Source: a virus. From it: DNA of 36,574 nucleotides. The position numbers and the translations under genes are program-made. Below the pieces are notes generated by a model. That model saw only the letters and a program-made list of their open reading frames with translations, was not told the DNA's origin and ran no database searches. The stretch lies in the IMG/VR virus record IMGVR_UViG_3300032291_001069, positions 1 through 36,574 of that record. One strand, given 5' to 3'. Below, in pieces: positions 1 through 36,574 of the stretch. Numbering within the stretch: the stretch's first letter is position 1; each line of letters opens with the position of its first letter.

Positions 1-123
1 CCTGCAATACATTTCTGGTACTGTTAAAAACGGTGCTGAAATGCCTTCATTTGGTGTTTGCGGATTTGGTACTTGGACACTGTTGGCTCAAGACTTTGTT
101 GGTCAAGAGCAATACGTTATCAC
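1..123. repeat. Left copy of 123-bp terminal overlap
   Basis: Bases 1-123 are identical to 36452-36574. The repeat lies in the middle of the capsid coding frame and restores that frame exactly when the ends are joined. It is therefore best read as the assembly overlap of a circular or circularly permuted genome, not as a biological terminal repeat. Confidence 0.95.
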
Positions 124-427
124 TCCAGGTGCAGGTTTTGACGGTGAAACCAATGGCCCTCAAGCAGCTTTCCGTGCTTTGATGGTTGCTGGCGTACCTA
201 TCTATCCAGACCCCTACTGCCCTGAAGGTATTGTGTACTTCCTGAACACTAACTACTTGTCTCTGTACATCCATGAGCAAGGTTCATTTGTGTTTACAGG
301 CTTTGAGTCCACTCTTCCTAACTGGCAAATTGGTTATGTTGGCGCAGTTTTGATGATTGCCGAATTGGTGAACGTCAAGCCTAAGTCAATGACCAAGGTG
401 ACGGGTTACAACTACCTTTCACTGTAA
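1..427 (+). CDS. Major capsid protein, C-terminal part (gene split by the circle join)
   Basis: This is the 3' part of the capsid gene that begins at 35877. The open frame enters at base 1 and ends at TAA 425-427. Joined across the duplicated 123 bases, the whole gene is 1002 nt and encodes 333 aa. The protein forms the icosahedral shell. The assignment rests on its place directly after portal and scaffold-like genes and before head-completion genes, and on its size and composition, which resemble HK97-fold capsids. I see no diagnostic short motif. An internal ATG at 41 is not the start. Confidence that this is a virion head gene is high; the fold is inferred. Confidence 0.8.
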   Translation, partial: LQYISGTVKNGAEMPSFGVCGFGTWTLLAQDFVGQEQYVITPGAGFDGETNGPQAAFRALMVAGVPIYPDPYCPEGIVYFLNTNYLSLYIHEQGSFVFTGFESTLPNWQIGYVGAVLMIAELVNVKPKSMTKVTGYNYLSL

Positions 428-439
428 GGAGAAAAAGAC

Positions 440-763
440 ATGGCTTTAGCAATGAACAAAATCATTCTGGCGAATGCAACGACCAACACTGCTGGTGCGT
501 ACTTCTCCAACGTATCTCTGACTGCCGCTAACGCTGGCACAGTGATTCCTGCTGGTACTTATATGCTGTTTCCCGCAGCCAATGTAATTGTTACTGCAAA
601 CAACGGTTCTTCTATCGCAACTCTTCTCGCCAATAACACTGGCGGTATGATTTTGTCTGATGGTGTGAACATATTTGCACAGTCAATTATTGCTGGCGCA
701 GGTGCAATTACTGCATTGACCATCAATGGTGGTATCAACGCAAACAGCACTTATACAACATAA
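440..763 (+). CDS. Small virion protein, possible head decoration (107 aa)
   Basis: The protein is rich in Ala, Asn, Thr, Gly and Val and almost free of charged residues, a composition typical of beta-rich virion surface proteins. It has no transmembrane helix or enzyme motif. A strong AAGGAG ribosome site lies upstream of ATG 440. It sits 12 bases behind the capsid gene and 9 ahead of another protein of similar composition, the usual place for decoration or head-fibre proteins. Function is inferred from position only. Confidence 0.55.
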   Translation: MALAMNKIILANATTNTAGAYFSNVSLTAANAGTVIPAGTYMLFPAANVIVTANNGSSIATLLANNTGGMILSDGVNIFAQSIIAGAGAITALTINGGINANSTYTT

Positions 764-772
764 GGGGATAGC

Positions 773-1186
773 ATGGCTAACTCGAATGCTGTAGGAACTC
801 GTTACCCCGATAGTTTTGGTAATTATGTTATTGCCGTTACCTCTGCTCCTGTAGGTTTAGGAAGCACTGGTAATGCTGTTGCTGTAATTCCTGCTATCGG
901 TACAAGCTACATTGTTCGCCGTATAACCGTGTCTCAAGCAAACGGAACTGTTGCTGCTGCAAACGTCACTATTTTAACAAGTAGTGATGGTGCGCTTGCA
1001 AATGCAGTTTCAAATGCAACTGTGTTAGCAAACGTAACAGGCACAACCAAGTATCAAGATTTGAACCTGACAGCAAACACTGCCACAACAATCTACTCTG
1101 GTTCTCTGTTCTTGTGCGTTAACACAGCGGCTGCTGCAAACAACACGGTTGAAGTCCACGTGTACGGTGACGTTGTATCTCTATGA
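773..1186 (+). CDS. Virion protein, possible head fibre/decoration (137 aa)
   Basis: Low-charge protein rich in Ala, Val, Thr and Asn, with alternating polar and hydrophobic stretches that suggest a beta sandwich. It resembles the upstream 107-aa protein in composition and probably works with it on the capsid surface. AAGGGGATAGC precedes the start. The end overlaps the next start by four bases (ATGA), so the two are translationally coupled. No family is recognised with certainty. Confidence 0.55.
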   Translation: MANSNAVGTRYPDSFGNYVIAVTSAPVGLGSTGNAVAVIPAIGTSYIVRRITVSQANGTVAAANVTILTSSDGALANAVSNATVLANVTGTTKYQDLNLTANTATTIYSGSLFLCVNTAAAANNTVEVHVYGDVVSL

Positions 1187-1524
1187 CAGAACTCGTTTAT
1201 GTAACCAATAACACCAACAAAGACCTGTACGCTGAGTACAACTATGTTGGTTATGATTTCCCTGTTGGCAAGACAGTTGAACTGACTGTTTCTGCTGCTA
1301 GACACATGATTGGTTACGGAGATGAGGACAAGGAGAAGTATCTAGTCCAATTGGGCATGATACGTCTTCACAGCGAACTTGAAGAAGCAATGGAAACTTT
1401 GAAGAAAATAGATATTTCTTTAGAGCATCCAACAAAGAACCGCTCGTTACCCTCGGCGGTTGGCGTAGTACCCTTACGGATTGAGAAATCCGTTGGGGGA
1501 AAGGTCAATCAGAGGGTTGCTTAA
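1183..1524 (+). CDS. Conserved phage structural/head-completion protein (113 aa)
   Basis: The N-terminal half has a compact beta pattern (residues 3-40), followed by an ARHMIGYGDEDKE segment and a helix (about 55-75). Proteins of this kind, with an AARHxxGYGDxDKE-like motif, are common next to capsid and adaptor genes in short-tailed phages and lack a defined function. It starts within the stop of the preceding gene (ATGA). A role at the capsid-to-adaptor transition is inferred from order. Confidence 0.55.
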   Translation: MTELVYVTNNTNKDLYAEYNYVGYDFPVGKTVELTVSAARHMIGYGDEDKEKYLVQLGMIRLHSELEEAMETLKKIDISLEHPTKNRSLPSAVGVVPLRIEKSVGGKVNQRVA

Positions 1525-1536
1525 CATGAAGGTAAC

Positions 1537-2376
1537 ATGGCAACTCTCTCTTCCTACATCACGGAAGTACAGCGGTTATTGCATGATGCAAACTCTGTCT
1601 TCTGGTCTACCTCGGAGCTAACGGACTACATCAACGATGCCCGTGAGCGAGTAGCGAGAGATACAGGGTGTTTACGCACCCTGCAAATAACTGCCACCCC
1701 AATTTCTAGTACAGGTGTACCCGCAACCGTGTGGACTGCGGGTGCTACTGTTACTGCTGGTCAGTTTGTATTCAACAACATCTTCATATATGAAGTAACT
1801 GTTAGCGGTGTACTTAGCACTACTGCTCCACCCTATCCTGCTTCTGGATACACTTTTCCCCCTTCTACCCCATTCACAGATGGAACTGCCACCTTGCAGT
1901 ATTCTGGCCCTGCGGAAATCATCCCCTATGCCAATATTGCTACAGGCACAACACTAGACATTCTTAACGTCAATGTTTACTGGGGTAACAGTCGAATTCC
2001 TTTGCGGTATTTACCCTGGTCCAACTTTAACGCTCAACTGCGTTACTGGCAAAACTATGTAGGTAGACCCGTATGCTTTTCTGTTTACGGACAAAACACT
2101 ATCTACATTGGCCCAGTTCCAGACCAAGCCTATGTGGTTGAGATAGATAGCACTATCTTGCCTACTGCGTTAAGTTTGAACACGCCTAGTGCTAATGACC
2201 AGATTCAAGACCCCTACACTACGCCTGTAGCTTTTTATGCGGCTTACAAAGCCAAATACAAAGAGCAGAGCTATGGAGAAGCTGAGATATACAAGCAAGA
2301 GTATGCAAAGCAAATCCAAGCGGTGTTGAACTCTGTGTACACACGCAGAATCCCTGACCCCTACTCTACGTTCTAA
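1537..2376 (+). CDS. Head-to-tail adaptor, P22 gp4-like (279 aa)
   Basis: The start 'MATLSSYITEVQRLLHDA', followed by WSTSELTDYINDARERVARDTGCLR, is the helical pattern of gp4-like tail accessory proteins, which form the ring directly under the portal. A low-complexity insert rich in Thr, Ala, Pro and Ser (about residues 50-125) separates the helical N-terminus from the rest. The C-terminus is helical (AYKAKYKEQSYGEAEIYKQEYAKQ). A gp10-like gene follows two bases later, matching the P22-type neck order. The family call is from remembered patterns; the exact boundaries are not proven. Confidence 0.75.
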   Translation: MATLSSYITEVQRLLHDANSVFWSTSELTDYINDARERVARDTGCLRTLQITATPISSTGVPATVWTAGATVTAGQFVFNNIFIYEVTVSGVLSTTAPPYPASGYTFPPSTPFTDGTATLQYSGPAEIIPYANIATGTTLDILNVNVYWGNSRIPLRYLPWSNFNAQLRYWQNYVGRPVCFSVYGQNTIYIGPVPDQAYVVEIDSTILPTALSLNTPSANDQIQDPYTTPVAFYAAYKAKYKEQSYGEAEIYKQEYAKQIQAVLNSVYTRRIPDPYSTF

Positions 2377-2378
2377 TC

Positions 2379-4373
2379 ATGGCAGCAGCAGAGCAAAAGA
2401 AATCTTATGCTGTCTATAAGAACTTTAAAGGTCTGAATACCAAGGCCAATAGAACAGCTATTGATGAAGAGGAATTCTCATGGATTGAGAATGCTATGCC
2501 TATCGGGTTTGGCAACATCAAGATTGTTCCTGCTCAAGTCACAGTTAAAGATGGCGGTAATAACGCTATATCGTTTGGCAATACAGTCTCTACCCTTACC
2601 AATACCAATCTTGGATTGTCTGACTATTTGTTGGCTTTTCAAGAGAGTGGTAGAGGACAGTATGTAATCATAGATACAGGCGTTGTAGGCAATGTAGGAG
2701 TGACAGGAACATTCTCCTCTGCAAATGTGTCTATCGCTCAGTGGAAAAACGAGGAAGTATTTATAGGTGACCCCAATAAAGGACTGTTTACTTGGGATGG
2801 CACTGACTTACTTAATGTTGGTGGTGTAGGTCAAATAGGACTTACAAACAGGGGTTCAGGTTATACCTCTGCGCCAGCAGTCACTATCTCTGCACCTAAC
2901 CAGGCAAACGGGACACAGGCAACGGCGGTGTCCACAATTACAGCAAATGCGGTGTCCTCTATTTCAATTACAGAAGGTGGTAGCGGGTATACCGCTGCCC
3001 CTACCGTAACAATTACAGGTGGTGGTGGTAGTGGAGCTAACGCTATTGCAGAACTTCTGACCTTTACCAAAGGTGCGTTATTTATACAAGTAACAAATAG
3101 TGGTTCTGGTTATGACCCTGCTTCTCCTCCTGCTGTCACCATTACTGGTGGCGGTGGAGCAAATGCCACTGCTACTGCTATTGTGTTTGGCAATGCGGTA
3201 ACACAAGTCATCATGTCAAATGTAGGCAACAACTTCACAAGTGTACCTACAGTCACGATAGCTGCTCCACCTACGCCTACTGGCAATGCAAATGCTACGG
3301 TAATCGGTGTGCCAAATCTAGAAGAAATAGCTGCCGTTTCTACTTTTTCTGGTCGTGTGTGGGTGGCTACAGGTCGTACAGTTACCTTTTCCTCTGCCTC
3401 AAGCCCTACTGACTTCACTTCTATTTCTGCGGGTTCAGAGACAATTACAGACTCTACCTTGCGTGGCAATATACAAAACATGGTATCTGCCAACAACTTT
3501 CTGTATATTTTTGGAGAGGACAGCATCAACGTCTTTTCTGATGTCAGGATTACAAACACGGGCGACACTCTATTTACAAACACAAACGTGTCTGCGTCAG
3601 TAGGTAGTAAGCTGAAATACGCTGTTTACCCTTACTTCCGCTCTGTATTGTTTATGAATAACTACGGGGTATACGCTCTGGTTGGCTCAACAACAAGCAA
3701 GATTTCTGACCAACTTGACGGTATTTTTCCTTACATAGACTTCACCAAGCCTGTAACTGCGGGTCAAGTCTTGCTCAACAACATCCTGTGTGCCGCATTT
3801 AACTTCTACTTGAATTCTAGCTTTCCCACCACCACGGGAGACAGGTTTGTACAGTGCGTGTTTTTTGAGAAGAAGTGGTTTATTACTAGCCAAGGTGCGT
3901 TGCGATATGTGTCTTCTGCTCCCGTAGGTGGGTTGATTAACTTGTATGGGGTAACAGATACGGCTCTTTTTAGGCTGTACGGGGATGCAACTGCAAATAT
4001 CTCTTCAGAGATGCAGACATCTTTGTCTCCTATGAAAGACCCTATTCGCACCAAACAAGCATTAAAATTTGGTATAGAAGCAACGCTTACTACAGGTGGC
4101 TCATTTAATGTGACTGTGGATAGTGAGAGTGGTTCTAGTCCTGTTTATGTGTTAAACAACACAGTAAATTGGTTTAACAATCAAGGTGTCACGCTTACTT
4201 GGCTTAATAATTCTTCACAGGTTATCGGGTGGTTGACAAGTTCAGGGTACGCCCTGTACAAGTCAGATGCACAGCAGTATGGTAAGTATTTGGGGTTGAC
4301 AATCACTAGCACAGACCCTGCGCTAACTGTCAACACAATTGAGTTTGAACATGAATTAAGAGTGAGGTTCTAA
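2379..4373 (+). CDS. Tail hub/stabilisation protein, P22 gp10-like, with repeat insert (664 aa)
   Basis: The N-terminus 'YKNFKGLNTKANRTAIDEEE' followed by SWIENAMPI is typical of gp10-like packaged-DNA stabilisation proteins, which assemble under the gp4 adaptor and close the tail. The 'GRVWVATGRTVTFSSASSPTDF' type of strand (about residues 325-350, here with small changes) and YIFGEDSINVF (about 374-384) support this beta-propeller-like family. Residues about 150-311 are an insertion of four degenerate GSGYTxxPxVTI-GGGGxxAxA repeats, described separately. The gene starts two bases after the adaptor stop. Confidence 0.72.
   Translation: MAAAEQKKSYAVYKNFKGLNTKANRTAIDEEEFSWIENAMPIGFGNIKIVPAQVTVKDGGNNAISFGNTVSTLTNTNLGLSDYLLAFQESGRGQYVIIDTGVVGNVGVTGTFSSANVSIAQWKNEEVFIGDPNKGLFTWDGTDLLNVGGVGQIGLTNRGSGYTSAPAVTISAPNQANGTQATAVSTITANAVSSISITEGGSGYTAAPTVTITGGGGSGANAIAELLTFTKGALFIQVTNSGSGYDPASPPAVTITGGGGANATATAIVFGNAVTQVIMSNVGNNFTSVPTVTIAAPPTPTGNANATVIGVPNLEEIAAVSTFSGRVWVATGRTVTFSSASSPTDFTSISAGSETITDSTLRGNIQNMVSANNFLYIFGEDSINVFSDVRITNTGDTLFTNTNVSASVGSKLKYAVYPYFRSVLFMNNYGVYALVGSTTSKISDQLDGIFPYIDFTKPVTAGQVLLNNILCAAFNFYLNSSFPTTTGDRFVQCVFFEKKWFITSQGALRYVSSAPVGGLINLYGVTDTALFRLYGDATANISSEMQTSLSPMKDPIRTKQALKFGIEATLTTGGSFNVTVDSESGSSPVYVLNNTVNWFNNQGVTLTWLNNSSQVIGWLTSSGYALYKSDAQQYGKYLGLTITSTDPALTVNTIEFEHELRVRF
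2831..3312 (+). repeat. Four degenerate Gly/Thr-rich protein repeats inside the gp10-like gene
   Basis: Within the frame, four units share the plan GSGYT-x-P-x-VTI-(G/A)-rich-NATA: beginning near residues 152, 192, 236 and 277 of the host gene. Units two and three are closest (GGSGYTAAPTVTITGGGG and SGSGYDPASPPAVTITGGGG). The fourth is worn (VGNNFTSVPTVTIAAPP). Such repeats are common in phage adhesins and fibres, so this looks like a fibre-type module inserted in the hub protein. Confidence 0.75.
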
Positions 4374-4374
4374 C

Positions 4375-5934
4375 ATGGCTGTTCCTAATATTTTCGGTAC
4401 TGCGACTGCGGCAATTCCGTTATCGCAACTAGATACCAACTTTGCCACTGCGATTACGCTTGGCAATACTGCTGTCTATCTAGGTAACACAACTACCAGT
4501 CTTGGTAATGTGACGCTCACTAACGTCACTATCAGCAGTGGTAACGTAACTGTTACTGGAGCTAATGTAAGTGGAACTGCAAATGTGTCCACGCTTATTG
4601 TTACTGGTAACCAAACATCACTTGGTAATGTAACTGTTACTGGAAATGTAAGTGCAAATATAGTAACTGTTGCCGCTGGCGCAGTAGGTACGCCATCCAT
4701 CACCACAACAGGCGACACCAACACAGGTATCTTCTTCCCTGCCGCTGACACCATTGCTTTTGCTGAAGGTGGTGCGGAGGCTATGAGAATTAATAGTTCT
4801 GGACAAGTTGGAATAGGTACTAGTTCACCAGACACACCTCTTACGTTTGCTCAATCTGTGAGTAACAAGATTAGTCTATACCAAGGTACGAATTGGCACA
4901 TTGGTATGGCTAATTACAGCGCCATCAATGTTATGGAATTTGCTAGTGATGCTGTTGGTGAAGACATTACATTTGGCTATGGTGCGGCGGGTTCTATAAC
5001 AAGAAACGTGACATTTAAAGGAACTGGTGATGTGGGGATTGGTACTAGTTCTCCGCAATCTAGATTACACGTTTACACAGGCGCTTCAGGAGTAACCCCA
5101 AACGCAGAATCAAAACTTACTGTTGAAAATAGTGGAAATGCGGCATTTTCAATTCTTGCCCCATCTGCCAACGAAAGCACCATTTATTTTGGAAGCCCGA
5201 CTTCTGCTATTGATGGCGGTGTTATTTATAACCATCCAGCTAGGGCAATGATTTTTAGAACGGCTGGTAATACAGAACGTATGCGTATCGACTCCAGCGG
5301 TAGAGTTTATTCAGGTTCTTCAACTCCTTGGACTGTTGGTGGTAGCGGAGTAAATGCTTGGGCTTTATATAACGGAGGGGATTTTCCAATTTCAGCCGCT
5401 TCACAAAGCACAATCACTGCTATTTTTAATAGATGTACTTCAACTGGCACTATTGTTGAATTTAAATACAACGCTAATGCAAATGGTTCTGTATCTACAA
5501 ATGGAACAAATGTAGCCTACAACACATCATCTGATTACCGCCTAAAAGAAAACATTGTCCCAATGACGGGCGCACTGGCAAAGGTAGCACAATTAAAACC
5601 CGTTACATATAAGTGGAAGATTAACGGCTCTGATGGCGAAGGTTTTATTGCACATGAATTGGCTCAAGTAAAACCAGATTGTGTGTCAGGCGATAAAGAC
5701 GCAACCCGTCAAGAAGAATACGAAGTAACACCAGCAGTCAAAGACGAAGAAGGAAATATCACAACCCCTGCGGTAATGGGTACACGCACAGTTCCTGTTT
5801 ACCAGGGCGTTGACACATCATTCTTGGTGGCTACTTTGACTTCTGCTATTCAAGAACTTAAAGCATTGGTAGATAACCAATCTAGCACCATCACAGCCCT
5901 GACAGCACGAATCACAGCATTGGAAGCAAAATGA
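4375..5934 (+). CDS. Tail fibre/spike with C-terminal S74 intramolecular chaperone (519 aa)
   Basis: Residues 1-110 contain repeated GNVTVTG/NVTL-type strands typical of trimeric phage fibres. The middle carries two MRI(N/D)SSG-plus-GIGTSSP type units (about 142-160 and 222-236). The C-terminus from about residue 383 is a chaperone-of-endosialidase domain (peptidase S74): S386-D387 and YRLKENI with R389/K391, the residues expected at the self-cleavage site, then GEGFIAHEL and a terminal coiled coil. The domain trimerises the fibre and is normally released by autocleavage. This is the likely receptor-binding protein. ATG follows the hub stop by one base. Confidence 0.85.
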   Translation: MAVPNIFGTATAAIPLSQLDTNFATAITLGNTAVYLGNTTTSLGNVTLTNVTISSGNVTVTGANVSGTANVSTLIVTGNQTSLGNVTVTGNVSANIVTVAAGAVGTPSITTTGDTNTGIFFPAADTIAFAEGGAEAMRINSSGQVGIGTSSPDTPLTFAQSVSNKISLYQGTNWHIGMANYSAINVMEFASDAVGEDITFGYGAAGSITRNVTFKGTGDVGIGTSSPQSRLHVYTGASGVTPNAESKLTVENSGNAAFSILAPSANESTIYFGSPTSAIDGGVIYNHPARAMIFRTAGNTERMRIDSSGRVYSGSSTPWTVGGSGVNAWALYNGGDFPISAASQSTITAIFNRCTSTGTIVEFKYNANANGSVSTNGTNVAYNTSSDYRLKENIVPMTGALAKVAQLKPVTYKWKINGSDGEGFIAHELAQVKPDCVSGDKDATRQEEYEVTPAVKDEEGNITTPAVMGTRTVPVYQGVDTSFLVATLTSAIQELKALVDNQSSTITALTARITALEAK

Positions 5935-6218
5935 CCACTACTTGGACAATCGCACAACTCGACCGCCAAACCTCTGATGGATTGGTAACCACTGCCCATT
6001 ACAGAGTAGACACTGTGGACGGTGAACACTCTGCTGGCTCTTATGGCACAGTAGGCTTTGAACGTGGCGACACATTCATTGCTTACGACTCATTGACTGA
6101 GGCTCAAGTCATTGCTTGGGTTAAAGATAAGCTAGATGTTGAGGCTATTGAAGCAAGCCTTGCCGCACAGATTGCCGCACAGAAAGCACCAGTAACAGCA
6201 ACAGGAGTGCCTTGGTAA
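5931..6218 (+). CDS. DUF7936-like tail-fibre-associated protein (95 aa)
   Basis: Begins TWTIAQLDRQTSDGLVTTAH and continues with DGEHSAGSYGTVGF, a middle LTEAQVIAWVKDKL helix and a conserved end AQKAPVTATGVPW. This pattern matches a small family that follows fibre genes in many podo- and siphoviruses (I recall it as DUF7936; number not verifiable here). The function is unknown; fibre attachment or assembly is inferred. The start overlaps the fibre stop by four bases, and the end overlaps the next ATG by one base. Confidence 0.65.
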   Translation: MTTTWTIAQLDRQTSDGLVTTAHYRVDTVDGEHSAGSYGTVGFERGDTFIAYDSLTEAQVIAWVKDKLDVEAIEASLAAQIAAQKAPVTATGVPW

Positions 6219-6547
6219 TGGGAATTCAAGCCTTTACAAGGACAGGTAACACTGTCACTTTTCTAGCGGCTACAACAGCACCTACTGCTGTACAAGCCGT
6301 ATCTACTACGCTTGGTGGTAATCAGTACCGCATTATCAATGCTGGTTCTGTTACTGTCTTTCTAGGTTACGGCTCAGATGGAGCTAGTGCAAACAGTAAT
6401 GCCGCAGTCATTACTACCACAGGCACATCTATTCCACTGTTGCCAGGCACAGATGAGATTCTATCTTTCGTACCCAACGCTTATTTCACAGGCATTACCG
6501 CTAGTAGCAACGCTACTATATACGTGACACCTGGCGATGGTTCATGA
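6218..6547 (+). CDS. Small beta-rich virion protein, paralogue of the 15496 product (109 aa)
   Basis: The protein has few charges, many Thr, Ala, Gly and Val, and ends in IYVTPGDGS. It shares length, the F-x-x-x-G-x-T pattern near the start, a QY-centred strand and the YVTPG(D/E)G ending with the protein at 15496, suggesting a duplicated virion module. ATG 6218 is used because it overlaps the preceding TAA by one base and AGGAG lies upstream; an in-frame TTG at 6212 is less likely. Confidence 0.6.
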   Translation: MGIQAFTRTGNTVTFLAATTAPTAVQAVSTTLGGNQYRIINAGSVTVFLGYGSDGASANSNAAVITTTGTSIPLLPGTDEILSFVPNAYFTGITASSNATIYVTPGDGS

Positions 6548-6557
6548 GGTAAACCAT
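6537..6557 (+). promoter_or_regulatory. Hairpin with the ribosome site in its loop, before the 6556 gene
   Basis: ATGGTT (6537-6542) pairs perfectly with AACCAT (6552-6557). The 9-base loop contains GAGG, and the 3' arm contains the first bases of the start codon at 6556. The stem also spans the end of the preceding frame. Confidence 0.4.
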
Positions 6558-7239
6558 GTTAAAAACAGTCAGTTCCTCTCTCAATGTTATAGGCGCACTC
6601 AATTACAAGGGTACATGGGATGCTGCCGCCAATAATCCTGCTCTTGCCTCTAGCGTAGGTACGAAGGGGGACTACTATGTTGTGTCTGTTTCTGGTTCTA
6701 CCAACCTTAACGGCATCACAGATTGGGTAGTAAGCGACTGGTGTGTATTTAACGGCTCTGTATGGCAAAAGGTAGATAACTCTGAGATTATCTATGTCAG
6801 CAACGTAGCTACAGGTACAGGCCTTACAGGTGGCCCCATAACGTCTACAGGCACTGTATCTCTCGCAAACACTGCTGTGACTATAGGTACTTACGGAGGA
6901 GCTACCAATGTAGCTTCTTTTACCGTAGACCAGCAAGGCAGACTGACAAGCGCAAGTAATGTCACCATTGCTATAGGTAACAGCAACCTACAGAATTCAA
7001 GTGTGGTGTTGGGTAACACTACCCTGACCCTTGGTAGCACTGTTTCTAACGTAGGCAACGTAACACTGGAGAATGTCACCATCATTGGTGGGACTACCAA
7101 CGCTGCTGTGTTTAATTTCACAGGAAACACAACTGCAACTGCAACATATGGCATAGCAAGTCTGCCACTGCAACCTGCTGGATTCATGCAAGTCAACCTT
7201 AATGGGACAGTAGTAAAAGTCCCCTACTACGCTGTCTAA
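6556..7239 (+). CDS. Tail fibre-like structural protein (227 aa)
   Basis: The N-terminal 90 residues contain YKGTWDAAANNPALASSVG and KGDYYVVSVSG, a pattern common in phage fibre proteins just before collagen-like or beta-helical shafts. The rest has LTGGPITSTGTVSLANTAV and repeated GNVTLENVTI/LGNTTLTLG strands like those of the main fibre. It is probably a second, short fibre or fibre-base protein. No enzyme motif is visible. It starts shortly after the decoration-like gene and ends one base before the next start. Confidence 0.6.
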   Translation: MLKTVSSSLNVIGALNYKGTWDAAANNPALASSVGTKGDYYVVSVSGSTNLNGITDWVVSDWCVFNGSVWQKVDNSEIIYVSNVATGTGLTGGPITSTGTVSLANTAVTIGTYGGATNVASFTVDQQGRLTSASNVTIAIGNSNLQNSSVVLGNTTLTLGSTVSNVGNVTLENVTIIGGTTNAAVFNFTGNTTATATYGIASLPLQPAGFMQVNLNGTVVKVPYYAV

Positions 7240-7240
7240 C

Positions 7241-7462
7241 ATGGACAACCAACAAATATTCAACGCCGTAGTTAGCATAGCTGGCTTTCTTGCTGTCTAT
7301 GTTTTTAACAACACAACAAAACAGATTCAACGTCTGGAGGACAAGATAAATGAACTTCCTAAAGAGTATGTGGCAAAAGATGATTACCGCTCTGACATCA
7401 CTGAAATCAAAAGTATCCTCAAACAAATCTTCGACAAGCTAGACAACAAGGCTGACAAATGA
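7241..7462 (+). CDS. Small membrane-anchored coiled-coil protein (73 aa)
   Basis: One N-terminal hydrophobic segment (about residues 5-22, IFNAVVSIAGFLAVYVF) is followed by a charged helix with heptad spacing (IQRLEDKINELPKEYV and IKSILKQIFDKLDNKADK). This design is seen in XhlA-like haemolysin-accessory and holin-associated proteins as well as in virion anchors. The true role is unknown. Four-base overlap (ATGA) with the next gene. Confidence 0.55.
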   Translation: MDNQQIFNAVVSIAGFLAVYVFNNTTKQIQRLEDKINELPKEYVAKDDYRSDITEIKSILKQIFDKLDNKADK

Positions 7463-7797
7463 ACATGGATGTTCTTTCCTACGTGAAGTTCGGTGACAAG
7501 GACGGACTGGGAGAGTTTTTGTTTGAAAATGGGATGCAGCACCAATTGTTCTATGACATCCTTGGAGACAATGGTATTGCGGTGCAGAAGTATCCTTTAA
7601 CAGATGCCGACTATGAAAACTTGGATGACTGGCTTTTTGTGCATAACCAAGAGCATCAAAGACTAGCTAGTGTTTTAGGATTGGATAATCCTTTCCAGTT
7701 GTTGGACAGTGATTGGAATGTGGAAGAAGATTTTTACGATTGGATTGGTGTACACCAGACTATTCATCAACAGATAGCAACAGCTTTAGGAGTTTAA
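7459..7797 (+). CDS. Conserved hypothetical virion-region protein (112 aa)
   Basis: Acidic, aromatic protein with two related halves: the FLFENGMQHQLFYDIL segment, then DDWLFVHNQEHQRLASVLGL and YDWIGVHQTIHQQIATALGV. The last two are an internal repeat of a W-(L/I)-x-V-H-(N/Q)-x-x-H motif, whose paired His residues could bind metal or stack as helices. Proteins with this repeated WxxxHxxxH pattern are frequent upstream of internal virion proteins in short-tailed phages. Function unknown. Confidence 0.55.
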   Translation: MNMDVLSYVKFGDKDGLGEFLFENGMQHQLFYDILGDNGIAVQKYPLTDADYENLDDWLFVHNQEHQRLASVLGLDNPFQLLDSDWNVEEDFYDWIGVHQTIHQQIATALGV

Positions 7798-7798
7798 T

Positions 7799-8230
7799 AT
7801 GGCAGATGTCATGCAAGAAGTAAAAAAGCAAAATGTTGCTGATGACATACCTATGCTTGACATCTTGAGACAAGATGTTGGTCGGTCTGGTGGTGACTTT
7901 AATTCTATTTACAGGGGATTAAAGACTGGTATTGAGTCTGGAAAAATGAGAATCATGCGTTCTGGCAATACGCTGTTGATATACAACATCTTGCAGCCAG
8001 GCATTGTTGAGCTTCATATTTCCACGGTGGATGAGCCAACCAAGTTGGTTAAGTCTGTCAAAGAGTTATATCAAGCAATGAAAGTTGCTGGATTTAAAAC
8101 AGGTGTTTCCACAACAGACAATTCTCAAATTGCTCGTGTTTTGAATGCGGCAGACATACCTGTTAGGGTTGAACAAATCCCTAGCGCAGAAGGTAGAACT
8201 GAATACCAATTAACCATAGAGGTGAAATAA
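7799..8230 (+). CDS. Hypothetical protein with GNAT-like pattern (143 aa)
   Basis: The middle (about residues 55-110) has strand-strand-helix elements, LLIYNILQPGIVELHIST then a KSVKELYQAMKVAGFKTGVSTT helix and strand, that recall acyltransferase-like (GNAT) folds found beside internal virion genes in T7-like phages. No clear acetyl-CoA P-loop is visible, so enzymatic activity is doubtful. It precedes the ejection-protein genes with a one-base overlap and is probably part of that virion module. Confidence 0.45.
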   Translation: MADVMQEVKKQNVADDIPMLDILRQDVGRSGGDFNSIYRGLKTGIESGKMRIMRSGNTLLIYNILQPGIVELHISTVDEPTKLVKSVKELYQAMKVAGFKTGVSTTDNSQIARVLNAADIPVRVEQIPSAEGRTEYQLTIEVK

Positions 8231-9258
8231 TGGGTGGCCCAGCAAAAGCAGTTCAAAAAGTTGTTTCTGGAGCAGAAAAAGTTGTCTCTGGAGCGGTAAA
8301 AACAGTAGAAGCTATTGCTGAAGACCCGTTGCCTTTTATTGCAACAGTGGCTTTAATTTCTGTTGGCGTTCCTCCAGAACTAGCCTCTGCTGCGGTTACT
8401 GCCGCTAATGGCGGTGATATGGATGAAATAGTTTCCTCTGCGGCTACGGCTTATGTAGGAGGTAAAGCTGCCGAGTATGCTGGTTCTAGTGCATCAAGTG
8501 CTGGTTCATCTGCTACAACTGCAAAAATAGCCGCTTCTGCTGCTGGCGCATCTACTGCTACTACTTTAAGAGAATTGGATAATGGTAAATCTTTTGATGA
8601 AGCGTTGGACGCTGGCTTGAAATCAGCCGTAGTTTCTGGTGGAACAACAGCCGTTATAGAAGGAGGAAAAGCCGCTCTTGCCCCTCCTGAAACTGGACAA
8701 GGTATCAAAGCCGTGCCAGGCAAAGGAACGAACCTTGCGGGTGACCAGTCCCAAGTAAGCGGCACAGGATTAACAGACAAAGTTCCTACAGGTGGTGGAC
8801 AAGGATTGACTGTTGACCCATCTTCAACTTTGTACGCATCACAATTTACGCCAAGCACAGGTAGGGTCAGAGGTACAGAAGAGGGTGGTTTGCAACCTGC
8901 TTATAGGTCTGGAGCAGATTATCTAACCCCTGATTCTTTTGATACATCTATTGCAGGTTCTACACCCGTTAAAGAGCCAAGAACAGTAACGCAAACTCCT
9001 GAACCTGTTATTTCTAAAACAACAGAAATGCTGGCTAGACCTATTATTGCTGGCGGTTTATCTGAATTGTTTGGGTTTGGCCCTAAAGTTCCAGGCGCAC
9101 CTTCTGTTGGCATTGCACAGACTACGACAACAGGTACGACTACTGGCTTGACAGGAACGAGTGGAGCAGGTGAAATTGAAGGTAAAGAATCTGGTAAAAA
9201 GCGTTCAAACGTGTGGAATGAAGAGTCTTTGCGACTTAAAGATGCTCTAGGAGTGTGA
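8230..9258 (+). CDS. Probable internal/ejection protein, Ala/Gly-rich (342 aa)
   Basis: The N-terminal third is amphipathic and then hydrophobic (FIATVALISVGVPPELASAA), with small-residue helices carrying Ala/Ser/Gly spacing typical of proteins that insert into membranes during DNA ejection. The remainder is low complexity and disordered (Thr, Gly, Pro). It is the first of four consecutive large genes between tail and lysis regions, the place of P22 gp7/gp20/gp16 or T7 gp14-16 type proteins. Role inferred from position and composition. Confidence 0.55.
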   Translation: MGGPAKAVQKVVSGAEKVVSGAVKTVEAIAEDPLPFIATVALISVGVPPELASAAVTAANGGDMDEIVSSAATAYVGGKAAEYAGSSASSAGSSATTAKIAASAAGASTATTLRELDNGKSFDEALDAGLKSAVVSGGTTAVIEGGKAALAPPETGQGIKAVPGKGTNLAGDQSQVSGTGLTDKVPTGGGQGLTVDPSSTLYASQFTPSTGRVRGTEEGGLQPAYRSGADYLTPDSFDTSIAGSTPVKEPRTVTQTPEPVISKTTEMLARPIIAGGLSELFGFGPKVPGAPSVGIAQTTTTGTTTGLTGTSGAGEIEGKESGKKRSNVWNEESLRLKDALGV

Positions 9259-9259
9259 T

Positions 9260-10303
9260 ATGGCAACATTAAAGAAATTGACCCGTGTAGGTGCAGATGT
9301 GCGCCAGATTGCTCGTTTGCTACAAGCAAAAGCACCTGAGAACCACATGCTTGCTTACATTACTCCTGAAGAAGCTCAATTCTTAAAAGACAGGGGTGGT
9401 AGTGGTATACCTGATGCAGAAACAGGCGTACCTACTTTTGCCCCTGCCTATGACTATAACTATGGATTTACAGAAGATACCGCCTACGATATTGGAGATG
9501 TAAGAGCAGAGGCAGCACCACCACCAGTATACAATCCCGATGCCATTGCGGCTTCTGTGGATTATCAACGGTATGCTCCTGCGCCTCCTGTTGATAAACA
9601 AGTATCTAGTGAATTAACACCTCCTTATGTATTTCCAACCGCTGAATCTTTACTGAGAGACGACAGACCTGGCGGTTATAGCCGTTTTGTAGAGTCACAA
9701 TATACTAAACGACCTGACTCAGCCCTTGGGTTTGATGGTTCAACAAAAAAAATAGATGCTGATGTAACACCAACTGTGGGTGATAGGTTTAGAGATTTGT
9801 CAAAATATTTAGGTGTTAAGGAAGACACATTAGCTCGTATGGGATTGGGAGGTTTGCAAGCTGTATTAGGAGCTAGACAGGCACGACAAGCAAGAGAAGA
9901 ATCGCAAAAGGCAAAAGAAGAACAACAAAAACTTGCCGCTCCTTATAGACAACAAGGTGCAGAATTACAACGTCAAGCTCAAGCTGGTGAGCTTACCCCT
10001 GTAGGACAGCAACAGTTAAGAACAGTACAAGCACAAGCAGCACAAGCAGCCTCTGCCCGTGGCGGTGTAGGCGCACAACAAACTGCGGCAAGAGTAGAAG
10101 CTATTCGCAATCAGTTATTGCAACAACAAAGTGATTATGGATTGAAGCTGTCAGGTATTGGTGACCAAATACTTTTGGGGTCTATCAGAACAGGATTAGA
10201 AGCTGATAGATACGTCAATCAATTAGCCACCACCTACTACACAAACATTGCAAGAACACTTGCAGGTGCACCCACAGTTGTCCAATATGGAGTAACACAA
10301 TAA
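9260..10303 (+). CDS. Probable internal virion protein with Gln/Ala-rich coiled coil (347 aa)
   Basis: Residues 1-150 are Pro/Tyr-rich and probably extended. Residues about 205-300 form a long Gln-, Ala- and Arg-rich helix with heptad character (RQAREESQKAKEEQQKLAA and LQRQAQAG), followed by a conserved-looking ARGGVGAQQTAARVEAIR stretch and a C-terminal helix. Many short-tailed phages have a protein of this kind in the ejection set. The start follows the previous stop by one base, and the end overlaps the next start by one base. Confidence 0.5.
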   Translation: MATLKKLTRVGADVRQIARLLQAKAPENHMLAYITPEEAQFLKDRGGSGIPDAETGVPTFAPAYDYNYGFTEDTAYDIGDVRAEAAPPPVYNPDAIAASVDYQRYAPAPPVDKQVSSELTPPYVFPTAESLLRDDRPGGYSRFVESQYTKRPDSALGFDGSTKKIDADVTPTVGDRFRDLSKYLGVKEDTLARMGLGGLQAVLGARQARQAREESQKAKEEQQKLAAPYRQQGAELQRQAQAGELTPVGQQQLRTVQAQAAQAASARGGVGAQQTAARVEAIRNQLLQQQSDYGLKLSGIGDQILLGSIRTGLEADRYVNQLATTYYTNIARTLAGAPTVVQYGVTQ

Positions 10304-11910
10304 TGGCTACTCCTGAACTTAAACAAATGACAAGCATGCCTAGTTTGCCACTAACAAGCCAATTTACGCAACCTAAAGCAACACCATCTGGCTATATTGG
10401 TGGAGCAGAGCTTGGCCCTGTATTGAGTGAATTGCGAGATGCTGAAACACAAGCTCAAATAAAAGTTGGTGAATCCGAGATTGCTATAGAAAAAGCAAAG
10501 AGGCAGGAAAAAGCACTTGAAGCTGAACAAAAAGCTGAGTTAGTGGGTCGTATGGCAACAGAGGCAAAAAATTTGCCAGAACGAGCAGCATTGACCACTG
10601 CTAGAGAAGAATTTGGCAATATGGCTTTTGTGCCTACAAAAGAGACTACGCAAGACTTGGCTGGAATATTTTCTCTTATGAGCATTGTTGGCATGGTTGT
10701 CGGCAAAGGTAATGCACAACTTGCTATGTCTTCTATGAACGGTATGTTGGAAGGCTACCAAAAAGGTAGAGCAGACCTTTATAAAAAAGAACAAGTTGAG
10801 TTTGACAAAAACTTCAAAGCTATGCAAAGCAAGATAGCTACTTTGGAAAAAGAGTTGTCAGAAGCTATGGAGTTGAAAAAACTTGATAGAGAACAAGGTG
10901 AGTTACAAATCACTATGGCTTTAGCAAAAGCAGACTCTCCAGTGTTAAGAGAAATGCGTAAAAATCAAGGAGATGTTGCTGTTCTTAATAGTGTACAGGG
11001 CATTAAAAAAGACATGGGCACTCTTGTGAGTCTAACCAATGATTTACAAGGCAAAGCTGATGTTAGAGCAGATGCCGAAAAAGCTAGAGCGCAAGCAGAG
11101 CGTTTAGCAAATGAAAATAATCGCAGAGCAGATGAGCGAGCAAGGCTTGCTAGAGAACAACAAAAGGCACTAGCAGAGTTAAAGGCTGGACAACCAGGTA
11201 AACAAGGTCAAAATGCTTTGACATTTGCTTCACGTGTGTATGGCAACATTGAAAATGCTACCAACGATTTGGTTAACTTGACCAACCTGCCAGCAGTAGC
11301 TGAGTCTCCTATTTTTGCTGGAATGATAGGCGCAGACAGAGATACTGTACTGCGAAACATTACTGCTTTTGCGGCACGAAAAGTTACCAATAAAGACCAA
11401 CGAGCGTTTGAACAAATAGCAAACAGCTTAGATGCTGCCCTTGCTAGGTTAGAAGCACAAGGTCTTGCTAATGGTTCAACAAGAGGAGCAATAGCAAGTT
11501 TTAGCGCACTTAAACCAAGAGAGGGTGATGACGCTATTAACATGGCAATTTATCTTGCCCGTGTTAAACAAGAGATTGAAACAGGCATAAAAGTACATGC
11601 TGAAATGCCAGGAGCAACGCCTGGTCAAAAACAAAACAATGTTACAAATATTGAAAGAATTAATAAAACTGTTCCGTTCAGTGTGGAAGACACTTTGAAT
11701 GTATTAAAAGCAAACAGAAAGCCATTAGGAAAGAAAATGGAACAACTTTTGACACAACCTCAAATTGTTCCAAATGTAAGTATGGAGCCACAAGCACAGC
11801 AACAAAAACCCATGCCTTCACAAGAAAAATTGAAAGCATATGCTGACAAGAATTTTGGCGGGAATGTAAATGAAGCCACGTCTTATTTGAAATCGCAGGG
11901 GTATCAATAA
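10303..11910 (+). CDS. Probable internal virion protein, helical (535 aa)
   Basis: Residues about 45-105 and 155-300 are strongly predicted coiled coil (EIAIEKAKRQEKALEAEQKA, ARAQAERLANENNRRADERA). Between them lies a hydrophobic glycine-containing segment (IFSLMSIVGMVVGKG, about 125-140) that could cross a membrane. The C-terminal quarter is globular and ends in VNEATSYLKSQGYQ. It is the third of four adjacent large genes with one-base overlaps, consistent with a co-translated ejection complex. No enzymatic motif found. Confidence 0.5.
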   Translation: MATPELKQMTSMPSLPLTSQFTQPKATPSGYIGGAELGPVLSELRDAETQAQIKVGESEIAIEKAKRQEKALEAEQKAELVGRMATEAKNLPERAALTTAREEFGNMAFVPTKETTQDLAGIFSLMSIVGMVVGKGNAQLAMSSMNGMLEGYQKGRADLYKKEQVEFDKNFKAMQSKIATLEKELSEAMELKKLDREQGELQITMALAKADSPVLREMRKNQGDVAVLNSVQGIKKDMGTLVSLTNDLQGKADVRADAEKARAQAERLANENNRRADERARLAREQQKALAELKAGQPGKQGQNALTFASRVYGNIENATNDLVNLTNLPAVAESPIFAGMIGADRDTVLRNITAFAARKVTNKDQRAFEQIANSLDAALARLEAQGLANGSTRGAIASFSALKPREGDDAINMAIYLARVKQEIETGIKVHAEMPGATPGQKQNNVTNIERINKTVPFSVEDTLNVLKANRKPLGKKMEQLLTQPQIVPNVSMEPQAQQQKPMPSQEKLKAYADKNFGGNVNEATSYLKSQGYQ

Positions 11911-14528
11911 TGGATGAAGACATCAGTGACCTTCCAGTCCCTACACGGGAAAACTTTTCTGACTTGCCCACGCCTAACGCACAAGACATATCTGGCTTAC
12001 CTGTACCTCAACAAATTTATGCAGAAGACAAGCCCCAAAAAAACATAATTGACCAAGGTCTTGAAGTAGGCCGTCAAGGTTTGATAGGCGGTATTGCTGG
12101 TAGCGTGTTTCCTGAAGCGGCGCAAACAATAGGTAAGGTTATACAAAAAGGCCAATATTTGCCTGGCCCTGTTGGAAGAGCAGCAAAGTATGTGGGTACG
12201 GGTTTAGAGTTAGCTGGCACAGCCATGAAATCATCACGCCCTGCGGCAATGGCAACAGGTGTTGTTGGTGGTGTAACTGGTGAGACTGCTGGTCAAGTTT
12301 ATGAATCTCAATACGGCCCTGGTCTTGGTGCTGAGTTAACTCGACTGACAGCTAGTACCCTTGGCCCTATTCCTGTTCAATACTTAGGCACAAAGACAGG
12401 TGGATTGATTGCCGCTTTAGGCACAAAAATGGGAATGCCTGGATTTTCTACAGGCAGGACTGTAGGACAGCTATTGCAAGAACAAGGTGTTGCTGCACCA
12501 AATCTTTCAGCAGAACAACGTGCGTTCATCCAAAAGAAGCTAGATGACATTCGTGGTGGTCAAAACAGCATAGAAGCAGAAAAAGAAATTGTTGAAATGC
12601 TGAAGAAGGATGTTGCCCGATTGCGTAGTACAGCGGCAACAGATGCCAACGCAATAGAAGCATTTGCTGCTAATCAATCAAAAAGAATCTTGGATGACGC
12701 AGCAAAACGTGCAGATGAAATTAGAGCTAGAGCAAGGTCATACAGTCCTGCTATCCGACAGATTGCCGAGATAGATGCAAAAGATATTCTGACTAAAGCG
12801 CAAGCTCAAGTACAACAACTTGAGAAGCAAACTCGCACTCAGATTGCAAATCTCAGACAGAAATCAGGTGAGTTAAGACAAAGAAGTGAGCAGAACATTG
12901 GCAAAGCTCAAGGCGAGATAAAAACCATTGGACAAGATAAACCATTAACAGATGTTTTTACGCCTGTACAACAAACAACCTTGGCAAGGCAAAAAGCCAT
13001 CATTAAAGAAAGAGATGCGCTTGATAACACTTTGCGTCAAGAACAAGCAAAAATTGTTGCGGCAAATGAAAATAAAGGTATCAAGCTGTCTGACATGGAT
13101 TCATACAAACAGCTAGAGACGCTTACAAGACCTTTTGACCCAGTTACATCACCAACAGTTCGTAGAGTTACAGACCCTGGTGTGCTTGCTTTTTACAAGC
13201 GCATTCGGGACTCTGTGATTGACCAACGATATGAGTTAACAAAAAAAGAAGCAGAAGTTGCATCAAGTCTTGGATTACCTGTGCAACAAGATGGAGAAAG
13301 GTTTTACAGAATTTTCCGCTCATCTTTTGAAGCTGCTGATGATGCTCGTAGGTTTGCTGGAACTGTATTTAAGAACCCACCTGAAGGCTATGAAGCAGTC
13401 AGAGGCCAAGTTCAACAAAATGTTTATGGCTTGCTAAAGAAGTTGCAAGAGGATTATGTTGGTCAAGTAGAGCGTAAAGCCTTGCAAGACAACTGGGCAC
13501 AAGCTACTAAGCGTTTAGAGCAGTTTGAGACAAAAGCAGGTAAATCTCTAACTGAGATAGAGCAAGGCACGGCAGATGTTTTAAAGTCACCTGCTGAATT
13601 AGCAAATGTTTTCTTTGCTAACAGAACAGGTGTTGACAAGTTAATTAACTTAACAGGTGATGAGCGTTTGGTAAGACAGACTGCTGGTGACTATGTTGCT
13701 GGTCAAATTAGAGGAATGAATGCTCAACAAGTAAGTTCTTGGTTAGGTCAAGCAAAGAATAAAGACTTCTTGTCTCACCCATCCTTGTCTGACTTGGGTG
13801 CAAAACTTCAGTCATATGCTGCCAACCTTGCTAGAGCTGAAGGATTTGGTGGAGCAAGAGGAAAACTTGCTACTGCTTTACGTACAGAGGCAGAAGGTTT
13901 GCCAGGCATGCTGACAAAACAAACACCCAAAATCATGTCTGAAGCTGAGAAACAGGTTGCACAAGTTGAGCAACAACGAATAAAAGACGCAGCATTAGGG
14001 TTAAAGGGACAAAAGAAAACGGCATCTAAAATTAAAGCTGCTTCTAGAGAAGAAGCAGAAGCAGTTACAACTCAAGCTGGAAAAGAAGCGGCAGCAGTAA
14101 GGCAAGCCGCAGAAGACAAAGCAAAAATTATTCTTGCTGAAACAACAGACCCCGCTCGTTTGAGAGACATCGTTTTTAATAAAAAGGATGCTGAGTGGGA
14201 AGAAATGTCTCGTATTGTTTTGGCAGAGACTGATGGCAAAGCAAAGTTTGCTAAAGCTATTGGTCAGGTTATTGCCGATAAAGCAGGTAGTAGCTTAAAG
14301 GGAGCAATAGACGATTGGAAGTACGTAAGTAACAGATTGACTAAGTATGGATTGATGGACAAAGCCCAAACAGATGCTATTGCCTCAAAGCTGAACGAAA
14401 TCTATGTTGCCCCTGCTTCATTGGCAGACAAGATGTCATTCACTCAAAGATTAATTAACAATGCTATCTTGGGGTATGCAGTCCCAAGAACAGTTGGCGG
14501 AATTTATGAAACCGTAAGAGGAGATTGA
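11910..14528 (+). CDS. Large internal/ejection protein (872 aa)
   Basis: The largest product of the genome. The N-terminus has short repeats (DLPVPTREN/DLPTPNAQD/GLPVPQQI, residues 6-34). Residues about 45-170 are Gly-rich with possible membrane-inserting helices (GLIGGIAGSVFPEAAQTIG). The rest is almost entirely helical with several coiled coils (about 205-390 and 675-740). Length and helix content resemble the large ejection proteins that form a trans-envelope conduit in podoviruses. I see no lysozyme or transglycosylase active site. It is the last gene of the ejection block. Confidence 0.55.
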   Translation: MDEDISDLPVPTRENFSDLPTPNAQDISGLPVPQQIYAEDKPQKNIIDQGLEVGRQGLIGGIAGSVFPEAAQTIGKVIQKGQYLPGPVGRAAKYVGTGLELAGTAMKSSRPAAMATGVVGGVTGETAGQVYESQYGPGLGAELTRLTASTLGPIPVQYLGTKTGGLIAALGTKMGMPGFSTGRTVGQLLQEQGVAAPNLSAEQRAFIQKKLDDIRGGQNSIEAEKEIVEMLKKDVARLRSTAATDANAIEAFAANQSKRILDDAAKRADEIRARARSYSPAIRQIAEIDAKDILTKAQAQVQQLEKQTRTQIANLRQKSGELRQRSEQNIGKAQGEIKTIGQDKPLTDVFTPVQQTTLARQKAIIKERDALDNTLRQEQAKIVAANENKGIKLSDMDSYKQLETLTRPFDPVTSPTVRRVTDPGVLAFYKRIRDSVIDQRYELTKKEAEVASSLGLPVQQDGERFYRIFRSSFEAADDARRFAGTVFKNPPEGYEAVRGQVQQNVYGLLKKLQEDYVGQVERKALQDNWAQATKRLEQFETKAGKSLTEIEQGTADVLKSPAELANVFFANRTGVDKLINLTGDERLVRQTAGDYVAGQIRGMNAQQVSSWLGQAKNKDFLSHPSLSDLGAKLQSYAANLARAEGFGGARGKLATALRTEAEGLPGMLTKQTPKIMSEAEKQVAQVEQQRIKDAALGLKGQKKTASKIKAASREEAEAVTTQAGKEAAAVRQAAEDKAKIILAETTDPARLRDIVFNKKDAEWEEMSRIVLAETDGKAKFAKAIGQVIADKAGSSLKGAIDDWKYVSNRLTKYGLMDKAQTDAIASKLNEIYVAPASLADKMSFTQRLINNAILGYAVPRTVGGIYETVRGD

Positions 14529-14529
14529 G

Positions 14530-14670
14530 ATGCCACTTAAACAAGGTAGTAGTCAGAAAACCATTTCTGCCAACATTCGCAGAGAGATGAAGGCGGGTAA
14601 ACCGCAAAAGCAAGCGATTGCTATTGCACTCACAACGGCACGAAAAGTCAAAAGAAAGGCTAGAAAATGA
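14530..14670 (+). CDS. Small basic protein, DUF6496-like (46 aa)
   Basis: ATG 14530 lies one base after the previous stop, with AGAGGAG upstream. The product contains GSSQKTISANIRREMKAG and KPQKQAIAIALTTARK, the signature of a small basic phage/bacterial family I recall as DUF6496. Twelve of 46 residues are Lys or Arg. The function is unknown; binding to nucleic acid is a guess from charge. The end overlaps the next ATG by four bases. Confidence 0.7.
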   Translation: MPLKQGSSQKTISANIRREMKAGKPQKQAIAIALTTARKVKRKARK

Positions 14671-14846
14671 TGAATAAAGAATACGGCAAACAATCTATGG
14701 GTAAAGCCACTCAAGCTGATATTGACCGCATGGCTCGCCAAGGTGGTGAGAATGAGGCTCGTGCTTCTGAGGACTACAACCGCATGATGATGAAACAACA
14801 AGCCAAGCCCATGACCCGCACCACTCCCCGCAAGATGAAGCGATGA
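14667..14846 (+). CDS. Small charged hypothetical protein (59 aa)
   Basis: Starts ATGATG at 14667 (or 14670) overlapping the preceding TGA. The product is hydrophilic and Met-rich near the end (YNRMMMKQQAKPMTRTTPRK), with no membrane segment. Overlaps on both sides (ATGA into the next gene at 14843) support translation. No family recognised. Confidence 0.55.
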   Translation: MMNKEYGKQSMGKATQADIDRMARQGGENEARASEDYNRMMMKQQAKPMTRTTPRKMKR

Positions 14847-15055
14847 GCAGGAAGAAGGCTGAGAAGGGTATCAACCCTGCACTAGAGAAAGCAATTAACG
14901 AACTGCTTGCTCAAGTAATGGTTGACCCTACTGCTACCCTGACGGACAAAGCAAAAATCATTGACCGTGCCCTGAAGCTAGAGGCTCTGAAAATGAAGGA
15001 TGCTGATGAAGGGTATGGCGCAGGGTTATTTGGTGACGATGACGAGGATACATGA
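14843..15055 (+). CDS. Small hypothetical protein with acidic tail (70 aa)
   Basis: Basic N-terminus (MSRKKAEKG), a central helix-rich part (ALEKAINELLAQVMVDPT and TLTDKAKIIDRALKLEALKM) and an acidic end (LFGDDDEDT). Similar small proteins, with a DPTATLTDKAKIIDRALKLE pattern, recur between virion and lysis genes of related phages. Function unknown. It begins inside the stop of the preceding gene. Confidence 0.6.
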   Translation: MSRKKAEKGINPALEKAINELLAQVMVDPTATLTDKAKIIDRALKLEALKMKDADEGYGAGLFGDDDEDT

Positions 15056-15090
15056 TAATATGGTTATTCCGTTATTAAACAGGGAGAATC

Positions 15091-15312
15091 ATGGAAGCAA
15101 CCGCAATCATTCGTCTAGCGTTAGGGGTCATCTCAGACCGCTTAATTACCATACTTGCTCTGCTCACGTCATTTGGTCTGGGTTGTTGGGTGATGTGGGA
15201 ACCAAAATGGGAGAGGGTGACAACTCTTGCAATTTATGTAATATTCAGCTATCTGTTAGTGAGGATAAAGGAGAAAAAACATGGAAATGATTCCGAAAGT
15301 CAAAACAACTAA
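15091..15312 (+). CDS. Small two-TM membrane protein (73 aa)
   Basis: Two hydrophobic segments (about residues 17-36, LITILALLTSFGLGCWVMW, and 43-60, TTLAIYVIFSYLLV) end in a basic, hydrophilic tail (RIKEKKHGNDSESQNN). An AGGGAGAATC ribosome site precedes ATG 15091. Position at the border of the lysis region and the holin-like size make a lysis role possible, but no holin family is recognised. The 3' end overlaps the next gene by 32 bases. Confidence 0.55.
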   Translation: MEATAIIRLALGVISDRLITILALLTSFGLGCWVMWEPKWERVTTLAIYVIFSYLLVRIKEKKHGNDSESQNN

Positions 15313-15496
15313 AGTACAGGCTCAAGTAGGCACTGGTATCACACAGAACAAAATGTGTGTGCCTGGTGAATTTACGCCTGGCAAACTCCCCGCAGGTGGC
15401 TTCCAAGCTGTGTGGAACTTTAAAAACAACGTGCCTAACGATTACTTCACTCGCAAAGAATCTCCAACATCTGGTGGCGGTGGAAAGGTCTACTGA
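15281..15496 (+). CDS. Hypothetical protein (71 aa)
   Basis: Start ATG 15281 follows AAAGGAGAAAAAAC, one of the best ribosome sites in the operon, although it lies inside the preceding frame. The product is mixed polar and ends in SGGGGKVY. It contains GEFTPGKLPAGGFQAVWNFK and a DYFTRKES segment. No family recognised. It overlaps the next ATG by one base (TGATGG). Confidence 0.55.
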   Translation: MEMIPKVKTTKVQAQVGTGITQNKMCVPGEFTPGKLPAGGFQAVWNFKNNVPNDYFTRKESPTSGGGGKVY

Positions 15497-15849
15497 TGGC
15501 AAATAACATTGCTTTTCAGCCTATGGGCAAAACATACAAGTTAAATGCTGCTACAACAATTCAGCAATTAACTTTGTATTCAGACAGCCCTGTACAACAA
15601 TATATGTTGGTTAGCCATGAACCTACTGGTGGTGCTGGCTTGCCTGTATATGTTCGCATCAGTAACAGTGCTACTGCTAACGTAGCGTTGCCAGCTAATG
15701 GTTCTCCAAGCTATTCTGTGATTGTTCCACCAGATACCGTCATGGTTGTTACTGGCCCACAATCAACAAATACTGCGCCTGTTTATGTGACCTTTGTGTC
15801 TGAAACTGGGACTCCAGAGGTTTATGTGACCCCAGGTGAGGGGTTGTAA
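15496..15849 (+). CDS. Small beta-rich virion protein, paralogue of the 6218 product (117 aa)
   Basis: Low-charge, Thr/Val/Ala/Pro-rich protein with clear strand alternation (PVYVRISNSATANVALP, SYSVIVPPDTVMVVTG) and the ending VYVTPGEGL. The same ending (YVTPGDGS), similar length and strand order occur in the product at 6218, so one is probably a duplicate of the other. A virion surface or decoration role is inferred. The frame ends with TAA 15847-15849, and the next gene appears to begin at the very next codon. Confidence 0.6.
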   Translation: MANNIAFQPMGKTYKLNAATTIQQLTLYSDSPVQQYMLVSHEPTGGAGLPVYVRISNSATANVALPANGSPSYSVIVPPDTVMVVTGPQSTNTAPVYVTFVSETGTPEVYVTPGEGL

Positions 15850-16389
15850 ATTGACCCGTTCACCCTTGCTCTAGGTGCTATAGCGGCAATAAAGCAAGGG
15901 GTTGCGCTTTATAAAGACATCAAGCAGACTGGTGGGGAACTGCACAAGATAACCAAGGAAATATCTGGTTACATAGGGCAGTTCTTTGAAGCGCATGAAG
16001 AGGTAAAGAAGGAAGCGGAGGAGCAAAAACGTAACCCTCCCAAGAATAAATCCTTAAAGGCACAAGCCTTAGAAAATGTCTTTAACCAAATAGAGTTAGA
16101 GCGTCAAGCTGTTGAACTACGTGAGTTTCTTATCTATCATGTAGACCCTGCCTTGGGTGCGGTGTGGACCAGGTTTGAGGAAGAATATGCAAGACTGCGG
16201 GAAGAAGAGGAAAAGGATAGGCTAGAGCAAGAAGCCAAGGATAGGAGAGCGTTGTGGCAACGAAAGCAAATGCTAAACAATCTTCAAGACAAAGCTCTAA
16301 TAATAGGAGCCGTGATGATAGTTACTATATACCTCCACCTCCTGTTCCTAGCCCTGCGCCAAATGAGGATAGCCAAGTGGGGTTCTTAA
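15850..16389 (+). CDS. Helical membrane-anchored protein starting at AUU (179 aa)
   Basis: A 180-codon open frame runs from the base after the previous stop to TAA 16387-16389. The protein reads (M)DPFTLALGAIAAIKQGV, a start I recall from phage proteins of this type (M(I)DPFT...). It then has VALYKDIKQTGGELHKI, a coiled coil (about residues 95-150) and a C-terminal hydrophobic segment (ALIIGAVMIVTIYLHLLFLAL, about 153-172). No in-frame ATG, GTG or TTG exists before TTG 16153, which would delete 100 conserved-looking residues. AGGTGAGG lies 8 bases before ATT 15850. Function unknown; a role at the envelope is inferred. Confidence 0.7.
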   Translation: MDPFTLALGAIAAIKQGVALYKDIKQTGGELHKITKEISGYIGQFFEAHEEVKKEAEEQKRNPPKNKSLKAQALENVFNQIELERQAVELREFLIYHVDPALGAVWTRFEEEYARLREEEEKDRLEQEAKDRRALWQRKQMLNNLQDKALIIGAVMIVTIYLHLLFLALRQMRIAKWGS

Positions 16390-16538
16390 TCGCTTTTCTC
16401 AGTATGGTGGTGGTTTTTGGGTTGTTGCTGCCAATCATTGGGTTGATGTATCTTGACATTTTGGAGGCCAAGCAAGAGACTAAGCGTCAGCAAGCGGTAA
16501 TGCAAAGGCTCATCAATAAGGCAGAGGAAAAAGAATGA
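16377..16538 (+). CDS. Small one-TM protein of the lysis region (53 aa from GTG 16377)
   Basis: GTG 16377 has GAGGAT seven bases upstream and overlaps the preceding gene by 13 bases. The product has one N-terminal hydrophobic segment (GFLIAFLSMVVVFGLLLPIIGLMYL) followed by a charged helix (EAKQETKRQQAVMQRLINKAEEKE). The same frame is open upstream to GTG 16254, which would give 94 aa with a Pro-rich N-terminus and a 136-base overlap in another frame. The short form is preferred. It could be a spanin-like or antiholin-like partner; not proven. Confidence 0.55.
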   Translation: MGFLIAFLSMVVVFGLLLPIIGLMYLDILEAKQETKRQQAVMQRLINKAEEKE

Positions 16539-16759
16539 CAATATATATTCCTCTCCTGTATATTTGCATTGGGTTGGAATGTGCATTTTTTCAGTCAGAG
16601 ATTTATACGCTGGACGAAAAAAAGTGTGAGCAAGAAATCACACAACAAAAGAGTGAACTTATCAAACTGGGTAGGACGGTTCAAGCAATTTGTGTAGATA
16701 TCAAAATTCAATTGGAGAAGAAATCAGATGTTACCTATCGTAGCTTCCCTTCTTGGTAG
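16535..16759 (+). CDS. Small secreted or membrane protein of the lysis region (74 aa)
   Basis: ATG 16535 overlaps the preceding TGA (ATGA). The first 20 residues are hydrophobic (IYIPLLYICIGLECAFF), like a signal or signal-anchor sequence with a Cys, followed by a hydrophilic region with two more Cys (KKCEQEITQQK, VQAICVDIKIQLEKK). Similar small proteins occur beside holins and may act in lysis. The 3' end overlaps the holin start by 32 bases. Confidence 0.5.
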   Translation: MTIYIPLLYICIGLECAFFQSEIYTLDEKKCEQEITQQKSELIKLGRTVQAICVDIKIQLEKKSDVTYRSFPSW

Positions 16760-17237
16760 CCTAGCCGAAAACGGTCTAGGTTTACTGTCCAGCGCAATCC
16801 AAGCCAAAGGCAAGGAAGTGGTGGAGAAAACCCTTGGAGTCAAGATTCCTGACTCGCCCACTTCTGAAGATGTATCCAAGCTGCGCCAGTTGCAGTTTGA
16901 GCATGAGGAACGCCTACTTGAACTTGGTATTGAAAAAGCCAAAATGGAGTTGGCTGAGTTGGATTTGTTGGCAAAAGCCGCACAGAATGATGCCGACAAC
17001 ATCACGGATAGGTGGGAAGCGGATATGAGTAGCGACTCATGGTTGTCCAAGAACATACGCCCCATGTCCCTTATAGCCATCTTTTTGGGCTATTTCTTGT
17101 TTGCCTTAATGAGTGCCTACGGTTACAACGCCAATGAATCCTATGTGACCCTGCTGGGAAACTGGGGAATGCTAATCATGGGTGCTTACTTTGGTGGGCG
17201 CACAATTGAAAAACTTGCAGACATGAGGAAAAAATGA
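16728..17237 (+). CDS. Holin of the 3-TM superfamily type (169 aa)
   Basis: The N-terminus is amphipathic (MLPIVASLLGSLAENGLGLLSSAI). A helical linker follows (FEHEERLLELGIEKAKMELAEL), then D-x-x-x-DRWEADMSSDSWLSKNIRP and two strong hydrophobic segments (about residues 111-131, and 140-160 with WGMLIMGAYFGGRTIEKL). The D-R-W-x-x-D-M-x-S-D-S-WLSKNIRP pattern is characteristic of the 3-TM holin family (PF11351 as I recall). It would make holes in the inner membrane to release the endolysin encoded 224 bases downstream. The end overlaps the next start by four bases. Confidence 0.85.
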   Translation: MLPIVASLLGSLAENGLGLLSSAIQAKGKEVVEKTLGVKIPDSPTSEDVSKLRQLQFEHEERLLELGIEKAKMELAELDLLAKAAQNDADNITDRWEADMSSDSWLSKNIRPMSLIAIFLGYFLFALMSAYGYNANESYVTLLGNWGMLIMGAYFGGRTIEKLADMRKK

Positions 17238-17464
17238 AAGCCAAACTAACTTTCCTTGTTACCTTAATGGTCAGTTTTACCTTGTGCATTGTTGTTGTTG
17301 GGATGGTTGGCGTTCTAATGGCTGGCTTGTTTGACCCACTTGTGGATAACGCTGAAATATTTAAACTTATTAGCCCTGCATTTCAAACCATTGTGGGCGG
17401 CTTTATTGGCTTATTGGCTGGCGTAAAACTGTCCCACGGCGAAACAGATGGAGAAGAAAAATGA
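17234..17464 (+). CDS. Small two-TM protein between holin and endolysin (76 aa)
   Basis: Two hydrophobic segments (LTFLVTLMVSFTLCIVVVGM and FQTIVGGFIGLLAGVKL) separated by FDPLVDNAEIFKLISPA, ending in a short charged tail (SHGETDGEEK). It lies between holin and endolysin with four-base overlaps at both ends (ATGA), so it is probably a second holin or antiholin. The family is not recognised by motif. Confidence 0.6.
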   Translation: MKAKLTFLVTLMVSFTLCIVVVGMVGVLMAGLFDPLVDNAEIFKLISPAFQTIVGGFIGLLAGVKLSHGETDGEEK

Positions 17465-17802
17465 GCTTAAACACAGAACAAGCAGCATTCTTGCTAGACA
17501 TGTGTAAGTTGATTACTTACGCTACAGAACAAGGGTTTGTCGTTACAGGTGGGGAACTTGCCCGAACACCTGAACAACAGGCTATTTATTTTAAGACAGG
17601 TCGTTCCAAGACCATGAACTCCATTCACTTGAAACGCTGTGCTATAGACTTGAACTTCTTCAAAGACTCAAAGATAATCTGGGACAAAGGCATACTTGCC
17701 CCGCTAGGTGCATATTGGGAGTCCTTGCACCCCAAGAACAGGTGGGGAGGTAACTTTAAGTCTCTTGTTGACTGCCCCCATTTTGAGAGGAATGTAGGAT
17801 GA
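17461..17802 (+). CDS. Endolysin, M15-type L-Ala-D-Glu peptidase (113 aa)
   Basis: The enzyme cuts the peptide stem of peptidoglycan. Zinc ligands are visible as H56 and D63 (SIHLKRCAIDL, the SxHxxxxxxD motif) and H107 in DCPHFE near the C-terminus, as in the M15C family that includes the T5 endolysin. GGELARTPEQQAIYF (residues 30-44) is the usual family region upstream. At 113 aa it is a short single catalytic domain without a cell-wall binding domain or signal peptide, so release depends on the holin encoded upstream. Confidence 0.88.
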   Translation: MSLNTEQAAFLLDMCKLITYATEQGFVVTGGELARTPEQQAIYFKTGRSKTMNSIHLKRCAIDLNFFKDSKIIWDKGILAPLGAYWESLHPKNRWGGNFKSLVDCPHFERNVG

Positions 17803-18026
17803 GAAAGAAGTTTCCAAACCTGTCCGTAGGAAGAGGCGAGAAACTTTCTGTCAAAGCGGGTGGCGGGTTAACTGCCAAAGGTAGAGCAAAGGCAAACAGG
17901 GCGACAGGTAGCAACCTGAAAGCACCTACAAAATCAGGCCCTCGTCAAAAGTCTTTCTGTGCTAGAAGCAGTGGATGGACTGGCGAGCGTGGTAAAGCAG
18001 CAAGAAAGAGATGGGGTTGCAGATAA
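17799..18026 (+). CDS. Small basic protein, DUF6321-like (75 aa)
   Basis: Contains FPNLSVGRGEKLSVKAGGGL then TAKGRAKANRATGSNLKAP and KSFCARSSGW, with a KRWGC ending. I recall this pattern as DUF6321, a basic protein frequent in podoviruses. It is strongly basic with two Cys near the C-terminus, so nucleic-acid binding is possible. It overlaps the endolysin stop by four bases and the next start by one base. Confidence 0.65.
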   Translation: MRKKFPNLSVGRGEKLSVKAGGGLTAKGRAKANRATGSNLKAPTKSGPRQKSFCARSSGWTGERGKAARKRWGCR

Positions 18027-18172
18027 TGGCATACACACCTAAAGCCCAACGTGGCTTGTACTTCAACATTAATCAACGCAGAGCAGCGGGACTGCCGCCC
18101 AAGCGTAAGGGTCAAGCGGGTTACCCTACCAAAGAAGCATTTGTCAGAAGCGCACGGACTGCTAAACGCTGA
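18026..18172 (+). CDS. Small basic protein at the end of the rightward operon (48 aa)
   Basis: ATG 18026 shares its A with the preceding TAA. The 48-aa product is basic (about a quarter Lys/Arg) with YTPKAQRGLYFNINQRRAAG and KRKGQAGYPTKEAFVRSART. It resembles the DUF6321-like neighbour in charge and may be a partner or a split companion. Its last 11 bases overlap the end of the convergent methyltransferase gene. No terminator is visible between the two operons. Confidence 0.6.
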   Translation: MAYTPKAQRGLYFNINQRRAAGLPPKRKGQAGYPTKEAFVRSARTAKR

Positions 18173-18626
18173 CTTTCTCTAATTCTGCTATCAGGTGAGG
18201 TCCGTGGTATCGCATGTTGTTGATGTGAAACTTTCCCTTAAATCCGTACATCTTTGCCCAAGTCTTCTCGTCATCAAAATACTCTGCAAAGGTCAGAGGA
18301 GTGATGATGTTGACATGGGTTGGGTCTTGGAATGCTGGCGCATGTGGAAACGCTGGTGTTGAGGACAAGAACTTACCGCCCACCTTCATGACCCGCCAAA
18401 CCTCTGACATCAGTTCCACAAACGGGTATCTACGTTGTGGGACATACAGCAATCTAGGGATGTGTTCTAGAAAGTCGTAAGCAGTTACAAAGTCAAAGTG
18501 GTCATCAGGATGGGGGATAGGCTCAATAGCCAGGTCAGCGTCCTGAATATCAAGTCCTATCACCTTCAAGGCTTGGTAGGGATTGCGGATGGTTTCACCG
18601 CACCCAAGGTCAAGAGAGATGGTCAC
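18162..18626 (-). CDS. SAM-dependent methyltransferase, class I (154 aa)
   Basis: Motif I is seen as LDLGCGE (residues 5-11), followed by GLDIQDADLAIEPIPH (acidic residue of motif II) and FDFVTAYDFLEHIPR (motif IV). MSEVWRVMKVGGKFLSSTPA is the motif V/VI strand-helix, as in Methyltransf_11-like enzymes. The substrate is unknown. The short length and location beside a glycosyltransferase suggest modification of a sugar or surface component rather than DNA; no DNA MTase NPPY/DPPY motif is present. It overlaps the upstream glycosyltransferase by four bases. Confidence 0.8.
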   Translation of the reverse strand: MTISLDLGCGETIRNPYQALKVIGLDIQDADLAIEPIPHPDDHFDFVTAYDFLEHIPRLLYVPQRRYPFVELMSEVWRVMKVGGKFLSSTPAFPHAPAFQDPTHVNIITPLTFAEYFDDEKTWAKMYGFKGKFHINNMRYHGPHLIAELEKVSV

Positions 18627-19369
18627 GGCGCAGGTATCAAGCCACCCTCAAAGAGATAGCTTCCAAAATGCCCTAGAACCACCCACGGAGCAGCGTAAAT
18701 CTTGTAGCCATGCCTACGTGCTTCCTGACAGAAATAGTAGTCTTCTGACAACAATCTGTTCACACCTTCTTCAATAGCACAGGCAAAGAATTCCACAATC
18801 TTGTCTTGCTTTATTTCGCCTGACAGGAAGGTAACGTCATTGGTATAGCTTGCCATCTTGGTTGCTAGGTCTTCCAAGCACTCACGCTTGATAAGCATAA
18901 ACCCTGTCCCGCCATTAAAAATTTCTACAGGTTCGTGTGCTGGTACTGTGACTGTGCCCTGATAGTCTTTAAGGTTAACCACCAGGCTACCTGTACGGGT
19001 CTTGAGTTTGTCAACAGGAACACCTTCTTTGACAGCCTTTTCTACCTCATGCCAGTTGATTTCTTTCTTGGGGTAAATACCACAAATAATGTCTTTGTCT
19101 GCCTCAATCATAGGCACGATGTCAGCAGGATTCCACTTAATATCTGCGTCAATAAACATTAAATGCGTAGCTTCCTTCTTGTTCAGAAAGCCATGTGCAA
19201 GAGCGTTACGCCCACGCTGGATAAGACTCTCATTAAACATACAAGAGAAGGACATATCTATGTCGTTGGCTCGCATAACAGCAGTCATGTTGACCAGTGA
19301 CTGACAGTAGTAGCCTGTGGTCATGCCGCCATACATAGGTGTGGCTACAAAGATATGTGCTTTACTCAT
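18623..19369 (-). CDS. Glycosyltransferase, GT-A type (248 aa)
   Basis: Starts with an HIFVATPMYGGMTTGYYCQSL nucleotide-sugar-binding-like strand. LMFIDADIKWNPADIVPMIEADKD carries the DxD metal motif (DAD near residue 75). FNGGTGFMLIKRECLEDL and LSEDYYFCQEARRHGYKI are the acceptor-side and catalytic ED-type motifs of GT-A enzymes. It probably transfers a sugar to a phage or host surface molecule. It is encoded with the methyltransferase (four-base overlap) at the distal end of the leftward operon. Confidence 0.8.
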   Translation of the reverse strand: MSKAHIFVATPMYGGMTTGYYCQSLVNMTAVMRANDIDMSFSCMFNESLIQRGRNALAHGFLNKKEATHLMFIDADIKWNPADIVPMIEADKDIICGIYPKKEINWHEVEKAVKEGVPVDKLKTRTGSLVVNLKDYQGTVTVPAHEPVEIFNGGTGFMLIKRECLEDLATKMASYTNDVTFLSGEIKQDKIVEFFACAIEEGVNRLLSEDYYFCQEARRHGYKIYAAPWVVLGHFGSYLFEGGLIPAP

Positions 19370-19554
19370 TGTTGTTGACCCCTGTCTGTCTTCATAATTG
19401 CTTGTGCGTCTTCAAAGCCAGCTTGGTAGGCAATGTTCCACAGTTGTTGCAGCGACATGTTGACCAAGTTAATAGAGTAATTGATACTGTTTTGAGCCTT
19501 GGCAAGAGAGTCTGGACTCATTTGAATTTGTTGTGCTTGTTGAACTTCACTCAC
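19366..19554 (-). CDS. Small hypothetical protein (62 aa)
   Basis: Polar, Gln/Asn/Ser-rich helical protein (SLAKAQNSINYSINLVNMSL, LWNIAYQAGFEDAQAIMK) without membrane segment or motif. It overlaps both neighbours by four bases, which supports that it is translated. Function unknown. Confidence 0.5.
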   Translation of the reverse strand: MSEVQQAQQIQMSPDSLAKAQNSINYSINLVNMSLQQLWNIAYQAGFEDAQAIMKTDRGQQQ

Positions 19555-19874
19555 GATATATCCTCAATTCTTAAAACATATTTGTTGGTCTTTGCTGACT
19601 TGCGCCAGCCGTGTACTTCAATCCTTATGCCTGAATCTCTAACCAATGCTAGAGTGTCAGAGGCCATAATCTTCTTTATGCGGTCACTGACAGCAGAAGC
19701 GGTAACTTGCACTGCCAGTACCTCACCCTTCCTGATAGCAAGAAGGTCTGCCCACCCCCACAGGTCTTTTCGCTGCTTAGTGAAACTGTTCCACTTCTCA
19801 ACTATTTCAACGTGGTAGCCCAACTCACGCAAGTGAGCCAAGCTACGCTGTGTGGGTGAAACCTTTGTCGCCAT
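19551..19874 (-). CDS. PD-(D/E)XK-like nuclease (107 aa)
   Basis: The pattern SLAHLRELGYHVEIVEKW, then RKDLWGWADLLAIRKGEVLAV and QVT matches small endonuclease-like phage proteins. D43 (GWAD) and Q56-x-T58 occupy the places of the D and (E/Q)xK residues of PD-(D/E)XK enzymes; the usual lysine is replaced by Thr, so activity is uncertain. A role in recombination intermediates or DNA processing is inferred from its neighbours (HNH, SSB-like, RecT, YqaJ). Confidence 0.6.
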   Translation of the reverse strand: MATKVSPTQRSLAHLRELGYHVEIVEKWNSFTKQRKDLWGWADLLAIRKGEVLAVQVTASAVSDRIKKIMASDTLALVRDSGIRIEVHGWRKSAKTNKYVLRIEDIS

Positions 19875-20299
19875 TAAAACTCTTCTTTCAACTCTTTGTG
19901 TCGTTGTTTATGGCAAGGTTGACATAGCCACATAACGTCTAATGGCTTGTCGTAGTCTTCGTGGTGTGCCAATGTCTTTTCGCTTCCGCAACGGCAACAA
20001 GGTCTGCGCTCAAGAGTTCCCGTGCGGATAGCCCAACTAACTTTGGAATGCGCTCGCTGCCTTCTAGCATCCTCTGCTCGCCATGCTTTATTAACCACTG
20101 CGTTATGTCTTTTTCTCTCAGGGAGTTCAGCTCTTCTTCGGTCATATTCTCTTATCCTTTCTAGGTTTTCTGCCCTATGTTTGTTTGAATCAAACTTAGT
20201 GCATTCTTTGCATTTGTTGAGATGACCATCAGCCATAGCTGAATGCTTGTAAAACTCAGCTAATGGCTTCTCGGTCTTGCATTTAAAACAGACTTTCAT
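19874..20299 (-). CDS. HNH endonuclease-like protein with zinc ribbons (141 aa)
   Basis: Two Cys pairs at the N-terminus (CFKC, residues 4-7, and CKEC, about 30-33) form a probable zinc ribbon. The C-terminus contains CCRCGSEKTLAHHEDYDKPL and MWLCQPCHKQRHKE, a typical HNH/zinc-finger endonuclease arrangement with a His-His pair before ED and a final CxxCHxxxH. It could be a free-standing homing endonuclease or a packaging/recombination nuclease. The start lies in a hairpin (20298-20319). It overlaps the next gene by one base. Confidence 0.75.
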   Translation of the reverse strand: MKVCFKCKTEKPLAEFYKHSAMADGHLNKCKECTKFDSNKHRAENLERIREYDRRRAELPERKRHNAVVNKAWRAEDARRQRAHSKVSWAIRTGTLERRPCCRCGSEKTLAHHEDYDKPLDVMWLCQPCHKQRHKELKEEF

Positions 20300-20319
20300 A
20301 CCGCACCTCCATGCGGCAT
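20298..20319 (-). promoter_or_regulatory. Hairpin presenting the ribosome site in its loop, HNH gene
   Basis: On the minus strand ATGCCGCA pairs with TGCGGTAT (eight pairs, one G-U). The six-base loop is TGGAGG, so the Shine-Dalgarno sequence is in the loop and the start codon AUG (20297-20299) begins in the 3' arm. Confidence 0.5.
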
Positions 20320-20334
20320 TATATCCCTTTTAAA

Positions 20335-20652
20335 TCAGAATGGAATAGAATCGTCATTATCTTTTGAGGGATAGGTCTTGCGAGCATAGTTAGGAGTTAC
20401 CTCTTTGTCTTGCCGCTCTTCCTCACGCTTTTTCTTAGACCAGTTATCTTCTTTCAAAGCTAACAGGCTATTCCCTCGGCTTGTTGGCTTTTGCCATGCA
20501 GCAATCTTCAGCTTTTCACCCGCTTTGTAGTCCATCTCTAGGACGATAAAGCCTTTGAAGTCAGGCCCTTTCGGGGACTTACGCATCTCTTCATCTTCCC
20601 AGTACATGACACCACTGCCAGGCATTTCTTTGTGTGCATTGTTTGTCGCCAT
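20335..20652 (-). CDS. SSB-like protein with DDSIPF C-terminal tip (105 aa)
   Basis: The protein ends in SKDNDDSIPF, the acidic tip by which single-stranded DNA-binding proteins recruit partners. The middle has strands such as GFIVLEMDYKAGEKLKIAAW compatible with a small OB-like fold, followed by a basic linker. It is shorter than standard SSB (about 170 aa), and no clear SSB core signature is visible, so this is a partial analogy. ATG 20652 with GAAAGGAATGA upstream is chosen over an upstream in-frame start. It lies two bases from the HTH gene in the recombination cluster. Confidence 0.6.
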   Translation of the reverse strand: MATNNAHKEMPGSGVMYWEDEEMRKSPKGPDFKGFIVLEMDYKAGEKLKIAAWQKPTSRGNSLLALKEDNWSKKKREEERQDKEVTPNYARKTYPSKDNDDSIPF

Positions 20653-20653
20653 T

Positions 20654-20842
20654 TCATTCCTTTCGTGTGTATGTGTACTTGGCGTACTTCTTGCCGTTTT
20701 CATTAACCATGTGCGTAAAGATTCTGTGTCCGTCTTTCCGCAAACTTTCAATATGTGCTGCAAGTCGGAAACTCCCAAACATGTTTAACGCATCTCTCGG
20801 TGTCAAGCTACCACCGCTTTGAAGGTGAGTCAGAATATTCAT
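20654..20842 (-). CDS. Small helix-turn-helix protein, HTH_39-like (62 aa)
   Basis: The product MNILTHLQSGGSLTPRDALN continues MFGSFRLAAHIESLRKDGHRI, the compact HTH seen in many phage proteins (HTH_39, PF14090 as I recall), with the recognition helix at about residues 24-36. The C-terminal strand (AKYTYTRKE) completes a winged-helix look. It may bind DNA at the recombination or early promoters. ATG 20842 overlaps the RecT stop by four bases; a longer upstream extension in this frame lies inside RecT and looks non-coding. Confidence 0.7.
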   Translation of the reverse strand: MNILTHLQSGGSLTPRDALNMFGSFRLAAHIESLRKDGHRIFTHMVNENGKKYAKYTYTRKE

Positions 20843-21693
20843 TCGCTGAGTCCCATATCGGGAGGTGACTGGGACTTGTCGGGCTTTGGGCTGACTGTTC
20901 CTCCAACTGTGACAATGGCAGCTTTGAGTTTGACTCTGTGTTCTGTTCCAAATCCTTCTGTAACGGACTTGTTGCATTCTGAGAGTCGTTCAAACTTACC
21001 TGCCTTTTCCTCCACAGGGATTTTCGTTGACGAAATAATGCGGGAAACCATGTCGGCATAGCCTGTTATCCAATCTTCGGGTGTTGCATAGCGTTTGTAG
21101 GGTTCGTCAGTGCCAGGGACAAAGAGAGGGAACGCACCTTCCTCCTCAGTCTCAGCAAGTGCAACCTCATGTACATCTTCCACCCGCTCGACATTGCCCA
21201 TATGTTTGACCGTTTGTGCTGGCGCAAAGTCCGCAACCTCTTCAGGTGTGTAGACACCGACCACACACCCTGGGAATACAGCTCGTATTCCTTCGCTAAT
21301 GACCCTCGCTCGCAACATTGCTCTTGGATAGTTCTTCCAGTTATCTTTGCTGGCGATGCCAATTTCTTTCGCTTGCTTGAGAGTCCATGTGACTTCAAGA
21401 GAGCCTCCTTGCGGATGCGTGAATAGACCCGTAACGGCATCATTTGTGTATTCCTTCCATGTCACAGAACCACCCGCTTGTTGGAAGCGAGCCAGCATAG
21501 CGTCTGCTTTCAGGGCAGGGCGACCTTGGATAACGTGAAAGTCACGCATAGCGATGGCGGGGTGTAAGCCTTCTGCTTGGCATAGCAACATGATTGCCAT
21601 AGCCTCTTGTGGGTTCTTAAACCCAAACATCTTGGAACTGGCAGCAACTTCTGCCATGTGCTGAATGTCTTGCAAAGGTACGATATTACTCAT
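20839..21693 (-). CDS. RecT-family single-strand annealing protein (284 aa)
   Basis: Characteristic stretches are FKNPQEAMAIMLLCQAEGLH, QGRPALKADAMLARFQQAGG and KNYPRAMLRARVISEGIRAV, followed by FPGCVVGVYTPEEV, all typical of RecT/Redbeta-type annealases (RecT family, PF03837). The acidic/polar C-terminal part (residues 165-284) is less conserved. It anneals complementary strands after resection by the YqaJ exonuclease encoded upstream in the same operon. The start has a small palindrome GGAAGTTCC in its leader. Confidence 0.85.
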   Translation of the reverse strand: MSNIVPLQDIQHMAEVAASSKMFGFKNPQEAMAIMLLCQAEGLHPAIAMRDFHVIQGRPALKADAMLARFQQAGGSVTWKEYTNDAVTGLFTHPQGGSLEVTWTLKQAKEIGIASKDNWKNYPRAMLRARVISEGIRAVFPGCVVGVYTPEEVADFAPAQTVKHMGNVERVEDVHEVALAETEEEGAFPLFVPGTDEPYKRYATPEDWITGYADMVSRIISSTKIPVEEKAGKFERLSECNKSVTEGFGTEHRVKLKAAIVTVGGTVSPKPDKSQSPPDMGLSE

Positions 21694-21901
21694 TGGGAAC
21701 TTCCTTTCTTGCTTTCATCATTTCGTCTGCTATTGCGTAGGCTTCTTTTGCTGTATCAAACATTATTCCTGTTGGAAAATTACCTTTTGCATAAATTCCT
21801 TGCAAAACCAGACCTGCAAACCAGTCTCTCAAATCCATACCTTCTGATATGGTTGTTTGACCGCTTGTAGGGTGTTTGTGCATGTAGGGATAGGCTTTCA
21901 T
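21686..21901 (-). CDS. Conserved small phage protein (71 aa)
   Basis: Contains GMDLRDWFAGLVLQGIYAKG and DTAKEAYAIADEMMKARKE, a pattern frequent in small phage proteins (MxLRDxFAxxAL...AYxxADxMLxAR) of unknown function near recombination genes. It overlaps RecT by eight bases and the next gene by four. It starts with GGTGGTGGT upstream. Confidence 0.65.
   Translation of the reverse strand: MKAYPYMHKHPTSGQTTISEGMDLRDWFAGLVLQGIYAKGNFPTGIMFDTAKEAYAIADEMMKARKEVPNE
21696..21704 (-). promoter_or_regulatory. Start-site mini-palindrome before RecT
   Basis: GGA-AGT-TCC on the minus strand, two bases before ATG 21693 and containing the GG of the ribosome site. The stem is only three perfect pairs, weaker than the others of this set. 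It also encodes the end of the upstream frame. Confidence 0.4.
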
Positions 21902-22089
21902 ACCACCACCTTTCTTGGTCTGCCTGGCTTCTTGCGTGGTGTGCCATCAGCTTTAACACCATACTTAGAGTGCTTGTAGGCATCTACCATAGAGCGGATT
22001 AACTTGCCATGTGCATCTAGGATTTGAGATAAATTATTTATCTTGCCTTCCAACTCTGCTATACGTTTGCTTTCTGATTTAAAAAACAT
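21898..22089 (-). CDS. Small coiled-coil protein (63 aa)
   Basis: The helix SESKRIAELEGKINNLSQIL with heptad spacing is followed by DAHGKLIRSMVDAYKHSKYG and a very basic tail (TPRKKPGRPRKV), including an AT-hook-like GRPRK motif. It may bind DNA through the tail. ATG 22089 is preferred because GAGG lies just upstream; an in-frame GTG at 22101 would add four residues and lie in the preceding stop. Confidence 0.55.
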   Translation of the reverse strand: MFFKSESKRIAELEGKINNLSQILDAHGKLIRSMVDAYKHSKYGVKADGTPRKKPGRPRKVVV

Positions 22090-22090
22090 T

Positions 22091-22101
22091 GTGAACCTCA
22101 C
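22091..22101 (-). promoter_or_regulatory. Start-site hairpin GTGA-GGT-TCAC
   Basis: Four-pair stem with triloop GGT, one base before ATG 22089. The Shine-Dalgarno GAGG is inside the stem and loop. Same size as the AGU-triloop hairpins at other starts but with a different loop. Confidence 0.45.
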
Positions 22102-22991
22102 TTTAAAAGGAATCTACGAGAACCAGCCATCTCACGCATAAACTGCTTGTGAATGTCAGGCATGGCTTCTTGGAAAAGCTTGCTATCGAACTTGATACTT
22201 GGCTTTGCATTCTTCCAAGTGGCAAGAACTTGCCCCTCTATGTTGGACAGCACAGAGGCATCCCCCATATACCCTGCTACCAAGGTTTGATACTGCTCTT
22301 CCTGAGCCTCTAGAAGCTTAATTTGAGCCTTGACTTGACTCAGGGCTAGACAGGCTTGCTCAACGCTTGCAGAGGCTGTCTTGACCTCTTCTAAGCCTTG
22401 TGGGTACAGCAGCTTGACTTGCTCTAAGTCTTCGGGGGGAAGAGTTGTCCCTGCTTGTGCATGACCCCACACGACTGCCATCTGTTTGATAAGGTCTTCC
22501 TTTTGTTCATCTGTGATAGTAAATGGAATGAGGAGAAACTCCTGACCTCCGAACAGTATGGCGAGATAAACCAAATCGACACCATATACAGCAGCTTCGT
22601 GTACCAGTTGCGCCACATCCGCAGGGGGTGCGATGCCACTAACATCAAACTTAGACCTAACACTAGCGTTGTAGTTCTTAGCTTCAACGAGGAAACTCTT
22701 ACCGCCTTGCTTGCCAGCAAAGTCAAAATGAGACTTGAACCAAGGGTGTTTGGCATGGGTGAGACTCTCCTCAATCTTGACTAACTCTGTACCTAGCTTG
22801 GCTTGTGCGAGTCTGCCAATTACTGGTTCTAAAACATGTCCCATCTGTACAGCTTCTATGTCAGACAGGTCAGGTATAGGCATCTTGCCTTGCTTCGTCA
22901 GGATTACCTCGTTAGCTTTGCCATTGGCTACCTTGCGAGAGTCACCCGACCAAATAGCAGAGTTGCGGGTTGTTGCAGAAAAGTCACTCAT
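22098..22991 (-). CDS. YqaJ-type viral recombinase exonuclease (297 aa)
   Basis: PD-(D/E)XK residues are visible: E55 in GHVLEP, D90 in HFDFAG, and E103/K105 in LVEAKN, the standard YqaJ exonuclease layout. ATTRNSAIWSGDSRKVANGK at residues 6-25 fits the N-terminal helix region. The C-terminal third (from about 205) has a coiled-coil stretch. It resects double-stranded DNA ends 5' to 3' for the RecT annealase. Start leader is AAAGGAAACACATT. Confidence 0.85.
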   Translation of the reverse strand: MSDFSATTRNSAIWSGDSRKVANGKANEVILTKQGKMPIPDLSDIEAVQMGHVLEPVIGRLAQAKLGTELVKIEESLTHAKHPWFKSHFDFAGKQGGKSFLVEAKNYNASVRSKFDVSGIAPPADVAQLVHEAAVYGVDLVYLAILFGGQEFLLIPFTITDEQKEDLIKQMAVVWGHAQAGTTLPPEDLEQVKLLYPQGLEEVKTASASVEQACLALSQVKAQIKLLEAQEEQYQTLVAGYMGDASVLSNIEGQVLATWKNAKPSIKFDSKLFQEAMPDIHKQFMREMAGSRRFLLK

Positions 22992-23242
22992 AATGTGTTT
23001 CCTTTCATTAACTCTACTTCTTCTGACCAGGTTATGTCAGCAGCTTCCCAGTAGTTGGCAAGAGGGCTACAGCGTCCGTTAAGGGCACGTTCACCGCTAC
23101 AGAAGGGAAGGTCACCTACAGGCTTTAAATTGCCTGTAACGTAGGATAGAGGGTGTTCAAACCCGCATCTAGAGTATTCAGGGTCTAGGGGTCTAGCCTC
23201 TGAGGGCAAACAGTGTTTGCAATTCACGCAGAACTTTGTCAT
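22988..23242 (-). CDS. Cysteine-rich zinc-binding-like protein (84 aa)
   Basis: Cys pairs CVNCKHC near the N-terminus and further single Cys (RCGFEH, FCSGER, GRCSPL) suggest a zinc-bound fold. The end overlaps YqaJ by four bases. ATG 23242 is chosen because AAAGG is nine bases upstream; an in-frame GTG 23248 lies too close to it. Function unknown. Confidence 0.6.
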   Translation of the reverse strand: MTKFCVNCKHCLPSEARPLDPEYSRCGFEHPLSYVTGNLKPVGDLPFCSGERALNGRCSPLANYWEAADITWSEEVELMKGNTL

Positions 23243-23253
23243 GGTCACGAACC
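23243..23253 (-). promoter_or_regulatory. Start-site hairpin GGTT-CGT-GACC
   Basis: Three Watson-Crick pairs plus one U-G pair and triloop CGU, directly before ATG 23242. Same size and place as the AGU-triloop hairpins at other starts. Confidence 0.5.
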
Positions 23254-23286
23254 TTTCAGTTAATTGGGATTAGATTATATGCACAG

Positions 23287-23505
23287 TTAATTAGATGATG
23301 TCAAGTGTTTATTTATCCTCCTACAAAGATTTTTGTTTGTCTTAGCTTTTCTCTTACTGTTGCACACATTGGCTAGAGAGTTGTATTTAGCTCTAGCTTG
23401 TAGCTGTGCAAGGGTTGGGGGCTTTACTGGTTCTTGCTTAACTGGCAGCAGGTTGCTAGTGGTGAACCCAATCACCGAACACAGGAAGATAACTCTACTA
23501 ATCAT
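23287..23505 (-). CDS. Small protein with signal-like N-terminus (72 aa)
   Basis: Residues 1-18 (ISRVIFLCSVIGFTTSN) look like a short signal or membrane anchor. The remainder is basic and includes AQLQARAKYNSLANVCNSKR. Two further Cys could form a disulfide. The leader is AAGGAAAACCCCC before ATG. Function unknown. Confidence 0.5.
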   Translation of the reverse strand: MISRVIFLCSVIGFTTSNLLPVKQEPVKPPTLAQLQARAKYNSLANVCNSKRKAKTNKNLCRRINKHLTSSN

Positions 23506-23516
23506 GGGGGTTTTCC

Positions 23517-23714
23517 TTATGAAATTTGTAAAGCACTAGGAAGAGGAAAGGGGCTATCCCTACCATCAGTCCCAGTAAAAGAATCAGACTCCAAATTAGT
23601 GCATCTAGCATGTATGTCTCCAGTGATTGTTAGGGCTTTAATGATGACTGACTGAGGGTGCAGCAGTCCCTCTCTGACTTGATTGAGGATGATGTTGGCT
23701 TCTTGTTTGTTCAT
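23517..23714 (-). CDS. Small conserved phage protein (65 aa)
   Basis: The N-terminus MNKQEANIILNQVREGLLHP followed by VIIKALTITGD matches a small phage family (M-x-x-QEAxxILxxVxxG...PxxxIxxALxxTGD) of unknown function. The C-terminal 30 residues look unstructured. ATG 23714 with AAAGGAAACACACAC upstream is preferred to an in-frame start at 23735. Confidence 0.6.
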   Translation of the reverse strand: MNKQEANIILNQVREGLLHPQSVIIKALTITGDIHARCTNLESDSFTGTDGRDSPFPLPSALQIS

Positions 23715-23748
23715 GTGTGTGTTTCCTTTAGACAATACAAGGGCTACG

Positions 23749-24003
23749 GTAGGGATGATGATTAGTCAATGTCCTACTTTCAGCCTTGGGGCTGTCCTGT
23801 ATGGGGCATACACCCGTATACAGTTCTGCTGCTTTATTTATCGACCCAACTATTCCGTAGTTGCCACGGTTGACTATCAGCCTACATGGTCGTTTATCAC
23901 TTGGGGCAGAACCCTCGTGCACCCGTCCCCCTTGGGTCAAGGTGAACCGCTTTCCTCCCTCGCCACCACAGTCATGGGTGCTTACTATCGTGAGGGGTAC
24001 GGT
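23749..24003 (-). ncRNA. Candidate large structured RNA or leader, about 250 nt
   Basis: No convincing coding frame, but a dense series of nested stems (plus coordinates): 24000-24003/23946-23949; 23992-23996/23957-23961; 23977-23980/23964-23967; hairpin 23930-23942; 23906-23912/23823-23829 (seven perfect pairs) enclosing 23888-23892/23842-23846, which closes a three-way junction of hairpins 23868-23882 and 23847-23863 (six perfect pairs, CGGAA loop in minus sense); then hairpins 23797-23823, 23781-23794 (CAGCC-CCAA-GGCTG) and 23749-23753/23773-23777. The strand is inferred from flanking genes. It could be a separate RNA or the long 5' leader of the 23714 gene. Not recognised as a known family. 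Confidence 0.5.
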
Positions 24004-24017
24004 TGACGTAGAACAAT

Positions 24018-24121
24018 AAAAAAAGCCACTTACAACTGCATTCGGGTAGCACCCTCTGAGAATCCCCAGAGGCCAGAACGCATGTGTAAGCGGCTTCATT
24101 TGGTTGTGTGCTACGACAACG
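24018..24121 (-). ncRNA. Candidate small structured RNA with its own promoter and U-run
   Basis: In minus sense the outer stem AAGCCGCTTACA/TGTAAGTGGCTT (24085-24096 with 24023-24034, 12 pairs, one G-U) encloses GCGTTC/GAATGC (24076-24081 with 24038-24043) and CCTCTG/CAGAGG (24067-24072 with 24053-24058, eight-base loop). Seven U follow the outer stem (24018-24024), making it terminator-competent. A consensus sigma70 promoter lies just upstream, giving a predicted transcript of about 104 nt. No open frame of note. Family not recognised. Confidence 0.65.
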
Positions 24122-24127
24122 GCTTGC

Positions 24128-24156
24128 ATATTATGGGGCTTTCTAGGGCTTGTCAA
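24128..24156 (-). promoter_or_regulatory. Consensus sigma70 promoter
   Basis: TTGACA (24151-24156), 17-base spacer, TAATAT (24128-24133), all on the minus strand. The -35 box is perfect and the -10 has four of six consensus positions with the key TA start. Expected start near 24121, directly ahead of the structured RNA. Confidence 0.7.
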
Positions 24157-24179
24157 TAGGGGGGCTGTTAACCCCCCTA
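24157..24179 (-). terminator. G/C-rich hairpin after the 24183 gene
   Basis: TAGGGGGG and CCCCCCTA form an eight-pair stem with loop TTAACAG a few bases after the stop codon of the upstream minus-strand gene. There is no U-run, and the next promoter begins immediately, so it may act as a terminator or insulator. Confidence 0.45.
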
Positions 24180-24182
24180 CTG

Positions 24183-24389
24183 TCAGGCTATTTGAGCTAA
24201 TTGTTTTTGAGTTGGGGCTTCTAGGCAACTCTTGTCAATCCATTGAACTCTTTGGTTAGGGTATTTTTTCTCAATACCTGAGTCAATCAAACCAACATTG
24301 AACTTGCCAGCTAACTCAACAACCCTGTAAAGGGTAGCATCAGGCAAATCATTAACAACAACAAGTTGACCAACATATACTTGTTTCAT
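24183..24389 (-). CDS. Small hypothetical protein, SH3/KOW-like look (68 aa)
   Basis: Begins MKQVYVGQLVVVNDLPDATL and continues YRVVELAGKFNVGLI, a beta pattern as in small SH3-like barrels (VGQ-VVVND...YRVVE-x-G). The end is helical (APTQKQLAQIA). Many phages encode such a protein in the early region. It has its own leader with hairpins and an AGU start-site hairpin. Function unknown. Confidence 0.6.
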   Translation of the reverse strand: MKQVYVGQLVVVNDLPDATLYRVVELAGKFNVGLIDSGIEKKYPNQRVQWIDKSCLEAPTQKQLAQIA

Positions 24390-24400
24390 AGGAACTTCCT
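24390..24400 (-). promoter_or_regulatory. Start-site hairpin AGGA-AGT-TCCT
   Basis: Perfect four-pair stem with AGU triloop immediately before ATG 24389. The AAAGG ribosome site forms the 5' arm. Confidence 0.55.
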
Positions 24401-24419
24401 TTCATGTTTAAAGAACAAT

Positions 24420-24451
24420 GGTGTAGAACTATCTCTACACCTAATATTATA
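24420..24451 (-). promoter_or_regulatory. Extended -10 promoter and 5' hairpin of the 24183 gene
   Basis: TGTGTATAAT gives a perfect TATAAT (24446-24451) with an upstream TG-type extension; no good -35 is seen. Directly downstream GGTGTAGA/TCTACACC (24434-24441 with 24420-24427) forms a perfect eight-pair stem with loop GATAGT, at or near the transcript 5' end. Further upstream (24486-24528) CTAACTAT/ATAGTTAG enclose a second short palindrome, a possible operator. The 152-base gap 24390-24541 holds no gene. Confidence 0.5.
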
Positions 24452-24541
24452 CACATATAACCATCATAGTATATAGGTGTTTACCCTAACTATATACTGT
24501 TCATTCATACAGTTTTAATAATAGTTAGTGCTTACTTACTT

Positions 24542-24721
24542 TTAATTTCCCGTAGTGATAAGGGCTGTCAAATACCCTGCCACAAAGCAGCCAAGGTATA
24601 TCACTACCCTGTCAGCTATTGGGGGCTCTTCCTGCCACTGGGGGCTAGATGGGAAAGCCTCCCGTAGGGTGCGTGGATACATGCGTGTAGTGTCATTGTG
24701 GGGGGTTGGGGCTTTTATCAT
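24542..24721 (-). CDS. Small one-TM protein (59 aa)
   Basis: ATG 24721 overlaps the preceding stop (ATGA) and has AAAGGAT upstream. The N-terminal half is hydrophilic (PHNDTTRMYPRTLREAFP), a pattern (NDT-TR-YPRTL-EAF) I recall from small membrane proteins of related phages. The C-terminal half is one hydrophobic segment (VVIYLGCFVAGYLTALITT). Function unknown. An inverted repeat within it (24552-24607) is explained by coding sequence and is not called an RNA. Confidence 0.65.
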   Translation of the reverse strand: MIKAPTPHNDTTRMYPRTLREAFPSSPQWQEEPPIADRVVIYLGCFVAGYLTALITTGN

Positions 24722-24951
24722 GGGGCTAATCCTTTAAAAAAATGGGTTGAAAATACAATAGCACCCTTATATTCTTCGGGAATAAGGTAGCTGTCGTATC
24801 CCTGACAAAGCATGTATTCATCTACATCATCAGGGTTCATAATGGATTTCTCGTCTATGCTGTGGACAATGACCATCTGCTCAGAATCATCATCTGATAC
24901 ACAGAATTCACCATGAGTCATGTCTCCGAACCATATTTCTGTATGTTTCAT
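24718..24951 (-). CDS. Small acidic hypothetical protein (77 aa)
   Basis: Strongly acidic (HGEFCVSDDDSEQMVIVH, NPDDVDEYMLCQGYDSYLIP) with no membrane segment. The last residues (KGLAP) are encoded by the junction sequence AAAGGATTAGCCCC that also serves as ribosome site for the next gene. DNA-mimic or inhibitor roles are possible for such acidic early proteins, but nothing shows this. Confidence 0.6.
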   Translation of the reverse strand: MKHTEIWFGDMTHGEFCVSDDDSEQMVIVHSIDEKSIMNPDDVDEYMLCQGYDSYLIPEEYKGAIVFSTHFFKGLAP

Positions 24952-24956
24952 GGGGG

Positions 24957-25172
24957 CTATCCTTTCAATTTTTGGGCATATTCAAAACCAGCGGAAAACG
25001 TGGAATAGGTGTCCATCAGGTGGGAATAGTATTCTGAATGACTCTTATAAAAGTCATCTTGCTGCTTGTCTGTTTTCGCATTGACAAAAGCCAAGGCTAC
25101 ATAATCGGGGCATTCATTGACATGCTTGTATGCCAATAAAAAGGCTTTGTCGAATTCGGTTAATTCATTCAT
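24957..25172 (-). CDS. Small hypothetical protein (71 aa)
   Basis: Helical, aromatic and slightly acidic (EFDKAFLLAYKHVNECPDYV, SEYYSHLMDTYSTFSAGFEY). No motif recognised. The start overlaps the upstream stop (ATGA), and its ribosome site GAGGTAGCCCC belongs to a repeated junction type. Confidence 0.55.
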   Translation of the reverse strand: MNELTEFDKAFLLAYKHVNECPDYVALAFVNAKTDKQQDDFYKSHSEYYSHLMDTYSTFSAGFEYAQKLKG

Positions 25173-25348
25173 GGGGCTACCTCTTCAACGTCATCTATTG
25201 ACCAGTCTGAGAGGTCATCACCTTTAGCCCTCTCAAAATCTCCACCATCCATATCACGGGCTATATCGTAGGCTTGGTCTTCATCTTCGGCCTTAACAAG
25301 GGCATAAACAAAGGTGCGATAAGAGGCTAATACTTTGTATGTTTTCAT
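25169..25348 (-). CDS. Small acidic hypothetical protein (59 aa)
   Basis: MKTYKVLASYRTFVYALVKA followed by EDEDQAYDIARDMDGGDF and LSDWSIDDVEEVAP. The alternating strand, then an A-x-D-x-x-x-A-x-x-I-A helix and an acidic end, is a pattern common in small phage proteins of about 60 aa. Leader AAAGGATAAGCCCC. The end overlaps the next start by four bases. Function unknown. Confidence 0.65.
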   Translation of the reverse strand: MKTYKVLASYRTFVYALVKAEDEDQAYDIARDMDGGDFERAKGDDLSDWSIDDVEEVAP

Positions 25349-25353
25349 GGGGC

Positions 25354-25671
25354 TTATCCTTTATCAATAAGGGTTAAAAGGGCTTTTATACGGGCTTCTA
25401 AGGCTTTAACGACATGGGGCTTATAACAGGGGTCATCTGCGGCATCTTCCACGTATGGTAGGCACGTGTAGAGCAAATCAAGCATGTCGGGGGCTGCTGC
25501 CATCATTCGGACATTTGCTACCGATTCGCTGCCAAAATTACGGTTTACAAGGGCAACGGTGAAAATGGGGCTTATATCGTCATCCCGTTCATCTTCGCCC
25601 GTGATACGGTAAAAGCTATCATCTTCAAAATCAAAATCTACATTCCAAGGGTTCATTGTGGTGTGTGACAT
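25354..25671 (-). CDS. Conserved phage hypothetical with AAAPDML motif (105 aa)
   Basis: The N-terminus is acidic (NVDFDFEDDSFYRITGEDE). NVRMMAAAPDMLDLLYTCLP is the ANAxLxxAAPxLLxAL-type motif found in many early phage proteins, usually near the C-terminus, followed here by a helix (VVKALEARIKALLTLIDKG). Function unknown. It has an AGU start-site hairpin and a terminator upstream, so it probably heads its own transcript segment. Confidence 0.7.
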   Translation of the reverse strand: MSHTTMNPWNVDFDFEDDSFYRITGEDERDDDISPIFTVALVNRNFGSESVANVRMMAAAPDMLDLLYTCLPYVEDAADDPCYKPHVVKALEARIKALLTLIDKG

Positions 25672-25682
25672 GGATACTATCC
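25672..25682 (-). promoter_or_regulatory. Start-site hairpin GGAT-AGT-ATCC
   Basis: Perfect four-pair stem with AGU triloop directly before ATG 25671. The ribosome-site GG opens the 5' arm. Confidence 0.6.
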
Positions 25683-25692
25683 TTCAAAGGTT

Positions 25693-25715
25693 AAAAAAAG
25701 GGGCATACAAGCCCC
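25693..25715 (-). terminator. Intrinsic terminator after the 25725 gene
   Basis: Minus strand GGGGC-TTGTAT-GCCCC followed by seven T (25693-25699). It sits just after the stop of the 25725-26012 gene and before the ribosome site of the next. The overlapping CCCC-TTGTA-GGGG (25712-25724) could compete with it. Confidence 0.75.
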
Positions 25716-25724
25716 TACAAGGGG

Positions 25725-26012
25725 TTATCTAAGTTCTTTTGCGGGTATGTAGCCATGCTCTGCCATAAATTCTTTTACGGTCAAATGCTTGGCCTTATAC
25801 GTGTCGCCATGCTTGGTGAAACATGCATAAACTGCCTCGCCATTCTCGTTATGGTCGTTGGCCTCGCCTACTAGGAAATTTTGCCCTAGCATTTTTATGG
25901 GCGGTAATACTTCTAACATCTGCCAATACATGGCTTCGGTAGTAGGTATCCATGCGTCAGGGTTTGCGTCCATTGCATCCCATAATTCTTTCCATTCAAG
26001 GGGCTTATTCAT
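25725..26012 (-). CDS. Hypothetical protein, DUF1419-like pattern (95 aa)
   Basis: The layout WKELWDAMDANPDAWIPTTE, then MYWQMLEVLPPIKMLGQNFL and VGEANDHNENGEAVYACFTK recalls proteins annotated DUF1419 (a DAW...LPP...FxxGEAxxH pattern); this is a weak match from memory. Cytoplasmic, no membrane segment. Four-base overlap with the upstream gene. Confidence 0.6.
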   Translation of the reverse strand: MNKPLEWKELWDAMDANPDAWIPTTEAMYWQMLEVLPPIKMLGQNFLVGEANDHNENGEAVYACFTKHGDTYKAKHLTVKEFMAEHGYIPAKELR

Positions 26013-26317
26013 GCTGACACCTCTGTATTGAATGAGTTTTTAGTGTTTACTCCAAATTCGTCATAGGTTTCATCATCGTTAATTTCGGGCTGAATCAGTG
26101 CGTTTAAACGCTCGCAAAGGTTATCCAAACAGCCTGTGTATTCTTGGAACACAATGCCACCGCCATACTGTTTATTGTGGAATTTCTTGCCGCCTAGTTT
26201 TTTGCATATAAAAAGGGCTTCATCATAATTTCTTGAAATATGAATGAAGTGCAAGACATGGCGAGGGTTGCCATTAACGTCATGCTTGATTTTGGTGAAG
26301 TCAGAGGGTTGAATCAT
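26009..26317 (-). CDS. Conserved early phage protein (102 aa)
   Basis: FTKIKHDVNGNPRHVLHFIH followed by YDEALFICKKLGGKKFHNKQ and YGGGIVFQEYTG, a pattern (DxxGNPRYVxHFL...A..A...GG..YRGK.FGGG.VFQSY) I recall from early-region hypotheticals of many phages. The role is unknown. ATG 26317 carries the AGU hairpin leader. Confidence 0.7.
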   Translation of the reverse strand: MIQPSDFTKIKHDVNGNPRHVLHFIHISRNYDEALFICKKLGGKKFHNKQYGGGIVFQEYTGCLDNLCERLNALIQPEINDDETYDEFGVNTKNSFNTEVSA

Positions 26318-26328
26318 GGTTACTAACC
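26318..26328 (-). promoter_or_regulatory. Start-site hairpin GGTT-AGT-AACC
   Basis: Perfect four-pair stem with AGU triloop directly before ATG 26317. The preceding bases AATCAACTTGAAA nearly match those ahead of the same hairpin at 27480-27490. Confidence 0.6.
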
Positions 26329-26343
26329 TTTCAAGTTGATTAT

Positions 26344-26396
26344 GTGATTATCGAATGATAATCCCTAAACCTACTGAATAGGCTTAGGGGTATCAC
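26344..26396 (-). repeat. Tandem intergenic hairpins
   Basis: GATTATC/GATAATC (26346-26352 with 26357-26363, four-base loop) adjoins CCCTAA-CCTA/TAGG-TTAGGG (26363-26373 with 26379-26389, one internal mismatch, five-base loop). GTGAT/ATCAC (26344-26348 with 26392-26396) could close both as an alternative. They fill the gap between the clamp-like gene and the next leader. No U-run. Confidence 0.55.
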
Positions 26397-27029
26397 TTAG
26401 GCCGCTACTGATTCAGTTGCTGCAACCTTAGGCCGTGAGCACCATGTAGGCACGTTGACGCTATTGTGCTCTCGCATAGGCATGATAATCCCTACAAATA
26501 ACGGTTCACTGTCAATATTGACAATGCCGCTATCGTTACCCCGTTGCTTAATTTGAACGGTAACACCTTTGCAGCTTGAACCTAAGTCCTTTGCACAATC
26601 GTAGAATGCTTGTATGTATTCAGGGTTATACGTGCTAGGTTCAATACCGCTATCACTTGTAACCGTAGGCACTACCCTATCACAATCGGGGAACATGCCC
26701 TCTACCCTTTGGAATATCATTGTTTCACCTTGAGGGTTGATAACGGTAACTTTTACCCCGTCAACGGTAAAGCATAGTGACTCATTACCCTTTTTGCCCG
26801 TTGCTGCCAGGCTTTTCACCGATTCAAACGGTAAAATGACACTGCCAGGGGTTGCTATCGGTGTTTCATCAATAAGCAAACGGCCTAGCATATGGCCATT
26901 AGTTGCTTCGATATACGTGCCCCTATTGTTTTGAACGACATGTAAACCGTTCAAGTAATAGCGAATGTCCTTTGTTGCTGCAAAACGGCCTAAACCTTTT
27001 AGTTGCTTACGTAAAATTGAAAATTGCAT
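26397..27029 (-). CDS. Sliding-clamp-like (DnaN-like) protein (210 aa)
   Basis: The N-terminal part has RYYLNGLHVVQN and IEATNGHMLGRLLID, the beta-clamp pattern R-x-x-L-x-G...ATDGHRLA. VILPFESVKSL and VEGMFPDCDRVVPT match the clamp PxKxxxxL and (D/G)x(F/Y)PD regions. The near-C-terminal VGIIMPMRE matches the YVVMPMRL end of DnaN. At 210 aa it is shorter than DnaN (about 366), so it has about two clamp domains and may trimerise like PCNA-type clamps or compete with the host clamp. No polymerase gene is present in the genome. It has its own AGU leader. Confidence 0.75.
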   Translation of the reverse strand: MQFSILRKQLKGLGRFAATKDIRYYLNGLHVVQNNRGTYIEATNGHMLGRLLIDETPIATPGSVILPFESVKSLAATGKKGNESLCFTVDGVKVTVINPQGETMIFQRVEGMFPDCDRVVPTVTSDSGIEPSTYNPEYIQAFYDCAKDLGSSCKGVTVQIKQRGNDSGIVNIDSEPLFVGIIMPMREHNSVNVPTWCSRPKVAATESVAA

Positions 27030-27040
27030 GGTAACTTACC
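27030..27040 (-). promoter_or_regulatory. Start-site hairpin GGTA-AGT-TACC
   Basis: Perfect four-pair stem with AGU triloop directly before ATG 27029. GAGG of the ribosome site runs into the 5' arm. Confidence 0.6.
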
Positions 27041-27052
27041 TCATTTTAAATA

Positions 27053-27095
27053 GTGCAACATTGCACCTTGTAGGCCACGGGTTAGCATGGCCTAC
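27053..27095 (-). repeat. Tandem intergenic hairpins before the clamp-like gene
   Basis: GTAGGCCA/TGGCCTAC (27070-27077 with 27088-27095, perfect eight pairs, ten-base loop) followed toward the gene by GTGCAA/TTGCAC (27053-27058 with 27061-27066). The second contains the TGCAC motif of the origin region. No U-run. Confidence 0.55.
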
Positions 27096-27106
27096 GGGTT
27101 GAAATG

Positions 27107-27292
27107 TTAGAAGTATCCTAAGGGTTGATTGTCTTCATCATAAACCCGTATGACTACAAACCCCTTTTCGTTGCCCACGTTTTCAACTTTATACGTCCAT
27201 TCGTCATCAGTGACGTTATTTTGAGAGCATATAAAAGCAGCTTGTTTAGGTGTGAAATAGCTTGATGGTGTATCCATATTAAGTGTTAGCAT
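27107..27292 (-). CDS. Small hypothetical protein (61 aa)
   Basis: MLTLNMDTPSSYFTPKQAAF and DDEWTYKVENVGNEKGFVVI, a helix-then-strands layout with an acidic end (VYDEDNQPLGYF). ATG 27292 is chosen because AAAGGG lies seven bases upstream and the preceding gene stops at 27303; a start at 27334 would lie inside that gene without a ribosome site. Function unknown. Confidence 0.65.
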   Translation of the reverse strand: MLTLNMDTPSSYFTPKQAAFICSQNNVTDDEWTYKVENVGNEKGFVVIRVYDEDNQPLGYF

Positions 27293-27302
27293 GGTTTTCC
27301 CT

Positions 27303-27479
27303 TTAATCGGTGTAAGGTAAGTTGTTTGCTTCATACAAGCTATAAAACCCCGTAAACACGCTAAAAAGGAATACTGCTAATAGCTCTAATTCTGTTATGG
27401 CTGCTATGCCAAAACAATACATGCTAAAAATTATCAATAGGAACGAACCTATTGCATTACATACTAAAATCGTTTTCAT
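27303..27479 (-). CDS. Small two-TM protein (58 aa)
   Basis: ATG 27479 follows the AGU hairpin leader. The product has two hydrophobic segments (ILVCNAIGSFLLIIFSMYCF and LLAVFLFSVFTGFYSLY) with a short acidic loop (ITELE) and a polar end (EANNLPYTD). It is probably an inner-membrane protein made early; superinfection exclusion is one possibility but not shown. Confidence 0.65.
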   Translation of the reverse strand: MKTILVCNAIGSFLLIIFSMYCFGIAAITELELLAVFLFSVFTGFYSLYEANNLPYTD

Positions 27480-27490
27480 GGTTACTAACC
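27480..27490 (-). promoter_or_regulatory. Start-site hairpin GGTT-AGT-AACC
   Basis: Perfect four-pair stem with AGU triloop directly before ATG 27479. Same stem as at 26318-26328, with a closely similar upstream leader (AATCAACTT). Confidence 0.6.
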
Positions 27491-27508
27491 CCTTAAAGTT
27501 GATTGATT

Positions 27509-27550
27509 GATATACAAAGTATATCGCATGGCCTAGACACGCTAGGCCAT
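27509..27550 (-). repeat. Tandem intergenic hairpins after the 27561 gene
   Basis: ATGGCCTAG/CTAGGCCAT (27528-27536 with 27542-27550, perfect nine pairs, five-base loop) and GATATAC/GTATATC (27509-27515 with 27519-27525, perfect seven pairs, three-base loop), two bases apart. No U-run. They separate the first leftward gene from the next leader. Confidence 0.6.
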
Positions 27551-27560
27551 ACGCTAGACT

Positions 27561-27932
27561 TTAATCCATTCTAGACTCAGCATAAGCCTTAATACCATGC
27601 TCATTCAATACGCTAGCAAAAGCATGTGCATATGCTTCCTTTTTTTGCAACGATTGATTGAAGTCACGTATTGACATGCTTACACCTCCATTAAATGACT
27701 TACGGCCTAAACCGTTAGCTACTAAGAACTTAGCGAACTTACTATTAGCGGGTTTGACGGTAACGCTAGCAAACCCGCAAACACCGTCATTAACGTAATA
27801 CTCTTTTACAACCCTTGATGCGTCATTAAGAGGGTTTTCACGTTGTTGAACTACCATAGGTGTAACGGTAGTCATTTGAACGGCTGCATTACCCTTGTAA
27901 TGTGCTTCATGATATATCGCTTCTAATTGCAT
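27561..27932 (-). CDS. First leftward early gene, hypothetical (123 aa)
   Basis: MQLEAIYHEAHYKGNAAVQM begins a mixed alpha/beta protein. VVKEYYVNDGVCGFASVTVK, PANSKFAKFLVANGLGRKSF and MSIRDFNQSLQKKEAYAHAF look well folded. No membrane segment. Similar proteins (VCGFAWVTVKPANSKFAKFL...YGGVSI) occur as early hypotheticals in many phages; function unknown. Its start codon lies inside a palindrome at 27929-27939. Confidence 0.7.
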   Translation of the reverse strand: MQLEAIYHEAHYKGNAAVQMTTVTPMVVQQRENPLNDASRVVKEYYVNDGVCGFASVTVKPANSKFAKFLVANGLGRKSFNGGVSMSIRDFNQSLQKKEAYAHAFASVLNEHGIKAYAESRMD

Positions 27933-27939
27933 ACTATGC
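27929..27939 (-). promoter_or_regulatory. Start-site hairpin GCAT-AGT-ATGC
   Basis: Perfect four-pair stem with AGU triloop. Here the start codon AUG (27930-27932) is in the 3' arm and the ribosome site GGGG precedes the stem. Confidence 0.5.
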
Positions 27940-27944
27940 CCCTT

Positions 27945-28200
27945 GTGTGTTGTTGATAACTCTACTTTGCACCGTGCTAGTAAATGTCAACGATAAATAT
28001 AATGCACGTATCATGCCAATATCTAAACCCTTGATTTTGCTACATTCTACAAAATAGCTATGCACCATAATTGCACAATCTACCTATACCATGCACCATA
28101 ACTAATCACATAATCACCATAACAGTGCACCCTGTGGATAGTGTGGATAACTCTAACTTATGCACAATACTGTTAATAACTTAGTTAAGACAACGGTAGT
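27945..28200. other. Putative replication origin with DnaA boxes and TGCAC repeats
   Basis: DnaA-type boxes: TGTGGATAA (28142-28150, perfect), TGTGGATAG (28133-28141), TTATGCACA (28158-28166, fits TTWTNCACA) and TGTTGATAA (27951-27959). TGCAC occurs at 27968, 28003, 28061, 28072, 28092, 28126 and 28161; ATGCACCATAA is repeated exactly at 28060 and 28091. The flanking sequence is A/T-rich (CTGTTAATAACTTAGTTAAG). It lies between divergent operons, as expected for an origin. A TTGACA at 27985-27990 (minus) may be a -35 of the leftward promoter, but no good -10 follows. Confidence 0.55.
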
Positions 28201-28524
28201 TAGCCTAGGGTTAGTCTATGTAGTATACTAATTCTATTCTAGGTGTGTTATGTAATAGGTAATCTATGCAATAGCTTGGTAGCTTATCGGGGTAACATGG
28301 GGTCTACCTCATCCCGTGCTTGTAAGTATAGACATTTCCCCTACACGCTACACGCTACCATTCTAGATTTTGGGTATGGGCTTAGACGCTACACCACACG
28401 CTAGATGCTAGACTTTTGGCACTCGCATTTGGGTTTGTGGGTCTGAAAAGACGTGCACCCCACTTCTCGCCCCCCATAAAAAAAATCTAGTTTTTGGTAT
28501 AGTTGCTTTGCAGTTGTCCTTAAT
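28201..28524. other. Non-coding hub sequence with short repeats
   Basis: No supported gene on either strand; only frames of about 30 codons. CACGCTA occurs at 28344, 28351 and 28397 with GACGCTA at 28385. CTAG, usually rare in bacterial DNA, appears several times, as in the adjacent sequence. TATACT at about 28224 could be a -10 for a rightward transcript, but no convincing -35 was found. Confidence 0.5.
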
Positions 28525-28563
28525 GGTTAGTCAAGACTCAAGCCCTTGACTAACCCTTTTTTT
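28525..28563 (+). terminator. Intrinsic terminator in front of the late operon
   Basis: GGTTAGTCAAG (28525-28535) and CTTGACTAACC (28545-28555) form a perfect 11-pair stem with nine-base loop, followed by seven T (28557-28563). It would stop rightward transcripts coming from the origin region before the late genes. Confidence 0.8.
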
Positions 28564-28572
28564 GTCTATACT
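28546..28572 (+). promoter_or_regulatory. Promoter overlapping the terminator
   Basis: TTGACT (28546-28551) lies in the 3' arm of the terminator and TATACT (28567-28572) just after the T-run, with a short 15-base spacer. It is the best candidate promoter for the rightward operon, whose first ATG is at 28599. The short spacer suggests a need for an activator. Confidence 0.5.
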
Positions 28573-28598
28573 ATGTGGTTATTGGTAGAGAGGTTAAT

Positions 28599-28820
28599 AT
28601 GATTACAGAGTTAGTGCTGGAAAGTGGTGTGAGTATGCCTAGACCTAGGGTTGTCTATGCTTATCCTTACGAGGATATGGAGGTAGGGGATAGCTTTTGT
28701 GTACCGCTAGAAGCCCGTGCAAAGGTCTTAAACGCCAATTACAGGGCTGGTAAGAGGTTGGGTAGGGTGTTCACTGCCAAGACGGATGGTGACCAGGTAA
28801 GGGTTTGGAGGACTGCATAG
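28599..28820 (+). CDS. First rightward gene, small hypothetical (73 aa)
   Basis: Contains PRPRVVYAYPYEDMEVGDSF and CVPLEARAKVLNANYRAGKR, then RVFTAKTDGDQVRVWRT. The YPYEDMEVGDSFxxP...A...A..YR.G..F..R...DGxRVWRxA pattern is widespread in phages (small early/replication-region proteins of unknown role). ATG 28599 is chosen for the AGAGAGG site upstream; an in-frame GTG at 28575 lacks one. The end overlaps the next GTG by one base. Confidence 0.7.
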   Translation: MITELVLESGVSMPRPRVVYAYPYEDMEVGDSFCVPLEARAKVLNANYRAGKRLGRVFTAKTDGDQVRVWRTA

Positions 28821-29035
28821 TGTCAGAGCTGCTGTGGATGAATGAAGACGAGTTGCGGGAGGCATGTCGCCTCTTGGCTAACCGTGTTTATCAGACAGAG
28901 CAGAGGATGTTGATGATGGCTATGGGTATACAGGAAGCTGTGGAGTATGGATACAAGGTTGGCTACGAGGATGGCATTACGGGACAGTCGTATTCGGCTA
29001 CAGCAAGAGATGAGGCGAGCCTTGTCTTGCATTAA
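28820..29035 (+). CDS. Small helical hypothetical protein (71 aa)
   Basis: GTG 28820 shares its first base with the preceding TAG and has GGAGG upstream. The product is helical (MNEDELREACRLLANRVYQT, MLMMAMGIQEAVEYGYKVGY) and ends in a polar tail. No family recognised. Confidence 0.6.
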   Translation: MSELLWMNEDELREACRLLANRVYQTEQRMLMMAMGIQEAVEYGYKVGYEDGITGQSYSATARDEASLVLH

Positions 29036-29171
29036 GAAGATGGACAAGATTAGGCTGGCAAAGGAGTGGGAGGAGAAGTACAACCCTACCCACTACCGAG
29101 AGTTAATAGCATGTGCCAAGAACAAGGAAGTAGCGATAGCTATTGCCAACTGGAAAACAGATGAACTTTGA
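29010..29171 (+). CDS. Small basic protein before terminase, start uncertain (53 aa)
   Basis: The core KEWEEKYNPTHYRELIACAK followed by NKEVAIAIANWK looks like a real helical protein, and the frame ends inside the terminase start. Possible starts are ATG 28947, 29010 and 29040; none has a strong ribosome site, and 29040 directly follows the upstream stop. Position before the large terminase makes a small-terminase-like role conceivable, but the size is small for that. Confidence 0.45.
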   Translation: MRRALSCIKKMDKIRLAKEWEEKYNPTHYRELIACAKNKEVAIAIANWKTDEL

Positions 29172-30915
29172 TTTAAAGAAGTTTTACAAGTTCTGTTCCG
29201 AACTCAAGATTGAGACTAAGGAAGAGGGCTTGAAGAAGATGGGTAACCTGTTGGGTACTCAGACATATGTGATGGACGAGATACAGAAAGGCTTAGATGA
29301 AGACATCCACTTCTTTGTCATTCTCAAAGGTAGGCAGCTTGGTATAACAACTATTTCCTTGGCACTTGACCTTTACTGGCAGTTCACCCATCCTGGATGG
29401 CAAGGTACATTGGTTGCGGATACAGAAGAGAACAGAGACATGTTCCGTTCAACACTGGCTATGTATATCGAAGGACTCCCTAAAGAGTACAAGATACCGC
29501 TGGTTGCCCACAATAGAAACCAAATGGTTCTCAAGAACAGGTCAAGACTCTTTTACCAAATCGCTGGTAACAAATCTAGACTGGGGCAAGGTAAAGCTAT
29601 CACTTACCTACATGGGACAGAGACTGCCTCATGGGGTAACGAAGAAGGCCTAGCCTCCCTGATAGCTTCACTTGCTGAGAAGAACCCTGAAAGGCTGTAC
29701 ATGTTTGAGAGTACGGCTCAAGGCTTCAACATGTTCCACGACATGTACAAGACTGCCAAGCGAGCAAAGACTCAACGTGCAATCTTCTGCGGTTGGTGGA
29801 GGAATGAGTATTACCAAGTCCCTGCTGACTCCAACATCTATAAGGTGTATTGGGATGGCAAGCTGACAGGTGAAGAGAAAGAGTGGCACAAAGATATTAA
29901 GAAGCTCTACGGCTTTGAGATTAACTCTCGTCAGATGGCTTGGTGGAGATGGAAGATGTACGAAGGTATCAAAGACGATGCCCTGATGTACCAAGAGTTT
30001 CCACCCACTGAGGACTATGCCTTTGTGATGACTGGCACATCCTTCTTCTCACATACCCGCTGTACGGAAGCTGCCAAGCTCAGTAAGAAGACAGAGTGTG
30101 ATTACTACAGGTATTCTTTTGGTCAACTGTTCCAAGACACAGAAGTCCTCAAGTCCACTGAAAGACTGGGTTCTCTCAAAGTATGGGAAGAGCCTATAGA
30201 CAGTGCCTACTACGTTATTGGTGCTGACCCTGCCTACGGCAGCTCTGATTGGGCAGACAGGTTCTGTATTCAGGTCTACCGCTGTTATGCAGATGGCTTA
30301 GACCAAGTAGCAGAGTTTGCAACCTCTGAACTCAACACCTACCAGTTTGCGTGGGTGATAGCTCACCTTGCAGGAGCCTACAAGAACTCTACCCTTAACT
30401 TGGAAGTTAACGGACCAGGGCAAGCTGTGATTAACGAACTCAGAAACTTAAAACGCTTGGCTACCTCTATGGGCGGGGCTACAGGGCGGGACTTGATGGA
30501 TGTGTTGGGTAGCATGACAAACTACATTTGGCGCAGGAATGACACGCTAGGGGGCTTGTCAAACAGCATTGGATACCTAACTACAAGCAACAGCAAGGAA
30601 CGTATGTTGCAGTACATGAAAGACTATTTTGAGCGGGGCATGATGGGCATCTTCAGCATGGATACCTTAGAAGAAATGAAAGGTATCGTGCGAGAAGGTG
30701 GCTTTTTGGGTGCACCTGGTCGGGGTAAAGATGACCGTGTGATTGCCTCTGCCCTTGCTGCTGTTGCCTACGCAGAGCAGATTCAGCCTAGATTGATAGC
30801 ACACAAGCTCTCCCGCAATGTGAGCGCAGCACAAGAGTCTTTCTCCCCTGAACAAATTGCTGTTGGCAGAAACGTAAGTGATTACTTAAAGAGGATTGGA
30901 ATGTATGGTTCATGA
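29161..30915 (+). CDS. Terminase large subunit (584 aa)
   Basis: This is the ATPase-nuclease that packages DNA into the prohead through the portal. A Walker A-like LKGRQLGITT lies at residues 55-64. YLHGTETASW (about 148-157) is in the Walker B region. The RNase H-like nuclease has YYVIGADPAYGSSDWADR with D356 as first acidic residue and GKDDRVIASAL with D524/D525. The length is normal for the family. ATG 29161 is used rather than an upstream TTG at 29143. The end overlaps the next gene by 11 bases. Confidence 0.9.
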   Translation: MNFDLKKFYKFCSELKIETKEEGLKKMGNLLGTQTYVMDEIQKGLDEDIHFFVILKGRQLGITTISLALDLYWQFTHPGWQGTLVADTEENRDMFRSTLAMYIEGLPKEYKIPLVAHNRNQMVLKNRSRLFYQIAGNKSRLGQGKAITYLHGTETASWGNEEGLASLIASLAEKNPERLYMFESTAQGFNMFHDMYKTAKRAKTQRAIFCGWWRNEYYQVPADSNIYKVYWDGKLTGEEKEWHKDIKKLYGFEINSRQMAWWRWKMYEGIKDDALMYQEFPPTEDYAFVMTGTSFFSHTRCTEAAKLSKKTECDYYRYSFGQLFQDTEVLKSTERLGSLKVWEEPIDSAYYVIGADPAYGSSDWADRFCIQVYRCYADGLDQVAEFATSELNTYQFAWVIAHLAGAYKNSTLNLEVNGPGQAVINELRNLKRLATSMGGATGRDLMDVLGSMTNYIWRRNDTLGGLSNSIGYLTTSNSKERMLQYMKDYFERGMMGIFSMDTLEEMKGIVREGGFLGAPGRGKDDRVIASALAAVAYAEQIQPRLIAHKLSRNVSAAQESFSPEQIAVGRNVSDYLKRIGMYGS

Positions 30916-31711
30916 CCAACTGACCATCGTGTCTGTGTATGGGCACAACAATGGTGCATCTGCCATACCTTCCATAGTGAAGTCTATGCAAGAGTTGCCA
31001 GGCTCACAGGGCTTGCTCATCTCCATAGAAGAACCCCCAAACTTGCCAAGCAATGTAGTCTGGAAGCGTTGCCACAACATAGACTACCTTGGGTATTCCC
31101 TCTTCATGATGCACGGCTTGTACGCCTACATAGAGACTGACTACTGCCTTATCGTCCAAGACGATGGGTGGGTGCTTAACGGAAAGAACTTCAAGCCTGA
31201 ATACTATGACTACGATTACATAGGCGCACCCTCACATTGCGCTTTTGGTGATGGTAATCTGTACCTACACTTTTCTTGGATTCAAGCTACAGAGCCTGTG
31301 AAGGTAGTGCAGAACGGCGGGTTTTCCCTGAGAAGTAAGCGTTTCTTAGAAGCCTGTAATAAGCACGGCATCATGCACTTGAATAGCAATGAAATACACG
31401 GTTGGAATGAGGATGCACAACTCTCAGCTATATTGAAGCCGCTTCTTCAGTCTTATGGTTATAAGTATTGCCCTGATGAGATAGCCAAATACTTCAGCAT
31501 AGAGTATGTGGGGAACGGTTTTCACGAAGATGGCTTTGATTACAACAAGTTATTGGGACATCATGCCCAGTCAAGGAAGCTGGTAAGCACTAACCACATA
31601 GTTGTCCCCTCTGACCCGACAAAAGCATACGGAGAAGTGGACTTTTTAGACTTCTTGCAAGGCCAAGGATACACATTGGAGTACAGATATGACCCCGTTA
31701 AGCAAGCGTGA
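30905..31711 (+). CDS. DUF5672-type glycosyltransferase-like protein (268 aa)
   Basis: DYCLIVQDDGWVLNGKNFKP, DYDYIGAPSHCAFGDG and VQNGGFSLRSKRFLEACNKH, followed by GWNEDAQLS, match DUF5672 proteins (PF18922 as I recall), thought to be GT-A-like glycosyltransferases; QDDG would be the metal motif and NEDAQ the catalytic acidic pair. Placement between terminase and portal is unusual and suggests a morphon insertion. The target could be a virion or host surface glycan. ATG 30905 has AGAGGA upstream inside terminase. Confidence 0.75.
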   Translation: MVHDQLTIVSVYGHNNGASAIPSIVKSMQELPGSQGLLISIEEPPNLPSNVVWKRCHNIDYLGYSLFMMHGLYAYIETDYCLIVQDDGWVLNGKNFKPEYYDYDYIGAPSHCAFGDGNLYLHFSWIQATEPVKVVQNGGFSLRSKRFLEACNKHGIMHLNSNEIHGWNEDAQLSAILKPLLQSYGYKYCPDEIAKYFSIEYVGNGFHEDGFDYNKLLGHHAQSRKLVSTNHIVVPSDPTKAYGEVDFLDFLQGQGYTLEYRYDPVKQA

Positions 31712-32078
31712 ACTCACAAAACACATGCAAAGGTTCAATGCCGACAAGGATAGAGGCATCTCTATAGCCCTGTTTGCCGAACTTGCAGGTATAAGTCATG
31801 GGCATTTCTATGATGTTTTCATCTATAACACCGAACCACTCACCGAAACGGTGCAGCGTAGGGTCAGTAAAGCCTACCAACAGTGGAAAGCAGGTAACGT
31901 AAAGGTGATGAAACGCATAGATAACACCCGATATGTGGACTACAGAAAGACATCTCAGCCCGTATTTATGCCAAAAATGGGGTTACAAGTAACGTCAGAT
32001 GGCATAAAAGTGAAGGTTGGGATGGTAAACAGGCACGATTACAGCGAAATAACACTTGACGAAGCACTTAGGGGGTAA
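31689..32078 (+). CDS. Probable HTH DNA-binding protein (129 aa)
   Basis: Residues about 20-60 (GISIALFAELAGISHGHFYD...TETVQRRVSKAYQQW) have the spacing of a Cro/repressor-type helix-turn-helix (LAELAGIS as helix 2 and turn). The C-terminal half is basic with strands (LQVTSDGIKVKVGMVNRHDY). Its place near terminase could mean a role in packaging or late regulation. It overlaps the upstream gene by 23 bases. Confidence 0.6.
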   Translation: MTPLSKRELTKHMQRFNADKDRGISIALFAELAGISHGHFYDVFIYNTEPLTETVQRRVSKAYQQWKAGNVKVMKRIDNTRYVDYRKTSQPVFMPKMGLQVTSDGIKVKVGMVNRHDYSEITLDEALRG

Positions 32079-32080
32079 AA

Positions 32081-32587
32081 ATGGCAATTCTGAGAGACTA
32101 TTACTGCACAAACCACGGTATTTTTGAGGCTTGGGAGCCAGAATGCCCTATGAAACTGTGTAAAGGGGACATTTCCATTGTTCACTTGAAGCCTGTGGGC
32201 ACAAGGTCACCAAAAACATCCGCAACCGACAAAAACTTAAAGCAACTTGCTATTGAGTACGACATGACGGATATTAAGTCCACCAAAGCTGGTGAACACC
32301 AGACTGGCTACATGAAACGCAAGAATAAGCTCACAGACAAGCAGTTTGCCGAGGCTACAGACGCTATGCAAGCCCAAAATCAGCAGCAACAGCGGCAATC
32401 TCGCCCTGGCGACTCTGTAATCTGGGGCGGTGGAGGCAACATTAGCATGAAATCTGTGATGGGTGGACAATTTAAGTCTGTTAACGGAGAATCTGTAGGC
32501 ATCAATCCCAAAGCAGCGGGTGACCTGCAAGGGCCGAGAACTGCCAGTTATATGGCAGACCCAGATAACTTACAGGTGAAGCAATGA
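32081..32587 (+). CDS. Hypothetical protein upstream of portal (168 aa)
   Basis: The N-terminus has YYCTNHGIFEAWEPECPMKLC, with two Cys and a His in a zinc-ribbon-like arrangement reminiscent of FmdB-type regulators. The rest is Gln/Gly-rich and probably flexible (QAQNQQQQRQSRPGD, SVIWGGGGNISMKSVMGGQF). The end overlaps the portal ATG by four bases. Function unknown; it recurs as a portal-adjacent gene in related phages as far as I recall. Confidence 0.6.
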   Translation: MAILRDYYCTNHGIFEAWEPECPMKLCKGDISIVHLKPVGTRSPKTSATDKNLKQLAIEYDMTDIKSTKAGEHQTGYMKRKNKLTDKQFAEATDAMQAQNQQQQRQSRPGDSVIWGGGGNISMKSVMGGQFKSVNGESVGINPKAAGDLQGPRTASYMADPDNLQVKQ

Positions 32588-34197
32588 GAATTCCTAAAGA
32601 ACCAGTAGCCAGAGAACAGTTCTATCTTGACCTTATAGAAAAGTGTCTCGTCAGTCGTGAGCAGCGCAAAGTAGATTATTCATCTCTGCGAAGCTACTAC
32701 CTGTTTGGTAACGCACCTGATGACGTACCTGCCATCTACAACAAGATTTACCCGCACATAGACCAACTTACCTCGTTCCTGTATTCAGCAGAAACCACCA
32801 AGTTCTCTATCCACACGGGTGCGGCTGTATCTGTAGATGAACAGATTAAAGTCCCAACCCTTTCCAAAGCCTTGAATGACGAATGGCTAAATAGCAATGC
32901 TGACCAGGTGTTCTCAACAGCAGTAACGTGGTCACTTTGCTACAACACAACCTTTGTCAAGCTCGTGATTAACAATGGTATCCACCCCTACATGGTAGAA
33001 CCCGCCTGTATTGGCGTACTACGTGAAGACAGTGCATATACAGACAGACAAGAAGCTCTAGTCCACTCCTACTACATCACAAAGTCCGAGTTGTTTGACA
33101 GACTTTACAGCCATCCCGACAGAGATGCTATCGTCAAACGAGTCATGTCTACACAGCATGAGCGTACCGAAATTGCCAACGGTATCCAGCGCATCATCCT
33201 CTCTCAAACTAACCCGTCCATGTACGGTAACGTCAACTTAGACCTGTCTGGTAACCCCACCTACAAAGCCCAAGTCTCAGAAGATACCATTGAGATGATT
33301 GAACTTTGGGTATGGAATGACGAGACAAAAGATTATCAAGTTGTAACCAAAGCAGACCCCAACGTCATTATTTATGACCGCTCTGGCGAAAGCATGTTCC
33401 TCAAAGGTGAGCTGCCTTTCATCCAAATCTGCCCCAATCCACTGTACGACTACTACTGGGGTGCGTCTGAAGTCCAACGCTTGATTTACCTTCAGCAATT
33501 ACGCAACAAGCGCATGACGGAAATCTTAGACTTGCTCTCCAAACAAGTCAGCCCACCTACCGCCCTGATTGGCTTTACAGGCATCTTGGACGAGAAGAAC
33601 TTTGCGCTCAACCGTGCTGGTGGCTTGCTTGCAACCGATATGCCAAATGCAAAAGTAGAGAAGTTAGCACCTACTATCCCGCCTGATTTGTTCCGTGAGA
33701 TTGGAGAAGTTGACCTGATGTTTGAAGAAGCATCTGGCATTGTTTCTGTGCTGCAAGGCAGAGGTGAAGCAGGTGTACGCTCCTCTGGTCACGCATCCAC
33801 GCTTGCACGACTAGGCTCAAGCCGAGCCAAGAAACGGGCACTCGTTATTGAAGACAGCTTAGAAAAGATGGCTACCCTGTACCTTAAATGTATGCAGGTG
33901 TATGACAACACCCATTACACAGACGGGCGTGGTATAAAATTTATTGCAGACCAGTTCACCCGTGATTTTGTTGTGAAAGTGGATGCTCACTCAAATTCAC
34001 CTATCTTTATGGAAGACAGCCGTAAGATGGCGTTTGAGTTGTTCCAGGCTGGTGTAATTGACAAAGAATCTTTGCTTGACATGATTGAGCCTCCAATGAA
34101 ACAATTATTGTTGGAACGCTTGAAAAAGGCAGAGGAAAAGCAACAAGCTCAACCTCCAACGCCAGAAGGTAAACCAAACTTACAAAAGGTGGCATGA
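32584..34197 (+). CDS. Portal (head-to-tail connector) protein (537 aa)
   Basis: Size, position after terminase and before scaffold, and the stretches NKIYPHIDQLTSFLYSAETT, MVEPACIGVLREDSAYTDRQ, ELPFIQICPNPLYDYYWGAS and VQRLIYLQQLRNKRMTEILD all fit portal proteins of podoviruses; the last is the start of the long stem/wing helices. The dodecameric ring forms the DNA entry channel and binds terminase. The C-terminal 30 residues are Gln/Pro-rich. The end overlaps the next ATG by four bases. Confidence 0.85.
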   Translation: MRIPKEPVAREQFYLDLIEKCLVSREQRKVDYSSLRSYYLFGNAPDDVPAIYNKIYPHIDQLTSFLYSAETTKFSIHTGAAVSVDEQIKVPTLSKALNDEWLNSNADQVFSTAVTWSLCYNTTFVKLVINNGIHPYMVEPACIGVLREDSAYTDRQEALVHSYYITKSELFDRLYSHPDRDAIVKRVMSTQHERTEIANGIQRIILSQTNPSMYGNVNLDLSGNPTYKAQVSEDTIEMIELWVWNDETKDYQVVTKADPNVIIYDRSGESMFLKGELPFIQICPNPLYDYYWGASEVQRLIYLQQLRNKRMTEILDLLSKQVSPPTALIGFTGILDEKNFALNRAGGLLATDMPNAKVEKLAPTIPPDLFREIGEVDLMFEEASGIVSVLQGRGEAGVRSSGHASTLARLGSSRAKKRALVIEDSLEKMATLYLKCMQVYDNTHYTDGRGIKFIADQFTRDFVVKVDAHSNSPIFMEDSRKMAFELFQAGVIDKESLLDMIEPPMKQLLLERLKKAEEKQQAQPPTPEGKPNLQKVA

Positions 34198-34376
34198 TGG
34201 TTTCAAACAACGCTGGAATGACACAGCCTACGGCTGACCAACCACGGGTGGATACCGCTTCTTTGAAAAGAAATGAAGCTGCACCTAACTTGACAATGCG
34301 TCAAACAGGGTATAAAACCTCATACGGGAGGAGTCAACGTGACTCTAACCGCAAACAATATGGGAGTACAAGATGA
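34194..34376 (+). CDS. Small basic protein after portal (60 aa)
   Basis: Polar, Arg/Lys/Gln-rich and probably disordered (TADQPRVDTASLKRNEAAPN, RQTGYKTSYGRSQRDSNRKQ). It starts inside the portal stop and ends inside the next mini-gene (ATGA both times). No hydrophobic core is evident. Function unknown. Confidence 0.5.
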   Translation: MMVSNNAGMTQPTADQPRVDTASLKRNEAAPNLTMRQTGYKTSYGRSQRDSNRKQYGSTR

Positions 34377-34414
34377 ACATGAAGGCAAAAAGTGGACGTA
34401 AGTGCCGCCGTTAA
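34373..34414 (+). CDS. Candidate 13-aa basic peptide
   Basis: ATG 34373 overlaps the preceding TGA and reads MNMKAKSGRKCRR before TAA. Seven of 13 residues are... mostly Lys/Arg (K, K, R, K, R, R). The ATGA coupling is the same as at neighbouring genes, which argues for translation, but so short a frame could be chance. Confidence 0.3.
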   Translation: MNMKAKSGRKCRR

Positions 34415-34481
34415 TCCAAGATTCCGCAAGGAAGGGTGTGGCTGCCTCCCCTTTGAGGTGGCCTTGTAAAAGGAAATTATC
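34415..34481 (+). other. Short spacer with weak hairpin
   Basis: CCTC/GAGG around 34446-34459 could form a small stem, ending just before the AAAAGGAAATTATC leader of the next mini-gene. Nothing else is visible. Confidence 0.25.
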
Positions 34482-34556
34482 ATGATGTACGGAAAAGCAA
34501 AAATGGCTCCTAAAATGGCTCGTATGGGACGCAAAGCCCGTAAAGGTCGTAAGTAA
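34482..34556 (+). CDS. 24-aa highly basic peptide
   Basis: ATGATG at 34482 has AAAAGGAA seven bases upstream, a better ribosome site than many full-size genes. The peptide MMYGKAKMAPKMARMGRKAR continues with KGRK: 11 of 24 residues are Lys or Arg and five are Met, with no acidic residue. Charge suggests binding to DNA, RNA or the acidic scaffold. It lies between portal and scaffold-like genes. Similar mini-proteins are usually missed by gene callers. Confidence 0.5.
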   Translation: MMYGKAKMAPKMARMGRKARKGRK

Positions 34557-34563
34557 TGTCTAC

Positions 34564-34623
34564 AGAGGGCTGACAAAAAATGCCCTCTACCTATTGACAA
34601 AATGTTTGTAAGTGGTTACAAAC
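34564..34623 (+). promoter_or_regulatory. Hairpin, sigma70-like promoter and palindrome before the capsid genes
   Basis: AGAGGGC/GCCCTCT (34564-34570 with 34582-34588) is a perfect seven-pair stem without a T-run. TTGACA (34594-34599), a 17-base spacer and TACAAA (34617-34622) form a promoter candidate. GTTTGTAA/TTACAAAC (34604-34611 with 34616-34623), a perfect eight-pair palindrome, covers the -10 and could be an operator or a 5' RNA hairpin. It may boost scaffold and capsid expression. Confidence 0.5.
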
Positions 34624-34639
34624 ACGGCAAGGAGTGATT

Positions 34640-35098
34640 ATGAGTGTTCCACCAGATAAGTTGATGGAGTTAATGAAAGGTAGCCAAGCGGCTGCGGGTG
34701 CACCCACCCCTAACGAAATGCCAGAAGAAATGGATACGGAACTTCCTGAAGCTCCTCCAATGGCTTCTCCCATGTCCACTCCAGAACCCAAGATGGGAAA
34801 TAAGGAAGCTGCACTTATTAACATAAGTATGGCTATTGACTTGCTTGAACAATCCCTTCCTGCTCTTGGCTCTGTTTCAGAAGAGGGCAAAAAAGCCCTC
34901 AACGCTATTCGGATGCTTTCAGGTCTGATTGGTCAGAAAAAAGGCAAGACTGACGAATTACAGCAATCTGAAATTCTTCAGTTACTGCAAACCTTGCCAC
35001 AGGCGGGTGGTGCTACCCCTGAAGGCAGAGCAATGGCTCAAGCACCTATCCCTGGTATGCCGCCACAAGGCGGTATGCCTCCTCCCCCCCCAATGTAA
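34640..35098 (+). CDS. Acidic, Pro/Met-rich protein between portal and capsid (152 aa)
   Basis: Residues 20-60 are acidic and Pro/Met-rich (NEMPEEMDTELPEAPPMASP). Residues about 60-100 form a helical, conserved-looking core (KEAALINISMAIDLLEQSLP). The C-terminus is Gly/Pro/Met-rich and ends in PPPPPM. ATG 34640 has AAGGAG six bases upstream. An assembly or scaffold-accessory role is inferred from position and its acidic, flexible character. Confidence 0.55.
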   Translation: MSVPPDKLMELMKGSQAAAGAPTPNEMPEEMDTELPEAPPMASPMSTPEPKMGNKEAALINISMAIDLLEQSLPALGSVSEEGKKALNAIRMLSGLIGQKKGKTDELQQSEILQLLQTLPQAGGATPEGRAMAQAPIPGMPPQGGMPPPPPM

Positions 35099-35107
35099 GG
35101 AATCAAA

Positions 35108-35290
35108 ATGGAACTCTTTAAGCCCAGAGGCGCAGCAGCACCTCGCAAACCAACTGACAACAACCAACAAAATGGCGTTGTCACCAACACACCACGTTTC
35201 TCTCAGTTTGGCGGCTTGAGCGCACCAAACAAAGTGAACAAATCAAGCATGGCTGTCCAAAAGCCAGGCGATGGTAAGCGTGTAATTTAA
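35108..35290 (+). CDS. Small basic protein (60 aa)
   Basis: Hydrophilic and basic (FKPRGAAAPRKPTDNNQQNG, SAPNKVNKSSMAVQKPGDGK), probably unfolded alone. Leader AAGGAATCAAA. It lies between the acidic protein and the scaffold-like gene. Function unknown; it could be a minor head protein. Confidence 0.5.
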   Translation: MELFKPRGAAAPRKPTDNNQQNGVVTNTPRFSQFGGLSAPNKVNKSSMAVQKPGDGKRVI

Positions 35291-35311
35291 TCGTATAAAG
35301 AGGGTAACTTT

Positions 35312-35842
35312 ATGTCACTAGAAAATCTTTCCTTAGAAGCCCGTGATGAGTTGGCAGCACTTGCTCAAACTCTTGCGGAAAATCCTGAAACTCGCAAAGA
35401 CTTCTTGCGTATGACTAAGAAGGTCAAACCAGACCTTCCTATTCCAGAACTTGACATTGAAGACTACACACAACGTGCGGTTAACCGCTCTGAAGACCGT
35501 GTGCAAGCCTTGGAAGCCAAGTTGCGTGAGAAAGAAGCAATTGAAGAACTTCAAAAGCGCAGACAATCTTTGATGAAAAAAGGTTTGATTTCTAATGAGT
35601 CAGAAGTCGGTGATGTAGAAAAAATTATGTTGGAGCGTGGTATCACTAACCACGAAACAGCAGCCGAATACCATCAGTGGATGAAGCAAGCAGCAGTGCC
35701 TACTTCAACTGGATACAACCCAAGTGCTGTCAAGCAATTTGACTTGAACAAGTATTGGAAGAATCCAGTAGCCGCTGCTCGTAATGAGGCAATGAATGCA
35801 CTCAATGACCTGCGGAAACCGCAACGTCCTATTGGGTTGTAA
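35312..35842 (+). CDS. Scaffold-like capsid assembly protein (176 aa)
   Basis: Almost wholly helical and highly charged. A coiled coil is visible at about residues 55-95 (NRSEDRVQALEAKLREKEAI...LQKRRQSLMKKG), and the C-terminus is basic (EAMNALNDLRKPQRPIGL), as in scaffold proteins that bind capsid through a basic C-terminal helix. Its position directly before the capsid gene supports this. Short for a scaffold but within the observed range. Leader is GAGGGTAACTTT. Confidence 0.65.
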   Translation: MSLENLSLEARDELAALAQTLAENPETRKDFLRMTKKVKPDLPIPELDIEDYTQRAVNRSEDRVQALEAKLREKEAIEELQKRRQSLMKKGLISNESEVGDVEKIMLERGITNHETAAEYHQWMKQAAVPTSTGYNPSAVKQFDLNKYWKNPVAAARNEAMNALNDLRKPQRPIGL

Positions 35843-35864
35843 GAGGGTAATTTTTTAAACCACG

Positions 35865-35877
35865 TAAGGAGGCCTTA
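35865..35877 (+). promoter_or_regulatory. Hairpin TAAGG-AGG-CCTTA at the capsid start
   Basis: A perfect five-pair stem with triloop AGG contains the whole AAGGAGG ribosome site. The A of ATG 35877 is the last base of the 3' arm. It may tune translation of the most abundant protein. Confidence 0.5.
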
Positions 35878-36574
35878 TGGCTATTGGCGGCGGCATCCTA
35901 CCAGCTACAGGGTCAGCACAGTTCAACGAACTGACTTATGTAACTCGTAGAGCTTTTATCCCCAAGCTGGTTGTCCAGCTTTATAACTCCACGCCCTTGA
36001 TGGCGGCACTGATTGCAAACAGTCAGTCTGCTTCTGGTGGTGTGTCTTCTGTAACTGTACCCGTCCAAGGTGCACAGTTTGTAAACGCTCAGTGGTCTGA
36101 CTACAGTGGCTCTTTTGCCCAACCGTCAGTTCAACAAGGTGCTTACAACGCTGAATTCGACCTGAAACTGATGATTTCTCCCGTGCCGTTCCTCGGTATG
36201 GAAGGCGCAGTTCAGCAAGATGCCGCTATTATTCCGTTGATTGAAGCTCGTATGAACGATGCAACCAACGTAATGATGGATGCAATGGCTACAGCCTTGT
36301 ACACCAACACCACGAATACTCAACAGTTCATCGGTTTACCCGCTGCTGTTGCTAACTCTGGTACATACGGCAACATTGACCGTAGCACATACACATGGTG
36401 GAAATCATCACAGTATGCCGCTGGCTCTGTTAACCCAACTCGTCAAAACATCCTGCAATACATTTCTGGTACTGTTAAAAACGGTGCTGAAATGCCTTCA
36501 TTTGGTGTTTGCGGATTTGGTACTTGGACACTGTTGGCTCAAGACTTTGTTGGTCAAGAGCAATACGTTATCAC
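35877..36574 (+). CDS. Major capsid protein, N-terminal part (gene split by the circle join)
   Basis: ATG 35877 with TAAGGAGG upstream opens a frame that runs to the window end without a stop and continues at base 1 (stop at 427). The first 232 codons are here, the last 41 of them duplicated at 1-123. The whole protein is 333 aa and begins MAIGGGILPATGSAQFNELT. SVTVPVQGAQFVNAQWSDYS and MNDATNVMMDAMATALYTNT fit a capsid protein spine and A-domain, though the fold is inferred. Directly downstream of the scaffold-like gene. Confidence 0.8.
   Translation, partial: MAIGGGILPATGSAQFNELTYVTRRAFIPKLVVQLYNSTPLMAALIANSQSASGGVSSVTVPVQGAQFVNAQWSDYSGSFAQPSVQQGAYNAEFDLKLMISPVPFLGMEGAVQQDAAIIPLIEARMNDATNVMMDAMATALYTNTTNTQQFIGLPAAVANSGTYGNIDRSTYTWWKSSQYAAGSVNPTRQNILQYISGTVKNGAEMPSFGVCGFGTWTLLAQDFVGQEQYVI
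36452..36574. repeat. Right copy of 123-bp terminal overlap
   Basis: Identical to bases 1-123. Removing one copy gives a circle of 36,451 bp in which the capsid gene is intact. Confidence 0.95.

Follow-up and report, generated by a model that had tools for sequence, protein, structure and literature searches.

Covarying NGU-loop hairpins at start codons in a clade of freshwater tailed phages: a possible multi-copy family of RNA translational operators

Why do many genes of one leftward phage operon start at, or inside, a very small palindrome whose letters differ from gene to gene? The question was raised by a sequence-only reading of the window analyzed here, a stretch of 36,574 nt comprising positions 1 to 36,574 of the IMG/VR record IMGVR_UViG_3300032291_001069. 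That reading claimed perfect N4-AGT-N4' palindromes at six starts on the minus strand (27929, 27480, 27030, 26318, 25672, and 24390), and every one was found at its claimed position; the weaker members reported at 23243, 22091, and 21696 were also found as described. Palindromes of this form occurred 15 times in the window when both strands were counted. Six at starts compared with 0.096 expected over the 778 start offsets tested in the window (Poisson P 1e-9), while the other 63 loops combined yielded one four-pair site at the same offsets. Among ten related contigs, AGT accounted for 29 of the 49 start-associated four-pair triloop palindromes. The possibility that such palindromes are equally frequent away from starts was also checked, and there AGT showed no enrichment, with about 106 sites where the average loop had 100.

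The hairpins, all on the minus strand, occupied only two positions relative to the start codon: offset 0, in which the last base of the hairpin directly precedes the AUG and the stem covers the GG/GA region of the Shine-Dalgarno sequence, and offset -4, in which the stem covers the AUG. The GCAU-AGU-AUGC hairpin at 27929..27939 was at offset -4, with the AUG of gene 27561-27932 in its 3' arm. The remaining five were at offset 0: GGUU-AGU-AACC at 27480..27490 (gene 27303-27479), GGUA-AGU-UACC at 27030..27040 (gene 26397-27029, phrog_3007, DNA polymerase III beta-like), GGUU-AGU-AACC at 26318..26328 (gene 26009-26317, TreK-like, PF24229), GGAU-AGU-AUCC at 25672..25682 (gene 25354-25671), and AGGA-AGU-UCCU at 24390..24400 (gene 24183-24389). 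The placement directly before or around the AUG therefore stood, with the refinement that the GCAT class belongs to offset -4 and the others to offset 0. The loop, described earlier as a constant AGU, was indeed nearly always AGU at the two offsets (81 cases), and NGU was the better description, as UGU (6) and GGU (5) were found less often. The stem was 4 bp, sometimes 3 bp, and the intergenic gap before hairpin genes was large (median 79 nt vs 1).

The loop on the sense strand was always NGU and never ACU at offsets 0 and -4, and this strand specificity, together with the two fixed offsets, argues for an element that acts at the RNA level. Read as DNA, N4-AGT-N4' likewise forms a perfect odd palindrome centered on the G, as a site for a dimeric regulator, a methylase, or a recombinase might be; that explanation is strongly disfavored, because the arms vary freely while remaining complementary, which recognition of duplex DNA does not need, and because the site has a fixed place relative to the start codon and the sense NGU is never replaced by its complement.

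To compare starts independently of their pairing, leaders were selected by TCAAC upstream and AGT at -7 to -5, a pairing-blind rule. Full pairing was observed in 28 of 32 such starts, representing eight stem types, compared with 6 of 577 for other loops. The covariation score was 0.656, whereas shuffled data gave 0.196 and a slid position at most 0.127. With an AGT loop at offset 0, full pairing was seen in 53 hairpins, whereas shuffled partners gave 3.6. Many window starts read GG...CCATG, several unpaired GGAT-N-CCCC starts among them, and a composition artefact of AAGG Shine-Dalgarno sequences and CCATG starts could be imagined on that ground; an explanation by chance is not viable on the present data, however, as the shuffled-partner expectation was exceeded 15-fold and the effect was confined to NGU loops.

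Related phages that retain the genes were checked for broken pairing, and the pairing was retained at orthologous starts whose stems read GGTT, GGAT, GGTA, GCAT, AGGA, GAGA, GAGT, GATT, or AGCT. In orthologues of gene 27561-27932, the stem was GCAT, GGAT, or GGTT with an AGT loop, and nine out of nine were paired. Gene 27303-27479 had GGTT or GGAT among its orthologues, and gene 26397-27029 had GCAT or GGTA; the orthologue of gene 26009-26317 in contig L004 carried AGGA-AGT-TCCT, and the start of a gene related to 25354-25671 in L003 carried AGGT-AGT-ACCT. A clean double change was found in an orthologous leader, GGATagtATCC in L203 and GGTTagtAACC in L205, with nearly identical flanks. The claim that these start codons carry a real RNA structure with compensatory variation of the stem is strongly supported.

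The weaker members behaved less uniformly. The variant GGUU-CGU-GACC at 23243..23253, which has a U.G closing pair and precedes gene 22988-23242 (Cys-rich p86), was identical in close relatives, and distant orthologues had GGT-AGT-ACC, GGA-AGT-TCC, or AGGA-AGTA-TCCT. The 3-bp variant GGA-AGU-UCC at 21696..21704, located 2 nt 5' of the AUG of the recT-like gene 20839-21693, was unchanged in G001, G002, G007, and G015. GTGA-GGT-TCAC at 22091..22101 overlaps the exonuclease gene at its stop codon; it was seen in a single gene family with an invariant stem in its members and thus provides no test of pairing.

Upstream of internal genes, the start hairpin was the last part of a longer arrangement absent from the earlier description: a stop codon, about 7 nt, a hairpin of 10–12 bp (H1), an abutting hairpin of 7 bp (H2), a TCAAC linker, the start hairpin, and the AUG. 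The distance from the stop codon to H1 was 3–10 nt (mode 7) in 29 of 29 module leaders. On the minus strand, H1 at 27526..27552 (10–11 bp) lies 7 nt past the preceding gene's stop codon and is directly abutted by the 7-bp H2 at 27509..27525, which is followed by AATCAATCAAC. The leader of gene 26397-27029 has H1 at 27070..27095 and H2 at 27052..27067, and that of gene 26009-26317 has H1 at 26364..26388, again 7 nt past the upstream stop codon, and H2 at 26346..26363, whose 5' arm and loop can alternatively pair with AGUGAUA upstream of H1. H1 and H2 also covaried. MAFFT was unable to align whole leaders, and an anchored, N-padded alignment was used; as the anchored leaders were selected for pairing, the percentage of pairs in them is circular, and independent support for H1 and H2 comes from unselected clamp orthologues (gene 26397-27029) and from the stop-codon spacing.

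The fixed spacing of H1 from the stop codon would also be expected of a purely cis-acting leader that, without any trans factor, tunes initiation or insulates genes from reinitiating ribosomes, with H1-H2 and the alternative pairing making initiation depend on ribosomes terminating upstream. Complementarity of the stop-proximal flank to the 5' arm and loop of H2 favors the same idea, as it scored 5.76, above all 200 shuffled controls (4.74; maximum 5.09). We nevertheless consider it unlikely, because a 4-bp hairpin near -1 kcal/mol hardly affects ribosomes, the conserved NGU loop is left unexplained, and the first genes of operons have the start hairpin without the H1-H2 module.

A role as a ribonuclease site, one of two functions suggested by the sequence-only reading, is slightly less probable still. 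The NGU hairpin together with H1-H2 would mark early mRNAs for an RNase of the phage or the host, which would cut cistrons apart or silence messages at the Shine-Dalgarno sequence as T4 RegB does at GGAG. The stop-to-H1 spacing puts the module precisely at the junction of two cistrons, a nuclease specific for the loop would likewise conserve only the loop and the stem shape, and most of the sites at which RegB inactivates early T4 mRNAs are in translation initiation regions (PMC3014915). RegB, however, requires GGAG and is hindered by structure, whereas the present elements do not require GGAG and have the Shine-Dalgarno sequence in a stem. No gene for an RNase was recognized.

Stem-loops of other kinds precede some of the genes, including a terminator-like one with a T run at 25699..25716, upstream of the 25672 hairpin, and a 9-bp one at 24420..24441, upstream of the 24390 hairpin (both on the minus strand). 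The terminator-like structures, and a variable stem with a constant loop as in boxB, would suit a nut-like antitermination signal; this is very improbable, since the loop is a triloop and not the boxB pentaloop, no boxA was recognized, and exact locking to the AUG and Shine-Dalgarno sequence is unexpected of an antiterminator.

The element is carried by a clade of freshwater tailed phages, a widespread group. When the pattern GAAAGGNNAGTNNCCATG was searched across IMG/VR, 6 of 96 matches in unrelated phages were complementary against 3.7 expected, which is no enrichment, and non-clade contigs matching it had no second start hairpin; the element thus looks clade-restricted. Contigs classed as 'minus' contained some 3-bp NGU forms, not clearly above other loops, and are not strictly element-free. 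None of the Rfam covariance models matched the window at the gathering threshold, and matches in the operon were at chance level only. TerL relatives in genome bins were mostly on MAG contigs, one beta-proteobacterium among them, which does not settle the host; hairpins were absent in those checked.

We favor, with slightly less than even confidence, the reading that the hairpins are RNA translational operators, present as a multi-copy family on leftward early transcripts of this clade and recognized through the NGU loop. An operator was the other role suggested earlier, and the geometry fits it: the hairpin covaries, and its stem takes up the Shine-Dalgarno GG/GA at offset 0 and the AUG at offset -4, as would be expected of a translational operator. 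With either signal inside the stem, the folded mRNA would be unable to initiate. Isolated start hairpins are only marginally stable (-0.5 to -1.4 kcal/mol), so a trans-acting phage or host protein most likely stabilizes them; such a factor would read the loop, ignore the stem sequence, and coordinately repress many presumably early genes. For internal leaders, the stop-to-start module with its tandem H1 and H2 would have the operator as its end. The stems may have diversified because phage RecE/RecT-like recombination would recombine identical repeats. It is possible, though doubtful, that the whole module acts as RNA punctuation that makes early genes independent, exchangeable cassettes under one dedicated trans-acting reader, the copies diverging in sequence and not in shape and perhaps thereby escaping RecE/RecT.

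A search for the reader gave no clear candidate among the window genes, none of which cleanly separated hairpin-bearing from hairpin-free relatives. The Cys-rich p86, whose gene carries its own start hairpin, was present in the hairpin-bearing contigs that reach the locus, yet also in hairpin-free contigs, and was rejected as the binder; it had no family match, and its predicted fold was too uncertain for use (pLDDT 65). A phage-encoded CsrA (PF02599) was absent from five contigs, with the control detected in three genomes; a host CsrA may nevertheless be present. RegA (PF01818) had no match in five contigs, but the control genomes were equally without a match. A nearby conserved non-coding RNA was rejected as an antisense partner, as its duplex energies with the leaders were no better than shuffled. 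The hairpin-controlled genes had no known function in common.

The data point to an undescribed RNA system that may time the translation of early genes by a small RNA tag, which one factor might recognize regardless of stem sequence. The conserved shape makes coordinated, structure-read control of early translation testable with short reporters and provides a means of searching for the reader protein. The fixed link to the preceding stop codon is also relevant to the way in which early genes that are shuffled stay independently translatable in phages.

Several known systems share part of this design. The coat-protein operators of MS2 and Q-beta are small hairpins over a start codon that are stabilized by protein and repress translation, and the Q-beta loop has 3 nt; unlike the present elements, they occur once per RNA genome and have a longer stem, a bulged A, and a different loop. 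CsrA/Rsm sites are hairpins that overlap the Shine-Dalgarno sequence and mediate global repression, but CsrA reads GGA in the loop, whereas the present hairpins have an NGU loop and carry the GG in the stem. T4 RegA controls about 30 mRNAs through sites that overlap or adjoin the AUG on its 5' side; these resemble the present sites in being start-codon-proximal on many mRNAs, but they are unstructured and A+U rich, in contrast to the conserved hairpins found here (PMC3014915). T4 RegB, compared by description, also acts at Shine-Dalgarno regions of early phage mRNAs, but with the sequence and structure constraints given above (PMC3014915). In Roquin constitutive decay elements, a triloop that preferentially has a purine as its second base and U as its third is combined with a free stem, the targets covary, and one reader is common to many mRNAs (PMC6294493). 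No homology is implied, as those elements have stems of 6–8 bp and a YRN triloop and direct mRNA decay from animal 3' UTRs (PMC6294493), whereas the stems here are of 3–4 bp at phage starts.

The nearest analogue appears to be the start-associated sequences (SAS) of cluster K mycobacteriophages, all copies of a single conserved sequence of 13 nt, GGGATAGGAGCCC, for which a role in translation initiation has been suggested but whose function is unknown. The window contained no match to it when up to 2 mismatches were allowed. About half of the SAS have an upstream inverted repeat (ESAS); the SAS authors found little support for pairing of these repeats in RNA, and the ESAS now appear to hold promoters. 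Like the present hairpins, the SAS are multi-copy, overlap the ribosome binding site, and are locked to the starts of non-structural genes that are preceded by larger intergenic gaps. The SAS, however, conserve sequence, whereas here stem sequence varies and shape is conserved, with many compensatory changes both within single genomes and between relatives.

The sequence-only reading had claimed six N4-AGT-N4' palindromes at minus-strand starts of the leftward genes, and all six were found at their places. With ATG-initiated ORFs of 40 aa or more counted in the window, these six lay at offset 0 (hairpin ending right at the AUG) or offset -4 (AUG inside the 3' arm) against 0.096 expected, and all non-AGT triloops pooled yielded one palindrome at the same starts and offsets. 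Away from starts, AGT palindromes occurred at background frequency only. Ten related contigs carried 49 four-pair triloop hairpins at starts, 29 with the AGT loop. Across the clade, four-pair triloops numbered 85 at offset 0 (55 AGT), 33 at offset -4 (26 AGT) and 4-17 at neighbouring offsets. UGU (6) and GGU (5) were also present at offset 0, indicating an NGU loop with A preferred; the complement loop ACU had zero cases at offsets 0 and -4 of clade starts, indicating a property of the sense strand.

Starts were then selected blind to pairing; the only requirements were an upstream TCAAC and an AGT at positions -7 to -5. Full pairing was present in 28 of 32, with eight different stems, and the four unpaired exceptions did not look like real gene starts; among TCAAC starts with another loop, 6 of 577 were paired. 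An alignment of most of the selected starts, the four exceptions included, gave a covariation score of 0.656, compared to 0.196 when shuffled and at most 0.127 when slid, with both-sided changes at all four stem pairs. Full pairings in the AGT class numbered 53 versus 3.6 expected when partners were shuffled within the class, and the distribution was bimodal. The compensatory variation proposed earlier was strongly supported within selected starts and across orthologues: leaders of the same genes in related phages kept the pairing and changed the stem letters. Orthologues of the 123-aa gene (27561-27932, minus strand) had a GCAT, GGAT or GGTT stem in 9/9 relatives, including a double change within near-identical flanks between the related contigs L203 and L205. 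Stems were GCAT or GGTA in clamp gene (26397-27029, minus strand) orthologues, GGAT, AGCT or GGTA in a gene read from its sequence as a putative ArdC-like antirestriction gene, and GAGA, AGTC or GGTT in a further family. Distant clamp homologues (~30% identical) were without the start hairpin, indicating a clade feature. The structure is almost certainly real and clade-wide.

Start-hairpin genes had a median upstream gap of 79 nt versus 1 for other genes. Upstream of many internal ones stood two back-to-back hairpins, H1 (10-12 bp) and H2 (7 bp), usually with zero bases between, after which came a TCAAC-containing linker, the Shine-Dalgarno site and then the start hairpin; operon first genes had a promoter-like region in place of H1-H2, with the start hairpin after it. 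Tandem copies lay at 27552-27509, 27095-27052 and 26388-26346 in the window, and were present in relatives. H1 began 3-10 nt (mode 7) from the upstream frame's stop in 29/29 H1-H2 leaders with a start hairpin. In 25 anchored sequences, 17/17 pairs were kept, 16 with both-sided changes, and covariation was 0.902 versus 0.257; the percentage of pairs kept is circular because these leaders were chosen for pairing. Unselected clamp orthologues mostly had the same layout with unrelated stem sequences, and a Markov control gave 11 raw matches in 580 kb. The H2 5' arm and loop were complementary to the 5-8 nt around and after the stop codon, above all 200 reassignments, which suggests an alternative fold pairing the stop-proximal flank with the H2 5' arm.

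The 36,574-base viral record encodes a terminase large subunit (29143-30915) among its rightward genes. For this terminase, the closest annotated relatives came from two uncultured Manatee Spring phages, at 73-75% identity, and relatives were encoded by more than 599 IMG/VR contigs. One MAG contig bearing a 76% terminase was binned as a beta-proteobacterium, and sample types point to a freshwater origin. The leftward set, including polymerase beta-clamp-like, RecE-like exonuclease, RecT-like annealing and SSB-like proteins, is probably early, judging by gene content. The Shine-Dalgarno GG or GA lay inside the 5' arm at offset 0 and the AUG inside the 3' arm at offset -4; the unfolded distance from Shine-Dalgarno to AUG was ordinary at both, which suggests that the folded hairpin would be the off state. 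The isolated hairpin had an energy of only -0.5 to -1.4 kcal/mol. In RNA phages, a hairpin is locked by coat proteins; here a loop that stays constant, a stem that is free to change and a stability that is only marginal together suggest a trans-acting factor that reads the NGU loop and might lock the hairpin similarly. An operator for a putative trans factor is our leading reading, held tentatively at slightly under even chances, with a processing site and tuning in cis only as live rivals.

If the hairpin is such an operator, the small Cys-rich p86 (22988-23242, minus strand) is one candidate reader. Its gene followed a start hairpin and a promoter-like sequence (TTGACATCATCTAATTAACTGTGCATATAATCTAATCC, ~23255-23300, minus strand) conserved in the related contigs G002, G004, G007, G015 and G020 and partly in G001; the hairpin, GGTT-CGT-GACC in the window, took other forms in distant orthologues (GGT-AGT-ACC, GGA-AGT-TCC and AGGA-AGTA-TCCT). 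Contigs without hairpins also encoded p86, which counts against it, and neither fold nor family matching supported RNA binding. CsrA was not found in the phage contigs searched.

Other elements were also observed. Region 23725-24160 (minus strand) was conserved and non-coding (~70-94% nucleotide identity among relatives), with substitutions even across codon positions (314/313/261) and gaps mostly not multiples of 3. It held a promoter-like TTGACA-17-TAATAT, a ~100-nt RNA ending 3' in an intrinsic-terminator-like stem with T7, and ~280 nt with near-invariant blocks (CGAGGGTTCTGCCCCAAGTGATAAAC); it had no Rfam match and possibly represents new phage non-coding RNAs. Several neighbouring starts in 24721-25348 (minus strand) read GGATAAGCCCC-ATG, GGATAGCCCCC-ATG or GGATTAGCCCC-ATG, with the same GG...CC frame unpaired, perhaps a decayed or alternative hairpin form. 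AAGG-AGG-CCTT, directly 5' of the ATG of a rightward ~333-codon gene (35866 in the window), is a non-varying late-gene start palindrome kept in many relatives (L221, L234, L241, L253, L261 and others).

No Rfam family matched, and nothing closer than the following systems was found in the open-access literature. The nearest described case, SAS/ESAS of cluster K mycobacteriophages, shares placement, gene class and an unknown role, but is a conserved sequence with RNA pairing unsupported, whereas here pairing is conserved and stems vary. T4 RegA and RegB control mRNA at initiation regions and need unstructured sites (PMC3014915), in contrast to the structured sites here. The logic held in common with Roquin CDEs is a triloop that is read, a free stem and a preferred U at loop position 3 (PMC6294493).

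Follow-up and report, generated by a model that had tools for sequence, protein, structure and literature searches.

A leader RNA of about 105 nt on the minus strand of a virus genome might be a promoter-proximal transcription attenuator setting how much transcription continues into a noncoding RNA and an early operon; we favour this reading at slightly less than an even chance. The whole stretch of DNA analysed, here called the window, comprises the 36,574 bases of one IMG/VR virus record. The leader occupies positions 24012-24121 (minus strand; covariance model R2, 94.6 bits) and consists of a 5' hairpin, a pseudoknot, a terminator hairpin and seven U residues. Judged by alignment, its fold is that of a real structured RNA, strongly conserved across many freshwater phages while the letters change.

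The leader is preceded by a sigma70-type promoter, TTGACA-17-TAATAT (24128-24156, minus strand; -35 TTGACA at 24156-24151 and -10 TAATAT at 24133-24128, 17 nt apart), which agrees with the consensus at 10/12 positions and had already been recognised in the sequence-only reading of this DNA. Promoter-like sites occur around the leader region at chance frequency (9 found vs. 9.0 expected), and the argument for this promoter therefore has to rest on conservation. A promoter score of at least 9 was obtained at the same place in 37/44 homologous leaders, compared to 3.9% of background windows, and the distance between the end of the -10 hexamer and the 5' hairpin was 6-7 nt in most of these leaders (n = 44). 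An 11 bp G/C-rich inverted repeat lies at 24150-24180. It had been interpreted as a hairpin insulating the locus from the upstream gene; the hairpin is real, but no U-run follows it and it overlaps the -35 hexamer, and it was rejected as an intrinsic terminator. It is possibly an operator. Similar inverted repeats around the -35 hexamer are also visible in contigs L033 and L087.

The 5' hairpin (24103-24120, minus strand) is formed by GUUG (24120-24117) and CAAC (24106-24103), and its stem is paired in 99% of cases. The intrinsic terminator extends over 24018-24096 (minus strand) and is supported by folding and by stem covariation. It comprises an outer stem of 12 pairs (24096-24085 with 24034-24023, AAGCCGCUUACA:UGUAAGUGGCUU), an inner stem of 7 pairs (24082-24076 with 24043-24037) with an apical stem above it, and the U7 tail (24024-24018), so that the outer stem, two inner stems and seven-U tail described earlier are all present. 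The minimum free energy (MFE) of the leader is -46.7 kcal/mol (z -4.9), and none of 200 shuffled sequences folded equally well. U-runs were 5-9 residues long in 45/45 leaders, at least five having been a criterion for collecting them. In the 44 distinct leaders aligned to the structure of model R2, 99.1% of the stem cells were paired, changes on both sides occurred in 20/23 stem pairs, and 189 cells carried such changes, compared to 44.7 after shuffling. As this alignment is fitted to the structure and a U-run of at least five was required, the MAFFT alignment of the leaders gives the fairer count, with 98.8% of the terminator-stem cells paired. The paired changes that the sequence-only reading had proposed to look for in homologues are thus abundant. 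The unpaired sequence (loop and linker) is poorly conserved and only the shape is kept.

The loop of the 5' hairpin harbours a strand, A (GUAGCAC, 24114-24108, minus strand), that pairs with strand B (GUGCUAC, 24046-24052, minus strand), which bulges out of the 3' arm of the terminator hairpin. The A:B pseudoknot forms an unbroken Watson-Crick run of 6-9 pairs in 45/45 leaders, in 25 different sequences, and none of 5000 permutations reached the score of the own pairs (z 13.4, falling to 10.4 when only distinct A strands are used). A third strand, C (CUACGUCAAC, 24002-24011, minus strand), lies just beyond the U-run and makes 9/10 pairs with 24120-24111. A and C also coevolve (z 8.0, and 6.9 on distinct A strands; 0/5000 permutations), and some effect of shared ancestry may remain in these values. 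Mean duplex energies were -14.0 kcal/mol for A:B and -10.6 kcal/mol for A:C; in the window they were -12.2 and -13.8 kcal/mol respectively. The two helices share letters of A and are mutually exclusive, and A is involved in coevolving alternative pairings. In the MFE structure of the read-through RNA, the A:C helix closes around the whole hairpin. Strand C is made only once the polymerase has passed the terminator, indicating that read-through transcripts are under selection. Model R2 detected one place per genome, apart from the opposite strand of the leader itself; in the window, this weak match lies on the plus strand (24001-24106, 29 bits) and is a consequence of strands A and C, which turn the module into a quasi-palindrome (an inverted repeat).

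Immediately downstream of the leader lies a large structured RNA of about 260 nt, referred to here as type 1 (23738-24001, minus strand; core of covariance model R1 at 23811-23928, 113.4 bits). By the alignments, this neighbour, and not the leader, is the most conserved RNA at the locus. The earlier reading had missed it, together with the A:B pseudoknot and the A:C coevolution. On the minus strand, type 1 RNA has a 5' helix, a long-range closing helix (23934-23923 with 23749-23738), a hairpin P2 (23898-23919) and a helix P3 (23842-23892; 23892-23888 with 23846-23842) flanked by the invariant stretches GAUAAAC (23898-23892) and GAUAAAUAAAGCA (23842-23830). The P2 loop (GUUCUGC, 23912-23906) forms a pseudoknot, covarying across 51 sequences, with GCAGAAC (23829-23823), a strand located 94 alignment columns past the hairpin loop. 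In the alignment of 51 sequences, 94.3% of the cells were paired (27-40% in slid controls), and both-side changes were found in 207 cells compared to 53.8 in shuffles.

Type 1 RNA is present in about 80 IMG/VR contigs; the core-pattern scans returned 30 contigs and then 100, 20 and 27 stretches, part of them chance matches. In all of 25 records, model R1 gave a single convincing copy, and second copies of the leader or of type 1 RNA were not found in the genome with either model. The plan of promoter, 5' hairpin, terminator hairpin and U-run was found upstream of nearly every type 1 RNA, and in the close group of relatives the R2 match lies just upstream of it. Among 84,980 bacterial and archaeal genomes, a first core-pattern scan returned no match and a later one 53; only 4 of the 53 survived the stem check, and none had the context of the motif. 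In the form defined by these patterns, the type 1 motif was thus not detected in these bacteria and archaea. A distant-similarity search of phages had MW202753 (Manatee Spring phage) as its sole match, in the stretch just downstream of the leader. The CDS of a hypothetical protein annotated there (MW202753.1, 32238-32669, UOF81610) is overlapped by the type 1 RNA and is probably spurious.

Contigs were also fetched through an independent handle, the small protein encoded upstream of the leader at 24542-24721. Type 1 RNA was present in 0/11 of the newly fetched contigs, and the leader was present in 6/11, directly after the gene for this protein. Behind the leader, six contigs (L200, L204, L209, L210, L212 and L015) carry another RNA, type 2, also present in the syntenic place of MW202825. 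Two contigs (L205 and L184) carry type 3, which has the 5' end in common with type 1 and diverges afterwards. Neither type 2 nor type 3 matches Rfam; both are candidate RNA types, with too few divergent members for a covariation test. The leaders checked before types 2 and 3 kept an A:B pseudoknot of 7-9 bp. In one further contig (L074), an open reading frame stands between the leader and the type 1 RNA. In 26 records, the leader never stood anywhere but at the head of another unit. These comparisons suggest that the leader is an exchangeable front module, with the large RNA or gene behind it as payload.

In contig L015, a free-standing HNH endonuclease gene (PF01844; 4191-4565, minus strand) sits between the type 2 RNA and a remnant of the type 1 3' tail, from which the gene takes its last codons; this arrangement suggests recombination at the RNA locus. 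In the syntenic place of L201 and L202 (approximately 3170-3330), the leader model had no match, and another 5' hairpin, ACGCC-GUGACUG-GGCGU, is accompanied by a distant CAGUCAC; this is perhaps a further type of leader.

In the attenuator reading, transcription would start at approximately 24121. The first 13 nt or so (strand A) would form the small hairpin, and its loop would pair with strand B inside the terminator hairpin. Many polymerases would stop at U7, releasing a compact pseudoknotted RNA of about 100 nt. Those reading on would make strand C, which could capture A, replacing the 5' hairpin and A:B, and would continue into the large structured RNA (type 1 here) and then into the early recombination operon. 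Partial or regulated termination, the exchange of A:B for A:C in vivo and the role of the payload are inferred. The comparative evidence pointing this way is the covariation of the stems, the ubiquity of A:B, the coevolution and comparable duplex energies of the alternative A:C helix, the conserved promoter and start, the U-runs, the single-copy leader linked to type 1 RNA, and the same leader before types 2 and 3 and once before a reading frame; the retention of shape in poorly conserved unpaired sequence agrees with it. Counting against an attenuator, A:C forms beyond the terminator and cannot itself decide the first termination event.

The sequence-only reading had proposed an independent small RNA gene. 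In this case the terminated RNA of about 100 nt would act in trans, for example on host or phage RNA or on a protein, and its position would reflect synteny only. The own promoter and intrinsic terminator, which stood up to the analysis, the compact pseudoknotted fold and the retention of the leader while the payload changes would all be expected of such a gene. For its independence the signs are mixed: the payload varies, but the leader coevolves with strand C past the terminator and always heads another unit in the 26 records. It also lacks a conserved loop or linker, and hence a fixed seed or trans target. We consider this explanation rather unlikely, and prefer a switch-like leader mainly because the A:C coevolution implicates read-through.

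The genes behind the locus bear on a third explanation. In the window, a 65-aa ORF without a Pfam or PHROGs match directly follows the type 1 RNA (23517-23714, minus strand), and a RecE-like exonuclease gene (22098-22991, minus strand) and then a RecT-like gene (20839-21693) lie downstream, the locus thus heading the early recombination operon. The phage also encodes SU10-like adaptor and portal proteins and a terminase. With gene names partly read from translations, the order in the close group is RNA, small variable ORFs, CxxC protein, RecE and RecT, and in the distant group, whose GC content reaches 60%, the terminase comes after the RNA. This difference in the operon behind the locus speaks against regulation of any single gene. 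It would also suit antitermination by the nascent RNA, either like that of HK022 put or through a phage protein, in which the leader or the large RNA would modify the polymerase to pass the terminators of the long early or late operon: the locus sits at operon heads directly behind a promoter, before recombination genes in one group and terminase in the other, and the distant group has a second leader and terminator ahead of the terminase. The put RNA of HK022 is about 70 nt long, has two stem-loops and occurs in two copies per genome (PMC9378689). Like the RNA of the present locus, it is structured, follows an early phage promoter immediately and heads an operon. The present locus differs in combining a pseudoknotted leader, equipped with an intrinsic terminator of its own, and an RNA of about 260 nt, in one copy per genome. 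The leader fold does not have the two stem-loop form of put, and the large RNA does not resemble it either; moreover, a terminator precedes the large RNA here. The put RNA binds the zinc-binding domain of the RNA polymerase beta' subunit and suppresses termination; binding of the polymerase by either RNA here would be purely hypothetical. Antitermination is therefore improbable in our judgement.

The A:C complementarity could instead serve processing, as a double-stranded cleavage site. The locus would then be a processing or protection unit, with A:C as a cleavage site or end cap defining and stabilising the 5' end of the large RNA. The coevolution of A and C and the enclosure of the whole hairpin by their helix in the read-through RNA agree with this; the conserved U-run and the A:B pseudoknot are left unexplained, and we regard it as decidedly improbable. 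A coding region or chance fold is scarcely credible: a TTG-started frame of 166 aa is open through the leader region in the window, and a gene is annotated at the locus in MW202753 (UOF81610), but the corresponding frame is open in 13/44 homologues and closed in 31/44, the stems of both the leader and type 1 RNA covary, and the C-terminal frame, including the RSPCIV tail common to the HNH ORF of L015, is not kept, so that the alignments refute a gene and bear out the earlier view of a non-coding segment.

The leader, type 1 and types 2 and 3 were all below the gathering threshold of the 4227 Rfam models, and at a relaxed cut-off of up to E = 10 the leader gave chance-level matches only; types 2 and 3 likewise had no match above chance level. 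No model match was obtained for c4 antisense RNA, 6S, tmRNA, RNase P or Polynucleobacter-1 (Rfam, ARAGORN), in agreement with the earlier statement that the RNA belongs to none of the known families named there (6S, tmRNA, RNase P, c4). No description of the locus was found in the literature searched. In lambda, the 6S RNA of the pR'-tR' leader is a short transcript ended by an intrinsic terminator, with the long Q-dependent late operon behind it. The present leader would likewise be a terminated short transcript before a long operon; we know of no covarying pseudoknot in pR'-tR', and the close-group locus, unlike lambda's late operon, heads an early one. Attenuators and terminator riboswitches (preQ1 and pfl classes) combine a pseudoknot and a terminator in a 5' leader. 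The same combination is found here, with a promoter, leader and G/C-rich hairpin with U-run before the downstream unit; unlike those classes, the leader has no Rfam match and is not tied to one gene, and the rapid change of its pseudoknot letters speaks against any conserved ligand pocket.

Type III antitoxin RNAs (ToxI-like, AvcI-like) are also pseudoknotted RNAs with a terminator. A type III toxin-antitoxin RNA was rejected, since the locus is a single unit with no tandem repeats, no recognised toxin gene and no Rfam match, and its neighbours are small ORFs without a Pfam or PHROGs match, RecE and RecT. They and the phage pseudo-antitoxin RNAs are RNAs used in the interplay of phage and defence (PMC10511110). 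GOLLD and ROOL are large, ornate orphan noncoding RNAs of phages or bacteria (PMC12286853); type 1 RNA is similarly a large orphan, much smaller than these and without a match to their Rfam models.

The RNA families are new in being absent from Rfam and the literature searched, whereas their mechanism is likely of a known kind. The leader, one or more large pseudoknotted RNAs and the two candidate types thus extend the set of RNAs that Rfam lacks and that many freshwater phages carry. We know of no counterpart to a single leader plan combined with interchangeable orphan RNAs; the arrangement suggests that phages swap noncoding RNA cassettes like genes. The attenuator model is testable: from the three coevolving strands it can be predicted when transcription should terminate or read through, and which compensatory changes should rescue it. 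A more far-reaching idea, which we think doubtful, is that this is a hypervariable locus of lytic phages in which one promoter-leader switch expresses at least three kinds of structured RNA cassette acting in trans against the host; the products might then be, for example, RNA-based counter-defence or polymerase- or ribosome-directed RNAs. If true, phages would possess a class of RNA system for which no counterpart has been described.

No relatives with a named host were found, the only named ones being two Manatee Spring phages, neither of which has a host assigned. The second leader of the distant group, with its terminator, lies before the terminase, 100-200 nt past a second GAUAAA. It contains a repeat of the 3' strand of the closing helix of type 1 RNA, and could therefore pair with the 5' strand of the large RNA. 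The repeat was found in 8/13 members of the group (L046, L049, L066, L098, L103, L111, L188 and L192), with a site count of 2.6 vs. 0.8 in shuffles; a permutation test of the more distant strand, in the form run, was not significant. A second strand-exchange switch is possible there. In another distant-group contig, L065, a cluster of three tRNA genes is located at 8087-8321.
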